Source: Desulfocapsaceae bacterium (GTDB lineage Bacteria; Desulfobacterota; Desulfobulbia; Desulfobulbales; Desulfocapsaceae). Taken from it: DNA of 64,000 nt. A program made the position numbers and the translations under genes. Below, piece by piece: positions 1-64,000 of this stretch (positions within the stretch are counted from its first letter, which is position 1; the number at the start of each line of letters is the position of its first letter). Under the pieces are notes generated by a model. The model was not told the DNA's origin, made no database searches, and saw nothing but the letters and a program-made list of their open reading frames with translations. Location of the stretch: assembly GCA_030653035.1 (NCBI GenBank), contig JAUSAB010000072.1:1-64000 (forward strand), given 5' to 3'.

Positions 1-1
1 T

Positions 2-88
2 TGGTGCCGAAGGTCGGAATCGAACCGACATGGGATTGCTCCCGCGGGATTTTGAGTCCCGTGCGTCTACCAGTTTCACCACTTCGGC
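2..88 (-). tRNA. tRNA-Leu (anticodon CAA)
   Basis: Read on the minus strand, the 5' GCCGAAG pairs with CTTCGGC ahead of discriminator A and an encoded CCA. The anticodon stem CGGGA/TCCCG encloses loop CTCAAAA, giving anticodon CAA (reads UUG). The TTCGATT T-loop is present and there is a long variable arm, as in class II leucine tRNAs. It lies just downstream of pgsA on the same strand and may be co-transcribed with it. Confidence 0.95.
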
Positions 89-154
89 AATGAAAGAAGC
101 TAAAACTTAATACAGTCCTTGACATCGTCTGTCAAGAAAAATGGGCTTTCACCC

Positions 155-721
155 TTATTGCTTGACTGTTTCCTGAAAGATGTTTCGTAAGTTATAAAAA
201 TAATCTATTCCTGACCAGACGGCCATGACCAAACTGATATACAGCAGTATCTGCCCTATCTGATGGAGATAGGGAATCGGCAGCACACCAAGAGGGAAAA
301 TCAAAAAACTGATCCCGAAGTACTGAAAATTACTCTTAATCTTCCCCATTTGTCCGGCTGACACTACTACCCCGGTCGATGCGGCTAACCCCCTGAATCC
401 AGTAATAATGATCTCACGACAGATAATCAGCAGACAAACCCAAGCTGGAATCCGGCCCATTGGAATAAGCATAATCAGAGCGGTGGCTACAAGCACCTTG
501 TCAGCAAGGGGATCCATCAACTTGCCAAGAGTTGTCTCACTCTTGTATTTTCTGGCAAAATAGCCATCGACAAAGTCCGTAAGCGCGGCAAAGACAAAAA
601 CCAAAAAAGTCACCAGTCCAATGGCGGTTGTCTGTTCCACTGAAAACAAAACTATGAGCACAGGAATCAAGGCAAAACGAAGGCCAGTGAATATGTTTGG
701 CAACGTCACCAATTGATCCAT
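155..721 (-). CDS. pgsA: CDP-diacylglycerol--glycerol-3-phosphate 3-phosphatidyltransferase
   Basis: This inner-membrane enzyme makes phosphatidylglycerol-phosphate from CDP-diacylglycerol and glycerol-3-phosphate, the committed step to phosphatidylglycerol and cardiolipin. At 188 residues it has the usual family length and several hydrophobic segments. The CDP-alcohol phosphotransferase signature is complete: D52-G53, A56-R57, G66, D70 and D74 with the family spacing. It lies 34 bp downstream of the lytic transglycosylase gene on the same strand, so the two may form an operon. The start ATG precedes MDQLVTLPN, typical of PgsA N-termini. Confidence 0.95.
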   Translation of the reverse strand: MDQLVTLPNIFTGLRFALIPVLIVLFSVEQTTAIGLVTFLVFVFAALTDFVDGYFARKYKSETTLGKLMDPLADKVLVATALIMLIPMGRIPAWVCLLIICREIIITGFRGLAASTGVVVSAGQMGKIKSNFQYFGISFLIFPLGVLPIPYLHQIGQILLYISLVMAVWSGIDYFYNLRNIFQETVKQ

Positions 722-755
722 TTCTTACCCCCAAACACAGCAACCATCTTGGTTC

Positions 756-1451
756 TCATCTCACTGTCACCAGATCATTCACCCTGATTACCGAGGTTAC
801 TGAGACGGGTTGCCGCCCAACGCCCTTATAATCTTTATAATGTTGAAGAACACGCTGAACATATTCCAACGTTTCAGGAATCTGCGGCATCTGATTTGTA
901 CGTTTAACCAGATTCGGCCCAGCATTATAAGCAGCGAGACTTAAAGGAATATTTCCGTTAAAAGTATCAAGCATAGTACGGAAATAACGTGTTCCCCCGT
1001 CAATATTTGCCCGTGGATCAAAAGAGTTTGACACATTGAGGTCCCTGGCTGTTCCCGGCATGAGCTGCATAAGCCCCTGGGCTCCTTTTTGTGACCTGGC
1101 ATAGCAATCAAAACCAGACTCCGCCTTAATGATTGCTTTTATAAGTTGAGGATCAACGTTGTAACGATATCCGCTCTGTTGAATATGCTGATCATAAACA
1201 ACGCTACTTTTGGGAAAATCATGACGACCGCCAACCCGTACCTCGGGCCAATCCCGGCCAGAGGGTTTGCTGATTGCCTTTTCATCGCGCTGATAAAGGC
1301 GACACGGGACAGAAGAGGTAGCAGGGACATTGGTATAATAACGTGTTCCCTTACTGTCCACATAAGTGTACATATCAGCCCTGACCGGAGACTGCCCATA
1401 AAACAGGATCGCCATCGCTGCCACCAACAACATTCTACCGGCTGTTCCCAT
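756..1451 (-). CDS. Lytic transglycosylase (SLT domain) with DUF4124-like N-terminus
   Basis: A secreted peptidoglycan-cleaving lytic transglycosylase. An N-terminal signal sequence (about residues 1-25) is followed by a short DUF4124-like stretch (MYTYVDSKGTRYYTNVP, residues 27-43). The Slt70-type catalytic domain starts near residue 84 with E111 in the KAESGFD motif, then GAQGLMQLMPGTA and the AYNAGPN motif. The length (231 residues) fits small transglycosylases of anaerobic Desulfobacterota. The start has a good ribosome site (AAGGTG, then four bases, then ATG). Substrate and partner are inferred from the family. Confidence 0.88.
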   Translation of the reverse strand: MGTAGRMLLVAAMAILFYGQSPVRADMYTYVDSKGTRYYTNVPATSSVPCRLYQRDEKAISKPSGRDWPEVRVGGRHDFPKSSVVYDQHIQQSGYRYNVDPQLIKAIIKAESGFDCYARSQKGAQGLMQLMPGTARDLNVSNSFDPRANIDGGTRYFRTMLDTFNGNIPLSLAAYNAGPNLVKRTNQMPQIPETLEYVQRVLQHYKDYKGVGRQPVSVTSVIRVNDLVTVR

Positions 1452-1572
1452 TTTTCACCTTATTATGTCTCGTAATTTTTACAACACCTGGCCTGCCGCT
1501 ATCCATACCACCATGTTTTGCAATTCATTGTGGGACACAAAAATATGACTGACTATCAACTAGACAAATGAA

Positions 1573-2217
1573 TCACTTTTTTCTTTTTTCCCAATCAGCC
1601 AGAAACTGGTCAATACCAAGAGTGGTTAAGGGATGTTTTGCCAATTGCTCAATCACTTTGAGTGGGATAGTGGCAATATCAGCGCCTATCATCGCCGCAT
1701 CCATCACATGAAGTGGACTTCTGACGCTGGCCACAATCACCTCGCTCTGATAATCATAGTTACGATATACCGTCATAATCTCACTGATCAGCTCCATCCC
1801 GTGCTGGCCGATATCATCCAGTCTGCCGACAAAAGGGCTGACATAGGTGGCACCTGCCTTGGCAGCCAAAAGTGCTTGAGCTGCTGAAAACACGAGAGTC
1901 ACATTAGTCTTGATCCCCAGAGCCGTAAGTTGTTTAACGGCCTTCATCCCCTCCATAATCATGGGAATCTTGATCACGATATTGTCACTCAAGGCCGCAA
2001 GGACTTTGGCCTCTTTGACCATACCATCCGCCTCAAGACTGACTACCTCAGCGCTGACCGGGCCATCTACCACCTGACATATCTCTTTCAGGATCTCCTC
2101 AAATTGCTTGTTTTCCCTGGCAATCAGTGAAGGATTGGTTGTCACGCCATCGACCATCCCCATGGCAACGCCTTTTTTGATCTCATCAATATTGGCGGTA
2201 TCTATAAAAAACTTCAT
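1573..2217 (-). CDS. Transaldolase, small fructose-6-phosphate aldolase-like type
   Basis: A 214-residue class I aldolase of the TalC/FSA subfamily, acting in non-oxidative pentose-phosphate interconversion. The N-terminus [13 protein letters not shown] and the [12 protein letters not shown] motif are diagnostic. The Schiff-base lysine is K83 in VIKIPM, and the [17 protein letters not shown] and SPFVGRLDD motifs follow. The ATG at 2217 was chosen because it follows AAGGAG at good spacing and matches family N-termini; an in-frame upstream ATG would add 13 unrelated residues. The start overlaps the stop of the upstream small gene by one base (TAATG), implying translational coupling. Transaldolase and FSA activity cannot be separated by sequence alone. 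Confidence 0.92.
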
Positions 2218-2483
2218 TAGTTCTCTCCTTTTTCGCTGATAAACCGACTGCAACATGCCTCGCTGCAGAAATAATAGATCTGATTTTCATGCTGCAACCG
2301 TATTGCCTGTCCTTTAGGAACAAGGGTGTGACATACAGGATCCTCTACAAGTGCATCGGACACCGGGGGAGAATATTTTTCATCAGACTGTTTGTTGACA
2401 GATTTTTTCTTGCCAATTCCCGTAAATAAACGATACCCAATATAGAAAAGAATGGCCAGAATCACCAAGCGTAAAGGACTCAC
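2217..2483 (-). CDS. Small membrane-anchored YHS/TRASH-like metal-binding protein
   Basis: An 88-residue protein with one N-terminal membrane segment (about residues 5-20), a charged linker and a C-terminal cysteine-rich module reading [14 protein letters not shown] then [12 protein letters not shown]. This spacing resembles the YHS/TRASH family, thought to bind metal through Cys residues, and PP0621-type small proteins. It is translationally coupled to the downstream transaldolase gene. No enzymatic role can be assigned; a metal-sensing or metal-trafficking role is only a family-level guess. Confidence 0.75.
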
Positions 2484-2586
2484 ACCATCCCCTCTCTTTC
2501 GTTCATCAATCTGTGAAAAGAAAAACCCATAAAGTTATTATAGTCGTCCAAAGATAAATGTCTAATGATTCTTTCCCATAATTAGT

Positions 2587-2623
2587 ATGCAACCTATCCT
2601 GATAATTACAGGATAGGTTGCAT
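2587..2623 (-). terminator. Perfect 15-bp hairpin at the folK stop codon, probable terminator
   Basis: Arms 2587-2601 and 2609-2623 are perfectly complementary around a 7-base loop, and the distal arm touches the last base of the folK stop codon. It would end the arg/lys/folK block transcript before the next minus-strand gene. The downstream minus-strand sequence is A/T-rich but lacks a clean T-run, so termination is inferred from stem strength and position. Confidence 0.5.
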
Positions 2624-3165
2624 TACATGGCATGTTCAATCCGGGAGATACCCTGCGCTGGAATTTTTCCCTGCTGAATTTGCATGAGAAGCTGCTGATA
2701 AAGGACATCCACCGTCTGTCCGGTCAAGGGATCCTGAAACCAGGGAGCAATCTGGGCAAGCGGGGCAAGAACAAAAAGACGTCTGGCGATATGGGGATGC
2801 GGCAGAAGCAGCTCAGGTGAACTGGACACTGTATCTCCGAAATAAAGCAGATCAAGATCAAGAAAACGATCCTGATAGCCTGACGCATGAATATCACGCT
2901 GACGTCCATGCTCCGTCTCGACCTGCAACAAGAGATGTAGCAGCTCTAATGGCTCAAGTTCCGTCTCCACCATGCCCACACCATTGGTATAAAGAGACCG
3001 GCTGATCATGCCCACAGCCTCAGTTACATACAATGATGAGAATTGGCACGGAGTAACCTTTTTCTCAACGGCCAATCGGTTCCAGGCACTCAAAACAAGC
3101 TGCCGACCATTGCCAAGATTTGAGCCAAAACCAATAAAGGCCTGGGTTGTTTTTCCTGCTCTCAC
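2623..3165 (-). CDS. folK: 2-amino-4-hydroxy-6-hydroxymethyldihydropteridine pyrophosphokinase
   Basis: HPPK transfers pyrophosphate from ATP to 6-hydroxymethyl-dihydropterin in folate synthesis. The 180-residue protein shows the N-terminal FIGFGSNLGN motif, the central DRFLDLDLLYFGD motif with the Mg-binding aspartates, and LLPHPHIARRLFVLAPL near the C-terminus. It begins 3 bases after the dapB stop, so it is the last gene of the lysine block and is followed by a strong hairpin. The link to lysine genes is positional rather than metabolic. Confidence 0.93.
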   Translation of the reverse strand: MRAGKTTQAFIGFGSNLGNGRQLVLSAWNRLAVEKKVTPCQFSSLYVTEAVGMISRSLYTNGVGMVETELEPLELLHLLLQVETEHGRQRDIHASGYQDRFLDLDLLYFGDTVSSSPELLLPHPHIARRLFVLAPLAQIAPWFQDPLTGQTVDVLYQQLLMQIQQGKIPAQGISRIEHAM

Positions 3166-3168
3166 ATC

Positions 3169-3978
3169 CTATAGATCTTGCAATCCCAAAACATCAAACA
3201 TCGAGTACATGCCGGGTTTTTTACCAACAACCCAGGCCGCTGCAGTGGCAGCTCCCTTAGCAAAATTATCCCGACTGTGGGCGCGATGGGTAATCTCAAT
3301 GCGCTCGCCAGGGCCGGCAAAATAAATGGTGTGCTCGCCGACAATATCTCCAGCCCGGATCGTCTGGATGCCAATCTCTTTTTTTGTCCGCTCCCCAATC
3401 ATCCCATGACGCGTGTAGACACAGACTTCGGCAAGGTTACGATTCACCCCCGAAGCGGCCATCTCCGCCAGCTTCAGGGCCGTGCCGCTGGGGGCATCTT
3501 TTTTCTTATTATGATGGGCTTCGATAATCTCGATATCATAGTCATCACCAAGAATTGCGGCAGTTTTTGCAGCCAGTTTAAATAGGACATTGACGCCAAC
3601 GGCCATGTTCGGGGCCTGGACACAAGGGAAATGTTGGCTGAGGCAGGCCAACTCTTCCAGCTCTTCCGCTGTCAGTCCGGTTGTGCCAATAACCATAGCC
3701 TTATTATACCGTGCGGCCAGACGGGCAAATTCCATGGTGGCCTTATGAAAGGTAAAATCAATGAGGACATCACCCTGTTCAATCACTGCCTCCAGACCTT
3801 CAGCAATAGAAACTCCTGCCCGTCCCCAGCCGGCAAGCTCTCCCGGATCACGGCCAATGGCTGGGCTACCGACAGCCTCAAAGGCCGCGGCATACTGTAA
3901 ACCAGGGTGCTCCTGCACCATATATCCTACTCGCTGCCCCATGCGACCGGAGGCCCCGGCGATAATAACGTTGATCAT
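3169..3978 (-). CDS. dapB: 4-hydroxy-tetrahydrodipicolinate reductase
   Basis: A cytoplasmic NAD(P)H-dependent reductase producing tetrahydrodipicolinate in the diaminopimelate/lysine pathway. The N-terminal Rossmann motif GASGRMGQRV (residues 8-17) and the substrate-binding EAHHNKKKDAPSGTAL motif, with its conserved His pair and Lys, are both present. The length of 269 residues is normal. It lies between dapA (65 bp upstream) and folK (3 bp downstream) on the same strand. Confidence 0.96.
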   Translation of the reverse strand: MINVIIAGASGRMGQRVGYMVQEHPGLQYAAAFEAVGSPAIGRDPGELAGWGRAGVSIAEGLEAVIEQGDVLIDFTFHKATMEFARLAARYNKAMVIGTTGLTAEELEELACLSQHFPCVQAPNMAVGVNVLFKLAAKTAAILGDDYDIEIIEAHHNKKKDAPSGTALKLAEMAASGVNRNLAEVCVYTRHGMIGERTKKEIGIQTIRAGDIVGEHTIYFAGPGERIEITHRAHSRDNFAKGAATAAAWVVGKKPGMYSMFDVLGLQDL

Positions 3979-4043
3979 TCTTTTTTCCTTTTCTCTAAAT
4001 AAAGCACACTCATTGCAGCAGTCTGCCTTGCTGGCAAGGCCCC

Positions 4044-4925
4044 TTATATCAATCCCGCATCTTTCATTGCCGCAGTCAATTTAACAAGGGCCGCATCATC
4101 AATGGCTGACAATGGCAACCGGGGCAGACCTTCTTTTATCTTGCCCATCAACTCAACCCCCTTCTTGGCAGGCACAGGATTGGGCGCACAAAACATCGCA
4201 TTCATGAGTGGAAAGAGACGATAATGAATCTTGTTGGCCTTTTTCAGGTCTCCAGCCAATGAGGCCTCCATCAAATCAGCCATCCCTTTGGGATCAACAT
4301 TGGAGGTCACAGAAATAACCCCCTTGCCGCCAATAAAGACCGTGGGCATAGAGGTAAAGTCATCACCAGAGAGCACAATAAACTTGGGAGGACAAAGACG
4401 GATGACATCACTGATCTGCTGCAGACTTCCGCAGGCCTCTTTAATCCCGATAATATTTTTAACCTTGGCAAGACGCGCCACTGTTTCCGGCAACATATTG
4501 ATGGCTGTCCGCCCAGGAACATTATACAAAAACATCGGGATCTTCACGCTCTCTGCTATGGTCTTGAAATGCTGGAACAATCCCTCTTGGCTGGGTTTGT
4601 TGTAATATGGAGTTACGGAAAGAACCGCATCGGCGCCACTTGCCTTGGCGCTCTCGGTGAGTTCAATCGCTTCCTTGGTGTTATTGGCGCCGGTTCCGGC
4701 AATAACCGGAACCCGCCCACGAACGGTCTTGACTGTCAGCTCAATCACCCGCTTATGCTCATCAAAATCCAAAGTGGCCGATTCACCCGTTGTTCCACAA
4801 GGAACAATACCATGGGTGCCATTGGCTATCTGAAATTCAATAAGATCCACTAAACCCTGTTCATCTACTTTTCCATCAATAAACGGGGTGACAATGGCGA
4901 CGCTGGCACCGTAATACTTTTTCAT
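4044..4925 (-). CDS. dapA: 4-hydroxy-tetrahydrodipicolinate synthase
   Basis: A TIM-barrel class I aldolase condensing pyruvate with aspartate semialdehyde, the first committed step to diaminopimelate. The Schiff-base lysine is K162 in GIKEA. The catalytic triad residues T45/T46 (CGTTGES) and Y134 (FLYNVPGRT) are visible. At 293 residues it is full length. A small inverted repeat with GCCTTG arms lies just after the stop (about 4026-4041). It sits in the order dapF-dapA-dapB on the minus strand. Confidence 0.97.
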   Translation of the reverse strand: MKKYYGASVAIVTPFIDGKVDEQGLVDLIEFQIANGTHGIVPCGTTGESATLDFDEHKRVIELTVKTVRGRVPVIAGTGANNTKEAIELTESAKASGADAVLSVTPYYNKPSQEGLFQHFKTIAESVKIPMFLYNVPGRTAINMLPETVARLAKVKNIIGIKEACGSLQQISDVIRLCPPKFIVLSGDDFTSMPTVFIGGKGVISVTSNVDPKGMADLMEASLAGDLKKANKIHYRLFPLMNAMFCAPNPVPAKKGVELMGKIKEGLPRLPLSAIDDAALVKLTAAMKDAGLI

Positions 4926-4977
4926 AATATCCTCTCCTGATATGGCTTTTGTGGCCGAAATATATTTTTCAAACGAC

Positions 4978-5841
4978 TCAGAGCAATGCCTCAGTCGTCA
5001 ATTTTCCTTCATAAATAATGCGAGCGGGACCCTGGAGAAAAACATTCTCCGCTTGCAGCCCATGCTGTCCATTGTGTAGATCAAACAAAACAATCAGCCG
5101 TTCACCACCTGAAGTAATCACAGTCACGGGTGAAGAGGCCAAGCCGCTAGTGGCGGCAAAAAGCGCGGAGGCCACAGCTCCTGTGCCACAAGCCATGGTT
5201 TCATCCTCCACCCCGCGCTCATAGGTCCGAACACGAATAGTATTCTCCGCCAGTTTCTGCACAAAATTCACATTGGTACCAGCAGGCTGGAACAGGGGAT
5301 GAAAACGAACAACCTTTCCCCACTCCTGAACGGGAACGCTCTCTTCTTCGTCCATAAAAAGCACGGCATGGGGTACTCCGCTGTTCACAAAGGACAGGTT
5401 TTTTTCCTGGCCAGCAAGGATGACCGATAAATTTGTCCTGAAATCACAGGGTGCTGTCATCCGCAGACGCACGGTTTCGTCATCACCTGTGTCATTACTG
5501 CAAATCTCGGCCTCGATGATCCCCGCCAGGGTCTCAAAAGACATACGAGAACCGGCGATCCCTTTGGTATAGGCAAAACGGGCCGCGCAACGGGCCCCAT
5601 TACCGCACATCTCGGCCACAGAGCCATCACCGTTATAAAAACGCCAGCGAAAATCAGCAACAGCAGAATTCTCAATAAGAATCAGACCGTCGGCCCCCAC
5701 GGAAAACATACGGCGGCACACTCGTTTCGCAAACCCTGCCTGTTCTGCCTCGGGAATCATCGCAACCCGATGATCAATGACAATAAAATCATTGCCCGCA
5801 CCGCTCATCTTGGTAAAGGGAACCGGAAAATCAATGGCCAT
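4978..5841 (-). CDS. dapF: Diaminopimelate epimerase
   Basis: Interconverts LL- and meso-diaminopimelate by a two-base cysteine mechanism, supplying peptidoglycan and lysine synthesis. Both catalytic cysteines are present: C79 in EMCGNGARC and C218 in MACGTGA. The N-terminal motif KMSGAGNDFIVID is typical. The length of 287 residues is normal. It starts 5 bases after lysA ends, so the two are co-transcribed. Confidence 0.97.
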   Translation of the reverse strand: MAIDFPVPFTKMSGAGNDFIVIDHRVAMIPEAEQAGFAKRVCRRMFSVGADGLILIENSAVADFRWRFYNGDGSVAEMCGNGARCAARFAYTKGIAGSRMSFETLAGIIEAEICSNDTGDDETVRLRMTAPCDFRTNLSVILAGQEKNLSFVNSGVPHAVLFMDEEESVPVQEWGKVVRFHPLFQPAGTNVNFVQKLAENTIRVRTYERGVEDETMACGTGAVASALFAATSGLASSPVTVITSGGERLIVLFDLHNGQHGLQAENVFLQGPARIIYEGKLTTEALL

Positions 5842-5846
5842 ATTCC

Positions 5847-7115
5847 TTACTCCGCACCACCTGGAATAGTCTCACCCTGAACAAGAGACGCCAAGGTCTC
5901 CCGCTGACGGATCAGCGCGTAACTCCCGCCATCCACCAAGACCTCAGCCACCCTGGGTCGTGAGTTGTAGTTGGACGACATGCTGAATCCATAGGCCCCG
6001 GCGCTCATCACCGCCAGGAGATCACCCTGCTCCACCTGGGGCAGTTCCCGGTCTTTGGCCAGGAAATCTCCAGTCTCACAGATCGGGCCGACAATATCTA
6101 CCACCTCTCGCTCCGCCTGTTTGTCGTGCACAGGCACAATGGAATGATAGGCACCATAGAGACTAGGACGGGCCAAGTCATTCATGGCCGCATCCACCAC
6201 CACAAATTTCTTCACCTGGTCAACACCCCGATTGCTCTTGGTATATTGCACCTCGGTCACCAGGATAGCCGCATTGCCGACAATGACCCGTCCCGGTTCA
6301 AGGATCAGGGTGGCATGCACCCCCTGCAACTCTTCCATGATCGCTGCCGCATACTCCTGGGGATGGGGCGGTTGTTCCTCATCATAGGTAATCCCGACAC
6401 CGCCGCCCAGATCGATAAATTCAATGGCAATCCCCTTGGCCGCAAGTCGTTCCACCAAACCCTTCACCTTCCGCAACGACTCAATAAAAGGTGAAATCAG
6501 GGTCAACTGCGAACCGATATGGCAACTCACCCCTTTGACCGCGATATTCTCCATGGCCATGGCTCGTACATAGAGGTCAAGGGCCGCATCAATGGGAATA
6601 CCAAATTTATTTTTGGCCAGCCCTGTGGAGATATAGGCATGGGTCTTCGGGTCGACATCAGGATTAACGCGAAAGGAGACCGGGGCATGCACTCCGATAG
6701 AGGCCGCAACCTGTTGCAGACGTTCAAGCTCCTGGCCGGATTCCACATTAAAAAGCAGAATGGCTGATTCGAGGGCATAACGCAATTCCTGTTCGGTTTT
6801 ACCCACGCCTGAATAGATGATCCGTTTGGGGTCAACCCCAGCCTTGAGGGCCCGGTACAGTTCTCCACCGGAGACGATATCAGCGCCACCGCCAAGGCCG
6901 GCAAAAAGATTGAGGATCCCAATATTGGAACAGGCCTTGACCGCAAAACAGGTCAGATGCTCAATACCGGCAAAGGCAGAATCAAAGGCCTGAAAATGGC
7001 GAGTCAAGGTCGCCTTGGAATAGAGATAAAAAGGAGTTCCCACTTCCCTGGCAATGTCTGCCACCGCCACCTGCTCACAGAAAAGCTCCCCGTTTTTTGA
7101 CACAAAATGATTCAA
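5847..7115 (-). CDS. lysA: Diaminopimelate decarboxylase
   Basis: A PLP-dependent fold-III enzyme that decarboxylates meso-diaminopimelate to lysine, the last step of the pathway. The PLP lysine is K60 in CFAVKACSN. The HIGSQ motif, the glycine-rich DLGGGVG phosphate-binding loop and the C-terminal SAGAYGFSMSSNYN motif are all present. It is full length at 422 residues. It lies 45 bp after the lipoprotein gene and just before dapF. Confidence 0.97.
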   Translation of the reverse strand: MNHFVSKNGELFCEQVAVADIAREVGTPFYLYSKATLTRHFQAFDSAFAGIEHLTCFAVKACSNIGILNLFAGLGGGADIVSGGELYRALKAGVDPKRIIYSGVGKTEQELRYALESAILLFNVESGQELERLQQVAASIGVHAPVSFRVNPDVDPKTHAYISTGLAKNKFGIPIDAALDLYVRAMAMENIAVKGVSCHIGSQLTLISPFIESLRKVKGLVERLAAKGIAIEFIDLGGGVGITYDEEQPPHPQEYAAAIMEELQGVHATLILEPGRVIVGNAAILVTEVQYTKSNRGVDQVKKFVVVDAAMNDLARPSLYGAYHSIVPVHDKQAEREVVDIVGPICETGDFLAKDRELPQVEQGDLLAVMSAGAYGFSMSSNYNSRPRVAEVLVDGGSYALIRQRETLASLVQGETIPGGAE

Positions 7116-7160
7116 AACAACCTCGAAAAAGTAAAAGACAATACTTATAAAGCGGTTTGC

Positions 7161-8225
7161 TTAATGGCGAACTGTTGCCTCGGCCGAAGGCTTGCTCTCG
7201 TTGGCTGGCTTCATCCGGTCATAGGCCGTGACAGAATAATAAAACTGACCATCGGCGGACACAGTATTATCCTCGTAAATGGTATAAATCGCCTCAACAT
7301 CGCCAATACGCTCTTTCTTCTTCTGATCAGCAGCACGACGATAGATATGATAGCCTTGGAGGTCATTTGCCGAGGAATTTTCCCAGAAGACTTTGAACCC
7401 GTTGACAGTGGAAACAACGGTCACCCCTGTTGGCGCCTCGGGCGGAGTCAAATCAACGGGCACCGCCGTTGTCACCTCGCTCATACCACCGCCAACTGCA
7501 TTGCCATCAACCTGCAGGACAGACTGGATCTTGTAAAAATATTTCTGACCATTCTGCGCCGAACTATCAGTATAATTTGGTTCCTTGCCCGCCGCCCCAA
7601 CCTCTGCAAAGGCCTTGCCATCAAGACTTCTTAACACCTGGTACAGTACCGGCAGATCAAGCTGCTGGCCATCCATCAACTGGGTTGCCGGTTGCCATTG
7701 CAGACGAACAGAGCGATCTCCGCCGGTAGCCTGTAAACCCTCCGGTGCTTTGGCCGGCATATGCCAAACAAAGGTAATGATATTGGAATCAGCACTTGCC
7801 GCCCACCAACTGGTACGCGAACGTACCTTGAAGAAATACTTCTCACCCGAACGCAAGAGAGCGCTTTCATACGTCCCTTTCCGTCTCCCATCCTTACTGA
7901 TCATACCACCTGGGACAACAATGGGTTCCCCAAAAGGAATAGGACAAGTGGCGCAATAACTGTCAAGAGAGACGACTGCCCGATAGACCTCAAAGGAAGC
8001 GACATCAGTAAGATCCGTCTCTTTGATGGTCTCAACCGGATATGACCAGGTCAGGACAACACCCTTTTCGTCCACAGAATAACGCAGGTCCTCAATGGCT
8101 TTCGGCACAATATTTTCAGGAGGCACTGGCAAGGTTTTATATCCACAGCCCCCAAAAAACAACGTCCCAACAAGCAACAATGTCCCGGCGTAGTGTGCTC
8201 GATTTGCCCAAAAAGCAATTTTCAT
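7161..8225 (-). CDS. Fibronectin type III-like lipoprotein of unknown function
   Basis: A 354-residue predicted lipoprotein. The N-terminal hydrophobic segment ends in a lipobox-like LFFGGC, giving a lipidated Cys near residue 27. The rest reads as three fibronectin type III-like repeats (about residues 37-150, 160-255 and 260-352), with the recurring pattern of tryptophan, PP.AP and YFYKIQS or YYSVTAYD strands. It is translationally coupled to argH (ATGA overlap) and precedes lysA, so it is embedded in the amino-acid operon. A cell-envelope binding role is likely from the domains; nothing indicates a metabolic one. Confidence 0.8.
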   Translation of the reverse strand: MKIAFWANRAHYAGTLLLVGTLFFGGCGYKTLPVPPENIVPKAIEDLRYSVDEKGVVLTWSYPVETIKETDLTDVASFEVYRAVVSLDSYCATCPIPFGEPIVVPGGMISKDGRRKGTYESALLRSGEKYFFKVRSRTSWWAASADSNIITFVWHMPAKAPEGLQATGGDRSVRLQWQPATQLMDGQQLDLPVLYQVLRSLDGKAFAEVGAAGKEPNYTDSSAQNGQKYFYKIQSVLQVDGNAVGGGMSEVTTAVPVDLTPPEAPTGVTVVSTVNGFKVFWENSSANDLQGYHIYRRAADQKKKERIGDVEAIYTIYEDNTVSADGQFYYSVTAYDRMKPANESKPSAEATVRH

Positions 8226-9607
8226 AATTTTATCCCCATGTTATGTTCAGCCAGACCAAGAGCCTCTTCCACACGCTGCATAGCTGTCCCGCCAGCTGAG
8301 ATACGGCTGTTGACAGAACCTTGCACGCTCAACACCTCAAACACATCTTTTCCGATCACTGGAGAGAACTTCCTCATATCATTCAAATTCAAATCTGTAA
8401 GTTCACAACCCTTATCAACACAAAACGCGACAGCCCGACCCACAATACCATGGGCCTCTCGGAAGGGAACATTCTTCAAGACCAGATAATCAGCAAGATC
8501 AGTGGCGGTCATGAAACCAGTCCTGGTCGCCTCTTCCATGCGCTGGGTGTTGAAACCAAGATTGGCCAACAGCTCAGCCATAATGGCAAGCGATGCCGAG
8601 ACCGTATCCACCACATCAAAAACCGGTTCCTTATCTTCCTGCAGATCACGGTTATAGGTAAGAGGCAAACCTTTCAACAGGGTGCAAAGGGCCATGAGGC
8701 TGCCAATCACCCGCCCGGCCTTGCCCCGAATCAGCTCAGGGATATCCGGGTTTTTTTTCTGCGGCATGATCGATGAGCCGGTACAGAATCGATCGGCAAT
8801 ATCAACAAAAGAAAATTCCTGAGTAGACCAAAGCACCAATTCTTCGGAGAGCCGGGAAAGATGGAGCTGAATCAGGGTACAGCAACTGACAAACTCGATG
8901 GCAAAATCCCTATCACCCGTGGTATCCATGGAGTTAGCGGTAATCCCGGCAAATCCAAGAAGGTCAGCCACCTGCTGCCGATCAATGGGCAGACCGGTTC
9001 CGGCCAAGGCCGCGGCGCCTAGGGGCATGATATTGATTCGTTTCCGGCAATCAGCCAAACGTTCTCTATCTCGACCAAACATCTCATAATAGGCCAGCAT
9101 ATGGTGCGAGATCAGCACCGGTTGGGCCCGTTGCAGATGGGTGTAGCCGGGCATTACCTGTCCCAGATATTTCCTGGCCAGGACCACAAAGGCCCGCCGC
9201 GTGGCATCAAGCAACTCCGTAAGACGATCACACTGATCCCGCAGATAGAGGCGCAGGTCGAGTGCAATCTGATCATTACGGCTGCGGGCGCTGTGCAGTC
9301 TGGCACCGGCTGCGCCAACACGATCCACCAGGGCCTTTTCGATATTCATGTGAATATCTTCCAGATCCTGCCGGAATTCAAAGGTACCGGCCTCAATTTC
9401 AGCCTCAATAGCGGCAAGCCCTGACATAATGGCAGCAAGCTCTTCACGAGACAACAGCCCATGAGAGGCCAACATGGTCGCGTGCGCCCGGCTGCCGACA
9501 ATATCGTATTTATACAACCGGGAATCATAGTGGATAGAAGCGGTAAAAGCCTCAACCGAGGCAGCCGTAGCCCCCTCAAAACGCCCACCCCACAGTTTCT
9601 TTGACAT
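8222..9607 (-). CDS. argH: Argininosuccinate lyase
   Basis: Cleaves argininosuccinate to arginine and fumarate. The fumarase/aspartase superfamily signature GSSIMPQKKNPD is present, as are the N-terminal KLWGGRF motif and SARSRNDQIALD. It is full length at 461 residues. It follows argG by 15 bp and overlaps the start of the downstream lipoprotein gene by four bases (ATGA). Confidence 0.97.
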   Translation of the reverse strand: MSKKLWGGRFEGATAASVEAFTASIHYDSRLYKYDIVGSRAHATMLASHGLLSREELAAIMSGLAAIEAEIEAGTFEFRQDLEDIHMNIEKALVDRVGAAGARLHSARSRNDQIALDLRLYLRDQCDRLTELLDATRRAFVVLARKYLGQVMPGYTHLQRAQPVLISHHMLAYYEMFGRDRERLADCRKRINIMPLGAAALAGTGLPIDRQQVADLLGFAGITANSMDTTGDRDFAIEFVSCCTLIQLHLSRLSEELVLWSTQEFSFVDIADRFCTGSSIMPQKKNPDIPELIRGKAGRVIGSLMALCTLLKGLPLTYNRDLQEDKEPVFDVVDTVSASLAIMAELLANLGFNTQRMEEATRTGFMTATDLADYLVLKNVPFREAHGIVGRAVAFCVDKGCELTDLNLNDMRKFSPVIGKDVFEVLSVQGSVNSRISAGGTAMQRVEEALGLAEHNMGIKL

Positions 9608-9622
9608 GGAAAAACCTTTTTT

Positions 9623-10822
9623 CTATCTTTTCTGCATGGCTTGAATCCGCAGACGCAGGCCATTAAGACGGATAAAGCCGCCGGCGTCGGCCTGATTATA
9701 GACCTGATCTTCCTCGAAAGTGGCAAAACTCTCCTGGTACAACGACTGGCCGGACTTGCGGCCGACCGGGATACAGTTCCCCTTATACAACTTCAGACGC
9801 ACGGTACCGTTCACCGTTTTCTGGGTGGCATCCATGGTGGTCTGCAGCAGTTCCCGCTCCGGTGAGAACCAGAAGCCGTTATAGATCAGTTCGGCATAGC
9901 GCGCCACCAGGGAATCCCTGATCCGCATCACCTCCCGATCCATGGTGATGGTCTCAAGGTCTCGGTGCGCCGCGCGCAGGATGGTGCCGCCCGGGGTCTC
10001 ATAGACACCATGGGACTTCATCCCCACAAAACGATTTTCCACCAGATCGAGACGGCCGATACCATTGGCCCCGCCAAGGGTGTTCAACCTCATGAACAAG
10101 GGCAGGGGATCCATCTTCACCCCGTCGACTGCCACCGGATCACCGTTTGCAAAATCAATCTCCAGATAGGTGGGAACATCCGGCGCCTTTTCCGGGGAAA
10201 CCGTCAGTTTAAACATGGCCTCATCGGGTTCATTCCACGGGTCTTCCAGGATTCCCCCCTCAAAGCTGATATGCAGAAGATTTTCATCTGAGCTGTAGGG
10301 TTTTTCTTTGGTCACCGGCACCGGGATGCTATGCTCTTTGGCATACTCCACCAGTTTCTTCCGGGAATTCAGATCCCAGATCCGCCAGGGGGCAATAATG
10401 GTCAAACTGGGATCAATCCCCAGATAGGCCAGCTCAAAACGCACCTGATCATTACCCTTGCCGGTTGCGCCGTGGCTGACTGCATCCGCGCCCTCAGCAT
10501 GGGCAATACGTACCTGCTCTTTAGCAATAATCGGCCGCGCCAGCGAGGTCCCCAGCAGATACGAGCCCTCATAGATGGCATTGGAACGAAAGGCGGGAAA
10601 GATATAGTCTTCAACAAATTCTTTCTTCAGATCAGAGATAATGACCTTTTCGGCGCCAGTGGCCAGCCCTTTGGCGCACACCGCATCCCAATCTTCTTCC
10701 TGACCCACGTCGGCGGCATAAGCGACAATAGGACACTGATATTCCTGGGACAGCCATTTCAATATCACCGAGGTATCAAGTCCGCCGGAGTATGCCAGCA
10801 CAATCTTCTTTACATCCGCCAT
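9623..10822 (-). CDS. argG: Argininosuccinate synthase
   Basis: Joins citrulline and aspartate with ATP cleavage. The N-terminal PP-loop [15 protein letters not shown] is followed by the [13 protein letters not shown] motif. The protein is about 399 residues, normal for the family. The ATG at 10822 (MADVKKIV) is preferred because GGAGG sits six bases upstream; the ATG two codons earlier abuts the ribosome site. It begins 2 bases after the argF stop. Confidence 0.97.
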
Positions 10823-10824
10823 CT

Positions 10825-11739
10825 TCATCCTCCGATCAATTTCTCAAGAATCGCTTTATGCATGTGCATCTTATTTTCTGCCTGGTCAAAGGCCACGCAA
10901 CGATCTGACTCCAGAACCTCTTCCGTTATCTCTTCGCCACGATGCGCCGGTAGACAATGCAGGACAATGGCATGGCTTGGGGCCTTGGCCAAGAGGGCGG
11001 CATTGATCTGATAGCCACGGAACGCCGCCAGACGCACGTCCTCTTGGCCCTCCTGACCCATGGAAGTCCAGACATCGACATTAATCGCATCGGCCTCAGC
11101 CACGGCCTGTTCCGGGCTGTGAACCAGGACAATGGGTTTTGCCGCATTCCTGCGCCCCTTTTGCAGAATCTCGGGATCAGGGCCATACCCCTCAGGACAG
11201 GCCAGAATCAGTTCAAAACCAAGGAGTTCAGCGGCCTGAATCCAGGAATTAGCCACATTATTGCCATCACCGACCCAGGCAATCTTCAGGTTTTCAATTG
11301 CCCCCTTTTTCTCAATCACCGTCATGATATCACTGAGGATCTGGCAGGGATGATGCAGGTCAGTCAGGGCGTTGATCACAGGCACTGATGAATAGCAGGC
11401 CAGCTCATCCACCACATTCTGGCCAAACGTCCGCACCACCATACCATCAACATAACGGGCCATGACCCGGGCCATGTCTTTCAGGGGCTCAGAACGGGCC
11501 AGCTGGGTATCCCGGCCAGAAAGAAAGATCACCCGCCCACCCAGACCATACATGGCGGCCTCAAAAGAAACTCTGGTCCGCGTGGACGGTTTCTCAAAAA
11601 TCAGGCCAATAGTTTTTCCGGTAAGCTGACGATGCGCTACTCCGGCCTGACGTTCTTTTTTCAGCTCCAGGGCCCGTTCAATAAAAAAACCCAGCTCTTC
11701 CTTTGTACAATCCTGTAATGACCGCAGATGCCTTAACAT
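10825..11739 (-). CDS. argF: Ornithine carbamoyltransferase
   Basis: Makes citrulline from ornithine and carbamoyl phosphate. The carbamoyl-phosphate motif STRTRVSFE and the ornithine-side motif [10 protein letters not shown] are both intact. The length of 304 residues fits the anabolic bacterial enzyme. It lies between argD (152 bp upstream gap with no recognisable feature) and argG. Confidence 0.97.
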
Positions 11740-11891
11740 GGGAATCCATCTCTATGCCAGACAGGAAGTTCTTTTCCTGCCAAATTTGCTCTACCCCCAA
11801 GCCCAATGCTTATTTATCAAGGGAAAAGACAATATCTACAAAAAAAAAGTTGATTTGCAAAGAAATTTCCCACTCTCTGCACATTGAGCCC

Positions 11892-13091
11892 TTATATCTC
11901 CTCCAAAACCTCTGCCAAGAGCTGAATCATCTGGTCGATCTCCTCCCGGCTGACAATCAGTGGCGGTAAAAAACGCAAGGCCACATTCCCGGCAAAATTG
12001 ATCAGACAACCCTTTTCAAACATCTTGGTAACAATAGACCCGCCTTTTTCTACCCCAGCCTCGGTCAACACCAGACCCTGAATGAGTCCAAGCCCACGAA
12101 CCTCAGTCGCAAGAGCTGGAAATCTGGCAGCTAAGAGCTGTAACTGCTCGTGAAGATATTCCCCCTTGGCGCGCACTTCAGCCAGAAAACCATCCGCAAT
12201 CATTATCTTCATAGTGGCCACTGCCGCGGCCGAGGCCACCGGATTGCCGCCAAAGGTGGAGGCATGACTACCTGGGGTAAAGGCGGCAGCTATCCTGTTT
12301 GTTGTTACCATGGCCCCGATGGGCAGTCCGTTGCCAAGGGCCTTGGCAAGAGTCATAATATCCGGCACGATCCCCAGTTGCTCATAGGCAAACAAAGTTC
12401 CGGTACGCCCCATACCTGTCTGGATCTCATCAAAGATCAGCAACAAGTTATATTTATCACAGAGACGTCGCAAACCTTGCAGGTACTCGCGATCAAGAGG
12501 CCGCACCCCACCTTCTCCCTGCAAAGGCTCACAGAGAATAGCGCAAGTCTGATCGGTGATCATGGACTCAAGTACGATCAAATTACCAAAAGGGGCATGG
12601 GCAAAGCCCTCGGGCATAGGCTCAAACCCTTTTTGAAATTTGGCCTGACCGGTGGCGGCAACCGTGGCCAAGGTCCGACCATGGAATGATCCCGCCAGAG
12701 AAATAATTTCGTACCGGTTCTCTCCACCCCAAATCCGGGCCAGCTTGATGGCCGCCTCATTGGCCTCAGCCCCGCTGTTGGCAAGAAAGACCCGATCGGC
12801 AAAGGAGTGGGCTGTAAGCAGCTCGGCAAGCTCGGTCTGCGGTTCGGTATAATAGAGATTGGAGACATGCATAAGCTCGCCTGCCTGCCTGCAGATGGCC
12901 GCAGTTACTGCCGGATGGCAATGACCAAGGCCACAAACGGCAATTCCTGCCAAAAAATCAAGATATTCCTTGCCTTCAGCATCGGTCAATCGGCAGCCAA
13001 AACCCTTGACCATGGCCGCCGGATACCGGGTATAGGTTCCTATGAACACCTGATCACTCCTTGCCGCCAACTCCTTATTTGCACTTCCCAT
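11892..13091 (-). CDS. argD: Acetylornithine aminotransferase
   Basis: A PLP class III aminotransferase converting N-acetylglutamate semialdehyde to acetylornithine; homologues can also act on succinyl-diaminopimelate. The motifs ANSGAEANEAAIKLAR, LIFDEIQTGMGRTG and the PLP lysine in TLAKALGNGLPIGA are present. About 399 residues. The ATG at 13091 overlaps the argB stop by one base (TGATG) and has GGAG eight bases upstream; an upstream GTG codon is also in frame. Confidence 0.95.
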   Translation of the reverse strand: MGSANKELAARSDQVFIGTYTRYPAAMVKGFGCRLTDAEGKEYLDFLAGIAVCGLGHCHPAVTAAICRQAGELMHVSNLYYTEPQTELAELLTAHSFADRVFLANSGAEANEAAIKLARIWGGENRYEIISLAGSFHGRTLATVAATGQAKFQKGFEPMPEGFAHAPFGNLIVLESMITDQTCAILCEPLQGEGGVRPLDREYLQGLRRLCDKYNLLLIFDEIQTGMGRTGTLFAYEQLGIVPDIMTLAKALGNGLPIGAMVTTNRIAAAFTPGSHASTFGGNPVASAAAVATMKIMIADGFLAEVRAKGEYLHEQLQLLAARFPALATEVRGLGLIQGLVLTEAGVEKGGSIVTKMFEKGCLINFAGNVALRFLPPLIVSREEIDQMIQLLAEVLEEI

Positions 13092-13990
13092 CACACAATC
13101 TCCGTCCCGACACCCTCATGGGTAAACATCTCCAGCAAAATGGCATGCTCAACTCGGCCATCAATAATATGAGCCTTGGTAACTCCATGTGCCAGTGCGT
13201 CTCCACAACAGCGCACCTTGGGAATCATGCCGCCAACAATGGTCTCGTTATCGATCAGAAACTCAATCTCCGCGCTGAGCAGGGAATGGATAAGCTCCCC
13301 CTGACGATCCTTAACTCCCGCCACATCTGTAAGCAGGATCAACTTGGCCGCCTTTAATTCGGCAGCGATTGCCCCAGCCACAAGATCGGCATTAATATTA
13401 AAGGCAGCTCCATCCGCACCCACACCCACCGGGGCGATCACCGGAATAAAATCATCTCGCTCCAAGGTCCTGAGAACCTCGGCATTGATGCGCGTCACCC
13501 GGCCCACCCGGCCCAGATCTATGAGTTCGGGCGGCGCATTTTCCAGAGCAGCTGCATCAGCCTTCTTGCTGACCTGGAGCTTTTCAGCACACACCAGATC
13601 ACCATCCCGTCCGGAAAGACCAACGGCCCTGCCGCCGCAATGATTGATATTGCCGACAATCTCCTTATTAACCTTGCCCACCAGTACCATCTCCACCACA
13701 TCCATGGTCTCACCATCAGTTACCCGCATACCTTGGACATAACTGGGCTTGATCTGCAAGCGATCCAGCAGAAGATTGATCTGCGGCCCACCGCCATGAA
13801 CGATCACGGGATTGATACCGATATGTTTCATCAGGATCACATCAAGGGCAAACTGTTTTTTGAGATTTTCATCAACCATGGCATGACCACCATACTTGAT
13901 CACCACCGTCTTATGACGAAACGTCTGCATATAGGGTAAAGACTCGATGAGCACCTTGGCCCGCTCAATGCTTTCTTTCATTGTTTCCAT
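13091..13990 (-). CDS. argB: Acetylglutamate kinase
   Basis: Phosphorylates N-acetylglutamate and is the usual arginine-feedback point. It shows [20 protein letters not shown] and the C-terminal [14 protein letters not shown] motifs of the amino-acid kinase family. 299 residues. An ATG three codons in (13981) has the better ribosome site (AGGATGG) and may be the true start. It is the first gene of the arg-lys block; the presence of the N-terminal helix typical of arginine-sensitive enzymes was not verified. Confidence 0.95.
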
Positions 13991-14048
13991 CCTGTATTTG
14001 TAAAAACGCTACACCAATTATCAATACATCATTAACTGGTTATGAGAC

Positions 14049-14513
14049 TTAAAAGCCCCACAGCAATGATGCTTCGATCCATCCTTCCAGTCCAGATTCA
14101 TGCTTAACTTTAACCCACCCTTTCTCTTGTCTTTGTTTTTCAAAGACCACACCATAATACGCTTGACCAATGACATCATATTTAGCCCCAGGGCCACGAC
14201 GTATGCTGATTTTTTTATTTTTCCCTTTGTTCACTTTGACAATGGCATGGGGTTCTTTGTTCAGCATTGAAGCGTTTATCCACCCACTATCTTTCTCAAA
14301 ATCCTGGATCTTGAGCCATTTCCCTTTTTGAGAGAGAATTTTTACCGGGAAGCCATTCCCATACTCCCACTTCACACTATAATTTTCACCTGGGCCGGTT
14401 CGCAGATCAACCTTTTCACCGTTTGTACTTCTCATTTCTGCAAATGAAGATGTACAGACAAGGAAAACAAGGATACTTGTCATGAAAACTGTAGATTTTA
14501 TTGGGGCTAACAT
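14049..14513 (-). CDS. Secreted bacterial SH3-domain protein
   Basis: A 154-residue exported protein with a signal sequence (about residues 1-26, ending SSFA) and two tandem bacterial SH3 modules. The first contains VDLRTGPGENYSVKWEYGNG and the second ISIRRGPGAKYDVIGQAYYG, each followed by a W-x-K-V/I strand. Such modules bind peptidoglycan. The ATG at 14513 gives a proper signal peptide and overlaps the end of the upstream polyferredoxin gene by 7 bases. A function beyond envelope binding cannot be assigned. Confidence 0.8.
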   Translation of the reverse strand: MLAPIKSTVFMTSILVFLVCTSSFAEMRSTNGEKVDLRTGPGENYSVKWEYGNGFPVKILSQKGKWLKIQDFEKDSGWINASMLNKEPHAIVKVNKGKNKKISIRRGPGAKYDVIGQAYYGVVFEKQRQEKGWVKVKHESGLEGWIEASLLWGF

Positions 14514-15409
14514 TGCTCTATTTTGAGACTTCTTGGTTTTTTGGGAGACAGCGAAAAGGGCAGCCCCGCACATTGAAGAGAGATGGCCTCAAACCGACAG
14601 GCCTCAGTCATACAACGCATACACAGAATGCACTCAGCGCTATTCACGTTTTTATTGAATTGTATATCCATGGGGCACACCTGCAGACAGACCCCACAAT
14701 CAGTGCAATGCTGTTTATTAAGATGAAGTTGAAACAAACTGATTTTATTGAACATTCCGTAAAAAGCACCCAATGGGCAGGTAGTTTTACAGAATGGACG
14801 GCTGGAGAAAAGACTCCAGATAAGAAACCAAAACATCCAAAAAAGTTTATTATAAAACAGATATCCTAGAGTTGCCCGGAGATCGGGTTGAAGCACGAGC
14901 ATGGGAATACCTGCTTCTATGGTGCCCGCTGGACAAAGAAATTTACAAAACCAAGGTTTACCCATTCCCCATTGATCCGTGAATATCAACGGAAAAAGGA
15001 TAACAAAAAAGAGTAACATAACATATTTAATATATCTTAAAACTCGTGGTACTTGAAATTTTCTCCAGGTAGGAATTTTGTAAAGCAACTCTTGCAAAAG
15101 ACCAAAGGGACAAAGCCAACCACAAGTGAATCTCCCTGTCAATGCTGCTATTATACCAATACTTCCAAATACATATGAGCCAAAATAATAGGAACCTGTT
15201 TCAATTGAGAAGCGCACTCCCAACAACAACTGTTGAATGGCACCAAGGGGGCAGTAAGTGGTTGACGCTGGACAGGAGTAACAATTTAAACCTGGTGAAC
15301 AGAGTGTTTTTAATGGCCCCTGATATATATTTTTAGTCCATGGAAAGAGGAAATATCCATTGCTGATTAACGTAAAGATGAGTTGTAAAAATTTTCTAAT
15401 AGTTTCCAT
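14507..15409 (-). CDS. NapH/CcoG-type membrane polyferredoxin (4Fe-4S)
   Basis: A 300-residue membrane iron-sulfur protein. It has about five hydrophobic segments, membrane-embedded cysteine motifs of the NapH family (CGWLCPFG and CKTTCPLG), and a C-terminal pair of 4Fe-4S clusters (CTDCGVCLQVCP and CILCMRCMTEAC). Such proteins pass electrons between quinol and periplasmic or cytoplasmic carriers. An extra Cys group, CSPGLNCYSCPASTTYCP, lies near the N-terminus. No reductase subunit is adjacent, so its electron partner is unknown. Confidence 0.85.
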   Translation of the reverse strand: METIRKFLQLIFTLISNGYFLFPWTKNIYQGPLKTLCSPGLNCYSCPASTTYCPLGAIQQLLLGVRFSIETGSYYFGSYVFGSIGIIAALTGRFTCGWLCPFGLLQELLYKIPTWRKFQVPRVLRYIKYVMLLFFVILFPLIFTDQWGMGKPWFCKFLCPAGTIEAGIPMLVLQPDLRATLGYLFYNKLFWMFWFLIWSLFSSRPFCKTTCPLGAFYGMFNKISLFQLHLNKQHCTDCGVCLQVCPMDIQFNKNVNSAECILCMRCMTEACRFEAISLQCAGLPFSLSPKKPRSLKIEQC

Positions 15410-15621
15410 GCGATTATTACAACTTGAGACATTGCAAAAAATGGTGAATAATTTTTATATCTTGCAAGACAATCAACGATCAACCTATGCCTATACAATC
15501 CAGACAGATATTCCAGGATTGTTCCAAAACTCTCTGTGGCTCATTCGTGGCAATTCCAACCATAAAGAGAATAAGAAAAAGCGTGAGCGGGATGAAACGA
15601 ACCAATATTTTGGAATATTTT

Positions 15622-15948
15622 TTAGTCATGATTGGTTATTAATTCCGACTCGGCAGATCTGCCGATAACAGACTGAATCTTGTCTCCAATTTTTATCTTC
15701 TTATCTCTACGATCATCAATAGTGATTTGAGTTACCACCCTTACAGCTCCTTCTTCAAAAGGGGTTTCATAGAGAGCTATAACCAGTTGCAGCAGTTCTG
15801 TCGCCTCGCCCTCAATTAACGTGCCCATATCATTAAGCACAAAGGTGGCACCCATAGCTGACAGACGTTTCTGGATACTTAAAATGTAATCACCAAGATT
15901 GGGCGTTGGGGTGCCTATTGGTATTATAGTGAGTTGTAATATAGCCAT
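15622..15948 (-). CDS. MTH1187/YkoF-like thiamine-binding protein
   Basis: A roughly 108-residue protein of the MTH1187 (DUF77) family, with the typical IPIGT, NDMGTLIEGE and RVVTQITIDDRRD segments. Family structures suggest binding of thiamine-like ligands in a ferredoxin-like fold. The ATG at 15948 is chosen; an in-frame TTG six codons upstream would touch the parB stop. It is the last gene of a parA-parB transcript, with no obvious functional link. Confidence 0.85.
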   Translation of the reverse strand: MAILQLTIIPIGTPTPNLGDYILSIQKRLSAMGATFVLNDMGTLIEGEATELLQLVIALYETPFEEGAVRVVTQITIDDRRDKKIKIGDKIQSVIGRSAESELITNHD

Positions 15949-15962
15949 TATTTTGTATTTTT

Positions 15963-16844
15963 TCAAATAGTTGTTTGTTTGGAGACGATTAAGTCAACCA
16001 CCCTTTCCAGATCATCCAACGAATAATAGTCAATTTCAATCTTACCGCGACTTCCATTTTGGGAAATGGCTACCTTTGATTGCAAGATGTTAGTGAGCTT
16101 ATCTGTCAAGGTTGCACAATAAGACTGTGGAATTTCAGCAAGATGCCCCCCTTGCTTAGCTATTATTGATGCCTTTCCAGTCCCAGTTGTTTTTTGGATA
16201 CTCTTCTCTGTTTGTCGTACAGAGAGGTTTTTTCGGATAATTTGGTTCCGCAGCTCTTGCAATTCAGAAGGGCTGTCAAGAATTCGCAAGAGAACTCTTG
16301 CGTGTCCCTCGGTCAAACTTCCTTGTTCCAAATCATTTTTAATGTACGGAGGAAGTTGGAGCAATCTCAATATATTTGTTATTGTTGAGCGTTTTTTTCC
16401 AACCCTTTGTGCTGCCTGTTCCTGAGTGTAATTAAATTTTTCTATAAGTTTATTATAGGCTTCTGCTTCTTCAATAACATTCAGGTCTTTTCGTTGAATG
16501 TTCTCAATAAGTGCCAATTCCAACAAAGAGTCATCGCTTTCAACAGTACGGATGACAACTGGCACTTTTTTTAATCCTGCCCGTTGCGACGCCCTTAGTC
16601 TTCGCTCACCAGCAATAAGTTGATACGATCCATCTGATTGCGTTGTTACGATAAGAGGTTGAATAACTCCATGTTCTGTAATTGATTGCGTGAGTTCATC
16701 CAACCCTTCCTCAGAAAAATAATGCCTTGGTTGATGTTGATTGGGGACAATTTTTTCAATATCACACTCAAAATACTTTTCATCCTCTTCATCTGCAAAA
16801 AGGAGCCCGACACCCTGTCCTAAGCCAGTTTTTTTTACTGACAT
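15963..16844 (-). CDS. parB: Chromosome-partitioning protein ParB
   Basis: A 293-residue CTP-dependent DNA clamp that loads at parS. It has the N-terminal ParB/Noc domain with motif QPRHYFSEEGLDELTQSI, the GERRLRASQRAG CTP-binding motif (about residues 75-86), the KRSTITNILRLLQLP helix-turn-helix (about 150-165) and a C-terminal dimerisation region. It starts 2 bases after parA. One parS-like site lies about 1.5 kb upstream, supporting a chromosomal role. Confidence 0.96.
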   Translation of the reverse strand: MSVKKTGLGQGVGLLFADEEDEKYFECDIEKIVPNQHQPRHYFSEEGLDELTQSITEHGVIQPLIVTTQSDGSYQLIAGERRLRASQRAGLKKVPVVIRTVESDDSLLELALIENIQRKDLNVIEEAEAYNKLIEKFNYTQEQAAQRVGKKRSTITNILRLLQLPPYIKNDLEQGSLTEGHARVLLRILDSPSELQELRNQIIRKNLSVRQTEKSIQKTTGTGKASIIAKQGGHLAEIPQSYCATLTDKLTNILQSKVAISQNGSRGKIEIDYYSLDDLERVVDLIVSKQTTI

Positions 16845-16846
16845 AA

Positions 16847-17629
16847 TTATGACCTCTGCTGTTTAAGAAATTCACTGGCCAGGTTCATATAAGCCGTCGC
16901 CCCACTTGAACGGATATCGTATTCAAGAATGGTTTGACCATGACTTGGACATTCACTGAGCCGGACATTTCGAGGAATCACAGTCTTAAAAACCTGATTG
17001 CCAAAGTGTTTGGCGACCTCATCTGCAACCTGATAAGTCAGTTTGTTGCGTTTATCGTACATAGTAAGCAAAAGACCTTCAATAAAAAGCTCTTTATTGA
17101 AGACTTTTTTGACAGAGCGGATGGTTTTAACAAGCTGATCAAGGCCCTCCAGGGCATAGTATTCACATTGCAATGGAATGAGCACGGAATGTGCGGCTGT
17201 CAAGCCATTGACGGTGAGCAAGCCTAGCGATGGCGGACAATCAATCAAGATATAGTCAAAGTCGTCACTGACTGTCAAAAGCAGTTTCTGTAAACTGAAC
17301 TCCCTCTTTTCCATGGAGACAAGCTCTATCTCAGCAGCCACAAGGTCTATATTTGAAGGCGCAAGGGACAGATTGCTCACCTTTGTCTTTACAAGGATAT
17401 CAGACAAGGGAACTCCTCCGGTATAGCTATGATAGAGGTGCCGCTCAAGAGATCTCGCATGTACCCCCAATCCACTTGAGGCATTACCCTGGGGATCCGA
17501 ATCGACAAGAAGCACTCTTTTTCTCTTTTTAGCCAATGCCGCCGCCAAATTTACCGCCGAAGTTGTTTTCCCCACACCTCCTTTTTGATTAGCAATCGCG
17601 ATTACTTTGGCCTTATTTTTTTGTTTCAT
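16847..17629 (-). CDS. parA: Chromosome-partitioning ATPase ParA (Soj)
   Basis: A deviant Walker-type ATPase that moves ParB-parS complexes along the nucleoid. The Walker motif KGGVGKTTSAVNLA is near residue 15, and the DYILIDCPPSLG and DSDPQGNASSGLG motifs follow. The ATG at 17629 is chosen because TCGGAGG lies five bases upstream; a longer in-frame reading would add 30 non-conserved residues. About 260 residues, typical of chromosomal Soj/ParA without an N-terminal repressor domain. Confidence 0.96.
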   Translation of the reverse strand: MKQKNKAKVIAIANQKGGVGKTTSAVNLAAALAKKRKRVLLVDSDPQGNASSGLGVHARSLERHLYHSYTGGVPLSDILVKTKVSNLSLAPSNIDLVAAEIELVSMEKREFSLQKLLLTVSDDFDYILIDCPPSLGLLTVNGLTAAHSVLIPLQCEYYALEGLDQLVKTIRSVKKVFNKELFIEGLLLTMYDKRNKLTYQVADEVAKHFGNQVFKTVIPRNVRLSECPSHGQTILEYDIRSSGATAYMNLASEFLKQQRS

Positions 17630-18566
17630 TTTTCCTCCGAGGCCTTTGCACAACCTCCTGCTATTATGATCTACCATTAACCCCACTGTAGGTTTCACCC
17701 ATTGATTAAAAATCAACAAAATTTTCTCGCATCACACCATGTGTGGCTATTACCGAAATACTCTGCTCGCTCAAAAAAAAGCAACAACTCGCCGCATTCG
17801 CAGAAGACATCCATAAAAAAGTGATCCACCACGGGTCCGCGCCCCCAAAGGAACCACAATGATGCCGAAAACACCACGTAAACCCTGGACGCCAACACGA
17901 CCATCGAGACACAAAGTGTGTTTGACAGAAATGGAGAAACAAATCCACCTTAAACCCAATGAGATAGAATTACAACCTGATCACACACATGAAGAGAAGT
18001 TATTAGGTTTATCCCGAAAACCGAGACAGAAGACAGGACAGAAAAGAAACTGCCAGAGTTGAATTTCTTGCAAATCAACCAACAATACAAGCGCCAGCGA
18101 CACAACCAAACAACCCTTGCCACACTAACAGCAAACACAAGACTCGGCGCACACAGAATCAAGCTACTTTGGCCCAAACCCAGAACCATCTCCGGCAACC
18201 CTCCCCTAAGGCAACTGACCCCCGCAGGCCTCACCTTCCTTTTTTTCAACACTATATATCGAGAGCCATCTCTGCTCATTCTCTCTTGCACTCAATGTTT
18301 CACGTGAAACTATTTTTGCTTGACTGGCCCAAGCCGAATAACACTAATCGACAATTAACAGTCAAAAAACTTTTTTTCATTTATAATTTTCACAAACACA
18401 TCCTCCGCTGAACAACAGAGCATCAAGAGAACCAATTGATATATGCTTGCGATATGCATATCACCCTCGAATCTTTCGAGAGCACCACTTGAGCATCGTT
18501 ACGCGGAGTGCAGTTTCATATTTTACCTATAAGATCAGTAGGTTAGCGCTGGCCTTGAGAAAGCAT
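17630..18566. other. 0.94-kb non-coding region upstream of parA containing parS
   Basis: No convincing reading frame on either strand: all short frames lack family features. The stretch contains one parS-like site, a 12-bp perfect palindrome GATATGCATATC near 18450, several A/T-rich runs (18360-18400) and a couple of 7-of-9 matches to the DnaA box (near 17821 and 18010), which is not enough to call an origin. The parA promoter must lie in its left part. Confidence 0.6.
18296..18311. promoter_or_regulatory. parS centromere-like site
   Basis: TGTTTCACGTGAAACT matches the bacterial consensus TGTTTCACGTGAAACA at 15 of 16 positions, including the full central palindrome GTTTCACGTGAAAC. It lies upstream of parA-parB, where ParB would load. 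A chance match of this quality in 64 kb is very unlikely. Confidence 0.92.
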
Positions 18567-20177
18567 CTATTCAAGCTTCATCTTTGATGTTCGCAACAAG
18601 GCCATTTCCACAGAAGAATCGCATCCATGATCTCCGCCCCCCTTTTGCATGAGAGCAAGCACTCGACTGGCAAGCACCTTCCCAAGTTGCACTCCCTCCT
18701 GGTCAAACGAGTTGATATTCCAGCAGAAGCCCTGGAAAACGATTTTGGCCTCATACAGTGCAAGAAGTGCCCCCATGGCCTTGGGAGTCAGCCTGTCGGC
18801 AAGCAGAATCAAGTTGGGACGATTTCCAGTGAACCTCTTGTTCGGATTCTCATTATCCTGACCCCTGGCCATGGCTAGAGACTGGGCCAAAAGATTCGCC
18901 ACAAGTTTCTGTTGGGACGAACTCCCTTCAATTTCAAGATCCTCACAGTACTGACTCTGGCGAAAACCAATGAATTCAACCGGCACAATTTCCGTACCCT
19001 GATGCAGCAATTGATAAAATGCGTGCTGGCCATTTGTCCCTGGCTCACCCCAGAGGATCGGGCCGGTCATAAGATGCACAGACTCTCCATATCGCGATAC
19101 AGACTTGCCATTGGATTCCATATCGCACTGTTGAAGGTGGGCGGCAAATCTATGCAAGGCCTGACTGTAAGATAGGACGGCGACAGTCGAGGCCCCGAGA
19201 AAATTATGGTTCCAGACCCCTAACATCGCCAGTAAGAGAGGAAGATTCTGCCGCAGTTTTGGCTCTTCAGCTGCCTCATCCATCAATGAGGCGCCTTCAA
19301 GAAACTCGAGCACCAACTCATATCCCAAGGCAAAACCGAGCATGACAACTCCAACCATTGAGGTTAGGCTGTATCGGCCACCGATAGAATCAAACATATA
19401 AAAAGAGCGGAGATACCTGGTCGGATTATCCATGGGACTCCCCTTACCGGTCACCGCAAGACAGTGCCGATCAGGATCAAGCCCCTGGGCTTCATAGGCC
19501 CTTCTAATCAAAGCCTCATTGGTCAAGGTTTCGAGAGTGGTGCCGCTCTTGGACACCACATTAACAAGGGTTGTAGCCAGATTTACCCGGCGCAGTACGG
19601 CCGCGGCATCATCAGGGTCAACGTTGGAGACAAAAAAGACCTTCCGCGCAGGCCTCCCATAAGCACGCAAGGCCTCATACACCGAACGCGGGCCAAGATC
19701 TGAACCGCCGATACCCACATGGATCATGGTGTCGAAAGGATGCCCTTGCGAATTCACCAAGGTGCCATTGTCCAGCTCATCAAGAAAGGCCTTCAGCCGG
19801 GCAATCTCACTTCTGGCCTGCCCGGACGTGATTGGCTCTACTGGATTCTCGGTAAACAGATCTCGACAGGCAGTGTGCAGGACCTGACGTTCCTCAGAGG
19901 GAAAGCCATGAATACGATTCATAACCGCACCCCGACGCATCTGCCGAAACTGCTCAATCAATTTACACTGATCGGCCAACTCCTGCAGCCCAGCCAAGAC
20001 CTCATCATTCACCCGCTGTGTGGCATAGAGCAGATCAATCCCTGCCACGGAACAGCAATATTGCCGCATTCTTGCAGGGCTCAACGCCTCAAGGCCAGTT
20101 AGATCAAAAGGCTGTTGTGCCAACCTCACAAGAGGCTGATATACGGGTACATCTGTCAACGCCTGCCATTTATCCAT
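18567..20177 (-). CDS. pgi: Glucose-6-phosphate isomerase
   Basis: Interconverts glucose-6-phosphate and fructose-6-phosphate. The 536-residue protein carries the family motifs VGIGGSDLGPRSVYEAL, VVSKSGTTLETLTNEALIRRAY, and the C-terminal INSFDQEGVQLGK segment containing the conserved Gln/Glu region. It is of the long bacterial type. It is separated by 38 bp from rpe and shares its strand, so the two sugar-phosphate genes may be co-transcribed. Confidence 0.95.
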   Translation of the reverse strand: MDKWQALTDVPVYQPLVRLAQQPFDLTGLEALSPARMRQYCCSVAGIDLLYATQRVNDEVLAGLQELADQCKLIEQFRQMRRGAVMNRIHGFPSEERQVLHTACRDLFTENPVEPITSGQARSEIARLKAFLDELDNGTLVNSQGHPFDTMIHVGIGGSDLGPRSVYEALRAYGRPARKVFFVSNVDPDDAAAVLRRVNLATTLVNVVSKSGTTLETLTNEALIRRAYEAQGLDPDRHCLAVTGKGSPMDNPTRYLRSFYMFDSIGGRYSLTSMVGVVMLGFALGYELVLEFLEGASLMDEAAEEPKLRQNLPLLLAMLGVWNHNFLGASTVAVLSYSQALHRFAAHLQQCDMESNGKSVSRYGESVHLMTGPILWGEPGTNGQHAFYQLLHQGTEIVPVEFIGFRQSQYCEDLEIEGSSSQQKLVANLLAQSLAMARGQDNENPNKRFTGNRPNLILLADRLTPKAMGALLALYEAKIVFQGFCWNINSFDQEGVQLGKVLASRVLALMQKGGGDHGCDSSVEMALLRTSKMKLE

Positions 20178-20215
20178 CGCTCACCTCATTCATACGGGGA
20201 TATTGTGCCAGCTTC

Positions 20216-20953
20216 CTAATCAATGATCTTCTCACCTCTTATTCTTCTTTTACGGCCTGCCTCAGCTAACTTGCGCATTTTCTTTATCTCAGCCTGATAA
20301 TCAGCTCGACCATAGATCGCTGAACCAGCAACGAAAATATTAGCCCCAACCTCAGCCACTTCACCAATTGTCGCCGGGCTGATTCCGCCATCAATCTCGA
20401 TACCAACAGTAAGGCCCAGATCATCAATTCGTTTTTTTAACAGACTGATCTTGCGCAGGGTGGACCGGATAAACGACTGTCCGCCAAATCCGGGATTCAC
20501 GCTCATGAGCATCACCAGATCCACCTCCTCCAGGATAAAATCAAGCATCTCCAAAGGGGTGGCAGGATTCAAAACCACACCCGCCTTCTTCCCCAGTTCC
20601 CGAATACGAGACACCGTCCGATGGAGATGAGGACAAGCCTCAACATGCACAGTAATCCAGTCGGCGCCGGCCTCCGCAAATGACTCGAGATAGCGATCCG
20701 CGTTCTCGATCATCAAATGAACATCGAGAACCTTGGTTGTTACCTGACGTACAGCCTTGACAACCAGTGGACCGATCGTGATATTGGGAACAAAATGTCC
20801 ATCCATGACATCTACATGGATCACCTCGGCCCCGGCCTGATCAACGGCACGGATCTCATCACCTAGACGGGAAAAATCAGCTGACAATATTGATGGCGCA
20901 AATTGAATTTCCTGCATACCTTCCTCTTCTGTGAGTTTCGTTTCCCTCTTCAT
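20216..20953 (-). CDS. rpe: Ribulose-phosphate 3-epimerase
   Basis: A TIM-barrel epimerase of the pentose-phosphate pathway. Motifs FAPSILSADFSRLGDEI, VDVMDGHFVPNITIGP, VLMSVNPGFGGQSFI and IDGGI are all present with the metal-binding His and Asp residues. The ATG at 20953 overlaps the dprA stop (ATGA), which supports this start; a second ATG 12 codons in is possible and closer to the family N-terminus. 245 residues as drawn. Confidence 0.95.
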   Translation of the reverse strand: MKRETKLTEEEGMQEIQFAPSILSADFSRLGDEIRAVDQAGAEVIHVDVMDGHFVPNITIGPLVVKAVRQVTTKVLDVHLMIENADRYLESFAEAGADWITVHVEACPHLHRTVSRIRELGKKAGVVLNPATPLEMLDFILEEVDLVMLMSVNPGFGGQSFIRSTLRKISLLKKRIDDLGLTVGIEIDGGISPATIGEVAEVGANIFVAGSAIYGRADYQAEIKKMRKLAEAGRKRRIRGEKIID

Positions 20954-22077
20954 TCTTTCCTCTCCCTGACGACCCGACGGACTTCATCACCTGGCAGCAT
21001 CTCCACCAAACCCTCCAACTCCAAAAGGAGCAGAAACTCAGCCACCCGCCCTGGACTCAAACCAGAGCCCGCAATGAGCGCATCCCGTTTCATGGCATAG
21101 GGCTCGATCTGTTCCAACAGGGCAAGGGACGGGGGATCAAGACTTTCTGGTTCACCCCCAACCCCCAAAACTCCATTCTCCGGACCTTGCAGTCCTGAAC
21201 AAAGAGGGAGTTCTTCAAGAATATCCCTGGCTGAGATGACCAGCTTGGCCCCCTGTTGCAACAGCCAGTGCGCCCCAGCGCTTTTGAAAGAATCAACTTG
21301 CCCGGGTACGGCAAAGACATCCCTCCCTTCATCGAGAGCAAGCTCTGCCGTAATCAGAGAGCCGGACTTTCTCGCCGCCTCAACCACTACCACTCCATAA
21401 CTCATTCCGGAAATAATACGATTTCGAGCCGGAAAACGAAAGCCTTCCGGGGTTGTTCCTAAGGGATATTCGGTGACCAGAAGACCAGCACCCAGAATCT
21501 GTTCATACAACCGGCTATTCTGCTGGGGATAAATCACATCCAGCCCACAACCCAGGACCCCAATGGTGGCACCGGATGCTGACAACGCTCCAGCATGGGC
21601 CTCAGCATCAATCCCGAGCGCCAGACCAGAGACCACGGTGACCCCACGAGCCGCCAGATCTCGGGCCAAGGTAGAGGCAATCCGACGGCCATAACTGGTT
21701 GCCGCCCGAGAACCGACAATCGCCACACAACAAGTGCCAAGGAGCTCAATCCTGCCCAGGACATATAAAACAGGCGGGGGGGAATTTGTCTGCCGCAGCA
21801 AAGAGGGATAGTGCTGATCCTCAAGACAGACGGCTTGTGCTCCAAGCCCAGCCAATCGCTCCAGCTCTTTTTTACCCCTGTTCCGCACCTCGTCCTTATC
21901 TGACAACCCCAAAAGAGCTTCCGCCCGAATCCCGGCAACCTGTGATCGCTCTTTAGCCGAGGCCAGCAGGACTCTATCAGGGCCATCAAAGTAGTCGACA
22001 AGACGTCTCAATCCTGTCACCCCCAACCCCGGAACCAGGCTCAAGCTTACCCAATCAAGGATATCAGCCATACTCAC
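20950..22077 (-). CDS. dprA: DNA-processing protein DprA
   Basis: A single-stranded DNA-binding protein that loads RecA during natural transformation and recombination. The Rossmann-like core contains CVAIVGSRAATSYGRR, VVSGLALGIDAEAH, GCGLDVIYPQQN and FPARNRIISGMS, followed by the GSLITAELALDEGR motif and a C-terminal winged-helix-like stretch. 375 residues is normal. Presence of dprA does not by itself show competence. It is coupled to rpe. Confidence 0.95.
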   Translation of the reverse strand: MSMADILDWVSLSLVPGLGVTGLRRLVDYFDGPDRVLLASAKERSQVAGIRAEALLGLSDKDEVRNRGKKELERLAGLGAQAVCLEDQHYPSLLRQTNSPPPVLYVLGRIELLGTCCVAIVGSRAATSYGRRIASTLARDLAARGVTVVSGLALGIDAEAHAGALSASGATIGVLGCGLDVIYPQQNSRLYEQILGAGLLVTEYPLGTTPEGFRFPARNRIISGMSYGVVVVEAARKSGSLITAELALDEGRDVFAVPGQVDSFKSAGAHWLLQQGAKLVISARDILEELPLCSGLQGPENGVLGVGGEPESLDPPSLALLEQIEPYAMKRDALIAGSGLSPGRVAEFLLLLELEGLVEMLPGDEVRRVVRERKE

Positions 22078-22149
22078 CCCTTGCTACAGCGAAAAAAGGC
22101 TCAAATCTCGTAACCATTCAGCAACCCCATCTCCTCCTTTGTCATCAGC

Positions 22150-22180
22150 CTGCGAACTGTAACACCAGTACAGTTCGCAG
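22150..22180. repeat. Perfect 12-bp inverted repeat between rpoD and dprA
   Basis: CTGCGAACTGTA and its exact complement are separated by 7 bases. The site lies about 150 bp downstream of rpoD on the minus strand and 73 bp upstream of dprA. There is no T-run on either strand, so it is not a classic intrinsic terminator; it could be an attenuator, operator or weak terminator. A second short hairpin (TACCAA/TTGGTA) is near 22263-22279. Confidence 0.6.
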
Positions 22181-22329
22181 ACCTCTTTCCAGTACCTGGA
22201 GCAGTGCTGAACGATTACCTTTCAGAGGTAAGGGTACTTTATTTGTATACCCAATGAACAGTTACCAATTTTCTTGGTAAAAAGAGGAAAAAAGGAAGAA
22301 AAACATTCCCGGAGACACCTGACCGCCTG

Positions 22330-23976
22330 TTAGTCGGTCATAAACACCCGCAGTTCATCCAGGCGCGAAGGATGTTTCAGCTTTTGTATTGCCTGGGCCT
22401 CAATCTGACGAATTCGCTCCCGGGTAACCGCAAAACATTTCCCTACCTCTTCCAGGGTATGATCGCAACTCACGTCGATACCGTATCGCATCTGCAAGAC
22501 CTTGGCCTCACGCGCAGAAAGAGACGACATCACCCGGCAGAGACATTCTTTCAAGCTATCAACCATTGACGATTCATCGGGACCTATACTGCCACAATCT
22601 TCAATAAAATCAGAAAGAAACGATTCTTCATCAGCTCCAACCGGTGTATCCAGAGAAACGGCATCCTTGGCCGTTTTCAGTGCTGCCTTTATTTTTGAAA
22701 CATCACAGCCAAGATGTTCCGCCATCTCTTCAGGACTTGGCTCCCTGTTTTCGACACGTATAAAATCTCTCGTCACGCGCAACAAGCGGTTGATTGTCTC
22801 GATCATGTGCACCGGCAGGCGGATAGTGCGCCCCTGATCGGCAATACCGCGGGTAATAGCCTGACGAATCCACCAGGTGGCATATGTGCTGAACTTGTAC
22901 CCTCGATGGTAATCAAATTTCTCAACGGCCTTCATCAGACCGATATTCCCCTCTTGAATAAGATCAGGAAACTGCAGCCCACGATTGAAAAATTTCTTGG
23001 CAACCGAGACTACCAGACGTAAATTTGCCCGGACCAGTGATTCTTTTGCGTATTTCACGGTTTCCCGAGCCGATTCTATCTCATGCAGAGTCGCATTCAA
23101 GGCCCGATAACCAAAACCGAGCCCCTCACGCATCTGTCGGCCTACTTTTTTCTCAAGCTCCAAAGGGCTGAGTTCAAGCTCATCATGGCCTGCTGCCGCC
23201 AGCTTGTACTCCTGCATAACCTGCGCCCGAACCAGGCGGAATCGTTTTGCTAAATCATCCAGACCAGCGGCAATGCCATTGATACAGCGAGGACAAATGA
23301 GCCTATCCTGAAAGATCTCTGTTATTTTTGTCCCTTTATCAAGGATCTGCTGATAGATTTCCCTATCCTCGTCGGAGCCATCAGCACAACTAAGAAAACT
23401 CTGCCGCAACCGCTCTCTCTCTAGTTCAAGCTCTGTGGCCCGTGCAACCCGGTCAATAAACTCGTCATGTGCCTGGGCAAGAATATCATTCTGATCATCA
23501 GGGATCCCCTTTAATGCCTGAAAGATCTTTACCCGACCAGCCTGCAGCTCCTTCGCCACTGTCTGCAGAACGGGAATAGCCAGAGGAGTAGCCAACACCG
23601 CCCGTTGGACACGATACAACCCTTCCTCCATCATCCGCGCCAGCTCCAGCTCTTCTTCGTGGCTAAGCAGGGTCATGGTGCCCATCTCCCGCAAATAGAT
23701 ATTCATGGGATCAACGGTATGACCACTCTGCCCAGACGAACACCCGGCAAGATGACACCCCTCGTCTTCGTCCAGATCTACCGAGAAATCATCAATGCCA
23801 TCATCGTTTTTCGCCACAACTCCTTGCAGCCCTTCCACCCATTCACCAGAAAGCGAATGCTTTTCCAGAACAAAACCACCGGTGATTTCTGCAAGATCAA
23901 AGGCATCATCTTCAAGCAGATTGTCCCCATTTATAACTCCAGGCTCGTGCTTCTCAAAATCTTCATCCCCATCCAT
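22330..23976 (-). CDS. rpoD: RNA polymerase primary sigma factor RpoD
   Basis: The vegetative sigma-70 factor, 548 residues. It has a region 1.2 motif ([23 protein letters not shown]), a non-conserved insert region with a paired Cys (ICPRC), region 2 with [18 protein letters not shown] then [13 protein letters not shown], region 3 and region 4 ending in the [17 protein letters not shown] helix-turn-helix. The N-terminal region 1.1 is short and very acidic. It lies 189 bp downstream of dnaG, an arrangement found in many proteobacteria, although rpsU is not here. Confidence 0.97.
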
Positions 23977-24165
23977 AAATCCCCCTCCCGAGATTCCACG
24001 CCCTTATGTCAAGGAAAAAACAGAACATCCCTTCTCTTGCAACAAAATCACATAGTTCTCAGCTAAAGCACTATAGCAAGAAAAAATTATAAATCAATAA
24101 GTTATTGAAAAGAGGAACACTTAAACTGCACCCTCTCAACTTATTATTGGCAAACGCACAAACAA

Positions 24166-26031
24166 TTACTCCAGGGCCCGTAACTCTTTATCAATTTTCT
24201 GCTTTTCCAGAAGCAATTGCATCACGGCCTCATGCTCGTCCCGTGGCACATTTTCTATCTCCACTGTCAACTTACGATCCCTCTCCTTCAACTCCTCTTT
24301 TTTCAGCCAGAGCAACAACTCGGCCAGCTCTTCTTCAGTCCCTGAATAATGGCCGTTCTCAGAAGAAGCAGGTGAGGCGGCCAACAAGATCTCTGCGACC
24401 AAGGCACGTTCTTCTCCTTCGGGCAAGGCAGCAAGCAGCTCCTCAGGTTCAAACTCCCGACCCTTGGCATGCAGGGCCGCAAGCTGCAGAAACAAGACCT
24501 CTCCTACGCTGAAAGCCAACCTTTGTCTCAAGCCCGCCTGTTCCAGCCTCAAAAAATGGACAGGATAGAGCACCATATGAGCGACCAGACGTTTCTGGGC
24601 ACCATTGAGCCTGACTCGTTCTTTTCCTTCATGGGCAAAACGGTTCGGTTCTCTTTTTTGAGTGCTCGAAGAGTATTGCTGCTCCAGAGATCGCCTCGAC
24701 GCAGGAGTACCCGCAGGCGAAACTACCGGGGAATGGTCCGCGAGAAGCTCGCTCAACTGCTGGGCCGGTATCCCCAGTTTCTCACTGAAATGCGCAATCA
24801 CCACCGAACGCTGCAACGGGGATGCGGCCGCCTGCACCAGGGGCCGCAACTCTTCCACGATCTTCCTTTTTCCATCCAGGGTAAGCCCGTGCTCTTCGAT
24901 CAGTTTGGCCAGCGCGAACTCGGCAAGCGGGGTCGCACCATCCAGCAATCGCTCCAACTGCTCCAGACCCTTTTCACGGATAAAGGTGTCAGGGTCATGC
25001 CCAGAAGGCAGCAATGCCACTTTGGCGCTCATCTGCTCGGCCAGAAAAAGGGGGACCGCCCGGATCGCAGCCTTGACCCCAGCCGTATCCCCATCAAAAA
25101 GGAGGATCGCGTTTTCCGCGTAATGACGCAACAGCTTCAACTGGGGCCGGGTCAAGGCAGTTCCGAGCGGCGCGACCACATTGGGACAACCATGAACCAC
25201 CAACGAGACCAGGTCAAAATTCCCTTCCACCAGCACCACCCGCTGCCGGGAACGGATCTCGCCAGCCTGCTGAAAAAGCCCCAGCAACAGGCGGCTCTTG
25301 TCAAAGACCGGACTCTCCGGGGAGTTCATATACTTGGGCTGACCGTCCCCGACAATGCGTCCGCCAAAACCGCTGATCCTCCCCTTAGGATCAAAGATAG
25401 GAAAGAGGATCCGATCACGGAAACGATCATAGGTGCCACCCTTGTCATTTCTCACCAAGAGACCCACCGCCTCGGCCGCCGCGCTCTCCTCTCCCTGCAA
25501 CCCGGCGCCAAGGAAATTCCAGCCGACGGTTTCAACGGCAGGCGCATACCCTAACTGAAATTTCTCTTGAATTGCCAAGGGAATGCCGCGCCGTTCCAGA
25601 TACGCCCGCGCTCCCGCCGCGCCTTTGCCCTGCAACAGATAATCCCTGAACAGGCGGGCCGCCTTTTCGTTGATGGCATACATCGCCTTGCGCAGATGCT
25701 CCTTCTCCTGTTCTGCCTGCGAATACTGCTTTTCAGGAAGCTCAATCTGATATCGTTTGGCCAGAGTCTGAAGGGCGGTGGGGAAATCCAGGTTGTGATA
25801 TTTCATCATGAACGAGAAGACATCACCTGACTCGCCACAACCAAAACAGTGATAAAACTGCTGTCCCGGATGCACTGAAAAAGAAGGTGTCTTCTCGCCA
25901 TGAAACGGACAACGCCCCAGAAACCGCGCCCCCGCTCTTTTCAGGTCAACATATTCTCCTATGATCTGGACGATATCAGCCTGTTCCTTAACCTGGGCTG
26001 TTACTGAATCGCGATTTTCCGAATATCTCAT
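24166..26031 (-). CDS. dnaG: DNA primase
   Basis: Synthesises RNA primers at the replication fork. The N-terminal CHC2 zinc finger (GRCPFHGEKTPSFSV then FYHCFGCGESGD), the catalytic TOPRIM domain with VVLVEGNFD and LLFDGDTAG, and a C-terminal DnaB-interacting region are all visible. The ATG at 26031 is preferred to an upstream TTG; both have weak ribosome sites. About 620 residues, normal length. Confidence 0.96.
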   Translation of the reverse strand: MRYSENRDSVTAQVKEQADIVQIIGEYVDLKRAGARFLGRCPFHGEKTPSFSVHPGQQFYHCFGCGESGDVFSFMMKYHNLDFPTALQTLAKRYQIELPEKQYSQAEQEKEHLRKAMYAINEKAARLFRDYLLQGKGAAGARAYLERRGIPLAIQEKFQLGYAPAVETVGWNFLGAGLQGEESAAAEAVGLLVRNDKGGTYDRFRDRILFPIFDPKGRISGFGGRIVGDGQPKYMNSPESPVFDKSRLLLGLFQQAGEIRSRQRVVLVEGNFDLVSLVVHGCPNVVAPLGTALTRPQLKLLRHYAENAILLFDGDTAGVKAAIRAVPLFLAEQMSAKVALLPSGHDPDTFIREKGLEQLERLLDGATPLAEFALAKLIEEHGLTLDGKRKIVEELRPLVQAAASPLQRSVVIAHFSEKLGIPAQQLSELLADHSPVVSPAGTPASRRSLEQQYSSSTQKREPNRFAHEGKERVRLNGAQKRLVAHMVLYPVHFLRLEQAGLRQRLAFSVGEVLFLQLAALHAKGREFEPEELLAALPEGEERALVAEILLAASPASSENGHYSGTEEELAELLLWLKKEELKERDRKLTVEIENVPRDEHEAVMQLLLEKQKIDKELRALE

Positions 26032-26111
26032 AGTGACCAATAGTGACTTACTGCTGAACTTCTGTCAAAAAAACAAGAAATTCAGACACCCGTTATTATA
26101 AGGATGGAACC

Positions 26112-26229
26112 GTAGATGGGCAGGTAAGCGAAGCGTGCCCATCATGTCTGTATCGAGCCAAGGAGTTGATGGGCACGGCCTGTCAGCCTTCGGAGTCTCC
26201 ACTTCGTTCCGCTTGCCTGCCCATCCTAC
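26112..26229. repeat. REP-like palindromic intergenic repeat
   Basis: A 118-bp imperfect palindrome between dnaG and the TPR lipoprotein gene. The outer arms are GTAGATGGGCAGG with AAGCG on the left and their near-complement CGCTTGCCTGCCCATCCTAC on the right, and an internal TGCCCATC/GATGGGCA pair gives a branched fold. Its pattern matches the widespread GTAGG-TGGGC-type repeats thought to be mobilised by REP-associated tyrosine transposases, one of which (decayed) is in this window. A spurious minus-strand frame across it is not a gene. Confidence 0.7.
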
Positions 26230-26304
26230 ATTTACTCTACCAATAGCTTCGGCCATGAGTTGTGGGTGTTAGCCCACGTTAGATTAAAGTAGTTGAAACA
26301 ATCA

Positions 26305-26886
26305 TTATCCAGATTTGATCCGAGCCTGCCGCGCCTTCTCCGGTTCTCCCTGTTCCAGATAGGCCTTTTCCATCAACAGCCAGTTTTGCTGGATCAAGTC
26401 ATAATCCTTACCGGCCAGACTGTTTGACTTGATACAGAACTGGACGGCCTGACCATAATCCTTCTGCTCAAACTTCACCTGGGCCATCTCATGCCACAGC
26501 CGGGCATTCCGGGGCTCCACCCGCAGGGCCCGTTCCAAGGTCATTTCGGCCTGACTGAACTGACCAGTCCGCACGTTTTGCCGGGCACTGGCAAGCAAAG
26601 TAGCCGCAGCCTTTCCTTCCTCCGGCACGGGCACGGATTCCCGGCTGACACTGGGTCCAGGCTCAGGAGCTGGAGACGGAACGGGAGTGGGAGCAGAAAG
26701 GGGAGGGGGTGACGGAACAGGGAGCGGGACGGGGACTGGTCCGGCCGACAGATCAACTGGATGCTTTACCGAACATCCAGGCAAACACAGATTCAACACC
26801 ACAAGTAAGCTAACAGTACCGGCCATATGCCGAAAACGTCCATCGCCTGTTATCTTCATCAGCTTTTTACCTTCTTTCCTGATCAT
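26305..26886 (-). CDS. TPR-containing proline-rich lipoprotein
   Basis: A predicted lipoprotein of about 193 residues: a hydrophobic segment ending in LCLPGCS (lipobox), a proline/serine/valine-rich linker (roughly residues 45-85), and a C-terminal tetratricopeptide-like region (residues about 95-190: QFSQAEMTLERALRVEPRNARLWHEMAQ, then a second helical pair). The ATG at 26886 overlaps the PBP1B stop by one base (TGATG); MKITG ten codons on is an alternative. The link to PBP1B suggests a role in peptidoglycan synthase function (compare LpoA/LpoB activators), which is inference. Confidence 0.8.
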   Translation of the reverse strand: MIRKEGKKLMKITGDGRFRHMAGTVSLLVVLNLCLPGCSVKHPVDLSAGPVPVPLPVPSPPPLSAPTPVPSPAPEPGPSVSRESVPVPEEGKAAATLLASARQNVRTGQFSQAEMTLERALRVEPRNARLWHEMAQVKFEQKDYGQAVQFCIKSNSLAGKDYDLIQQNWLLMEKAYLEQGEPEKARQARIKSG

Positions 26887-29219
26887 CAATGAAACCAGCC
26901 ACGGATCGTATTCAAGACCTCAGGAACACGACTCTCCAGAGTGTCGGATGACGGACGGTGGGCACCTTCGGGCACAGTTCCCGCGACAAATGGCAACTTC
27001 ACATTCTCACGGGACTCACCACCAAGGGGGCTATAAACGCCCGCATCAATCCTGGCCCATTCAATCCCCTCCGGTTCCGTAAGCTCCAGCAGCTGAGGAT
27101 GCAGAGACTGCATGATCTTTCCCCACACTACCAGAGCGCCACTGGCACCCGTAAACGAGGTCGGCTTGTTATCGTCATGGCCAATCCAGACTACCGCCAG
27201 CCGGTCACCGGTAAAACCGGCAAACCAGCTATCCCGCATCTCATCGGTCGTTCCTGTTTTCCCGGCAGCCTGCACCGTCTCCGGGATATAGTTCAAAAGC
27301 CCTCTGGCGGTGCCATTGGTTATCACCCGCTGTAAGGCGGTATTGAGCAGAAAAACAGTTTCAGGTGGAAAACGCTGTTCCACGGACAACCCAAAACGCT
27401 GCACTACCTTGTTATCGACTGTCAGCACGCTGCCAATGACCCGCTGCGGCTGATAAAAACCACCCGTGGCAAAGACCTGATACATCCGGGCCACTTCCAG
27501 AGGCGACAGGGCCGCCGTTCCCAGCAGAAAGGAAGGGTAGGGCTGAAAGTCTTTAGCTATTCCCATCCGCTTTACATTATCCACCACCTTTTCCACCCCG
27601 ACATCCATTCCGATTCTGATTGTGGCCAGGTTATACGAATGGGCCAGCGCCTCATGAAAGGGCACCAGGCCATGTTCTTTCTTATCATAATTGGCCGGCC
27701 GCCAGTCCTTGGTGCCGGCAGCGGTGATGGTCAAGGCAGTATCCTGCACCGGGGTTGCCAGGGTATAGCCATTGGCCAGGGCCGTCAAATAAACAATCGG
27801 TTTGATAAGCGAGCCGATCGGGCGCTCGGCGTCAAGGGCCCGGTTAAAGCCCGACTGCGAGGCGTCGCGGCCACCAGCCATTGCCAGGATCTCCCCGCCC
27901 TCTCTGCTGCTGACAATCACCGCCCCTTCAAGCCCACTGGTGCCGGTACGTTTCTCCAGGACTGACAGCGTTTCTCCCAGATACTTTTCCACCCGCATCT
28001 GCACCTGAGGATCAAGGGTGGTCAGGATCTTCAGACCATTAGAGACAAGATCCTCCTCACGATAGTCCTCCTTCAACTGGCGACGCACCAGATCGAGAAA
28101 GGCGGGATAGCGGTTAAACCCGCTCTGCACCATCCCGGTCTTCTCCAGCTTGGCAGTCTTGGCAGTGGCATAGGCCTCCTCTGAGATCACCCCTTCGGAA
28201 CGCATCAGATCAAGCACTACCTGCCGCCGTTGCAGACAGCGTTCCGGAAACCGGCGCAGGTCGTAATAAGAGGGCCCTTTGATCATCCCCACCATCATGG
28301 CCACCTGGGCGGCAGAAAGGTCCTTCAACTCCCGCCGGAAATAAAACTGACTGGCCAGGCCAAAACCATGGACCGCCCGTCCCCGGTCCTGGCCAAGAAA
28401 GATCTCATTGGCATAGGCGGTCAGGATCTCGTCCTTGTTGTAATGGATCTCCAGCAGCAGGGCCATGATCAGCTCGTTAAGCTTGCGCTGCAGGGTGCGT
28501 TCGTTATTGAGAAAGAAATTCTTCACCAGTTGCTGGGTCAAGCTGCTGCCGCCCTGAACCATCTTGCCGGCACGGATATTGGCCAGCATCGCCCGCAGGA
28601 TTCCCAGCGGATCAACACCGACATGGCGATAAAAACGTTGATCTTCGACGGCCAGAAGGGTTTTGACCAGCAGATCAGGAAGCTCTTCCCGTTTAAACAC
28701 AATCCGGTCTTCGTTTTCCAGGGGATGAAAGCTGCCGATCCGGGCCGGATCAATCCGGGCCAGGGCAATATCGGCACCCGTATCGGAATGGGTGATCTTC
28801 CTGACCACCGAACCGGCAAACTCCACCGTAATCCGGGCCGACTTTTCCACACCATCAGGAAAGGCAAAATCCCTGGTCACCAGATGCATGACGTTGCCGG
28901 CAAGGTCATAGCCGCCCGGATCTTTCGCCGCCTTATCCTGACGATAGCCGGCCAGCTGCAACTCATCATCAAGCATCCCGACCGACAAAGGCAGGTCGGG
29001 ATACAATTCCAGAGGACGGGCGTACACCACGGCCGGCAAGGCCCAGCGTTTGCCGTCAAATTTCTGGCGGATCACCTTGTCCAGATAGGTGACATAGACG
29101 CCAAAAGCAACACAAACAAGGAGCACAAGCGGCACCGCAATCGCAAACACCGTCCACCCCCGCGGCCTGCGGCTCCTGAACCCCGTCTTTGGGGGGATTA
29201 TCTTTTTTCTCTCAGACAA
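26886..29219 (-). CDS. mrcB: Bifunctional penicillin-binding protein 1B
   Basis: A class A PBP with glycosyltransferase and transpeptidase activities, anchored in the inner membrane. One N-terminal membrane segment (about residues 22-47) is followed by a UB2H-like region (DDELQLAGYRQ, residues 80-150), the GT51 domain (EDQRFYRHVGVDPLGILRA, GGSSLTQQLVKN) and the transpeptidase domain with the SLIK active-site serine, SYN and KTGTT motifs. 777 residues. The UB2H-like segment argues for PBP1B over PBP1A and makes the coupled lipoprotein a plausible activator. Confidence 0.92.
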   Translation of the reverse strand: MSERKKIIPPKTGFRSRRPRGWTVFAIAVPLVLLVCVAFGVYVTYLDKVIRQKFDGKRWALPAVVYARPLELYPDLPLSVGMLDDELQLAGYRQDKAAKDPGGYDLAGNVMHLVTRDFAFPDGVEKSARITVEFAGSVVRKITHSDTGADIALARIDPARIGSFHPLENEDRIVFKREELPDLLVKTLLAVEDQRFYRHVGVDPLGILRAMLANIRAGKMVQGGSSLTQQLVKNFFLNNERTLQRKLNELIMALLLEIHYNKDEILTAYANEIFLGQDRGRAVHGFGLASQFYFRRELKDLSAAQVAMMVGMIKGPSYYDLRRFPERCLQRRQVVLDLMRSEGVISEEAYATAKTAKLEKTGMVQSGFNRYPAFLDLVRRQLKEDYREEDLVSNGLKILTTLDPQVQMRVEKYLGETLSVLEKRTGTSGLEGAVIVSSREGGEILAMAGGRDASQSGFNRALDAERPIGSLIKPIVYLTALANGYTLATPVQDTALTITAAGTKDWRPANYDKKEHGLVPFHEALAHSYNLATIRIGMDVGVEKVVDNVKRMGIAKDFQPYPSFLLGTAALSPLEVARMYQVFATGGFYQPQRVIGSVLTVDNKVVQRFGLSVEQRFPPETVFLLNTALQRVITNGTARGLLNYIPETVQAAGKTGTTDEMRDSWFAGFTGDRLAVVWIGHDDNKPTSFTGASGALVVWGKIMQSLHPQLLELTEPEGIEWARIDAGVYSPLGGESRENVKLPFVAGTVPEGAHRPSSDTLESRVPEVLNTIRGWFH

Positions 29220-29593
29220 AATTCAAAGTACCACTCAATAGAAAAAACCAGAAAGCTCTGCACCTACTACTGGATAGGCAGATACGGCAACATAGCAGAT
29301 TCATGAACCAGAGATTGAAATTCGATTGAAATTTCAGTTTATTATTTATTTTGACTTTCCATCTTCCACCCCATAATATCGTTAGATACGGAAAACAACA
29401 ACCAGAGAAAATACAATCAGCGAATAGACTAAAAATTGGTTTTCTCACATCTCAAAATAAATGGGGAAATAAGCAGGAAATCCATTCACCCATAGCACAA
29501 TTATACATTTAACAATCTGAAACAGGTTATCGTCCAGAATGTTAAATGAGAGAATTTTGACAAGAGTAAAGATTTGACCCCCTTATTTCTCGT
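29220..29593. other. Non-coding gap at the left edge of the accessory region
   Basis: No supportable gene. The sequence is A/T-rich, upstream of PBP1B on the minus strand, so it should hold the PBP1B promoter, and it runs into the first mobile-element debris. I see no strong hairpin or clear promoter in it. Confidence 0.5.
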
Positions 29594-29636
29594 GGGGAAT
29601 ATTGCGAAACTTTAAATATGAAGAACGTCCCATTTT
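29594..29636 (+). mobile_element. Solo right end of a REP-associated transposase element
   Basis: In the plus frame the bases read GNIAKL then stop, matching the C-terminal GDITKL-stop of the transposase at 33408. The following 23 bases (29614-29636) repeat the element terminus at 33407-33430 with few differences (AAATAT, AAGAACGTCCC, ATTTT). It therefore looks like the terminal scrap of a second copy, directly abutting the truncated ISL3 gene. Confidence 0.65.
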
Positions 29637-29906
29637 CGTCCCGTGAACAGGGCAATTGACCCGGCGCGGTGCATAGCGGAAATAGGCTTTGAACGACCAG
29701 ATCGGCAGATATTCAAACAGACGCAGCGGCTGCCGGTCATACACGCTGCACCGCTTACCGCATGCGGGGCAGATCGGCCGACTATTGCTGCGTGGCTCGA
29801 TATCAATGACCAAGGCTTCAATGCCGCCAATAATTTCAACGCAGATGGAACCGTAAACGAACGACTTGAACCGTTCGACCTTATTGAGTAAAGTTTTAAT
29901 CAGCAT
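29637..29906 (-). pseudogene. ISL3-family transposase, N-terminal fragment
   Basis: About 90 residues of the N-terminal zinc-binding part of an ISL3 transposase: MLIKTLLNKVERFKSFVYG, then CPACGKRC and the YAPRRVNCPVHG motif with paired cysteines. The catalytic DDE domain is missing because the sequence is cut at the REP-element end at 29636. The full family is about 400 residues, so this is a dead remnant. Confidence 0.85.
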
Positions 29907-30019
29907 TGCCTTTCCTCTGGATTGGATAAGATTGTTTCCGTAAAAACCATCTTAGCTATCCACGAAAGGCAATGCGCTATTTTTTACTGCCATCTACCCA
30001 CAGATTCTGCGGTAGAGCC
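29637..30019. mobile_element. Truncated ISL3-family insertion sequence with one terminal repeat
   Basis: The fragment includes the transposase start and upstream DNA as far as a terminal-repeat-like end near 30003-30019 (GGCTCTACCGCAGAATC on the minus strand), which resembles ISL3 ends beginning GGCTCT. The other end is absent. It lies immediately upstream of the kinase-like gene at 30044 and may have replaced its promoter. Confidence 0.65.
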
Positions 30020-30043
30020 AAACAAAAAGAGATTGGTGGAGTC

Positions 30044-30697
30044 ATGACCTCGGAGGCGGAGAATTTTGTGAGGATCAACCAACTGAAATTCATAGGGAAA
30101 ATATTGTCTGTATATGCCCATGAGCTAAATAACCAACTGGGCATTATTAAAGAAGCGTCTGGGCTGATAAAAGATATCGTTGCGCTTAATAAATCGAATA
30201 ATAACCGGCTGCACGAGGAACTCGCCAGGCCACTGCAATCAGTTTATAGCCGTATCGGGGATGCTGCCTTCCTGACAAACACGCTGAGCGTGTTTGGCCG
30301 CGGGATGGAAGAGGAGACAACTTCTCTTAATATCAATAAGACTGTCGGGGAACTCCTCGTGTTAGTAAAAAGGATGGCAGTCCAAAAACGGATCGAACTC
30401 GTAACGGATTTCCAAGCGGATATTCCGACGATTAACGGCGATCCGTTGATGCTGCAGTTTTTGCTGTTCTGCCTCATGGAAGAGCAACTGATGAGACTAA
30501 AGGCAAAAGGCCGGTTAGTTTTCAGGACTGCCCGCACAGGCAACGTCTTATCGGTCATGATCCTTCCAGAAGGGGAAGTGGAACAAGCAGATGAGATGCG
30601 CACTTTCCCTGAGGAGATGGCGCAGTTAATTGCTAAAGCTCATGGCTTAAGCATAGCAGTCAATGGTCGTGACAGCCGTATCATTTTTAATGTGTAA
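30044..30697 (+). CDS. Histidine-kinase-like protein with degenerate ATPase region
   Basis: A soluble protein of 217 residues. A DHp-type helix contains the motif VYAHELNNQLGIIKEASG with the phospho-accepting His near residue 23, followed by a second helix and a C-terminal region equivalent to the HATPase domain (INGDPLMLQFLLFCLMEEQL). The usual N-box Asn and the glycine-rich G1/G2 boxes are not evident. No input domain is present. The ATG at 30044 is chosen because the upstream reading runs into the ISL3 terminal repeat. Its likely partner regulator begins at 31791, separated only by an IS insertion. It could be a phosphotransfer protein rather than an active kinase. Confidence 0.7.
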   Translation: MTSEAENFVRINQLKFIGKILSVYAHELNNQLGIIKEASGLIKDIVALNKSNNNRLHEELARPLQSVYSRIGDAAFLTNTLSVFGRGMEEETTSLNINKTVGELLVLVKRMAVQKRIELVTDFQADIPTINGDPLMLQFLLFCLMEEQLMRLKAKGRLVFRTARTGNVLSVMILPEGEVEQADEMRTFPEEMAQLIAKAHGLSIAVNGRDSRIIFNV

Positions 30698-30733
30698 TGC
30701 ATGCAGGTTGCTGCAGTAAACTTAATTTTTTAA

Positions 30734-31768
30734 AGTGGGTATGCAGTTTACTCAACCGGCCACAATGTGTAGTATAGGTCCATGGACGGACGATACACCC
30801 AGTTGCCGGGACTGACTACCCACGAACGTTTCAAGAATTCGATGAGTGGTTTGGTAGCGAAGATAACTGCCTTCAATATATTGTAAAATTCGATGGCCTA
30901 AAGGTTTCCGGTGCCCTGCCTGCGGGGTAGCACCTGAAAATCCATCTCTGATAGGGAGAGGCCTTTTTCTGTGTAGACAATGCAAACGTCAAACTTCTGT
31001 TACCGCCGGGACATTGTTTCACCAAACTCACAAACCACTTCGTACTTGGTTTCTCGCCATGTGGTTCGTTACGAGTCAAAAGCATGGAGCCAGCGCTCTT
31101 GGCTTGAAGAGAGTTCTCGGCCTTGGGAGCTACAACACTGCGTGGGAGTGGCTTCACAAACTGCGTCGAGGGATGGTTCGTGCCGGACGGGACAAGTTGC
31201 AAGGGCCTGTCGAAGTTGATGAAATCTATATAGGTGGTGTTGGAACACAAGTCAGAGGGCGTGGTGCTGAAAGAAAGGTGATTGTTGTGATAGCCGCCGA
31301 AGTCCGGGGAAAAGGGCCTGGCAGAATACGTATGGCTGTAGTGACGGATGTTTCGGCAGAAAGTCTTCATAGCTTCATCTTGGACAACGTTCAAATTGGT
31401 TCTGAAGTTCGGACTGATGGTTGGAGCGGATACAATGGCTTGGATAGCCGAGGATATAGTCATAAAGCCGTCAACATCGCGGCAAGTGGAGATCCTGCTC
31501 ATGTCGTCATGCCAATAGTTCATAGGGTGGTTTCTCTCTTCAGTCGCATGTGGATTGGAATTCACCAGGGTGCGATACGGTCATCACATTTGGCATATTA
31601 CCTTGATGAATACATCATTTCGATTCAATCGCCGAAAGTCAAAGGCCCGTGGTTTGCTATTCTATCGCTTGATGGAACAGGTTGTAGATTGCGCCCCGTC
31701 CCCCCGTAAAGCCTTGGTTGGGGGGACAAATACAACATGGTGTGTAGTTGGCAAACTGCATACCCACT
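30734..31768. mobile_element. IS1595-family element with 8-bp target duplication
   Basis: The ends are inverted repeats, AGTGGGTATGCAGTTT at the left (30734) and its complement at the right (to 31768). The flanks are the direct repeat TTTTTTAA (30726-30733 and 31769-31776), the 8-bp duplication expected of IS1595. Length 1035 bp. The transposase inside is frameshifted twice, so this copy cannot move by itself. The insertion separates a kinase-like gene from its response regulator. Confidence 0.88.
30800..31735 (+). pseudogene. IS1595-family transposase, frameshifted
   Basis: The zinc-ribbon and DDE-like parts are recognisable in three frames. FQEFDEWFGSEDNCLQYIVKF is followed, after a one-base loss near 30890, by RWPKGFRCPACG, CRQCKRQTSVTAGTLFH and LRTWFLAMWFVTSQKHGASA. 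The core VEVDEIYIGG and TDGWSGYNGL follow. A second frameshift near 31615 moves the reading to the conserved end RFNRRKSKARGLLFYRLMEQ. No start codon is evident in the first frame. Non-functional. Confidence 0.88.
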
Positions 31769-31790
31769 TTTTTTAAAAGGGAGGTTTGGT

Positions 31791-32246
31791 ATGAGTAAGA
31801 AGGAGATAAAAGTCCTGTTGGTGGATGATGAGGTTGAATTTGTCGATACCCTTGGCCAAAGACTGAGGATGCGTGGACTGATGGTCGATATTGTTTATGA
31901 TGGAGAACAGGCCTTGTCCTTTGTCAAGAAGACCGAGCCTGACGTCATTGTCTTGGACTTGAAAATGCCTGGTCTTCATGGAATGGACGTGCTTCGTGAG
32001 GTCAAGAAACTGAAGCCGAACGTACAGGTTATTATTCTTACTGGGCACGGGACGGATAAGGACGATGAGGAGGCCAGGAGGCTTGGTGGTTTTGATTTTA
32101 TGCAGAAGCCTGCAGACATAGACCTTCTGGTTCTCAAGATACATGAGGCGTTTACCGAAAAATTTGAACGTGCCATGAGGGCTGTCACCTTTGCCGAGGC
32201 AGGGGTTTTTGATACGGCGGAGAGGATAATTAAGAAAGAAGAATAA
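31791..32246 (+). CDS. CheY-like response regulator
   Basis: A 151-residue protein made of a single receiver domain (residues about 6-122) with a short C-terminal helix. The acidic pocket VDDE, the phospho-acceptor Asp in VIVLDLKMPGLHG, the conserved Thr in ILTGHG and Lys in FMQKPAD are all present. There is no DNA-binding output domain. The ATG at 31791 follows GGGAGG. It was probably co-transcribed with the kinase-like gene at 30044 before the IS inserted; the IS lies before this gene's ribosome site, so the protein may still be made from a new promoter. Confidence 0.88.
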   Translation: MSKKEIKVLLVDDEVEFVDTLGQRLRMRGLMVDIVYDGEQALSFVKKTEPDVIVLDLKMPGLHGMDVLREVKKLKPNVQVIILTGHGTDKDDEEARRLGGFDFMQKPADIDLLVLKIHEAFTEKFERAMRAVTFAEAGVFDTAERIIKKEE

Positions 32247-32344
32247 AAATTGACAGTCTTGCAAAAAGTCGAAAATCTGAAAAAATTGACATTGTAAATT
32301 ATTGTAATTACTAAATCAAATTTTGGAAAAATGACTGTTTTGAA

Positions 32345-33430
32345 AAGTGAAAAGGGGACGTCCTTAAAGTGAAAAGGGGACGTCCTTTATATTTTCAGTT
32401 TTCATGATATACTGCCTTCATGCCTAGACATGCCCGCATAGATATTCCCGGATTGCTTCAGCACGTTATCGTCAGAGGGATCGAGAAGTGCCCCATCTTC
32501 CTTGACGATCAAGACCGGGCAAATTTTCTCTCCCGCCTCCGCGTTCTCTTGTCGGAGACCGAAACCGACTGCTACGCCTGGGCCTTGCTCGACAACCACT
32601 TTCACCTGTTACTGCAACCGAAACAACGGACACTGGCCGAGATCATGCGGCGCCTGCTGACCGGTTACGCTGTGGTGTTCAATCTTCGCCACCATCGTGC
32701 CGGACACCTTTTTCAAAACCGCTACAAGTCCATTGTCTGCGATAAAGACCCCTATTTTCTGGAGCTGGTGCAGTACATCCATCTGAACCCAGTACGGGCG
32801 GGAATTGTCGGAGATCTTGAGACGCTGGCGACTTACCCTGGTGCGGGCATTGCGAACTGCTCGGGCGAGCATCCATGCCGATGATTCAGGTGGATGAGGT
32901 TTTGCCGCTCTTTGCTAGGCAGCGCAAGGCCGCACGGCAACGATACGAATCTTTTATTACCGACGGGCTCCATGAGCACTCCATGAGCAAGCTCTCAAAC
33001 GGCGGAAGACGATCGAGCAGGGCCCTGGACCCATCCATTGCCGAAGATGCGATGTTTGACGACAGGATCCTTGGAGGAGGGCATTTTGTCGAGCAAGTGC
33101 TGAATACGTCCAGCACCGTGCAGAACAATCATCGCATGCCGCTCGCCGAACTGGTGCAACAAGTGGCCACCTGTTTGCAGATCGCGCCAGCTACTTTGAG
33201 CGCTCCAAGCAAGGAACGGAACATTGTCCGCGCCAAAGCCATAATCAGCCACATAGCGGTCAGAAAGTTGGGGATCAAAGGGATGGATGTCGCCGCCACG
33301 CTGGGTTATAGTTCGACAGCGGTGACCCAGGCGGCAAAAAGAGGTGAGACGCTTCTGGCTACGGAGAGAGATCTGGGAAAGATGTTGGGGGACATCACAA
33401 AACTTTAAATATCAAGAACGTCCCCATTTT
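32345..33430. mobile_element. REP-associated tyrosine transposase element
   Basis: The left boundary carries a tandem pair of AAGTGAAAAGGGGACGTCCT (32345 and 32367). The second copy with the following TTATATTTT is an imperfect inverted repeat of the right boundary (33407-33430, GGGGACGTTCTTGATATTT when read on the minus strand). These bracket a Y1-type transposase. The right boundary abuts a truncated IS66 transposase. Confidence 0.65.
32420..33408 (+). pseudogene. REP-associated tyrosine (Y1/HUH) transposase with one frameshift
   Basis: The first part (32420-32884) is a Y1_Tnp domain: MPRHARIDIPGLLQHVIVRG, then the HUH metal motif in LLDNHFHLLLQ and the catalytic Tyr region in VQYIHLNPVRAG. 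The second part (32875-33408) is the usual C-terminal extension with a DnaA-like helix-turn-helix (VAATLGYSSTAVTQAAKRG). A missing base near 32838 splits them: the family reading TYPWCGHCELLGRASM spans the break. Joined, it would be about 330 residues, the normal size. It could be a decayed gene or, less likely, a programmed frameshift. Confidence 0.85.
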
Positions 33431-34441
33431 ACCTTCTGTATCTTGGACTGATTGGTTACTTTGTTTGAGAAGGGTATTCATCTGCTGTGCCCACAGTTGC
33501 CCATCTTGCCCCCAGCTCACGCAGATGGTGGGCGTTGCACAGAGCATACGCCTGACCATAGTGAAAGTAGGGCTTCCAGTGATCATGACAGAGGATACCT
33601 TGGTAGTTTGGTAAAATACCCATCTCGTTCAACGCTTTGCCGCCTCGATTCGTATGGGGATAAAAATAACTGAATCTGTCATTTGAGGCGTTATGCAACC
33701 AGCTTCGGATGCCGCCGGTATTGATGCCGGTTTCATCGACATGAATCAAGGCAGAGGACGATAACTGTTTTTTAACCCAGTCGTCAAAAAAATCAAGACG
33801 CTCAAAGGCATCCTTGTTGAAATTGACGACCGAGCCGGCACTGACCGGAATCTGCATCTGGTCCAGGAAGTGCTCCTTAATACGATTATACGGAATCATC
33901 TGGTATTGGGACATATAGACCGAATTGACCTTGATGCCGATGCCGTATTGTACCGACCGCGAGACCCCAGATCTTGGAAGATCAACATAGCGTTTGCCAT
34001 GTTGATCTTCCAAGATCTGGGCGCGCCATTCGGTGACAACTGTGCTGATATCCAGATCGATAACCTGCCAGGCCTCCCGGTAGTGGCCTGGCGGTAAGAG
34101 GCTTCTGTCAACCGGAATTATTTCGATAATATCAGGGTCAGTAACCTGTTTAAAAGTTATACCGACATGCCCCTTGGCCACCGGGTTTACGCCCGCTCGT
34201 TTTTTGAGGCTCTTTCTTGCGAGAGGGGTCTGTCACTGGCGGCTTGCTGCTATTCCGGCTATTGGAGTCCTAAACGGTTCACCAAAATGGAGATCAAAAG
34301 CAACAGTACTTCTAGACTGGCTTTGAATGGCGGAGAGAGATCTTTCTCAGCTGCGATCAGCTCAGTAACCCGTTTTACTGTTTCTTCGACATTAATATTG
34401 TCAACCGTCATTAAATCCCCCGTGTGTTGATGATACTTCAT
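33431..34441 (-). pseudogene. IS66-family transposase (TnpC), frameshifted and truncated
   Basis: From the 5' end (34441): an N-terminal helix ending LLLLISILVNRLGL, a one-base shift to NSSKPPVTDPSRKKEP and KTSGRKPGGQ, another shift to KGHVGITFKQVTDPD, the core HVDETGINTGGIRSWLHNAS and ALCNAHHLREL, then a third shift to GQLWAQQMNTLLKQ before the sequence is cut at the REP-element terminus (33430). The family's C-terminal part is gone. No tnpA or tnpB helper genes are seen. Confidence 0.88.
33966..34021. repeat. Perfect 23-bp inverted repeat inside the IS66 remnant
   Basis: Arms 33966-33988 and 33999-34021 are exact complements around a 10-base loop. Read on the minus strand the first arm encodes AQILEDQH, as in normal IS66 proteins, while the second encodes DLPRSG where relatives have a different segment before the VQYG motif. 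The second arm appears to be an inverted copy of the first. Confidence 0.8.
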
Positions 34442-34717
34442 TATAACACGGGTTTTTAAAACGGATTTTTTGTCTCCAGAATGCCTATGGCGGCATTTTT
34501 AAATTTTTCTCAATCCTCTTTCTTGCAGATCCAGCCGAAAACGCCGATGCAGAGCGGGTAGGTCGACTCTGTATCGCAATAAAAACGAGACTGGATTTCG
34601 AGATATTTTTTAGTAAATCCACCAAAAACCCTGTCAAGAACTTTCTTCAAAAAAAGAAAATAAATTCAGCTGAATAGTTACGAAAAATTAAGGCTTATTC
34701 CATGAAAAGGATTCACC
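34442..34717. other. Non-coding gap before the hybrid kinase gene
   Basis: 276 bp with no supportable gene. It probably contains the left end of the IS66 remnant and the promoter of the hybrid kinase. I see no clear terminal repeat, terminator or operator. Confidence 0.4.
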
Positions 34718-37700
34718 ATGACCACTAAGGATAAACACCTCGAACCTGGTGCCACCTCGACGAACATACCCCGCTCAAAAACGGCTCTGCGCCAACAAGC
34801 CGAAGAACTCTTTCGTGAAAAAATAGCCCAATCAATGGAAGCCACGAAGCCCCTTTCGCTCGAAGAAACCCAGTTGATGCTCCATGAGTTGCAAGTGCAT
34901 CAGTTCGAGCTCGAGCTACAGAACGACGAATTGCATCAAGCGCAACTTGAGCTTGAGGAATCAAAATCGCGCCTTTTCGACCTCTACAACTTAGCGCCGG
35001 TTGGCTATTGCACCATTTCTGAACATGAGGTGGTACTGGAGGCCAACCTCACGGTCACAAACCTGCTTGGCTTAGAACGGAGTGCGCTTATCGGGCGGCC
35101 TATCACCAACTTCATTCTCCCCAAAGATAAGGACAGCTACTACCTGCACCGCAAGCAACTTTACTCGACAACAGAATTACAGACGTGCGAGTTGCGAATG
35201 TTGCGAACCAACAAACCCCCATTCTGGGCACGGCTGGAATCTACTCTCGTATTGAAAGATGACAACAGTACCCCTGAGTGCCGTATTGTACTGAGTGACA
35301 TCACCGATCACAAGCTGGCAGAACAAGCCCTAGAGAAGGAGTCGGACCGTAGACGCATAATGTTTGAGCAGTCCCCTGATGGCATCCTGATTATTGATCC
35401 AGAGACAAAACGATTTCTGGAGTTCAATACAGTGGCGCACCAGCAACTGGGATATTCCCGCGAAGAGTTTGCACAACTCTGTATAAATGATGTGGAAGCC
35501 ACGGAGACGGTCGAAGAAACAACGACACGTGTTGCGAGTGTAATGCGTGACGGGAAGGCCGATTTTGAGACATTACAACGGACCCGGAATGGAGAAATCA
35601 GGAATATCCATGTTACGGCACAGCTTTTAGATTTCCAGGGGTATCCAGGCTATCATTGTGTCTGGCGTGATATTACTGAGCGAAAACGTGCCGAAAGTGC
35701 CTCGCGAGAGAACGAAGCCCGGATGCGCGCCATTACCGACTCTGTGAAAGAAGCCATTATCATAATAGATCAGAAAGGCTTGGTCTCCTATTGGAATCCT
35801 GCTGCTGTCCGCCTGTTCGGATATACAAGCGATGAAGTGACTGGTAAAAATCTGCACACCCTCCTTACTCCCCAACGATACCACCAGGCATTTGATACAG
35901 CCTTCACTCACTATCAGCTCACAGGTCAAGGAAAAGCCCTTGACGCAACGCTCGAACTCCAGGCCCGTCATAAAAATGGCCATGAAATTTTCGTTGAGCT
36001 CTCCCTTACAGCACTCCCTGAGCAGAATGGTTGGGATACAATAGGTATCATTCGAGATATCACCGAACGCAAAAAGTCGCAGGAAGCGTTGCGGGAAAGT
36101 GAAGAGCGCTATCGGGCAATCCATGACGCCTCCTTTGGTGGCATTGTCATCCATGATCAAGGAATAATTTTAGACTGTAACCGGGGCCTTTCAGACCTGA
36201 CCGGCTACTCCCGTGAAGAGCTTATCGGCATGGATGGGCTCAGGCTCATTGCACCTGATTGGCGGGACGTGGTGCGGCAGCATATTCAACAACGGTTTGA
36301 GCAAGCCTACGATGTTGAAGGGCTCCGCAAAGATGGCACAATATATCCCCTTTACATTCGAGGCACGACCATTCCCTATAAAGGGCGGATGGTCCGGGTG
36401 ACCGAGTTCCGTGACATTACCGAACGCAAAAATGCCGAGCAAGCATTGCGCGAAAGCGAGGCGGCCGTCCGAAAAAAACTACAGATCATCCTCGAACCGG
36501 AGGGAAATATCGGCACCCTGGAGCTTGCCGATATCATCGATGCCCCGGCACTGCAAACTATGATGGAGCATTTTAACCGGATCACGAAGCTCGTGTTTGC
36601 TATTGTTGATAACCGTGGACAGGTATTGGTCAGTGCCGGTTGGCAGGACATCTGTACCAAATTCCATCGGGTGCATCCCGTGACGTTGAAGAATTGTAAT
36701 GAGAGTGACACCCTACTGACTAACGGCGTTCCAGAAGGGACATTCAAAGCGTATCACTGCAACAACAACTTATGGGACATTGCAACTCCCATCGTGATCG
36801 GCGACAAGCGTGTGGGTAATGTGTTCCTCGGACAGTTTTTCTACGATAACGATATTATTGATTACGAGCTGTTCAGGAGCCAGGCCAAAAAGTATGGCTT
36901 TGACGAAAAGGAGTATCTTGCGGCCCTTGATCGGGTTCCACGCCTGAGTCATGACACTGCCGAAGCAACCATGGCCTTTTACAGCAGCCTCTCGAAGATG
37001 ATCTCATCCTTGAGCTACAGCACAATCAAACTCGCCCGCACGCTTTCCCAAAAAGATTCGGCATTGCATCAACTGGATGAAAGCAAGGCGTTCCAGGCCT
37101 CGCTGCTTGAGGCCATACCGATTCCGGTTTTCTACAAGGATATTGACGGACGATACCTGGGGTGCAATAAGGCCTTTGAAGACTTTTACGGGCAAAGCAA
37201 AGAGCTCCTGATCGGTAAAGGCGTCTTTGATATGTATCCTCCAGAGCTTGCCAAAATCTATCATGCCAAGGACGCTGAACTGCTTGCGAAACAGGGATCG
37301 CAGGTGTACGAATCAATGATTCAGGACACACATGGCACCCGCCATAATGTCATCTTCCATAAGGCTTCACTTATTAACTCACAAGGGGTGAACATTGGAC
37401 TTATCGGAGCAATCATCGACATCACCGAGCGTAAACGAGCCGAGGAAGAAAAGGACAAACTCGAATCCCAGCTGCAGCAAGCCCAGAAATTGGAATCAGT
37501 AGCTCTTCTGGCAGGAGGCGTGGCACATGATTTCAATAACATGCTTGGCGTGATCATTGGACATGCAGAAATGGCAATGCACAAGGTACACCCGGATCAG
37601 CCGCTTTTAGCCGATCTGAAAAAAATTCATAATGCAGCCGAGCGCTCTGCCGAAATTACCCGGCAACTGCTGACTTTTGCCCGCAAACAAAATGTCGCCC

Positions 37701-38626
37701 CAAAAGTGCTTGACTTAAATAAGACCACGGAAGGAATGCTGAAGATGCTCCGGCGGCTCATCGGTGAGAATATCATACTCTCCTGGAAACCGGGGGTTAA
37801 TCTTTGGCCCGTCAAGGTGGACCCGTCACAGATCGACCAGATTCTGGCCAATCTCTGCGTCAACGCTCGGGACGCTATAGCAGGCGTTGGTCAAATAACC
37901 GTTGAGACGAAAAACAGTACATTCGACAAAGATTATTATGCAATTCATGCTGACATTATACCTGGGGAGTATGTACGGCTTACAGTGAGCGACAGCGGTT
38001 GTGGTATGGAGAAGCAGACGTTAGCCCACATTTTTGAACCGTTTTTTACAACCAAGGGTATCGGTGTAGGAACAGGACTTGGGCTGGCCACGGTGTATGG
38101 TGCTGTTAAACAGAATAATGGCTACATCAATGTCTACAGCGAACCTGGACAAGGAACGACCTTCACGGTCTACCTGCCTAAGTACCTGGGCTATACCGGA
38201 CAGTCACGAGTTGAAGACACGACAAGACCGGCGGTGCGCGGCCATGAAACCATCCTGCTCGTGGAGGACGAACTAACGATCCTGGAAATGACCCAAATAA
38301 TGCTTCAACAACTGGGATATACAGTGCTGGCAGCTAGCACTCCGAGTAAAGCCATCAAACTGGCCAGTGAGAGTATCGGCGAAATACACTTGCTTTTGAC
38401 CGATATAATCATGCCCGAGATGAACGGCCGCAACTTATCCGAAAGGTTACTCGCTAGCAAACCAGGGATGGCAAGCCTGTTTATGTCAGGGTACACGGCC
38501 GATATCATTGCCCACCAAGGCGTGCTGGATGAAGGGGTGAATTTCATACAGAAACCTTTCTCTCAAAAAGAACTCGCCTCCAAGGTCCGCGCGGCACTGG
38601 ACAGTAAAATTAAAAATGCGGACTGA
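34718..38626 (+). CDS. Multi-PAS hybrid sensor histidine kinase with PocR domain
   Basis: A 1302-residue cytoplasmic hybrid kinase without membrane segments. Order: coiled N-terminus (1-80), four PAS/PAC units (about 85-205, 208-330, 335-455, 465-580), a PocR ligand-binding domain (about 591-775, with the FHRVHP, CNESD and VFLGQFF segments), a fifth PAS (about 790-910), HisKA with H937 in GGVAHDFNN, HATPase (about 980-1145; GCGMEK and GVGTGLGLATVYG), and a C-terminal receiver with D1229 in LLLTDIIMPEMNG. PocR domains bind small hydrocarbon-type ligands in characterised cases. No partner output gene is adjacent: IS debris flanks both sides. Confidence 0.93.
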   Translation: MTTKDKHLEPGATSTNIPRSKTALRQQAEELFREKIAQSMEATKPLSLEETQLMLHELQVHQFELELQNDELHQAQLELEESKSRLFDLYNLAPVGYCTISEHEVVLEANLTVTNLLGLERSALIGRPITNFILPKDKDSYYLHRKQLYSTTELQTCELRMLRTNKPPFWARLESTLVLKDDNSTPECRIVLSDITDHKLAEQALEKESDRRRIMFEQSPDGILIIDPETKRFLEFNTVAHQQLGYSREEFAQLCINDVEATETVEETTTRVASVMRDGKADFETLQRTRNGEIRNIHVTAQLLDFQGYPGYHCVWRDITERKRAESASRENEARMRAITDSVKEAIIIIDQKGLVSYWNPAAVRLFGYTSDEVTGKNLHTLLTPQRYHQAFDTAFTHYQLTGQGKALDATLELQARHKNGHEIFVELSLTALPEQNGWDTIGIIRDITERKKSQEALRESEERYRAIHDASFGGIVIHDQGIILDCNRGLSDLTGYSREELIGMDGLRLIAPDWRDVVRQHIQQRFEQAYDVEGLRKDGTIYPLYIRGTTIPYKGRMVRVTEFRDITERKNAEQALRESEAAVRKKLQIILEPEGNIGTLELADIIDAPALQTMMEHFNRITKLVFAIVDNRGQVLVSAGWQDICTKFHRVHPVTLKNCNESDTLLTNGVPEGTFKAYHCNNNLWDIATPIVIGDKRVGNVFLGQFFYDNDIIDYELFRSQAKKYGFDEKEYLAALDRVPRLSHDTAEATMAFYSSLSKMISSLSYSTIKLARTLSQKDSALHQLDESKAFQASLLEAIPIPVFYKDIDGRYLGCNKAFEDFYGQSKELLIGKGVFDMYPPELAKIYHAKDAELLAKQGSQVYESMIQDTHGTRHNVIFHKASLINSQGVNIGLIGAIIDITERKRAEEEKDKLESQLQQAQKLESVALLAGGVAHDFNNMLGVIIGHAEMAMHKVHPDQPLLADLKKIHNAAERSAEITRQLLTFARKQNVAPKVLDLNKTTEGMLKMLRRLIGENIILSWKPGVNLWPVKVDPSQIDQILANLCVNARDAIAGVGQITVETKNSTFDKDYYAIHADIIPGEYVRLTVSDSGCGMEKQTLAHIFEPFFTTKGIGVGTGLGLATVYGAVKQNNGYINVYSEPGQGTTFTVYLPKYLGYTGQSRVEDTTRPAVRGHETILLVEDELTILEMTQIMLQQLGYTVLAASTPSKAIKLASESIGEIHLLLTDIIMPEMNGRNLSERLLASKPGMASLFMSGYTADIIAHQGVLDEGVNFIQKPFSQKELASKVRAALDSKIKNAD

Positions 38627-38699
38627 CTGTCGGATGAACAACATTCCGCATGACTTCATGGGAACGAAAAAGTGGTCAACTGTATATTGGTGTAATCAC

Positions 38700-39036
38700 A
38701 TGGGATGCAACGACTACTGAACTCGCTTTTCAAACACCGTCTCCCGGGCGAGCCTGGAATCGGCCAGGGAAAAGAAAAACCTGCCACTGAAAGCTCCAGC
38801 GGCCCGAAAACATCAGACTTGTCGGGCTGCCGCCGTATTCTCCAGAGTTCAACCCGCAAGAACATGTGTGGGATGAACTCCGGGAGAAGGAATTCCCCAA
38901 CCGGGTGTTCAACGATCTCGACGCGGTAATCCGGCAGCTACAGAGTGGATTACCGAGATTGTGTTCGGATCATGAAGCATTACGAAACCTGACAGCTTGG
39001 CCATGGATCATTAGTCTTAACTTGAAAACGAAGTAG
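38700..39036 (+). pseudogene. IS630-family transposase, C-terminal remnant
   Basis: From about 38791 the frame reads PENIRLVGLPPYSPEFNPQE then HVWDELREKEF and a variable tail to the stop at 39034-39036. The PPYSPEFNP-E segment is the final acidic block of the IS630 DDE domain. Upstream the frame is broken by a stop at 38788, with further degraded matches in another frame. The rest of the element is missing. Confidence 0.85.
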
Positions 39037-39078
39037 AATAAGTCCCATTTTAGTCCATTTTTTAGAAGGGGTAAGGCG

Positions 39079-40011
39079 ATGAACATCGTTTCATGCTTTA
39101 AGTATGCTCTTGTGGGAGTGTTGTTCTGTGGCAATGTTCTGGCGGCGGAGCGCAAGGGTTTTCAGGCAGTTGGTCTTAGCAAGTTGTCTGACACGAGTAC
39201 CATCAACTGTGCTGCTGCGATCAGGGAGAGTGGCTGCCGCGAGTTCGAATTTGCTTTCATGCCATTTTTTAACTCCATTGACCCGTTTAAAAATGTCAGG
39301 ACACTCTTGGACATCCCCAACGTGAGCAAGGTGGAAACGATCTTCCTTTCCTGGCGCGACGAGACGGTAATGAATGACACTTGGCCAAATGTGTTAAACA
39401 TGCTTAATCTACGTGCTCGAGAGGTAAATACCCATGTGAATGAGGTGCGGAACAGGGTCACGATGATCATTCTGGTGCCGATGCTGGAAGATCGGTGGAC
39501 GGAAGCGATGTGGCTGGAGGCCGTTCATACCATTGCAGGGCAAATTGATAACGACGCAAAGATCTCTTTTCGGCGTTCAGAAATGATGGGGACTGACATG
39601 CCTCCTGCTTCAATCACCACACGGTTAAAGAACGGGACGAGCTACACTTTTACTTCGACTTGGTTAGAGGCTCATCGAATTAACCATGGTGGCAATGCCC
39701 AAGTGATCAGCAATGATGGTGGACTGGTTTACCAAGATTCCAAAATTTTTGATAAATATGAGACGAAGTCTTCATTAATCGATGCACCGGGAGGATATTG
39801 CTCAATGTCGAGTTGGATTTCCGAGGCAAATTTGACATCGAAAGTCAGTATTTTGTGGCGTCCCAGTTACAATTTATTTACGCGAACGTATTCAGGTGAC
39901 GAAATCAAGTACCAGAAGCCAGATATATCGCTCGACAAACGATCGGACAGCGAAAGCGATCCCGCCTTTAACTCGTTTGAGAAGGAAGTGTTGAAGTCAT
40001 TCCTTCGATAA
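39079..40011 (+). CDS. Secreted protein of unknown function
   Basis: I do not recognise this 310-residue protein. It has a clear signal peptide (residues 1-23, ending NVLAA) and no further membrane segment. A good ribosome site (AGAAGGGG) precedes the ATG. Four cysteines are in the mature part (CAAAIRESGC close together, then one near YCSMSS). Alternating hydrophobic strands (TMIILVPML, KISFRRSEM) and polar stretches suggest a globular alpha/beta domain. It lies between an IS630 remnant and a strong terminator, as a monocistronic unit. Location in the accessory region suggests transfer. Confidence 0.65.
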   Translation: MNIVSCFKYALVGVLFCGNVLAAERKGFQAVGLSKLSDTSTINCAAAIRESGCREFEFAFMPFFNSIDPFKNVRTLLDIPNVSKVETIFLSWRDETVMNDTWPNVLNMLNLRAREVNTHVNEVRNRVTMIILVPMLEDRWTEAMWLEAVHTIAGQIDNDAKISFRRSEMMGTDMPPASITTRLKNGTSYTFTSTWLEAHRINHGGNAQVISNDGGLVYQDSKIFDKYETKSSLIDAPGGYCSMSSWISEANLTSKVSILWRPSYNLFTRTYSGDEIKYQKPDISLDKRSDSESDPAFNSFEKEVLKSFLR

Positions 40012-40013
40012 GT

Positions 40014-40044
40014 ACTCGCCGAATGCCACTGGCGGCGAGTTTTC
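40014..40044 (+). terminator. Intrinsic terminator after the secreted protein gene
   Basis: Arms ACTCGCCG (40014-40021) and CGGCGAGT (40033-40040) form an 8-bp GC-rich stem with an 11-base loop, followed by TTTTC. It starts 3 bases after the stop codon. Confidence 0.8.
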
Positions 40045-40099
40045 AGCCTGAGGTGTCGGTATTAAACTCAAACATCTTTGATTGCTCGCACCGCTAAGA

Positions 40100-40134
40100 G
40101 AAAAAGGACCAGTGTCGCCAAGGGTAATGGCCCC
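40100..40134 (-). terminator. Probable intrinsic terminator after the DUF2721 gene
   Basis: On the minus strand GGGCCA (40128-40133) pairs with TGGTCC (40106-40111, one G-T pair) and is followed by TTTTTCTC. It is 18 bp downstream of the DUF2721 stop. Confidence 0.55.
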
Positions 40135-40151
40135 TTCGCAGGTTTTCCTCT

Positions 40152-40556
40152 TTACCGAGTATCCCCCTTGCTCTCCATCGAACACAACTCAAGATTAAGC
40201 GCCTCAACAGAGAGCAAAATTTCCCGAAACGAGATACCAAGAGAGGCAAGCAACAGGAATAAACTGATCGCGAACACGATCTTGCCGGCAAACTGCCAGC
40301 CTAAAAAAAGAAACAGCATGCAGACCACGCAACTAAAAAGTCCTGCAACCCCACAGGCCTGCATATTTCTGATCAGTATCACCCGCCGACGCAAACTCTT
40401 GATCTGAGAGAACAAGATAGCATCAGGATTTACCTGATACCGGTCATGCAGATTGCGGATCCGGGAACCAAGGGCCAGAAAACGATTAGTATAGGCGATA
40501 AGAAGAAAGGTCACCGCCGGAAAAAGCAGGGCTGGTGTGGTAAAGGTGATATCCAT
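40152..40556 (-). CDS. DUF2721 family membrane protein
   Basis: A 134-residue inner-membrane protein with three hydrophobic segments (about residues 8-28, 65-87 and 90-112) and a short cytoplasmic-looking loop rich in Arg (LGSRIRNLHDRY and LRRRVILIRNMQ). It matches DUF2721, whose function is not known. It is a single gene with its own terminator, convergent with the secreted-protein gene. Confidence 0.85.
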   Translation of the reverse strand: MDITFTTPALLFPAVTFLLIAYTNRFLALGSRIRNLHDRYQVNPDAILFSQIKSLRRRVILIRNMQACGVAGLFSCVVCMLFLFLGWQFAGKIVFAISLFLLLASLGISFREILLSVEALNLELCSMESKGDTR

Positions 40557-40871
40557 GGCAAAATTTGTTACGGCAAGTCCCGTCTATTTCCAAGATTCAG
40601 GGCACGTTGACGGATGTCGTGATTATTCACATCCACCTCCCTGTTTGACAAAGAGAGATAATATTTTATCTATTAAAAAATCAAATATTTACCCTGATTC
40701 AGGACCGGGAGCAAGAAATTTATCACCAACACAGTTTTGTTCTCTCAATTTCCTTGACGTCCGCGCCATTAGGGGTATAGTAAATTTCTCATCGAATCAT
40801 ATTCACCAGTTCAATCAAGTTTTGACTTGACTGGAAACAACAATTTCTCACCTTTTCTAAAAGTGAACACC
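40557..40871. other. Divergent non-coding region between DUF2721 and pal
   Basis: 315 bp without a gene, containing start signals for both divergent genes. The only strong element is the sigma-70-like promoter at 40752-40779, listed separately. The plus-strand frame extending pal upstream to 40827 is not used because it has no ribosome site and would spoil the signal peptide. Confidence 0.6.
40752..40779 (+). promoter_or_regulatory. Sigma-70-type promoter for pal
   Basis: TTGACG (40752-40757), a 16-bp spacer and TATAGT (40774-40779), about 93 bp upstream of the pal start. A close match to consensus in a divergent intergenic region. Confidence 0.6.
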
Positions 40872-41453
40872 ATGAAAAAAAAGACCCTGCACACCCTTCT
40901 CTTTCTGACTCTAATTGGCTCGCTCACCCTTGTTTCCGGAGGTTGCAGTAAAAAAGAAGTTACCCCCCCAACATCAGGAGGAGCCGCAGGTGGCAATAAT
41001 GTGAACTATCCAGACACAACCGGCAGCGCCGAGGGCACACTGGATGACTCCACCAATCAAAGAAATGGCAGTTTTGGTCAAGGTGAACAAAGCGATGACT
41101 ATAAACGCCAGCATGGCCGTTCTTCTGCGCAATTTCAACCCATCTATTTTGATTTTGACCAGTCAAGTATCCGGAAGGATATGGCCCAAAACCTGGTGGC
41201 CAATGCCAAATACATGAAATCATCATCAGAGTCCATCGTTATTGAAGGCAACTGCGATGCCCGGGGCACCAATGAGTACAACCTGGCCCTTGGTGAAAGA
41301 CGTGCCATCAACGCCAAAAAATACATGGTTGATCTTGGCGTTAACGGCTCACGAATCCGCACCGTCAGTTATGGCGAAGAAAGACCACTCTTTGAGGGAT
41401 CAGATGAATCAAGTTATCAATACAACAGACGCGATGACTTTGTTATTGAATAA
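40872..41453 (+). CDS. pal: Peptidoglycan-associated lipoprotein Pal
   Basis: An outer-membrane lipoprotein of the Tol-Pal system, 193 residues from the ATG at 40872. A signal peptide ends in the lipobox SGGC; a Gly/Ser/Asn-rich linker follows; the C-terminal OmpA-like domain has IYFDFDQSSIR, EGNCDARGTNEYNLALGERR and SYGEERP, with the peptidoglycan-binding Asp and Arg. Some late residues (YNRRDDFVIE) fit Pal. TolB and TolA are not in the window. Confidence 0.93.
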   Translation: MKKKTLHTLLFLTLIGSLTLVSGGCSKKEVTPPTSGGAAGGNNVNYPDTTGSAEGTLDDSTNQRNGSFGQGEQSDDYKRQHGRSSAQFQPIYFDFDQSSIRKDMAQNLVANAKYMKSSSESIVIEGNCDARGTNEYNLALGERRAINAKKYMVDLGVNGSRIRTVSYGEERPLFEGSDESSYQYNRRDDFVIE

Positions 41454-41473
41454 TTTTTTCTCTTTTTGATATA

Positions 41474-41511
41474 AAAAAGGGCCGATATTATTTTTAGTAT
41501 CGGCCCTTTTT
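41474..41511. terminator. Bidirectional terminator between pal and cmk
   Basis: A perfect 14-bp stem (41474-41487 with 41498-41511), core GGGCCGATA/TATCGGCCC, with A-run before and T-run after, so it can serve both convergent genes. Confidence 0.9.
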
Positions 41512-41543
41512 TTATTGTTTTTATCCTTACGATTGACGCAACT

Positions 41544-42242
41544 TCAAGTTTTTTTTGCCTGAACAACCTCCAGCATCTTTGTGCACACCCCGTCAATATC
41601 AAGAGAGGTGGTATCAATGCTGAGAGCATCGTCAGCCTTTTGCAAGGGGGCTAATGTCCGCTCCTGATCATCGCGGTCACGCTTGGCAATCATGGCCAGC
41701 AACTCCTGAGCATCTACCTCCTGACCAGTGGATCGAAGCTGTGCCACTCGTCTGCGGGTCCGCTCTCCAAGATCAGCTTCCAGGTAAAACTTCCAACGGG
41801 CATCTGGAAAAACCACCGTGCCCGTATCTCTTCCCTCGGCAACGATCTTTCCCTTTTGACCAAGAGCCTGCTGCATCTCGGTCAACCTCTTTCTCACCGC
41901 AGGAATTGCTGACACCCGCGAAGCCAGCATCCCTGCCGCAGGGGTGCGAATCGCGCTGCTCACATCCTGGCCGTTAACCACAACCCCCACATCACCATCT
42001 TCATGTTCAGCCGGAAACAACTGTAAATCCATACCAGCAAGGATGGTCTCCACCGCCAACTCATCACTCAGATCTATCTGTAACCGTTGGAGGCATAATC
42101 CTACCGCCCGATACATAGCGCCTGTATCAAGATAGGTATAGCCAAGGGCCGCCGCTACCTTCCGGCTCAGTGTCGATTTTCCGACACCGGACGGTCCATC
42201 AATAGTAACAATCTCACGCTTTTCAGACATCTCCTCAGACAT
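41544..42242 (-). CDS. cmk: Cytidylate kinase
   Basis: Phosphorylates CMP and dCMP. P-loop DGPSGVGKSTLSRKVA, the DTGAMYRAVGL motif, and AEGRDTGTVVFPDA with RTRRRVAQL of the lid are present. The ATG at 42242 (MSEEMSEK) is drawn, overlapping the hisC stop by 8 bases; the next ATG at 42230 directly abuts GAGGAG and is less likely. About 232 residues. A longer in-frame reading has no family support. Confidence 0.94.
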   Translation of the reverse strand: MSEEMSEKREIVTIDGPSGVGKSTLSRKVAAALGYTYLDTGAMYRAVGLCLQRLQIDLSDELAVETILAGMDLQLFPAEHEDGDVGVVVNGQDVSSAIRTPAAGMLASRVSAIPAVRKRLTEMQQALGQKGKIVAEGRDTGTVVFPDARWKFYLEADLGERTRRRVAQLRSTGQEVDAQELLAMIAKRDRDDQERTLAPLQKADDALSIDTTSLDIDGVCTKMLEVVQAKKT

Positions 42243-43347
42243 AGGAAAGCTCACGCAGACACAGGGACAATGCGGCCAGAAAGCGATTATTTTCCTCTTC
42301 ACTGCCCACGGTAATACGCACCATATCGGTATAACCATAGGGTTTCATAGAGCGAACAATAACCCCTTTGTAGAGCATGGCCTCATACAGTGCCGTGGCA
42401 TCACCCTGAACATCAATCAGAAAAAAATTGGTCTGCGATGGATAACTTTTACACCCCAGTTTCTCCACTTCATCCTGCAGATACAGCAAACCCTCCCGGG
42501 TACGCCGCAGGGTTTGCTGATAAAATTCTTCGTCCTCAAGAGCTGCCAGGGCGCCAATCTGAGCCGGTTGATTCACATTAAAAGGCTGTCGCACCTTATG
42601 TAGATTCCCCGCCACCTGCGACGGCATGAGGCCATAGCCAATGCGCAACCCGGCCAAGCCGTATGCCTTGGAAAAAGTACGTAGAGACACCACCCCGCAC
42701 CGCCCGTTGGTATTACGGACTAGAGAGAAGATATCGACCTGAAGCTCACTATCCATAAAATCCACATAGGCCTCATCAAGCACGACCAGAACCGATTCCG
42801 GCACCTCGCTGAGAAAGGCATACAAGTCGGTAGGTTTAATCGGGCTCCCAGTGGGGTTATTGGGATTATCAAGAAAAATCAGTCGTGTCCTGTCGGTAAC
42901 GGCAGCCAGAATCGTGGCCAGATCATGATGCATCCTGGTCAAAGGGATAACAATATTCACGCCGCCACGGACTTGAACAATCTTTTGATACATGAGAAAC
43001 GAAGGATGGCTGCTAATAACCTCATCCCCTGTCTGGACATAGGCCTTGACCAGCATCTCAATAATCTCATTGGAACCATTACCCAGCACAATCTCTTCGG
43101 GGGCAAATCCAAGTTTTTCAGCCAGGGCATGGACCAGACGGTAACAACTCCCATCAGGATAGCGATGCAGATTATCCAACGCCCCACGGATAGCCTGAAT
43201 GGCCTTGGGGGATGGCCCCCAGGGATTTTCATTGGAGGCCATCTTGATGGAGCCACTGACTCCATACTCCCTTTCCAATTCCTCCAAAGGCTTACCAGGT
43301 GGATAAGGAACTATAGATGCAATATTATCAGGTACCTGGATCTTCAT
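42235..43347 (-). CDS. hisC: Histidinol-phosphate aminotransferase
   Basis: A PLP class I/II aminotransferase in histidine synthesis. Motifs ASNENPWGPSPKA, NGSNEIIEMLVKAY, the DNPNNPTGSP loop and the PLP lysine in LRTFSKAYGLAGLRIGYG are visible. About 370 residues from the ATG at 43347, which follows GAGG with five-base spacing; a GTG five codons upstream is also in frame. It is the only his gene here and is coupled to cmk. Confidence 0.94.
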   Translation of the reverse strand: MKIQVPDNIASIVPYPPGKPLEELEREYGVSGSIKMASNENPWGPSPKAIQAIRGALDNLHRYPDGSCYRLVHALAEKLGFAPEEIVLGNGSNEIIEMLVKAYVQTGDEVISSHPSFLMYQKIVQVRGGVNIVIPLTRMHHDLATILAAVTDRTRLIFLDNPNNPTGSPIKPTDLYAFLSEVPESVLVVLDEAYVDFMDSELQVDIFSLVRNTNGRCGVVSLRTFSKAYGLAGLRIGYGLMPSQVAGNLHKVRQPFNVNQPAQIGALAALEDEEFYQQTLRRTREGLLYLQDEVEKLGCKSYPSQTNFFLIDVQGDATALYEAMLYKGVIVRSMKPYGYTDMVRITVGSEEENNRFLAALSLCLRELSYV

Positions 43348-43396
43348 CCCCCACCTCTTCACAATTCTATTTAATAATCTTGATTAGTTAATGCCG

Positions 43397-44857
43397 TTAC
43401 GCAATTCCAGGCCGTTGTGGCGGCAGGTTCAACCCTTGTTCCAGATTATAAGCAACCTTAAACAAAGAATCTTCCCTGAAATGAGCCCCTTGGAGCTGAA
43501 TGCCAATGGGCAAGCCATCCCGACTAAAGCCGCCAGGCACCGAAATACCTGGAATTCCCGCAAGATTAGCAGAGATGGTCAACACATCCGAAAGGTACAT
43601 GGCCAAGGGGTTCTCGGTCTTTTCTCCCAGCTTCCAGGCCGGAGTAGGGACAACAGGTGAAATCAGAACATCACACTGCTCAAAAGCACGATTAAAATCA
43701 CCCAGAATCAGGGTACGAACCTGCGAGGCCTTTTTATAATATGCATCATAATACCCGGCGGACAGGGCATACGTTCCTATCAATATCCGCCGTTTCACCT
43801 CAGCACCAAACCCTTGTGAGCGAGTCTCCTTGTACATCTCCATGAGGGTCTTCACCTCCAGGTCTCGAAAACCATAGGAGACACCGTCATATCGCGCCAG
43901 ATTGGAGCTTGCCTCAGCCGTGGCAATGAGATAATAAACCGCAACGCAATAATCTGTGCGCGGCAGCGACACTTCAATAATTTCCGCCCCTGCATCCCTC
44001 AGCACCTCAATGCCGTGGGTCACAACCTCCCGAACCTCCGGGTCTAACCCCTCGCCAAAATATTCCCTGGGTACCCCCACCCGCACCCCTTGCAGACCCT
44101 TGGTAAGAGAGGAGCTGAAATCAGGCACCTCCTGCCTGACCGATGTGGAATCCTTGGGATCATAGCCGCTGATGGCATTCAGCATCAAGGCGCAATCAGT
44201 GACATCACGGGTGAGAGGTCCGACCTGATCCAAAGAAGAGGCAAAGGCCACCAGACCATACCGGGAGACCAGACCATAGGTTGGTTTGATCCCCACAATA
44301 CCGCAGAGAGAGGCTGGCTGCCGAATGGAGCCGCCCGTATCCGAACCAAGAGAACCTGGACATTCTAGGGCCGCAACCGATGCGGCAGAACCACCGGAGG
44401 ACCCACCGCTCACAAATCCCAGTTTCCACGGATTTTCAGGGACCCGAAAGGCACAATTCTCCGAGGTTGACCCCATGGCAAACTCATCCATGGCGACCTT
44501 GCCAAGGATGACGGCACCTTGCCCCTTAAGCTTTTCGACAACAGTTGCGTCGTAGGGAGGAACGAAATGTTCGAGCATCCGGGAGCCGCAAGTAGTAACA
44601 ATCCCTTTGGTGCAGAGTAAATCTTTCATGGAGAGTGGAATGCCACACAAGGGCTGCGCATCACCACGAGCCCGAATCGTATCTGCCTCATCGGCCTGGA
44701 CCAAGGCCTGTTCCGGAGTAACCACCAGAAAGGCCTTGACCTTATCATCAACGGCCTCGATACGGTCAAGGCAACTTTGGGTTAATTCACGGGACGAGAG
44801 GCTTCCTGCGGCCAATTGCCCGCTTGCCTGGGCAATGGTTAATTCATACGGATTCAT
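43397..44857 (-). CDS. gatA: Aspartyl/glutamyl-tRNA(Asn/Gln) amidotransferase subunit A
   Basis: Amidase subunit of GatCAB, which releases ammonia from glutamine for transamidation of misacylated tRNA. The Ser-cisSer-Lys triad is intact: K in SMKDLL, and the serines in the [10 protein letters not shown] and [13 protein letters not shown] blocks. 486 residues from the ATG at 44857, preceded by GAGG. It lies 155 bp after gatC; gatB is not in the window. Confidence 0.96.
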
Positions 44858-45015
44858 CAATACCTCAAAAAATAATCGCTCTCAATAAAAACAGTTTGGG
44901 AGCCGTTACGAAATAACTTATCTCTTTATGTCTATTACGTTACCACTCCTTATGCCGTTTTCGCCATTAAGATGTTCATGTTATTTCTTTACCACGGCTT
45001 GTCTCCGAATGACCT

Positions 45016-45300
45016 CTAAATAATTCTCGGCACTACAAACGCCTCTCCATTCTGGCAAGGACCATTCGCCAAGGCCTCTTGCCTGGCCAGCGAATCCGTC
45101 ACCCGGTCTTCACGAAAAGCATTGGACACAGAAAAAGCATGGGTCATTGCTTGTACCCCGGCGGTATCCAGCTCATCCAGTTTCGCCACATAGGAAAGAA
45201 TGGTATCCAGTTGACCGGTTATGGTTTCCAGTTCCTGTGCACTCAGATTTAACCGGGCTAAATGCGCCACCCTCTCAACTTCTTCTTTTGTTATCTTCAT
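45016..45300 (-). CDS. gatC: Aspartyl/glutamyl-tRNA(Asn/Gln) amidotransferase subunit C
   Basis: The small stabilising subunit, 94 residues, with the typical N-terminus ITKEEVERVAHLARLNLS and the DTILSYVAKLDELDTAGV segment. The C-terminal part (SNAFREDRVTDSL) matches the region that wraps GatA. Next to gatA on the same strand, as usual. Confidence 0.95.
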   Translation of the reverse strand: MKITKEEVERVAHLARLNLSAQELETITGQLDTILSYVAKLDELDTAGVQAMTHAFSVSNAFREDRVTDSLARQEALANGPCQNGEAFVVPRII

Positions 45301-45325
45301 TTCCTATCAACCTGACGCCTTGATC

Positions 45326-46450
45326 TTATAACGATACATTAAAGGTGAGCACAAAATCTTGAACAGCACGAGCGAAAACATCCACAGTTTCTTTATCAAA
45401 CTGAGAACCAGAATGCAGTTGCAGTTCACAGAGTGCTTCCTCCATGTTCAAATTTCGACGATAATTTCGCCTTGAAGTCATGGCATCATAACTATCCACC
45501 ACCACAAGAATCTTGGTCAACTGATCCAGCTCATCTCCCTTCAGACCATCAGGATATCCTTTACCATCCATACGCTCATGATGATGCCGGATAATAAACT
45601 GTTCCCGCTCCATAAACCCTAAAGGTTGAATAATATTAGCACCAATAACCGGATGTTTTCTGATAAGTATCCACTCATCGTCGGTTAGTTTTCCCGGCTT
45701 CTGAATACAGGAAAGATCTATCACCAGTTTGCCGATATCGTGAAACTGGGCCGCCCGCCGCAACACCACCAGTTCTTTTTCTGGTAAATCCATAGCCAGA
45801 CCAAGCATCAAAGCATACTCTGTTACTCGCATGGTATGACCAGCGGTATAAAAATCCTTTTCCTCCATGGCGTTCTGGAGACTACTCATCAACTGAACCG
45901 TTGCATTCTCCAGACTGTGACTATAGGTAAGTAAAAGCCTGTTCGTCTCTTCCAGTTCTTTTGTCTTACTCTGAACCTCCTGTTCCAGAGAGGTTTTATA
46001 TTGTCTTTCCCGAAGAACAAAGGATCTTTTCTCAATGGCCCGTCGAATTTTGACATTAAAAATATCAAGATCCTCAATGGGTTTCGTTAAAAAATCATAT
46101 CCCCCAAGATTAATCGCTTGTACCACATATTCCATGGAACCAGCGCCAGTCAAAAACAAAACCGGAATATCATACTGACGGGAGTTCAAAACCTTAATGG
46201 TTTCAAAACCTCCCATGTCCGGCATATTAATGTCGAGAATGATCACATCATAGGAATCATCAATCACCTCAATAACATCTCTACCGTCGGCAACAGTTTT
46301 TACTATATGACCAAACATCTCCAGTACCGTAGACACTGTGGTCCGAACCGTGACGTCGTCATCTGCGAGTAATATTTTTGCCTTTTTTCCTTCCAAACTA
46401 AGTCCCTCTCGAAAGTTTAATTCAACATCAACATACGAAAGCATTTCCAT
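45326..46450 (-). CDS. Response regulator with HD-GYP phosphodiesterase domain
   Basis: A 374-residue two-domain protein: an N-terminal receiver (about residues 25-140, Asp in VIILDINMPDMGG, Lys in FLTKPIED), a coiled linker, and a C-terminal HD-GYP domain with HDIGK and HHERMDGKGYPDGL. HD-GYP proteins degrade cyclic di-GMP. The ATG at 46450 lies 5 bases after the upstream deacetylase stop. No kinase partner is adjacent. Confidence 0.92.
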   Translation of the reverse strand: MEMLSYVDVELNFREGLSLEGKKAKILLADDDVTVRTTVSTVLEMFGHIVKTVADGRDVIEVIDDSYDVIILDINMPDMGGFETIKVLNSRQYDIPVLFLTGAGSMEYVVQAINLGGYDFLTKPIEDLDIFNVKIRRAIEKRSFVLRERQYKTSLEQEVQSKTKELEETNRLLLTYSHSLENATVQLMSSLQNAMEEKDFYTAGHTMRVTEYALMLGLAMDLPEKELVVLRRAAQFHDIGKLVIDLSCIQKPGKLTDDEWILIRKHPVIGANIIQPLGFMEREQFIIRHHHERMDGKGYPDGLKGDELDQLTKILVVVDSYDAMTSRRNYRRNLNMEEALCELQLHSGSQFDKETVDVFARAVQDFVLTFNVSL

Positions 46451-46455
46451 AGAGC

Positions 46456-47520
46456 TTACATTTTCCAATATTTTTTTGCAACCTCCCATGCTTGATGAAT
46501 GGCTGGATGCAATGATTTTTCGCGGCTCAGACGCGTAGCCGTATCATCATCCAGATTAGTCAGATATCCAGTATCAAGCACACGGCCAGACAACTCCCCA
46601 AGAACAGCCAGTATCCCATCACGCTGTCCCTCAAGATTATATCCACCCTCCAAAGTCATCAACAAATGCCCATCACAGACCTCTTCAGCCAGTCGCACCA
46701 GGGTTCTGGTTAGATAGGCAAATCCTAAAGCGGTCACCTCCATTGTCCCCAAGGGATCACCTCGATAAATATCAAATCCGGCAGAAACAAGAATGAGTTG
46801 CGGTTTATATTCACGGCCAATGGGAACGACCAGATCATCAAATATAGTAGTGTAATCCACATCTCCCTGATATCCAGGCAAAGGAACATTTATCGTAAAT
46901 CCCTCTCCCTTACCCCGGCCGGTTTCCTTCAGGGAACCGGTCCCGGGATAATAAGGATACTGATGCGTGGAGAGATAGAGAACTTTCTCACTCTCATAAA
47001 ACGAATGCTGGGTTCCATTGCCATGGTGCAGATCCCAGTCCACTATCATCACTTTTTCGAGACCAAGAACCTGTGTTGCATAATGGGCGGCAATAGCCAC
47101 ATTGTTAAACAGGCAAAACCCCATCGACTGGTTTTTTTCCGCATGATGACCTGGGGGCCGCACCAGAGCAAAACCATTATCAATCTCTTTTGCCATTAAC
47201 ATATCAACCCCTTTAATCAGGGCACCCACCGCAAGACAGGCAGCAGCATAGGAGTCCGGTGAGGTATGGGTGTCCGGGTCAAGGGTATCAAAAATCTTGC
47301 CGGCAGTCTCGGAAACCCTGGCAAGAAGGGATTCTGAATGATTTAAACCGATAACTGCATGGGATGCCGGGCTGAAGTTCGGTTCCAAAAAACAGCCAGA
47401 AAACTCCCTACCATCAAGAAGTTGATAAATACCTTTCAATCTTTCCGGAGACTCCACATGATCAAAGCCAGGATCATGATCTAAAAAAAGTGGATCTCTA
47501 AACACTGCTGTTTTTCGCAT
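46456..47520 (-). CDS. Histone-deacetylase-family amidohydrolase (acetoin-utilisation type)
   Basis: A 354-residue zinc-dependent deacetylase. Motifs RPPGHHAEKNQSMGFCLFNN, VDWDLHHGNGTQ and the zinc-binding Asp/His, then SAGFDIYRGDPLG and LEGGYN are complete. Substrates could be acetylpolyamines or acetyl-CoA synthetase-type proteins; sequence alone does not decide. It is followed almost directly by the HD-GYP regulator. Confidence 0.92.
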   Translation of the reverse strand: MRKTAVFRDPLFLDHDPGFDHVESPERLKGIYQLLDGREFSGCFLEPNFSPASHAVIGLNHSESLLARVSETAGKIFDTLDPDTHTSPDSYAAACLAVGALIKGVDMLMAKEIDNGFALVRPPGHHAEKNQSMGFCLFNNVAIAAHYATQVLGLEKVMIVDWDLHHGNGTQHSFYESEKVLYLSTHQYPYYPGTGSLKETGRGKGEGFTINVPLPGYQGDVDYTTIFDDLVVPIGREYKPQLILVSAGFDIYRGDPLGTMEVTALGFAYLTRTLVRLAEEVCDGHLLMTLEGGYNLEGQRDGILAVLGELSGRVLDTGYLTNLDDDTATRLSREKSLHPAIHQAWEVAKKYWKM

Positions 47521-47544
47521 ATCACTCCCGCCAACACAAAATTC

Positions 47545-48129
47545 CTATCGAATTCCTTGAATCATTCTTTTTTCGGTAACCACCAGATCAAGCAACTCAT
47601 CATGGGCCTGTAAAGACAATCTGTTAACTACCTGAAAATCAAAGGCCAGACCAATTCGTCTGGCTTGTGGCGCTTCATGAGCCATGAAACGATCATAATA
47701 GCCGCCGCCATAACCCAACCTGCCACCCCGCTCATCAAAAACAGATCCTGGCAAAAGAATCGTCTCTATCTCACGACCAGATACCATGTGATTTTTTCTG
47801 ATCGCCAATCGTGGTTCCGGTATGGAACAATAACCGGGCACAAGATCTTTTTCCACATTAGTAATTGCCACCGGGAGCAATCTCTTCTCCATGACCAAGG
47901 TAAGTGGAACAACCACCCGCTTGCCCTGCTTCAGAAGTTCAGCTATCAGGATATGGGTCTCAACCTCGGAGCGAAAATCAACATAAACAAAAAGAGTTTC
48001 ACTGGCTGCAATCTCCTCAAGAAGAAGCAGTTTTCGCGTAATTTCACAACTCATAGATTGACGTTCCTGAATATGCAGTTCATCACGAACATTAAGGGTT
48101 TTCTTTCGTAAAAGAGAAGAATTGTACAA
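47545..48129 (-). CDS. 5-formyltetrahydrofolate cyclo-ligase
   Basis: Converts 5-formyl-THF to 5,10-methenyl-THF. About 194 residues, with LLRKKTLNVRDEL near the start, FVYVDFRSEVET, then the C-terminal LLPGSVFDERGGRLGYGGGYYDRF motif. A TTG start at 48129 is chosen: AAAGG lies seven bases upstream, and a longer ATG reading to 48162 would run through the terminator hairpin of the upstream transporter gene. Confidence 0.9.
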   Translation of the reverse strand: MYNSSLLRKKTLNVRDELHIQERQSMSCEITRKLLLLEEIAASETLFVYVDFRSEVETHILIAELLKQGKRVVVPLTLVMEKRLLPVAITNVEKDLVPGYCSIPEPRLAIRKNHMVSGREIETILLPGSVFDERGGRLGYGGGYYDRFMAHEAPQARRIGLAFDFQVVNRLSLQAHDELLDLVVTEKRMIQGIR

Positions 48130-48154
48130 GAATGCACCTTTGTTAAAAACAAAA

Positions 48155-48190
48155 AATCGCAACCCCTGTATTCACAGAAGTTGCGATTAA
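48155..48190 (-). terminator. Intrinsic terminator after the YeeE/YedE transporter gene
   Basis: On the minus strand AATCGCAAC (48180-48188) pairs with GTTGCGATT (48155-48163) around a 16-base loop, followed by TTTTGTTTTT. It sits 32 bp after the transporter stop. Confidence 0.8.
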
Positions 48191-48219
48191 AATGGAACCG
48201 CCTTATGACAACAACATCA

Positions 48220-49461
48220 TCACATGGGCACGATCAACTTATTTGTATCCTCATTCCAGGTTACCACCAGATACCAGATCATCATAATGGCAGCAATAAA
48301 AAATAAGGTCCCGCCGTATCCCATAACATCTGGCAGATATACCTTAGAACCAAGAAGACCCTTAGCCTCAAAATCCCCAGCCCTAAACCAGGCAGTCATG
48401 ATCGAATTGGAAATAGCGAAGAAAGGAACAACCATCATTAACTTTACCTGTCCTTCCCCTACACGCCACAACGTGCCAGAACCACACCCACCTGCAAGCA
48501 TAGCACCCAGACCAAAGATAAAACCACCAACAATCGAACCCCAACCAAAAGTTCCTCGTACATAATTAGCAGGATCAAGAACGGCAACCCCATCAGCCCG
48601 AAGCGGAACGGAATATTTCAATACAGCCGCACCTATAGCCACTATCACGATAGAAAGAATTACAGATTTGGCAAGAGTACAATCTCCAGTCATATGTGGT
48701 TCACGGAACCCCTGGGTCATACACCAACGACCACGATGCATGACATATCCCAAAGCGGCGGCAATAACAATAACCCCACTCAATGTCGCTATCTTCCCAT
48801 TAGTACTTCCTGCAAAACTGTATGCCCCCCAGAAAACACCAACCATGGCAGCGACACCTAACAGATAAACAAGCACTGTAGGCAACTCTATTGTGGCAGA
48901 ACCACCATCACCCCAGGTTATATACTCCATCTCAAGATACAAGAGCTTCAAACCTAAAAGAACTCCTGCTACCAAACCTATCCACATGGTAAAGCCGTTG
49001 GCCGCCAGATTACCAATGGCATTGTAGAAACCACCCACATTACAACCACCAGCCAGCGTTGCTCCAATCCCCATTATAATTCCGGCAATGACAGCCTTGA
49101 CCATCTCCCGATACGGAGGAATGCGAAAAGCAAAATCCTTCCCAAGACAAGCGGAAATAAAAGCACCAGCTATCAAACCAATACCAATAACAGACCCGGA
49201 ATCCTGTAATATAGATTTAGGAGCTGTTCCATAATAGCTAAAAATACCAGAACTTGATCCTGTAAGACTGGTTATTCCATACATAATCCAGTCTCCCCAA
49301 TTTCTAATAGCCCCAACGGCCCCCCATGGCCGCCACCACGCCATGATCATAACAGATAAAAAGGCAACTAAAACACCGGTTACCGTGCCATTCCACTCTG
49401 ACTGACACAGGGTTTTATAAAGCTCTTTGACTTTACCACCCATCACATTTTCTTCACTCAT
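48220..49461 (-). CDS. YeeE/YedE-family sulfur-compound transporter
   Basis: An integral membrane protein of 413 residues with about 10-12 hydrophobic segments. It has the two family signature motifs GATLAGGCNVGGFYNAIG and GAMLAGGCGSGTLWRVG, whose cysteines relay thiosulfate or related sulfur species in characterised YeeE. The ATG at 49461 follows a GGGAGGGGG ribosome site. It is divergent from tusA across a 343-bp promoter region. Selenium-linked YedE relatives share the motifs, so the substrate could be sulfur or selenium; context favours sulfur. Confidence 0.9.
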   Translation of the reverse strand: MSEENVMGGKVKELYKTLCQSEWNGTVTGVLVAFLSVMIMAWWRPWGAVGAIRNWGDWIMYGITSLTGSSSGIFSYYGTAPKSILQDSGSVIGIGLIAGAFISACLGKDFAFRIPPYREMVKAVIAGIIMGIGATLAGGCNVGGFYNAIGNLAANGFTMWIGLVAGVLLGLKLLYLEMEYITWGDGGSATIELPTVLVYLLGVAAMVGVFWGAYSFAGSTNGKIATLSGVIVIAAALGYVMHRGRWCMTQGFREPHMTGDCTLAKSVILSIVIVAIGAAVLKYSVPLRADGVAVLDPANYVRGTFGWGSIVGGFIFGLGAMLAGGCGSGTLWRVGEGQVKLMMVVPFFAISNSIMTAWFRAGDFEAKGLLGSKVYLPDVMGYGGTLFFIAAIMMIWYLVVTWNEDTNKLIVPM

Positions 49462-49666
49462 GTCTCCCCCTCCCTCTTTTTTTATCAAAAAAATCGTGCA
49501 AAACAGCATTAAATATGAAACAAATTTTGTTTACTCTTGCAAATAACTTTTGTCAAGCATCCAAAAGATAAAAGGTGTTTTCCTTTGCCATTTTTTTGAC
49601 TATTGTTTGAATAAATACAAACAATTACAAATACTAATAAGACGTGAATAACCATTCATTTTGCCC

Positions 49667-49695
49667 TTGACAGATAGCCTTTGCTAAAGTATAGC
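49667..49695 (+). promoter_or_regulatory. Sigma-70-type promoter for the tusA operon
   Basis: TTGACA (49667-49672), 17-bp spacer, TATAGC (49690-49695). A near-consensus promoter with ideal spacing, about 110 bp upstream of the tusA start, leaving a roughly 100-base leader. Confidence 0.7.
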
Positions 49696-49754
49696 TTAAA
49701 AAATGTTGACATACTCAGGTTAATAATGAGTCCTGAATATGTATTTCTTGTTTC

Positions 49755-49776
49755 AAGTATAAAAATTTTTATACTT
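49755..49776. repeat. 22-bp perfect palindrome in the tusA leader
   Basis: AAGTATAAAAA followed directly by its exact complement. Position between the predicted promoter and the ribosome site (GGAGG at 49792-49796) makes it a candidate operator or leader structure. It is not followed by a T-run. Confidence 0.7.
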
Positions 49777-49804
49777 ATATAACCTTTAATTGGAGGAAAA
49801 CAAA

Positions 49805-50062
49805 ATGAGTGACTTTAAAGTTGCCCCAGACGGACTGGCAGTAGCAGCTACACTTGACGCAAAAGGATTAAGTTGTCCAATGCCCCTTCTCCGTACCAAA
49901 AAAGAGATTGGAAAAATTAAATCTGGTGAAATATTGCAGGTTGACGGTACCGATCCCGGTTCCCGCAATGATCTTCCAGGTTGGTGTTCCCGTGGAGGAC
50001 ATGAATATCTGGGTGAGAAAGAGCAATCTGGCTTCATGAGCTTTTTTATAAAAAAAGGTTGA
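49805..50062 (+). CDS. tusA: TusA-family sulfur carrier protein
   Basis: An 85-residue TusA/SirA/YeeD-type protein. The catalytic Cys is C24 in the SCPMPLL (CPxP) motif, and a second Cys lies in GWCSRGG. It carries persulfide sulfur between sulfurtransferases. The ATG at 49805 follows GGAGG with normal spacing. It is the first gene of a four-gene run divergent from the transporter, the YeeE-TusA pairing seen in thiosulfate uptake and in sulfur-disproportionator genomes. Confidence 0.92.
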   Translation: MSDFKVAPDGLAVAATLDAKGLSCPMPLLRTKKEIGKIKSGEILQVDGTDPGSRNDLPGWCSRGGHEYLGEKEQSGFMSFFIKKG

Positions 50063-50106
50063 TTTGTTATCATTTTCGTATTTTTTCTTAACGGAGGATA
50101 AACCTA

Positions 50107-50439
50107 ATGTCTGCTGATCCAAATAAATTTGCTATTTTTGTAAATTCTGCTCAAAATATGCGACACGTCGTTGGTATTGCCAATGCTGCTGAAAAAGCTG
50201 GGAAAAAACCAATGGTTTTCTTTACCTATAAAGCAATTCATCTCACTAAAGATCCTCGTTTTAAAGCTTTGGCAGAAATGTGCGGTGAAGAAAATATAGC
50301 TATCTGTGCCGATAGTTATACCTGTGAAGGATATGATTCCGTTGCTGATATTCCTGCAGGATTATCAGTTAAACAAATGAGAACTCAAGCTTTTCATGGC
50401 GCTCAGCTTGAAGAGTGCGGCAATTATATTGTTTTATAA
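50107..50439 (+). CDS. DsrE-family sulfur-relay protein
   Basis: A 110-residue DsrE/DsrF-like protein with the Rossmann-like pattern FAIFVNSAQNMRHVVGIANAAEKAG and KPMVFFTYKAIHLT. Cysteines are present in EMCGEENIAICADSYTCEG, of which the CADSYTC pair aligns with the region of the active-site Cys of DsrE-like proteins. GGAGG precedes the ATG. Likely accepts sulfur from TusA. It is not the classical dsrEFH set, since no DsrF or DsrH is adjacent. Confidence 0.85.
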   Translation: MSADPNKFAIFVNSAQNMRHVVGIANAAEKAGKKPMVFFTYKAIHLTKDPRFKALAEMCGEENIAICADSYTCEGYDSVADIPAGLSVKQMRTQAFHGAQLEECGNYIVL

Positions 50440-50450
50440 GGAGTAAAAAA

Positions 50451-50810
50451 ATGGAAACATTAAAAGTATATTTTCTAATAGCTAATCGTATGTACGGTGA
50501 CGGTGTTCGCTCTGGTTTAGGATTGGCTGTTGAAAATCATTATGCCTTTCCAGTTATTATGAAAGGAGAGTTTCCTCCTTTTTCTAAGTATATGAGCGAT
50601 AATATTGCTTGGGTTAAGGATATGGAAGGACAGGTTTATTCCTGTGGCGCACCTGCTCCTGATAATTGTGTGGATGAAGAGGGAGATAAACTTATTGCCG
50701 AAATTTCTTTGGAAGAGTTGGGAGAGGCCATGCGGGATGCTGATTATATTATTCCTTATGGTCTTCCTAAACAAACCAATGAACCACCACCTTCTTGTTC
50801 TGCTGCATAA
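50451..50810 (+). CDS. Small cysteine-containing protein in the sulfur cluster (DsrE-like?)
   Basis: A 119-residue protein I cannot firmly place. The start (KVYFLIANRMYGDGVRSGLGLAVENHYAF) has a beta-loop-alpha pattern like DsrE-type proteins. Cys occurs in YSCGAPAPDNCVDEEG and as a Cys three residues from the C-terminus (CSAA), a position used as a swinging-arm cysteine in some sulfur carriers. GGAG precedes the ATG. A role in sulfur relay is inferred from context. Confidence 0.65.
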   Translation: METLKVYFLIANRMYGDGVRSGLGLAVENHYAFPVIMKGEFPPFSKYMSDNIAWVKDMEGQVYSCGAPAPDNCVDEEGDKLIAEISLEELGEAMRDADYIIPYGLPKQTNEPPPSCSAA

Positions 50811-50827
50811 TTAAAGGAGTATATATA

Positions 50828-51001
50828 ATGAAAATTTTACAAGTGTATCGTTCAGAGCCAAATAGCGATATAAAAACACTGGTTGGAATATTAAACAGAG
50901 ACCGTGATGCAGATGAATTCTATCTGAATGTTGAAAATCCAGACTATGATTTGTTAGTTTCTAAAATAATTGCTGCTGATAAGACTGTTTGTTGGTGGTA
51001 A
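50828..51001 (+). CDS. 57-residue protein at the end of the sulfur cluster
   Basis: A very small protein starting MKILQVYRSEPNSDIKTL and ending KTVCWW, with a single Cys near the C-terminus. A GGAG ribosome site precedes the ATG, and an intrinsic terminator follows 28 bp after the stop, so it is a real operon member. No family recognised; the C-terminal Cys between aromatic residues suggests a redox or sulfur-binding role, which is a guess. Confidence 0.65.
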   Translation: MKILQVYRSEPNSDIKTLVGILNRDRDADEFYLNVENPDYDLLVSKIIAADKTVCWW

Positions 51002-51028
51002 TTTTAGAAAAATTTTTTAGAGGTTGAT

Positions 51029-51071
51029 AAAAAAAACCTGTATTTTATAAATAAGATACAGGTTTTTTTTT
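51029..51071. terminator. Bidirectional terminator after the sulfur cluster
   Basis: A 13-bp perfect stem (51031-51043 with 51056-51068), AAAAAACCTGTAT and its complement, flanked by A- and T-runs. Serves the plus-strand sulfur genes and the convergent hydrolase gene. Confidence 0.9.
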
Positions 51072-51075
51072 ATCC

Positions 51076-52185
51076 TTAAAGGGAACACAAGCAACGCATA
51101 ACTGTATTATGAAAAAAAGGTCTAAATTTTTTAATTAACTCATTTTTTTTACTCGGATGTACCCTGTTTGTTAACAAAACAACAAGAAGTTCCTTTTGCG
51201 GATCTATCCAAAAAGATGTCCCGGTAAACCCAAGATGACCAAAACTTGATGCTGAAAAAAACTGGCCACTACTTGATCCCGTTACAGATGGTGTATCAAA
51301 ACCAGATGTCCAACCAAATCTTCCCTCTTTTGTTACAGCCTTTCTTAAGTTTTCGTTTCCATAAGATGGATGATTACTTCTTCCTTTAACCTGGGAAAGT
51401 AAATGTTCACACCATTGAACAACACCTTCTATTGTCCCAAAAAGACCAGCATGACCTGCTACTCCACCCATTGCTCGACAATTATCATCATGAACCATGC
51501 CTGAAAGCATTTTCCCTGTCCATGGACATTTCTCGGTTGCAGCATAAAAATATTCTCGTTTTTCTTTTTGTGCAAAAACAAGTTTGTTTTGTAAAAGAAG
51601 AGGTTTGTATATTTTTTCTTTTACATATTCATCAAGACTTTTCCCTGATATTTTTTCAATAATAAAACCTAATAATATAAAACCTAAATCACTATATACA
51701 ACATCTGTTCCTGGCATATATATTAATTTTTCTTGTAATATCCAGGTAAATAATAATTTTCTTTTTTCAATATCTGTCTGTTTTAATAATTGGTTATAAT
51801 ATTCATTATGAGCAGGTAATCCTGAACAATGTGACATTAAATTTTTTATTGTTATTTGAGATTTATCTTTTGGAATTTCATCTTGAAAAATTTTAGCCAG
51901 ATTTAAATTCCATGATATTTTTTTTTCTTCCATTAAAGACAATAAAGCTGGAATTGTAGTTAATACTTTTGTTAATGAAGCGAGATCAAAAAAAGTATCT
52001 TTAGTAAGTTTAATCGTCTCTGGATAAGTTTGAGCTAAACCATAATAATATATGTTTCTATCATAATTATTTCCATTCCATAAAGAAATTCCTATTGCTG
52101 CCCCTGGAAACACTTTTTTATCTAATGCATATGAAAAAATTGTATAAAGTCTTTGACTTAAACTGTTTTTTTTAATAAACATCAC
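51076..52185 (-). CDS. Serine hydrolase of the beta-lactamase (class C-like) fold
   Basis: A 369-residue penicillin-binding-protein-like hydrolase. The catalytic Ser and Lys are in LASLTKVLT (SxxK), YSDLGFILLG supplies the Tyr motif, and HLGFTGTSFWID contains the third (H/K-T-G-like) motif. There is no signal peptide, so it appears cytoplasmic. Very A/T-rich codon use, like dnaN beside it. Substrate unknown: relatives include esterases and D-aminopeptidases. Confidence 0.85.
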   Translation of the reverse strand: MMFIKKNSLSQRLYTIFSYALDKKVFPGAAIGISLWNGNNYDRNIYYYGLAQTYPETIKLTKDTFFDLASLTKVLTTIPALLSLMEEKKISWNLNLAKIFQDEIPKDKSQITIKNLMSHCSGLPAHNEYYNQLLKQTDIEKRKLLFTWILQEKLIYMPGTDVVYSDLGFILLGFIIEKISGKSLDEYVKEKIYKPLLLQNKLVFAQKEKREYFYAATEKCPWTGKMLSGMVHDDNCRAMGGVAGHAGLFGTIEGVVQWCEHLLSQVKGRSNHPSYGNENLRKAVTKEGRFGWTSGFDTPSVTGSSSGQFFSASSFGHLGFTGTSFWIDPQKELLVVLLTNRVHPSKKNELIKKFRPFFHNTVMRCLCSL

Positions 52186-52296
52186 GTTGTTTTTTTTTTA
52201 TTTTTATTGTATATTTTTATTGTTTAAACTATCTTTAAAAAGATAAATAAATCAAATTGTTATTTTCGTTTTTAATAGTTTTTTAACACTCTAAAG

Positions 52297-52334
52297 TTAA
52301 CAGTTTATTAAAAATTCACTTAATAAACTGTTAA
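52297..52334. repeat. Perfect 15-bp inverted repeat upstream of dnaN (first)
   Basis: Arms TTAACAGTTTATTAA (52297-52311) and its complement (52320-52334), 8-base loop. Confidence 0.85.
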
Positions 52335-52346
52335 AAACTTTTAATA

Positions 52347-52402
52347 AATATAAAAGTAGAAATAATACACAATTAAATGTGTATTATTTCTACTTTTATA
52401 TT
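52347..52402. repeat. Perfect 25-bp inverted repeat upstream of dnaN (second)
   Basis: Arms 52347-52371 and 52378-52402 are exact complements (starting AATATAAAAGTAGAAATAAT) around a 6-base loop. The right arm ends 77 bp upstream of the dnaN start. Length and perfection exceed ordinary terminators, and it lies in a divergent region. Confidence 0.9.
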
Positions 52403-52479
52403 CAAAACTTACATTATTAAGAAACAAAGAAACTCTCTTAATAACAATAATAAAAGTAAACAATAATAAAGGTTTTTAA

Positions 52480-53610
52480 ATGGCACTTAATTGTAATATT
52501 GCAAAAAATATTTTTCTTGATGCATTGAATGCAATTCAAAATATAACCAATAAAAAAGGTACATTGGCTATTATTTCAAATATTCTTATAGAAACAGATA
52601 ATAATAATATATTCCTCACAGCTACTGATCTTGAGGTTGGTCTTAAAATTAAAATTCCTGCTGAAATAAAAGAAATTGGTAGTTTAACTCTTCCGAGTAA
52701 AAAAATATTTGAAATAGTTAGAGAATCTGGTTCTGATTTAATTTCAATTGAGGAAACTAAAAATAGTTGGGTTATTATTAATGCCGGACTAAGTACTTAC
52801 AATCTTGCTGGAATGCCCAGTGATGAATTTCCTGAATTTCCTGAATTTAATGAAGAAACATTTATATCCTTTGATGCTCATGTATTTTCAGAACTTATCG
52901 ATAAAATTATTTATTCCATAGCTTCTGAACAAGAAAATAATTATTTATTAACCTGTGTTCTTTTTGAAAAAGAAAAACGAGATAATAAATCCTATATACG
53001 AATGATTTCATCTGATGGTCATCGTTTATCAATTATGGAAAAAGATGTTACTACAGATGTAGATAATCTTAATATTAATGCAATGACCCTTATTCCAAAA
53101 AAAGGAATTCAGGAAATTAAAAAATTTTGTGAAAATCGTGATAATGTACTTATTTCTTTTGAAGAAAAACAACTTGTAATAAAAGATGAAAATGCCATTA
53201 TGGTTATTCGTCTCAAACAAGGAGAATTTCCTCCATACAGAGCTATTATTAATGCTGTACAACTGCAAAATAAAATTAAAATTAACAGGGTACCTTTTTT
53301 AGAATCTTTAAAACGTATAAATTTATTTACAGAAGATATTTTTCATACCATTCAATTAGAGATAAGAGATGATAAAATGATATTATCATCACAAAATGCC
53401 AGTATAGGTAATGCAAAAGATGAACAACCAATAATTTATAATGGTGAACCCCTAATTCTTGGTTTTAATTGTCGTTTTTTTATAGAAACCCTGCAAGTTA
53501 TGGAATGCGATACTGTAGATGCCTATATAAATTCAAATAATAGTCCATGTCTTTTAAAATCAGATTTCGATGAAGGATTTTTAAGTATTATTATGCCAAT
53601 ACAACTTTAA
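52480..53610 (+). CDS. dnaN: DNA polymerase III beta subunit (sliding clamp)
   Basis: A 376-residue sliding clamp with the three-domain fold. The N-terminal pattern TNKKGTLAIISNILIET, the central MISSDGHRLSIME motif and the C-terminal IIMPIQL ending (compare VVMPMRL) identify it. GC content is very low (22-25% in sampled lines). It is normally next to dnaA and recF near the origin; here it is followed directly by gyrB with no recF. A terminator hairpin lies 30 bp after its stop. Confidence 0.96.
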   Translation: MALNCNIAKNIFLDALNAIQNITNKKGTLAIISNILIETDNNNIFLTATDLEVGLKIKIPAEIKEIGSLTLPSKKIFEIVRESGSDLISIEETKNSWVIINAGLSTYNLAGMPSDEFPEFPEFNEETFISFDAHVFSELIDKIIYSIASEQENNYLLTCVLFEKEKRDNKSYIRMISSDGHRLSIMEKDVTTDVDNLNINAMTLIPKKGIQEIKKFCENRDNVLISFEEKQLVIKDENAIMVIRLKQGEFPPYRAIINAVQLQNKIKINRVPFLESLKRINLFTEDIFHTIQLEIRDDKMILSSQNASIGNAKDEQPIIYNGEPLILGFNCRFFIETLQVMECDTVDAYINSNNSPCLLKSDFDEGFLSIIMPIQL

Positions 53611-53640
53611 TAAAAGTAATATAATATATTGTTAATATTA

Positions 53641-53676
53641 AAAATATCCATTCATACTTCATGAATGGATATTTTT
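53641..53676 (+). terminator. Intrinsic terminator between dnaN and gyrB
   Basis: A perfect 15-bp stem (53641-53655 with 53661-53675), 5-base loop, ending in TTTT. It overlaps an in-frame ATG of gyrB at 53665, which is why the GTG at 53704 is taken as the gyrB start. Confidence 0.8.
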
Positions 53677-53703
53677 ATTTTAATTAAAAAAAGGATAAAA
53701 AGA

Positions 53704-56118
53704 GTGACAGAAGAAAACAAGGCATATGGGGCAGAACAGATAAAAGTTTTGGATGGTTTAGAAGCTGTTCGCAAAAGACCCTCAATGTATATTGGTAATA
53801 CTGCAGAATCAGGACTTCATCACCTTATATGGGAGGTAGTTGATAACAGCATAGACGAAGCCCTGGCAGGTTATTGCACCAAAATTCATGTAATAATCCA
53901 TGAAGATAATTCAATATCAGTTGAAGATGATGGACGGGGAATACCCGTTGACATGCACCCAACTGAGAAAATATCGGCCTTGGAATTGGTTATGACTACA
54001 CTCCATGCTGGAGGAAAATTTGATCATTCTTCTTATAAGGTTTCAGGTGGACTTCATGGAGTAGGTGTTTCTGTTGTAAATGCCCTTTCTATAAAAGCCA
54101 GTGCTGAAATAAAACGTAATGGTAAAATTTATAGGCAGTCTTACCAATATGGAGAAAAAGTTGGTGAATTGGAAATAATAGGTGAAAGTACAACAACAGG
54201 AACTCGCATCACTTTTAAACCAGATCCTGAAATATTCAGCGAAACAACAATATATAATTATGAAACTATTAATAATAGACTCCGAGAATTGGCTTATCTT
54301 AATAAAGAAATTCATATTTATATAAAAGATGAAAGATCAGGCGCTGAGGATACCTTCTATGCAGAAGGAGGTATAAAATCTTATGTTGAATATCTAAATA
54401 GAAAAAGAACTCCAATTACTCCAGAACCTATCTTTATTTTTGGTGAAAAAGATATGGTCCAGGTTGAAATAGCCTTTCAATATTTTGATGGTTACACCGA
54501 AAGACTTTTTTCTTTTGTAAATAATATCAATACAAGAGAAGGTGGAAGTCATGTGGTAGGATTTCGGGCAGCTCTTACTAAATGTATCAATCGTTATGCC
54601 AGTGATGATATTATTCCCAAAAATTTAAAAGAAAAAATGAGTGGGGATGATATGCGGGAAGGTCTTACCTGTGTTATCTCTGTTCGTGTACCTGATCCTC
54701 AATTTGAAGGACAAACAAAAACAAAACTGGGAAATTCCGAGGTAAAATCTATTGTTGAATCTGTGTGTTCAGAAAAATTAACTATCTATCTTGAACAAAA
54801 TCCACAAGAAGCCAAAAAAATTCTCATTAAGGTAGTTGAGGCTGCAAGGGCTAGAGAAGCAGCTAAGCGGGCCCGAGATCTTTCACGGAAAAAAGGATCA
54901 ACGAGTCTGCTAATGGCTGGTAAATTGGCAGAATGTCAGGAAAAAGATCCAAGTAAACGAGAAATTTTTATTGTTGAGGGTGATTCTGCAGGTGGATCAG
55001 CAAAACAGGGAAGGGATAGATCTATCCAAGCTATTCTTCCTTTGCGCGGTAAAATTATGAATGTGGAGAAGGCACGATTTGACCAGATACTGGGTAGTGA
55101 AGAAATAAAAAATCTTATTGGAGCATTGGGCTGTGGTATTGGAAAAGATGAATTTGATGTTGAAAAATTACGCTACCATAAAGTGATAATTATGACCGAT
55201 GCGGATGTGGATGGTGCTCATATCCGAACCCTTCTCCTTACCTTTTTTTATAGGCAAATGCTGCCTCTTGTTGAAGGTGGTTTTGTTTATATAGGTCAAC
55301 CACCTTTGTATAGACTTGGTAGAGGAAAAAAAGAAAAATATTTTTTAGAAGATAAAGAATTAAATGATCATCTTTTTAATGAAGCTAGCCAAATAATAGA
55401 GATTAAAACAGAAGGAACGGAAGATATATTACTTTCCGGGGATATCCTTGTGGAAAAATTAAGAAAACTTTCTTTTTATAAACAAATTGTTTCTTATCTT
55501 GATAGGATGAATATATGGGAAGATATGCTTTATTTTCTTCTTGAAAATGATGTGCATTCGGCAGATCAATTTACTGATGAAACATTTTTAAAAGGACTTA
55601 TTGCTCAGCTTTCCAGTGAAAAACTAACCATTGGTCCCATTCGATTCTGTCGATGGCGACCAACTTGTTATGAGGTTGATATTTCTATAAAAGGAAAGGC
55701 CCATATTATAACAACATTAGGACCTGGTATTCCCCTTATTCATGAGTATAGAAATGCAATTGAGCTTTTTCCATCTATTCGTGCATATTTAAAAGGAATT
55801 TTTACCATTGTAAAGAAATCCACCAGCGGTCAGGATAAAGGTATTCAAGTTAACGACTGGAGTGAAATGATACAAATGGTTCGAAGTGAAACCTTTAAAG
55901 GAAGTCATCTTCAGCGTTATAAAGGTCTTGGAGAAATGAATCCTGAGCAACTTTGGGATACTACAATGAATCCTGAAAATAGAGTTCTTGTACAGGTAAC
56001 TATCAATGATGCTGAACAGGCTGATGATATGTTCACTACCCTTATGGGAGATAAAGTAGAACCGAGAAGAGAATTTATCCAGAATCATGCCTTAGAGGTA
56101 ACTTCTCTGGATATTTAA
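53704..56118 (+). CDS. gyrB: DNA gyrase subunit B
   Basis: ATPase subunit of DNA gyrase, 804 residues from a GTG start. The N-terminal GHKL ATPase has EVVDNSIDEALAG, DDGRGIPVD and GGLHGVGVSVVNALS; the TOPRIM domain has FIVEGDSAGGSAKQGRD and IMTDADVDGAHIRTLLLTFF. The C-terminal GEMNPEQLWDTTMNPE motif is present. AAGGA lies eight bases before the GTG. The start VTEENKAYGAEQIKVLDGLEAV fits the family. GC is low but higher than dnaN. Confidence 0.96.
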   Translation: MTEENKAYGAEQIKVLDGLEAVRKRPSMYIGNTAESGLHHLIWEVVDNSIDEALAGYCTKIHVIIHEDNSISVEDDGRGIPVDMHPTEKISALELVMTTLHAGGKFDHSSYKVSGGLHGVGVSVVNALSIKASAEIKRNGKIYRQSYQYGEKVGELEIIGESTTTGTRITFKPDPEIFSETTIYNYETINNRLRELAYLNKEIHIYIKDERSGAEDTFYAEGGIKSYVEYLNRKRTPITPEPIFIFGEKDMVQVEIAFQYFDGYTERLFSFVNNINTREGGSHVVGFRAALTKCINRYASDDIIPKNLKEKMSGDDMREGLTCVISVRVPDPQFEGQTKTKLGNSEVKSIVESVCSEKLTIYLEQNPQEAKKILIKVVEAARAREAAKRARDLSRKKGSTSLLMAGKLAECQEKDPSKREIFIVEGDSAGGSAKQGRDRSIQAILPLRGKIMNVEKARFDQILGSEEIKNLIGALGCGIGKDEFDVEKLRYHKVIIMTDADVDGAHIRTLLLTFFYRQMLPLVEGGFVYIGQPPLYRLGRGKKEKYFLEDKELNDHLFNEASQIIEIKTEGTEDILLSGDILVEKLRKLSFYKQIVSYLDRMNIWEDMLYFLLENDVHSADQFTDETFLKGLIAQLSSEKLTIGPIRFCRWRPTCYEVDISIKGKAHIITTLGPGIPLIHEYRNAIELFPSIRAYLKGIFTIVKKSTSGQDKGIQVNDWSEMIQMVRSETFKGSHLQRYKGLGEMNPEQLWDTTMNPENRVLVQVTINDAEQADDMFTTLMGDKVEPRREFIQNHALEVTSLDI

Positions 56119-56229
56119 GGTTTTTATTTTTTTGTAAATAATTATAAATTGTAATTATTTATCATGATAATAATAAATAAAATTCACCTTTTTTGTGAAT
56201 CTTTCATTTTTTAATAAATAGAGTTTTTT

Positions 56230-58719
56230 ATGACTACGGAAAATAACCAAGAAAAACAACCGACCATATCCATAGAGAAGGAACTGCAAAAATCCTATCT
56301 TGATTATGCCATGAGTGTAATTATTGGTCGGGCCCTTCCTGATATACGGGATGGTCTTAAGCCTGTGCATCGTCGTGCCCTTTTTGCCATGCGGGAACTT
56401 GGTGTTTTTTATAACAGGCCGTATGTAAAATCGGCGCGTATAGTCGGTGATGTCATTGGTAAATATCATCCTCATGGTGATACTGCTGCTTATGATACTA
56501 TTGTCCGTATGGCTCAAAATTTTTCCATGCGCTATCCGTTGGTCGATGGTCAAGGTAACTTTGGTTCTATGGATGGTGATTCACCTGCTGCCATGCGTTA
56601 TACTGAAGCCAGAATGACAAAAATAGATAGGGAGATCGTTGCTGATTTAGAAAAGGAAACGGTTGATTTTATCCCTACCTATGATAATTCCATGACAGAA
56701 CCTTCGGTTATGCCCAGTAAAATACCTACGTTATTAATAAACGGTTCCTCTGGTATTGCTGTTGGTATGGCCACGAATATTCCCCCCCACAATTTAACCG
56801 AGGTCATGAATGGATTAATTGCCTTGGTGGATAACCCTGATATTACAGTTCATGAATTGATTACCCATATAAGTGGGCCAGATTTCCCCACCGGGGCCCT
56901 TATATGTGGTTATTCAGGTATCAGAGAGGCTTATGAAACGGGCCGTGGTAGTGTCCTTATGCGCTCTGTGACCCATATTGAAAAGATGAAGGATGGGAAG
57001 CGAGAGGCTATAATTATCACCGAAATTCCCTATCAACAGAACAAGGCAACCCTTGTTGAAAAAATTGCCATTCTGGTAAAAGACAAAAAAATAAACTCTA
57101 TTTCTGAAGTACGCGATGAATCAGACAGACATGGAATGCGCATTGTCTTGGAACTAAAAAAGGATGAAATAGCAGATATTGTTATTAATCAGCTTTATAA
57201 AATGACACCGCTACAGCGATCTTTCGGTATTATTTTATTAGCCATTGTCAATAATAGACCAGAGGTTTTAAATCTTAAACAGATCTTGGAGCACTTCATT
57301 CTCCATCGGAGAACCATTGTTTACAGACGAACAGCCTTTGAATTGAGCAAAGCCAAAGAGAGAGCCCATTTGTTGGAAGGGCTCAAGGTTGCCATTACTA
57401 ATCTTGATGATGTCGTTCAATTAATACGCGCTTCCAAAAATCCTGTTGAGGCCAAAGATGAACTTATCAGACGTTTTGAATTTTCAGAGATTCAAGCTCA
57501 ATCCATCCTGGACATGCGACTGCAACGTCTTACTGGTCTGGAACGAGATAAAATTATAAGTGATTATAATGAAATAGTTATGGAAATAGAAAGACTTGTG
57601 AAAATTCTGGGTGATGAGTCACTGGTCATACAGATTATTCGTGATGAATTTCTTGAAATTAAAGAGACCTACGGAGATGACAGGCGAACGGAGATCATTG
57701 ATGCGGTTGATGAAATCCTGCTTGAAGATATGATTGTACCGGAAGATATGGCCGTTACCGTTACCCACTCCGGATATATTAAACGTAATCCTGTGTGCCT
57801 GTACCGTTCCCAGCATCGAGGGGGGAAGGGGGTTCGTGGTGTTACCAATATTGATGAGGATTTTGTCACCAATCTTTATGTTGCCTCTACCCTTGATATC
57901 TTTCTCTTTTTTACCAATCACGGAAAAATATTTTGGCGGAAGGTTTATCAATTACCACTGGCGAGTCGTATAGCCAGAGGAAAGGCCATTGTAAATCTCC
58001 TTAATCTGGCTGAAGGGGAAAAGGTTGCGGCTATTCTGCCAATCCCCAACTTTGAAGATAAGGGTGAGGAAAAGACCATTCTGATGGTTACCCGATTTGG
58101 ACGGGTGAAAAAAACGAGTCTTCAGGAATTTAGTAGACCTTTGAAGAAAGGGAAAAGGGCACTTACCATTAAAGAAGGAGATGAGATTATAGCTGCCCAT
58201 ATCCTTAATGGTAATGATACTGTTCTGCTTATTTCATCCAAGGGCATATCTATCCGCTTTCATGAGTCTGATATTCGCACCATGGGGCGCACAGCCGCCG
58301 GCGTGAATGGAATTAATCTCGCAGAAGATGATTTTGTGGTTGGGGCTATTGTTATTTCATCTGAGACCTCTATTCTGACGGTTACAGAAAATGGTTATGG
58401 GAAAAGAAGTCCAGTGGATGAGTATCGTGTACAGAGAAGGGGTGGAAAAGGAATCTTTGCGATCAAGGCAAGTGATCGTAATGGCTCAATAATTGGTGCC
58501 ATGCAGGTAGATAATGAAAGCGAGGTGATCCTGATTGCTGATTCTGGAAAGATGATTCGGATGCCACTGGAAAATCTTCGAGTCATTGGCCGAACAACCC
58601 AAGGGGTTCGGCTTATTAATCTGGAAGAGGGAGAAAAGGTCGTGGCTATGGATATAGTGGCCCGCGAAGAATCTGCAGAGGATGAAGAGTCAACAGACGA
58701 CGAATCCACCGATGAGTAA
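56230..58719 (+). CDS. gyrA: DNA gyrase subunit A
   Basis: Breakage-reunion subunit, 829 residues. The catalytic Tyr is Y124 in [10 protein letters not shown]. In the quinolone-determining region [15 protein letters not shown] the residue equivalent to E. coli Ser83 is Thr85 and to Asp87 is Asp89. C-terminal beta-propeller blades follow, with a GyrA box-like QRRGGKG at about residue 735 and an acidic tail. Sampled GC rises from about 33% to 45% along the gene. It overlaps gpsA by 8 bases. Confidence 0.97.
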
Positions 58720-59728
58720 CAAGGCAAAAATAGCAGTTATTGGGGCTGGTTCCTGGGGGACAGCTCTAGCGGGTGTTCTTTCTGAGAAGGGGTTAGCGAC
58801 TACTCTGTGGGGACACAATCCAGACCATATTGCTACCTTGAAACGTGATCGGGAAAACAAAAAATATCTTCCCGGATACCACTTTGTTCAATCATTGCAG
58901 ATTACTTCTGATCTGGCTGTTGCTGTAAAGGATTGCGCTACGGTTTGTATGGTTGTTCCTTCTCATGGTTTTCGTCTGGTTTTTAAAGCTGTTTTCCCTT
59001 TTTTGGAAAAAGGGTGTCATGTTATTTCGGCAGTAAAAGGTATTGAAAATGAAACCCTTATGACCATGACTCAGGTTATGAGAGAAGTTATGGGGAAGGA
59101 AGCTCAAGAAAAAGAGATATCACTTGCTGTTCTTTCAGGGCCTTCTTTTGCTAAAGAGGTGGCCATGGGTATGCCAACGGCGGTTACTCTTGGTTGTTCC
59201 CAGATTGAAAAAGCTAAATATCTCCAGCATATTTTTGGAACAGAACGTTTTCGAGTGTATGCCAGTAATGATGTGATAGGGCTTGAGATAAGTGCGGCCT
59301 TGAAAAATATAGTAGCCATTGCCGCTGGAATCAGTGACGGTATTGGTTATGGGCTCAATAGCCGAGCCGCGCTTATTACCAGGGGGCTTGCAGAAATAAA
59401 AAGGCTCGGGGTCAAAATGGGTGCGGATCCCCGTACCTTTTTTGGATTAAGTGGTCTTGGGGATCTCGTCCTTACCTGCACCGGCGATCTGAGTCGTAAT
59501 CGAACGGTAGGGTTGAAGTTGGGACAAGGAAAAAACCTTTCTGTTATTCTTGACGAGATGGAAATGGTGGCAGAAGGGGTCAAAACAACCCGATCTGTTT
59601 ATGATCTTGCCAGACGGCTTGAAGTTGATATGCCTATATTGGAACAGGTCTATCAGATATTATATAAAGATAAGGATTGTTCGGTTGCCGTAATGGATCT
59701 CCTGACTAGAGAAATGCGACTTGAGTAA
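58712..59728 (+). CDS. gpsA: Glycerol-3-phosphate dehydrogenase [NAD(P)+]
   Basis: Makes sn-glycerol-3-phosphate for phospholipids, 338 residues. Rossmann motif [14 protein letters not shown], the [17 protein letters not shown] motif and the catalytic Lys in [15 protein letters not shown] are present, with [23 protein letters not shown]. The ATG at 58712 lies in the gyrA tail (ATGAGTAA) and implies translational coupling. Confidence 0.96.
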
Positions 59729-59745
59729 TACAGGCTCAAATGTCC

Positions 59746-60417
59746 TTATTTTGACCAATCATTGTGTTCAAACTCACTATGGTCAGGTTTGGGTGGCTTT
59801 TCTTCCAGTAATCGTTGGGTGAGCCATTTGAGTACCTGTGGAAATTCTGCCTTAAACTCGGCAAGCGCTTTACCACGATGGCTGACTTTGTTTTTTTCTT
59901 CCATTGTGCATTCAGCAAAAGTCTTTCCCAGATCTTCAAAATAGAAGATTGGATCATAACCAAAACCTGTTTCACCCCTTCGTTCTTCCAAAAGAGTTCC
60001 TTCACATCTTCCTTCATAGGTTAAAGCCGGACCAGACGGAACCGCAATTGAAAGTACGCACTGAAAAGCGGCACGACGATTTTTTATCCCTTGCATGTCT
60101 TGCAATAATTTATCAACATTTTCTTTATCTGTTGCATTTTCGCCGGCATACCGTGCTGAGTATACTCCTGGGGCACCATTCAAGGCCTCAACTACAAGTC
60201 CGGAGTCATCTGCAATTGCCGGAAAGCCAAGTATCTTTGCGGTATGGATGGCTTTTTTGTAGGCATTATCGTCAAAGGTTTCACCATCTTCAATAGCCTC
60301 AGGCAGAGGGCCAAAATCGGCAAGTGATCGAATTTCGATGGGGAAATCTTTCAGCATTTCCTGGAATTCTTTAACCTTGTTTGTGTTGGTAGTGGCAAGA
60401 ATCAGTAGGGTGACCAT
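59746..60417 (-). CDS. rdgB: Non-canonical purine NTP pyrophosphatase (RdgB/HAM1)
   Basis: Hydrolyses ITP, dITP and XTP. Motifs LILATTNTNKVKEFQEML, the DDSGLVVEALNGAPGVYSARYAG stretch and RGETGFGYDPIFY are complete. 223 residues, slightly long at the C-terminus. It is convergent with gpsA with only 17 bp between, and no terminator is evident there. Confidence 0.94.
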   Translation of the reverse strand: MVTLLILATTNTNKVKEFQEMLKDFPIEIRSLADFGPLPEAIEDGETFDDNAYKKAIHTAKILGFPAIADDSGLVVEALNGAPGVYSARYAGENATDKENVDKLLQDMQGIKNRRAAFQCVLSIAVPSGPALTYEGRCEGTLLEERRGETGFGYDPIFYFEDLGKTFAECTMEEKNKVSHRGKALAEFKAEFPQVLKWLTQRLLEEKPPKPDHSEFEHNDWSK

Positions 60418-60432
60418 AGCAATTGTCTCTTG

Positions 60433-60996
60433 TTATAATAAATTAATTTTTTGAATCTTTTTTTTGAGTTTTTTATCGTAACGTTCCTGTTCACTATATA
60501 TACAACCACAGTACGCCTGTCGATATAATTTCATTTCAATGGCTTGATCTATCCCTTGTTGCCATCCTTCTCGAAAATCTTGATAGTAAAAATCAATCTG
60601 ATATTTATGGGACAGGGAGGTACCAATTTTACGAATACATTCATGATCCTGGTGTTTGCTGTATAGGAGTGTGGTTGAAAAGGCGTCATATCCTTCTTCT
60701 TTGGCTTTTTTGGCCACCGGTTCCAGGCGCATGGCATAACAAAGAGGACATCTCTTTGTTTCATGAAAAACGACCTTTCTTAAATATTCTGTAAGGCCAT
60801 ATTCGGTTTCAATATCCACCTCGAAATGAGTTGTTTCGGCCAATTGTTGAACACTCTGGATGCGCTGTTTAAATTCACGGTAAGGGTGAATATTGGGGTT
60901 GTAAAAATATCCCTGCACCTCTATTCCCTGGGCTCGTAATTGTGCTAATGGGTATATGGAACATGGTCCACAACAGATATGCAGAAGAATGTTCAT
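60433..60996 (-). CDS. queH: Epoxyqueuosine reductase QueH
   Basis: Performs the last step of queuosine synthesis in tRNA. The 187-residue protein has the QueH (DUF208) Cys motifs: HICCGPCSIYPL near the N-terminus, KRCPLCYAMRLEPVAKKA, and CGCIYSEQER near the C-terminus, which bind iron-sulfur or zinc in characterised enzymes. Its start overlaps the stop of the upstream sigma-54 activator gene by four bases (ATGA). Confidence 0.94.
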   Translation of the reverse strand: MNILLHICCGPCSIYPLAQLRAQGIEVQGYFYNPNIHPYREFKQRIQSVQQLAETTHFEVDIETEYGLTEYLRKVVFHETKRCPLCYAMRLEPVAKKAKEEGYDAFSTTLLYSKHQDHECIRKIGTSLSHKYQIDFYYQDFREGWQQGIDQAIEMKLYRQAYCGCIYSEQERYDKKLKKKIQKINLL

Positions 60997-62555
60997 TTTG
61001 TGGAGATCTTAAATTTTTTCGGATCAATATTGTATTGATGAATCTTATAATTAATAATCCGCAAACTGGTGCTTAATGCCTCTGCTACCTTGGTTTGGTT
61101 ACCATTATGGAGTTTCAGACTTTCAATAATCAGCTCTTTTTCAAGGTTTTCAACAGAGCCGGCAAGTGAGAGAAGGTTGGTTGTTTTGCTTGAGCTGGAT
61201 GTTTGCAGTGTTGGCGGCAGATGAGCGCCTTTGATAGAATCATCATCACAAATCAAGACAGCCCTTTCCATACAATTCTGGAGTTCCCGCACATTACCAG
61301 GCCAGTGATACTGAATAAGCATATCAATGGCCGAGGTTGAGATACGTTTAATAATTTTTTTATTTTCTCGGGCATATTTTTCTAAAAAATATTCCGCTAG
61401 AAGCAGGATGTCAGTCCGTCTTTCCCGTAAAGGTGGCATGTAAACAGGGAAGACGTTCAGGCGGTAATACAGGTCTTCTCTGAAGACACCCTCTTTTACA
61501 GCTCGCTCAAGATCCTTGTTTGTGGCAGCAACAAGTCGGACATCACATTGTATTGTTTGTGTGGACCCCAGTCGTTGAAAATTTCTTTCCTGGACCACAT
61601 GAAGGAGTTTTATCTGGACGGATGGGCTGATTTCACCAATTTCATCGAGGAACAATGTTCCGCCCTCTGCTTGTTCAAATCGTCCAATTCGGCGCTCTGT
61701 GGCCCCTGTAAATGCACCTTTTTCATGGCCAAACAGTTCACTTTCAAGAAGCGTCTCAGGCAAAGCGGAACAATTTACAACCAGAAAAGATTTGTTTTTT
61801 CGCCGACTGTTGTAATGCAGGGATTTGGCCACCAGGGTTTTTCCGGTCCCTGACTCGCCACGCAGGAGGACTGTAGCGTTGGAATCCACCACTCTGTGGA
61901 CCATGTCATAGACATCCTGCATCCGGCTTGAATTTCCGATGATATCGTTAATTCTGTTTTTTTCTGAAAGCTCACGTTTGAGTCGCAGATTTTCCAAACG
62001 TAGCCCTTCTTGTTCTCGGTTGACGGTTTGAATTCTTCGGGTAGTTTGGGCAATAAGGCCACTGAGAACGATTAAAAATCGCAAATCCGCATCTGCTTGA
62101 TGGTTCAAACCATCTTTATACATCCGGTCCACACTCAAAGAGCCAATGATTTGTTGTTCGTCTCTGATAGGGACACAAAGAAAGGATTTGTTTTGATGAG
62201 AAATATCTCCTCGTGCCCCGGTTCTGTTAAGAAAACGGGGTTCATTGGCGATATGCGGCACAATGATCGGTTCTCCCGTGGCAACAACTCTTCCGGTAAT
62301 ACCTTCACCAAGCACATATTGGCCAAGTTTTTTATTTTCTGCACTGAGTCCATGGGCTACTTCTATTTCCAGTTTTCCGGTCAGGGGATTGATGATCGTG
62401 ATGGTTCCGTTCTCCATGGCTTTTAAATCGGCCAGGGTTTTCATTATTTTTTCCAGACAATCACTCAAGTTGACGGCCGAAGCAAGTTCCTTGGTTATTT
62501 CGTATAAACAGGTTAGGTCCTGAAGTTCTTCTGAAATGTTTTTTTGTTCCTGCAT
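60993..62555 (-). CDS. NifA-like sigma-54-dependent transcriptional activator
   Basis: A 520-residue enhancer-binding protein. It has an N-terminal GAF domain (about residues 22-170), an AAA+ domain (about 195-430) with Walker A GESGTGKT, the sigma-54 contact loop GAFTGA and [10 protein letters not shown], and a C-terminal Fis-type HTH (about 475-515, [22 protein letters not shown]). The GAF plus AAA+ layout is that of NifA and VnfA, which suggests nitrogen-related control, but no nif gene is in the window, so the regulon is open. It is coupled to queH, an odd partner. Confidence 0.88.
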
Positions 62556-62752
62556 GGTTATTGCTTTTTTTATTGGTTATGAGTGGTAGTGGAAAATGCA
62601 ATTGTGTAATTTATCATTTTATGATGAAGCTTGTAACAGAAAATGCGGTGTTTATCGATCAAATATTACAATTTTGTTTTTTTTAACCAGTATCTTGTCT
62701 TTGGCAGATGTTGACAGTTTTGGGCTTAGATGGTAAAAGAGCTCAGAATGAT

Positions 62753-62838
62753 GGAGGAATGGCCGAGTGGTTGAAGGCGGCGGTCTTGAAAACCGTTGAA
62801 CGCAAGTTCCGTGGGTTCGAATCCTACTTCCTCCGCCA
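62753..62838 (+). tRNA. tRNA-Ser (anticodon TGA)
   Basis: Acceptor GGAGGAA pairs with TTCCTCC ahead of G-CCA. The anticodon loop CTTGAAA gives TGA (reads UCA). The long variable arm fits serine class II. CCA is encoded. Confidence 0.95.
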
Positions 62839-62846
62839 TTTATTCT

Positions 62847-62938
62847 GGAGAGGTGACCGAGAGGCCGATGGTGCTCGCCTGCTAAGCGAGTGTGGGGGTT
62901 AAACTCCACCGAGGGTTCAAATCCCTCCTTCTCCGCCA
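62847..62938 (+). tRNA. tRNA-Ser (anticodon GCT)
   Basis: Acceptor GGAGAGG pairs with CTTCTCC (one G-T), then G-CCA. The anticodon stem CTCGC/GCGAG encloses CTGCTAA, giving GCT (reads AGC/AGU). Eight bases after the first serine tRNA, likely the same transcript. Confidence 0.95.
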
Positions 62939-62946
62939 ATGCCAAT

Positions 62947-62985
62947 AAACCCCTTTTAAGTTTTTACTTAAAAGGGGTTTTTGTT
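62947..62985 (+). terminator. Intrinsic terminator of the serine tRNA pair
   Basis: A perfect 15-bp stem (62947-62961 with 62966-62980), core ACCCCTTTTAAGT, 4-base loop, ending TTTTTG. Starts 8 bp after the second tRNA. Confidence 0.9.
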
Positions 62986-63085
62986 TGTGTACTGAAAAGG
63001 TATGATTGCAGAGGTAAATTTTGAGTGTAATCTGGCGAGAAAACAGGAGATTGAGAATTGTTTAACTGGGAATGAGGTTGACCGA

Positions 63086-63418
63086 ATGAAGATTGAATGG
63101 GCATATTTTCGTAAAGGGTGAGTGTCGTGCAACAAGGCCCGGGAGGCTCTTGAGCTGGTTGAGATTGTGGTTGAGGTTGATGCGAAAAAAGAGGCTTTAC
63201 AGGCAGAAGAGGTCTGGGACAGATTGCAGCGAGTCGAGAAGATCATTGTTGCTAAAGGGCAAAAGGTGCAGACATATGTCCCTGACCTGTCAGTTAAAGA
63301 TGATCTCATGCATGATGTTCTGGGCCGTACCGGCAACCTGCGTGCCCCCACAGTACAGGTGGGGAACACCTATTATGTGGGCTATAATGAAAACATATAT
63401 GAGGAGTTGATGACATGA
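63086..63418 (+). CDS. ArsC-family thioredoxin-fold protein, probable selenoprotein (UGA as Sec12)
   Basis: Read through the in-frame TGA at 63119-63121, the gene encodes 110 residues starting MKIEWAYFRKG-U-VSCNKAREA. The TGA falls exactly at the first position of the redox motif U-x-x-C, where ArsC/glutaredoxin-like relatives have Cys. The downstream frame continues for 98 sense codons with a cis-Pro-like GNLRAPTVQVGNTYYVGYN near the C-terminus. A SECIS-like hairpin follows the TGA. It overlaps the start of the rhodanese fusion gene (ATGA). An alternative GTG start at 63122 would lose the N-terminal beta strand and the motif. Confidence 0.8.
63133..63152 (+). promoter_or_regulatory. Candidate bacterial SECIS hairpin
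   Basis: Eleven bases after the UGA, CAAGGCC pairs with GGCUCUUG (one bulged C, one G-U pair) around the loop CGGGA. Distance and a G-rich apical loop fit bacterial SECIS elements recognised by SelB. Confidence 0.6.
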
Positions 63419-64000
63419 ACTGGAAAAGTCTGTTTACCCCTGGGGCCAATATGGGCCCGGAAGAGGCCAGGAAGTTTATCAATGGCCACCCCAGGGATTC
63501 CTATCAGATTCTTGATGTGCGGCAACCCAAGGAATATGAGCAAGGTCATCTTGCCGGCGCCCTGCTCATGCCGGTAAAAGAAGTGGCAACTAGGCTTGCT
63601 GAGTTGGACCGGAATAAACCCCTGTTAGTTTACTGCCATTCAGGTGTGCGCAGCAAGGCTGCCAGTCAATTATTGCTGGCCGAAGGATTCAAGGATGTAT
63701 ACAACATGAGCGGTGGGATCGTCGCCTGGGCGGGTGAAAAAGTCAGTGGTGGGGAGTTGCTGGGTGTGGAGTTTTTTATAGACCGTGAATTTCCGGATGT
63801 CTTTCAGATGGCCCATGCCATGGAAGAGGGGCTGCGGCAGCTCTACCTTGGCCTTATGGACAGGGTTACCAATAAAGAAACTCAAAAGTTTCTGGAGCGT
63901 TTAGCCCACTTTGAAGAGGGGCATAAGGAAATGCTGATGGCCATGTTTTCCCCGGATGATTTTAGTGGTAATGACGAGACCGGAATCGTGGAGGGAGGTC
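63415..64000 (+). CDS. Rhodanese fused to a ferritin-like (rubrerythrin-type) domain, partial
   Basis: Runs off the window. Residues about 10-105 are a rhodanese domain with ILDVRQPKEYEQGH and the active-site loop VYCHSGVR (C74). From about residue 115 the protein is helical, with MAHAMEEGLRQLYLGLMDRV and HFEEGHKEMLMAMF (an E-x-x-H of a diiron helix bundle). The ATG at 63415 overlaps the preceding selenoprotein-like gene by four bases. Sulfur transfer coupled to a diiron or peroxide-sensing site is inferred; the second half of the ferritin-like domain is outside the window. Confidence 0.85.
   Translation, partial: MNWKSLFTPGANMGPEEARKFINGHPRDSYQILDVRQPKEYEQGHLAGALLMPVKEVATRLAELDRNKPLLVYCHSGVRSKAASQLLLAEGFKDVYNMSGGIVAWAGEKVSGGELLGVEFFIDREFPDVFQMAHAMEEGLRQLYLGLMDRVTNKETQKFLERLAHFEEGHKEMLMAMFSPDDFSGNDETGIVEGG

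Follow-up and report, generated by a model that had tools for sequence, protein, structure and literature searches.

A DsrEFH type II cluster linked to YeeE and TusA in a Desulfocapsa-like member of Desulfobulbales

The closest described counterpart of the locus considered here comes from cable bacteria, in which a DsrE-like protein and two hypothetical proteins were modelled as a DsrEFH-like heterotrimer (PMC13293266, published in 2026). The complex of Candidatus Electronema aureum GS was expressed in that study and its subunits co-purified at 1:1:1. Sulfur was transferred in vitro in both directions between TusA and DsrE of E. aureum in a Cys67-dependent manner, the transfer being lost in the Cys67Ser variant, and passed in vitro from DsrEFH to DsrC. 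The same variant still gave sulfur to DsrC, which the authors explain as unspecific, and thiosulfate failed to persulfidate the E. aureum proteins. An independent group obtained a DsrEFH-like structure for this complex and argued that it is a DsrEFH analogue supporting disproportionation, with a DsrH-II that has no Cys20 (PMC13047784). The genomic region was equated in PMC13293266 with the YTD cluster and named DsrEFH type II. PMC8780430 describes the YTD cluster as tusA together with relatives of yedE and dsrE and two genes for conserved hypothetical proteins (Umezawa et al. 2020, cited there and in PMC9751629). Its role is a matter of published dispute between sulfur oxidation and disproportionation.

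Five genes and the identity of the small proteins

The window (the whole stretch of 64,000 nucleotides that was analysed) holds the five open reading frames of a YeeE/YedE–TusA–DsrE cluster at 48220–51001. A yeeE/yedE-type sulfur transporter gene on the minus strand (48220–49461; 413 aa; PF04143, E ~4.9e-45) is divergent from tusA, dsrE and two small genes, which confirms the gene content and positions of the original prediction, and its recognition of a YTD cluster was likewise correct. The most likely start of yeeE, as judged by comparison, would be the ATG at 49461, behind GGGAGGGGGAGAC, rather than 49509, because the E. aureum homologue begins at the matching MSE. The other four genes run head to tail on the plus strand at 49805–51001 with small gaps. 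The first of them, tusA (49805–50062; 85 aa), encodes a sulfur carrier with a CPMP motif containing Cys24 and a clear PF01206 match (E 9.5e-23), as clear as the Sulf_transp match of YeeE in Pfam. Linked to tusA and yeeE are three adjacent syntenic genes at 50107–51001: dsrE (50107–50439; 110 aa), with the predicted sulfur-accepting residue Cys67, followed by the genes for a 119-residue protein (50451–50810) and a 57-residue protein (50828–51001). The divergent intergenic region (49462–49804) probably contains the promoters of both units, to judge from its position; in a promoter scan of the cluster that included this region, sigma-70-like sites were no commoner than in shuffled sequence. Rfam returned only tRNAs in the window and no riboswitch in the cluster leaders. 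On the minus strand at 48155–48188, just 3' of yeeE, a stem of 15 pairs and a T-run behind it resemble the terminator of this gene.

The two small genes had been regarded as extra to the cluster and as having no assigned function. Both are already part of the five-gene definition in PMC8780430, and the second view is out of date, as the proteins have been described as DsrF and DsrH (PMC13293266, PMC13047784). The E. aureum GS locus is among the relatives' matches of our species-wide scan, and its proteins are 67% (YeeE), 82% (TusA), 81% (DsrE), 70% (DsrF) and 81% (DsrH) identical to those of the window. DsrE residue 67 is a cysteine and does not vary among the 15 aligned proteins. General-purpose profiles recover little of this relationship: PF02635 matches of DsrE (E 0.064) and the 119-residue protein (E 0.14) fall below the Pfam cut-off, the 57-residue protein has no Pfam match, and profile searches with DsrE, DsrF and DsrH against PDB sequences gave chance matches only. 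The structural model of the 119-residue protein (pLDDT 87) has a sole PDB match at E ≤ 0.001 among 350,542 chains, 2hy5_B. 2HY5 is the DsrEFH complex of Allochromatium vinosum, and its chain B is DsrF. The TM-scores of 0.50–0.55 in the fold search indicate fold-level, not close, similarity. The 57-residue protein was modelled with pLDDT 94, and its fold search yielded nothing significant, the protein being too small for an informative match; the name DsrH is a putative one, resting on orthology and position. The 119- and 57-residue proteins are the DsrF and DsrH of DsrEFH type II, with a role already published, and the cluster as a whole is an ordinary, already known sulfur-handling set of sulfate-reducing and cable bacteria. 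Two unannotated small genes gain in this way a name and a testable role in a Desulfocapsa-like lineage.

The gene for the 119-residue protein is present in 31 of 38 relatives' genomes, and the order tusA–dsrE–119–57 is kept in all 30 relatives' loci fetched. A wider scan, with one genome per species over 84,980 species, yielded 240 stretches that were confirmed to be relatives; in the best 80 of these, all of them named loci, the order tusA–dsrE–dsrF–dsrH is found without exception, dsrH always lying 3' of dsrF. The position of yeeE is more variable in the same 80 loci: it is divergent in 48, co-directional in 26 and not found in six, some of whose contigs end nearby. Because the order holds in all loci inspected, the two small genes are constant components of the cluster, and their conservation identifies them as genuine genes, not chance frames. 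The case envisaged in the original prediction, in which the small genes would be absent from other YeeE–TusA loci, is rejected by their presence in 80 of 80.

The genes flanking the cluster encode a beta-lactamase/PBP4B-like protein (51076–52185) and a 5-formyltetrahydrofolate cyclo-ligase (47545–48162). Both also adjoin the E. aureum cluster (L067, 3716–5526) in a different arrangement, and the neighbourhood is therefore partly conserved. Just downstream of the cluster, dnaN and gyrB (52480–56118) suggest a place near the replication origin; the search for exact DnaA boxes in the window gave one match only, no more than expected by chance. A bacterial histone-deacetylase-family protein (46456–47520; PF00850, E 2e-92) is encoded next to an HD-GYP-type response regulator (45326–46489).

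A putative sulfur relay and its alternatives

The host is a Desulfocapsa-like member of Desulfobulbales, and its genome is 99.99% complete. It carries dsrA, dsrB and dsrD (PF08679) in a row. Location of dsrD beside dsrAB marks the reductive type, and the adjoining dsrD is our reason for calling the host dsrAB putatively reductive. DsrC ends in GKGACKMAGLPKPTGCV, with both C-terminal cysteines present, DsrK and Sat are encoded, and aprB–aprA is followed by an HdrA-like frame that is probably QmoA; the DsrEFH-II cluster thus shares the genome with dsrA, dsrB, dsrD, dsrC and dsrK. The genome further contains a match to ammonia-forming nitrite reductase and no match to heme-copper oxidase. Four other PF02635 proteins are encoded, each on a contig of its own, so there is no sign of a type I dsrEFH operon. 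AprB at L119 (945–1364) is just 139 aa long; a truncated C-terminus of this protein is a proposed, unvalidated marker of disproportionation (PMC8170396).

What could be the function of the cluster in this setting? In the best reading, which we hold with considerable confidence, it encodes a sulfane-sulfur relay from YeeE through TusA and DsrEFH-II to DsrC. YeeE would carry sulfane sulfur, derived from polysulfide or possibly thiosulfate, over the inner membrane; TusA would take it up as a persulfide on Cys24 and pass it to Cys67 of DsrE within the DsrE–DsrF–DsrH heterotrimer; and DsrEFH-II would hand it to DsrC, which would supply the DsrAB pathway. Running oxidatively, the pathway would release the sulfur as sulfite, then as sulfate via AprBA/Qmo and Sat. 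Oxidative operation of reductive-type DsrAB is described as unproven at the enzyme level (PMC13293266). The relay would serve whichever net metabolism the host has, be it the oxidation of sulfur or the oxidative branch of a disproportionation. It is supported here by the gene content, the orthology, the active-site residues, the DsrF fold and the downstream enzymes in the genome. The steps from TusA to DsrC would follow those demonstrated in vitro with the E. aureum orthologues, and it is the biochemical testing of that orthologous, same-order set (PMC13293266) that lends support to the relay, while the substrate of the transporter, the direction in vivo and the physiology of the host are our inference.

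A second reading, suggested by the original prediction and in line with the first proposal of the YTD cluster, makes the cluster a dedicated disproportionation module with which the host disproportionates S0 or thiosulfate. All five YTD proteins are more abundant in Desulfolithobacter dissulfuricans under thiosulfate disproportionation than under sulfate reduction (PMC9751629), PMC8780430 cites a report of its consistent presence in disproportionators without sulfate reduction, and the nearest named relatives of the window include Desulfocapsa MAGs. Against it stands the distribution of the cluster, which is not restricted to disproportionators. In a survey of 160 genomes of the order, each at least 90% complete, the gene for the 119-residue protein occurs in 142 genomes and 51 of 56 genera; the survey counts this gene alone, which linkage checks show to travel with the set. 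All surveyed genomes have dsrA matches, 153 of them above the cut-off. The complete five-gene set is also found in Desulfogranum mediterraneum DSM 13871 (L078), the type strain 86FS1. Table 1 of PMC9751629 records a negative result for this species with both sulfite and thiosulfate as substrates of disproportionation and reports nothing on S0. The genes occur in cable bacteria and many sulfate reducers, and of 63 cultured disproportionators only 25 have them and 38 lack them (PMC13293266). The possibility that the five-gene set is common in bacteria that do not disproportionate, named in the original prediction as the case against it, is thus largely borne out by the near-universal presence in the order and by D. 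mediterraneum, and the step from cluster to disproportionating host is unsupported. We therefore regard the module reading as doubtful. The cluster is unsafe as a genomic marker of disproportionation in Desulfobulbales, an order that carries it almost throughout. Desulfocapsa is a genus with known disproportionators, and the host may well disproportionate in view of its relatives; the cluster itself neither shows nor excludes this.

In a third reading, YeeE and TusA form a TsuA/TsuB-like thiosulfate uptake system. Thiosulfate would be split on TusA and its sulfur taken over by DsrEFH-II, chiefly to be assimilated or released as sulfite. YeeE of the window is related to the TsuA structures 6leo and 8j4c, and it retains all three cysteine motifs, with Cys140 in GGCNVG, Cys247 in RGRWC and Cys326 in GGCGSG; the role of the three cysteines in TsuA has been described (PMC11582611), and an acceptor role of this kind is proposed in PMC13047784. 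The halves of the protein, however, stand in the opposite order to those of TsuA/YeeE, the N-terminal half aligning with the second half of PF04143 and the C-terminal half with the first, and the protein is collinear with the YedE/FdhT model. The window TusA fits the TusA model (54 bits) far better than TsuB/YeeD (18 bits), both scores lying below the curated cut-offs. The failure of thiosulfate to load the E. aureum proteins (PMC13293266) leaves the imported species uncertain and favours polysulfide-like sulfur, yet the window YeeE keeps the motifs of a thiosulfate transporter. We consider this third reading unlikely. A second, unlinked YeeE/YedE-family transporter of ~380 aa is encoded elsewhere in the genome (G000:C72:48978-49982, L001).

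A last reading, in which the small genes are passengers without relation to the cluster or are no genes at all, would be favoured by their want of any Pfam or NCBIfam match above cut-off. It is refuted by the identical arrangement in all 80 named loci, the strong conservation of the small proteins and the DsrF-like fold of the 119-residue protein, and retains practically no probability.

Two lineages of DsrEFH type II

In a tree of DsrE and DsrF, two lineages separate within the order with a support of 1.000. The genus of the window clusters with cable bacteria and Desulfobulbus, and five other genera of its family are placed in the other lineage. A C-terminal PPxC cysteine of DsrF is present in the lineage of the window and absent from the other. 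One genome of the same genus (G006) carries two DsrEFH-II clusters, one from each deep lineage (L118 on G006:C53 and L007 on G006:C31). Elsewhere in the order, several genomes likewise have two DsrF matches. The pattern is compatible with transfer or with an ancient duplication followed by unequal loss, and the three published type II subtypes may correspond to the lineages. If the two deeply split lineages differ in substrate or direction, the genus of the window, holding the lineage of cable bacteria and Desulfobulbus where most sampled genera of the family hold the other, may, in the manner of cable bacteria and unlike its family, be an oxidiser of sulfide or polysulfide. We put this forward as a speculation with a small chance of being right.

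Comparison with known systems

The E. aureum GS cluster (L067) resembles the locus most closely, with the same five genes in the same order, a divergent yeeE, 67–82% identity and Cys67. The two differ in that the window comes from a Desulfocapsa-like host within the order, not from a cable bacterium, and in that the window DsrF has an extra cysteine (Cys73) and a middle loop longer by four residues. The YTD cluster of disproportionators is identical in its five-gene content and differs only in the diagnostic link to disproportionation, which is not upheld here.

Type I DsrEFH of A. vinosum (2HY5) shares with the window the fold of the F subunit and the catalytic cysteine of DsrE. The E, F and H proteins of the window have no detectable sequence similarity to PDB chains, with PF02635 below cut-off, the window DsrH is much shorter (57 aa), and the genome carries reductive-type dsrABD. 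Assignment of the cluster to type I was rejected for want of sequence similarity to canonical DsrEFH. TsuA/TsuB (YeeE/YeeD) has in common with the locus the transporter family, the cysteine motifs and an adjacent protein of the TusA fold; the window departs from that system in the swapped, YedE-like order of the YeeE halves, in a TusA-like carrier and in the attached DsrEFH-II.

Follow-up and report, generated by a model that had tools for sequence, protein, structure and literature searches.

An ArsC-like selenoprotein was reported from Desulfotalea psychrophila in 2006 (PMC1794560), and the GOS survey listed an 'Arsenate reductase 2' (cd03032, UxxC) represented by 42 sequences with selenocysteine (Sec) and 238 with cysteine (PMC2398784). 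A 2026 review includes an 'Arsenate reductase-like protein, NF041106, UxxC', citing the 2008 GOS survey for NF041106, and separately describes rhodanese-like selenoproteins of form 1 (UxxS) and forms 2 and 4 (UxxG) (PMC13188914). No assigned substrate for the NF041106 family was found in the literature that we searched.

Here we analyze a gene in a 64,000-nucleotide stretch of a Desulfocapsaceae contig (the window). Its product is very probably a genuine selenoprotein of the NF041106 family, of Desulfocapsaceae type within the Desulfobulbales, and likely a small reductase or redoxin. At UGA 63119, SelB and tRNA-Sec would insert Sec with help from a hairpin just downstream. Newly described is an ATGA overlap with a rhodanese-rubrerythrin gene that is kept in three related genera.

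Reading frame and translation start

The frame opens with ATG at 63086, passes through an internal TGA at 63119–63121 and closes at the next in-frame stop, TGA 63416–63418 (Table 1), giving the read-through product MKIEWAYFRKG-U-VSCNKAREAL...GRTGNLRAPTVQVGNTYYVGYNENIYEELMT. These coordinates agree exactly with the initial annotation, which had described a frame open on either side of the TGA and a U-x-x-C motif formed by it (here UVSC). It had also anticipated that automated calling would begin at a downstream GTG and lose the active site, and under translation table 11 the only ORF is the GTG-started one at 63122–63418 (98 aa). Standard ORF calling therefore truncates this gene and cuts off its active site, while the present analysis confirms the gene.

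In the alignment of 76 loci, the R9 and G11 codons hardly change at their first two bases but vary at the wobble base, and wobble positions −10, −7, −4 and −1 each show all four bases. Because the codons preceding the TGA are constrained in this way at bases 1 and 2 but free at base 3, translation must begin upstream of the TGA. In an alignment of 39 proteins, W5, R9, the Sec column, S14, C15, G80, G83 and the run L85-R86-A87-P88 are invariant; judged from the fold, R86-A87-P88 would take the cis-proline loop position.

Table 1. Coordinates of the selenoprotein gene, its overlapping neighbor and their functional sites in the window
Feature	Position	Strand	Evidence
ArsC-related selenoprotein gene, 110 aa, NF041106 member	63086..63418	+	NCBIfam score; present in 76/93 genomes of the host's taxonomic family
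TGA, Sec codon, residue 12, first position of UxxC	63119..63121	+	TGA in 79 and TGC in 1 of the best 80 of at least 574 relatives; selA, selB, selD and tRNA-Sec in genome
TGC, putative resolving Cys15 of UxxC	63128..63130	+	C in 76/78 loci, S in 2
SECIS-like hairpin, loop CGGGA 63140–63144, 18 nt after UGA	63133..63152	+	Fits bacterial SECIS rules; pairing preserved among relatives; this single sequence folds no better than shuffles
R86-A87-P88 in conserved NLRAPT segment, predicted cis-proline loop position of thioredoxin folds	63341..63349	+	No variation at L85, R86, A87 or P88 across 39 sequences
Rhodanese-rubrerythrin fusion gene, 270 aa	63415..64000 (ends beyond the window, at contig position 64227)	+	Pfam PF00581 and PF02915; start overlaps selenoprotein stop
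TGC for the rhodanese-domain catalytic residue Cys74 (loop YCHSGVR); sister species carry TGA	63634..63636	+	All mapped TGAs in relatives but one fall on this codon
Linked partner copies with TGA at the catalytic codon			L018, L019, L024–L027, L029, L031, L034, L038

Selenocysteine codon and decoding machinery

The initial annotation held that homologues should carry Cys or Sec at the TGA position and that the genome should encode selA, selB, selC and selD; both expectations are borne out. Copies of the gene occur in 76 of the 93 genomes of the host's taxonomic family, each with exactly one internal TGA, and all 28 matches above the cut-off in a set of 395 genomes from across the phylum likewise contain one TGA. 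A scan across GTDB yielded at least 574 loci encoding relatives, and the codon state was taken from the best 80, of which 79 have TGA and one (locus L115) has TGC, a natural Cys counterpart of the kind that the initial annotation had called for. A family confined to Desulfobacterota was ruled out, as records from Poribacteria, Calditrichota, SAR324 and Anaerolineales were also recovered, all with Sec. Two loci (L062 and L090) have UxxS in place of UxxC, a motif without the resolving Cys. In another lineage of the phylum, two distant relatives below the cut-off (L095 and L096) carry the motifs WSRUTTC or WQKUTTC and possibly belong to a separate ArsC/Spx-like selenoprotein group.

The 3.41-Mb genome (99.99% complete) encodes selA (619.7 bits; cut-off 268), selB (384.9 bits; cut-off 242), selD (376.7 bits; locus L010, C90:21938–22879) and a tRNA-Sec with anticodon UCA. 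SelD itself looks like a selenoprotein in this genome, because its gene has an in-frame TGA near the N-terminus (...VKAAG-U-AAKLGPG...). Two loci on contigs C35 and C55 scored above the Rfam threshold for tRNA-Sec (L013:1501–1594, minus strand, and L014:1501–1599, plus strand) and share the anticodon loop CUUCAAA (UCA); the second is divergent and was not called by ARAGORN.

A SECIS-like hairpin downstream of the UGA

Published rules for bacterial SECIS (bSECIS) elements specify a loop of 3–9 nt with G in the first two loop positions, a stem of 4–16 bp, a distance of 16–37 nt from the UGA and a folding energy of at most −7.5 kcal/mol (PMC13188914). The hairpin in the window conforms to all of these, with its CGGGA loop, 7 bp and one bulge, a distance of 18 nt and −8.7 kcal/mol (nt 10–42). 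Its stem (63133–63139 with 63145–63152) comprises seven pairs and one bulged U and begins 11 nt past the UGA. The initial annotation was right about this location. Taken by itself, the hairpin does not beat chance: the single sequence folds at −8.8 kcal/mol compared with a dinucleotide-shuffle mean of −11.4 (z = +1.2), which is thermodynamically unremarkable. With z positive against these shuffles, we dropped the folding of a single sequence as proof of a SECIS element.

Comparison among relatives was more informative. Counted from the T of the TGA, columns 19–29, 20–28 and 21–27 pair in 76, 62 and 70 of the 76 loci, respectively, and the 21–27 pair shows some two-sided change (C-G, U-G and A-U). 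Each of the 76 loci is more stably folded than the average for synonymous-codon shuffles (mean z = −1.4). Of 119 distinct natural sequences, 90 conform to the SECIS rules, against 45 out of 120 synonymous-codon shuffles. It is conservation, not folding, that excludes chance. Two alternative hairpins are possible, and the sequence probably contains a SECIS element, although its exact form is unsettled.

Family assignment and predicted fold

With C substituted for U, the product scores 111.2 bits against the NCBIfam model NF041106 (ArsC_rel_Se_1, 'ArsC family (seleno)protein'; curated cut-off 85) over profile positions 1–107 of 107, and its N-terminal redox motif carries Sec with a Cys three residues on. 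A Pfam scan of the product gave only sub-threshold matches to glutaredoxin and ArsC; because the ArsC match (PF03960) reaches 13 bits against a cut-off of 24, a Pfam-only scan would miss the family. A search with PF03960 found no further ArsC-family genes in the host's own genome. The NF041106 match, together with PMC13188914, PMC2398784 and PMC1794560, places the protein in a kind that is already known, as the initial annotation had recognized.

An AlphaFold2 prediction based on the alignment of 39 relatives (pLDDT 95, pTM 0.88) confidently models the product as a one-domain Spx/ArsC-type thioredoxin fold. The best solved structural relatives are Spx proteins (3ihq, Z 8.3, rmsd 2.8 over 86 residues; 6ghb, Z 7.8; 3gfk, Z 7.7), followed by YffB (1rw1, Z 7.6) and then ArsC-related proteins (ArsC 1sd8, Z 6.2), and Foldseek returned an E value of 6e-4. 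Spx also ranked first in a profile search (E = 1.8e-5), and Sec12 and Cys15 occupy the positions of the two Spx CxxC cysteines. The ArsC-like fold proposed from the first reading therefore holds, as a Spx/ArsC/YffB-type thioredoxin fold predicted by the model and by profile and structure comparison.

Overlap with a rhodanese-rubrerythrin gene

The stop codon of the selenoprotein gene overlaps the start of a rhodanese-rubrerythrin gene (PF00581, 77 bits; PF02915, 41.6 bits) in the sequence ATGA at 63415–63418. An identical overlap occurs at 28 of 51 loci from the host's taxonomic family, spread over three related genera; two members of the host's own genus lack it. Outside the taxonomic family, linkage to the rhodanese-rubrerythrin gene was absent from all 25 loci examined. 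We found no constant neighbor across the wider NF041106 family; downstream genes vary and include, by eye, OTCase, an oppositely oriented AhpC/TSA peroxiredoxin, biotin carboxylase, an NFACT-like protein and others.

In sister species, the partner gene has a TGA exactly at the codon for catalytic Cys74 in ten linked copies (YUHSGVR, YURSGVR or YURSGMR), while four others of that genus have Cys at that codon. A second, unlinked form of the fusion, represented by more distant copies from related genera (L180–L197) that were fetched for carrying a TGA, has TGA at the catalytic codon in these copies, mostly within the loop YUAxGGR; one further TGA, in L192, lies at the protein end. A tree of 48 rhodanese-rubrerythrin proteins requires at least four changes between Cys and Sec labels, compared with 16 for shuffled labels; strong branch support makes each of the four unavoidable. 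On inspection without a control, a foldable hairpin follows most of the partner TGA codons. Given the TGA at the catalytic codon in sister species, rhodanese-rubrerythrin is a candidate for a selenoprotein family in which Cys and Sec have repeatedly been exchanged; nothing relevant to such a selenoprotein appeared in the literature searched, though a description elsewhere is conceivable. The ArsC-like redoxin, for its part, keeps Sec in every linked locus examined, and the contrast with its partner is a natural setting for comparing what an enzyme gains from Sec. The initial annotation had located the novelty in the gene and its linkage; this is borne out for the linkage. It turned out more informative than could be seen from the window, since the partner has Cys in some relatives and Sec in others.

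Alternative readings of the locus

Standard ORF calling yields the GTG ORF alone and the hairpin has no significance by itself, both of which would suit a decayed or truncated ArsC-like gene in which the TGA is a true stop and translation restarts at GTG 63122. More than 100 distinct homologues, however, have the same single TGA, with protein conserved on both sides and no further in-frame stop, and upstream of the TGA the residues W5, Y7, R9 and G11 are conserved while their wobble bases are free. Such conservation has in practice refuted gene decay, and we consider its probability negligible. Alternatively, the UGA might be translated by read-through or given a meaning other than Sec, such as Trp or Cys by way of a suppressor, and the inserted residue cannot be read from the sequence alone. 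Yet the genome has complete Sec machinery including a tRNA-Sec with UCA, the sole non-TGA codon at the site is the Cys codon of L115 (within the best 80 of the relatives), and reading with table 11 leaves long window genes such as gyrA, gyrB and that for a sigma-54 regulator uninterrupted. Recoding to a residue other than Sec is accordingly very improbable, if marginally less so than gene decay, and insertion of Sec is the reading that we retain.

Two further alternatives concern what a Sec-containing product would do. The family name and the fold held in common with ArsC (1sd8) could indicate a true arsenate reductase, but the product falls short of the Pfam ArsC cut-off, its closest structural and profile relatives are Spx rather than ArsC, its partner is a sulfurtransferase fusion, and no arsR, arsB or acr3-like gene was seen by eye in the reading frames on either side; we judge this role unlikely. 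The leading rank of Spx in both profile and fold comparisons, with UxxC at the Spx CxxC position, could alternatively point to a Sec version of that redox-sensing regulator, with UxxC as the switch and RNA polymerase alpha as the partner. Against this, the product scores 19.7 bits with the Spx model NF002459 (cut-off 123), identity is about 26%, and in several genera the gene shares an overlap with one for an enzyme, making a regulator slightly less likely still than an arsenate reductase. As both model scores lie well under their cut-offs, we place the protein in the superfamily as neither a shown arsenate reductase nor Spx.

Proposed function

By analogy with its fold and motif, the product is most likely a small reductase or redoxin acting in redox catalysis. 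Sec12 would attack and Cys15 would resolve the selenenylsulfide, in the manner of other UxxC redox proteins with this fold. It is probably a Sec-Cys redoxin that may serve the persulfide or peroxide chemistry of its partner. More tentatively, and with odds that we place somewhat against it, the co-translated rhodanese-rubrerythrin could itself be the substrate, with the redoxin reducing the persulfide or peroxide product at its active-site Cys or Sec; this weaker step follows from the overlap of the genes in three genera and from the selenol or thiol nature of both active sites. Counting against the partner as substrate, most members of the wider family lack it next door. Since the linkage is lineage-specific, being absent outside the taxonomic family and in two members of the same genus, the partner cannot be an obligatory substrate of the family.

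A still more doubtful extension is that the two proteins form a dedicated redox unit in Desulfobulbales, present as a double-selenoprotein operon in sister species, in which the redoxin would reduce the partner and so couple persulfide handling to peroxide defense. If this were true, the natural Cys/Sec swaps in the partner would provide a test bed for the retention or loss of Sec. The conserved translational coupling to rhodanese-rubrerythrin in any case offers a concrete candidate substrate, and the main interest of the locus lies in this two-gene unit.

Comparison with known systems

Spx (3ihq, 1z3e and 6ghb) shares the fold and the CxxC position, but has Cys where the window protein has Sec, and the window protein is far under the Spx model cut-off and without sign of a regulator. 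The ArsC-like selenoprotein of D. psychrophila (PMC1794560) comes from a related class of organism, and the GOS 'Arsenate reductase 2' (PMC2398784) has the same motif and domain as the window protein; the same-family identity of these sequences rests on the citation of the GOS paper for NF041106 in PMC13188914. The sister-species partners resemble the rhodanese selenoproteins of PMC13188914, likewise having UHSG or URSG (UxxS) or UAxG (UxxG) at the rhodanese loop in a comparison made by motif, but the partner is fused to a rubrerythrin-like domain and its copy in the window has Cys. With respect to NF041106, the window product agrees in its full-length match above the cut-off, its single Sec and the place of its UxxC, and the protein itself shows no difference. 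It is therefore best read as a new but unexceptional member of an established selenoprotein family; its gene differs only in its lineage-specific neighbor.
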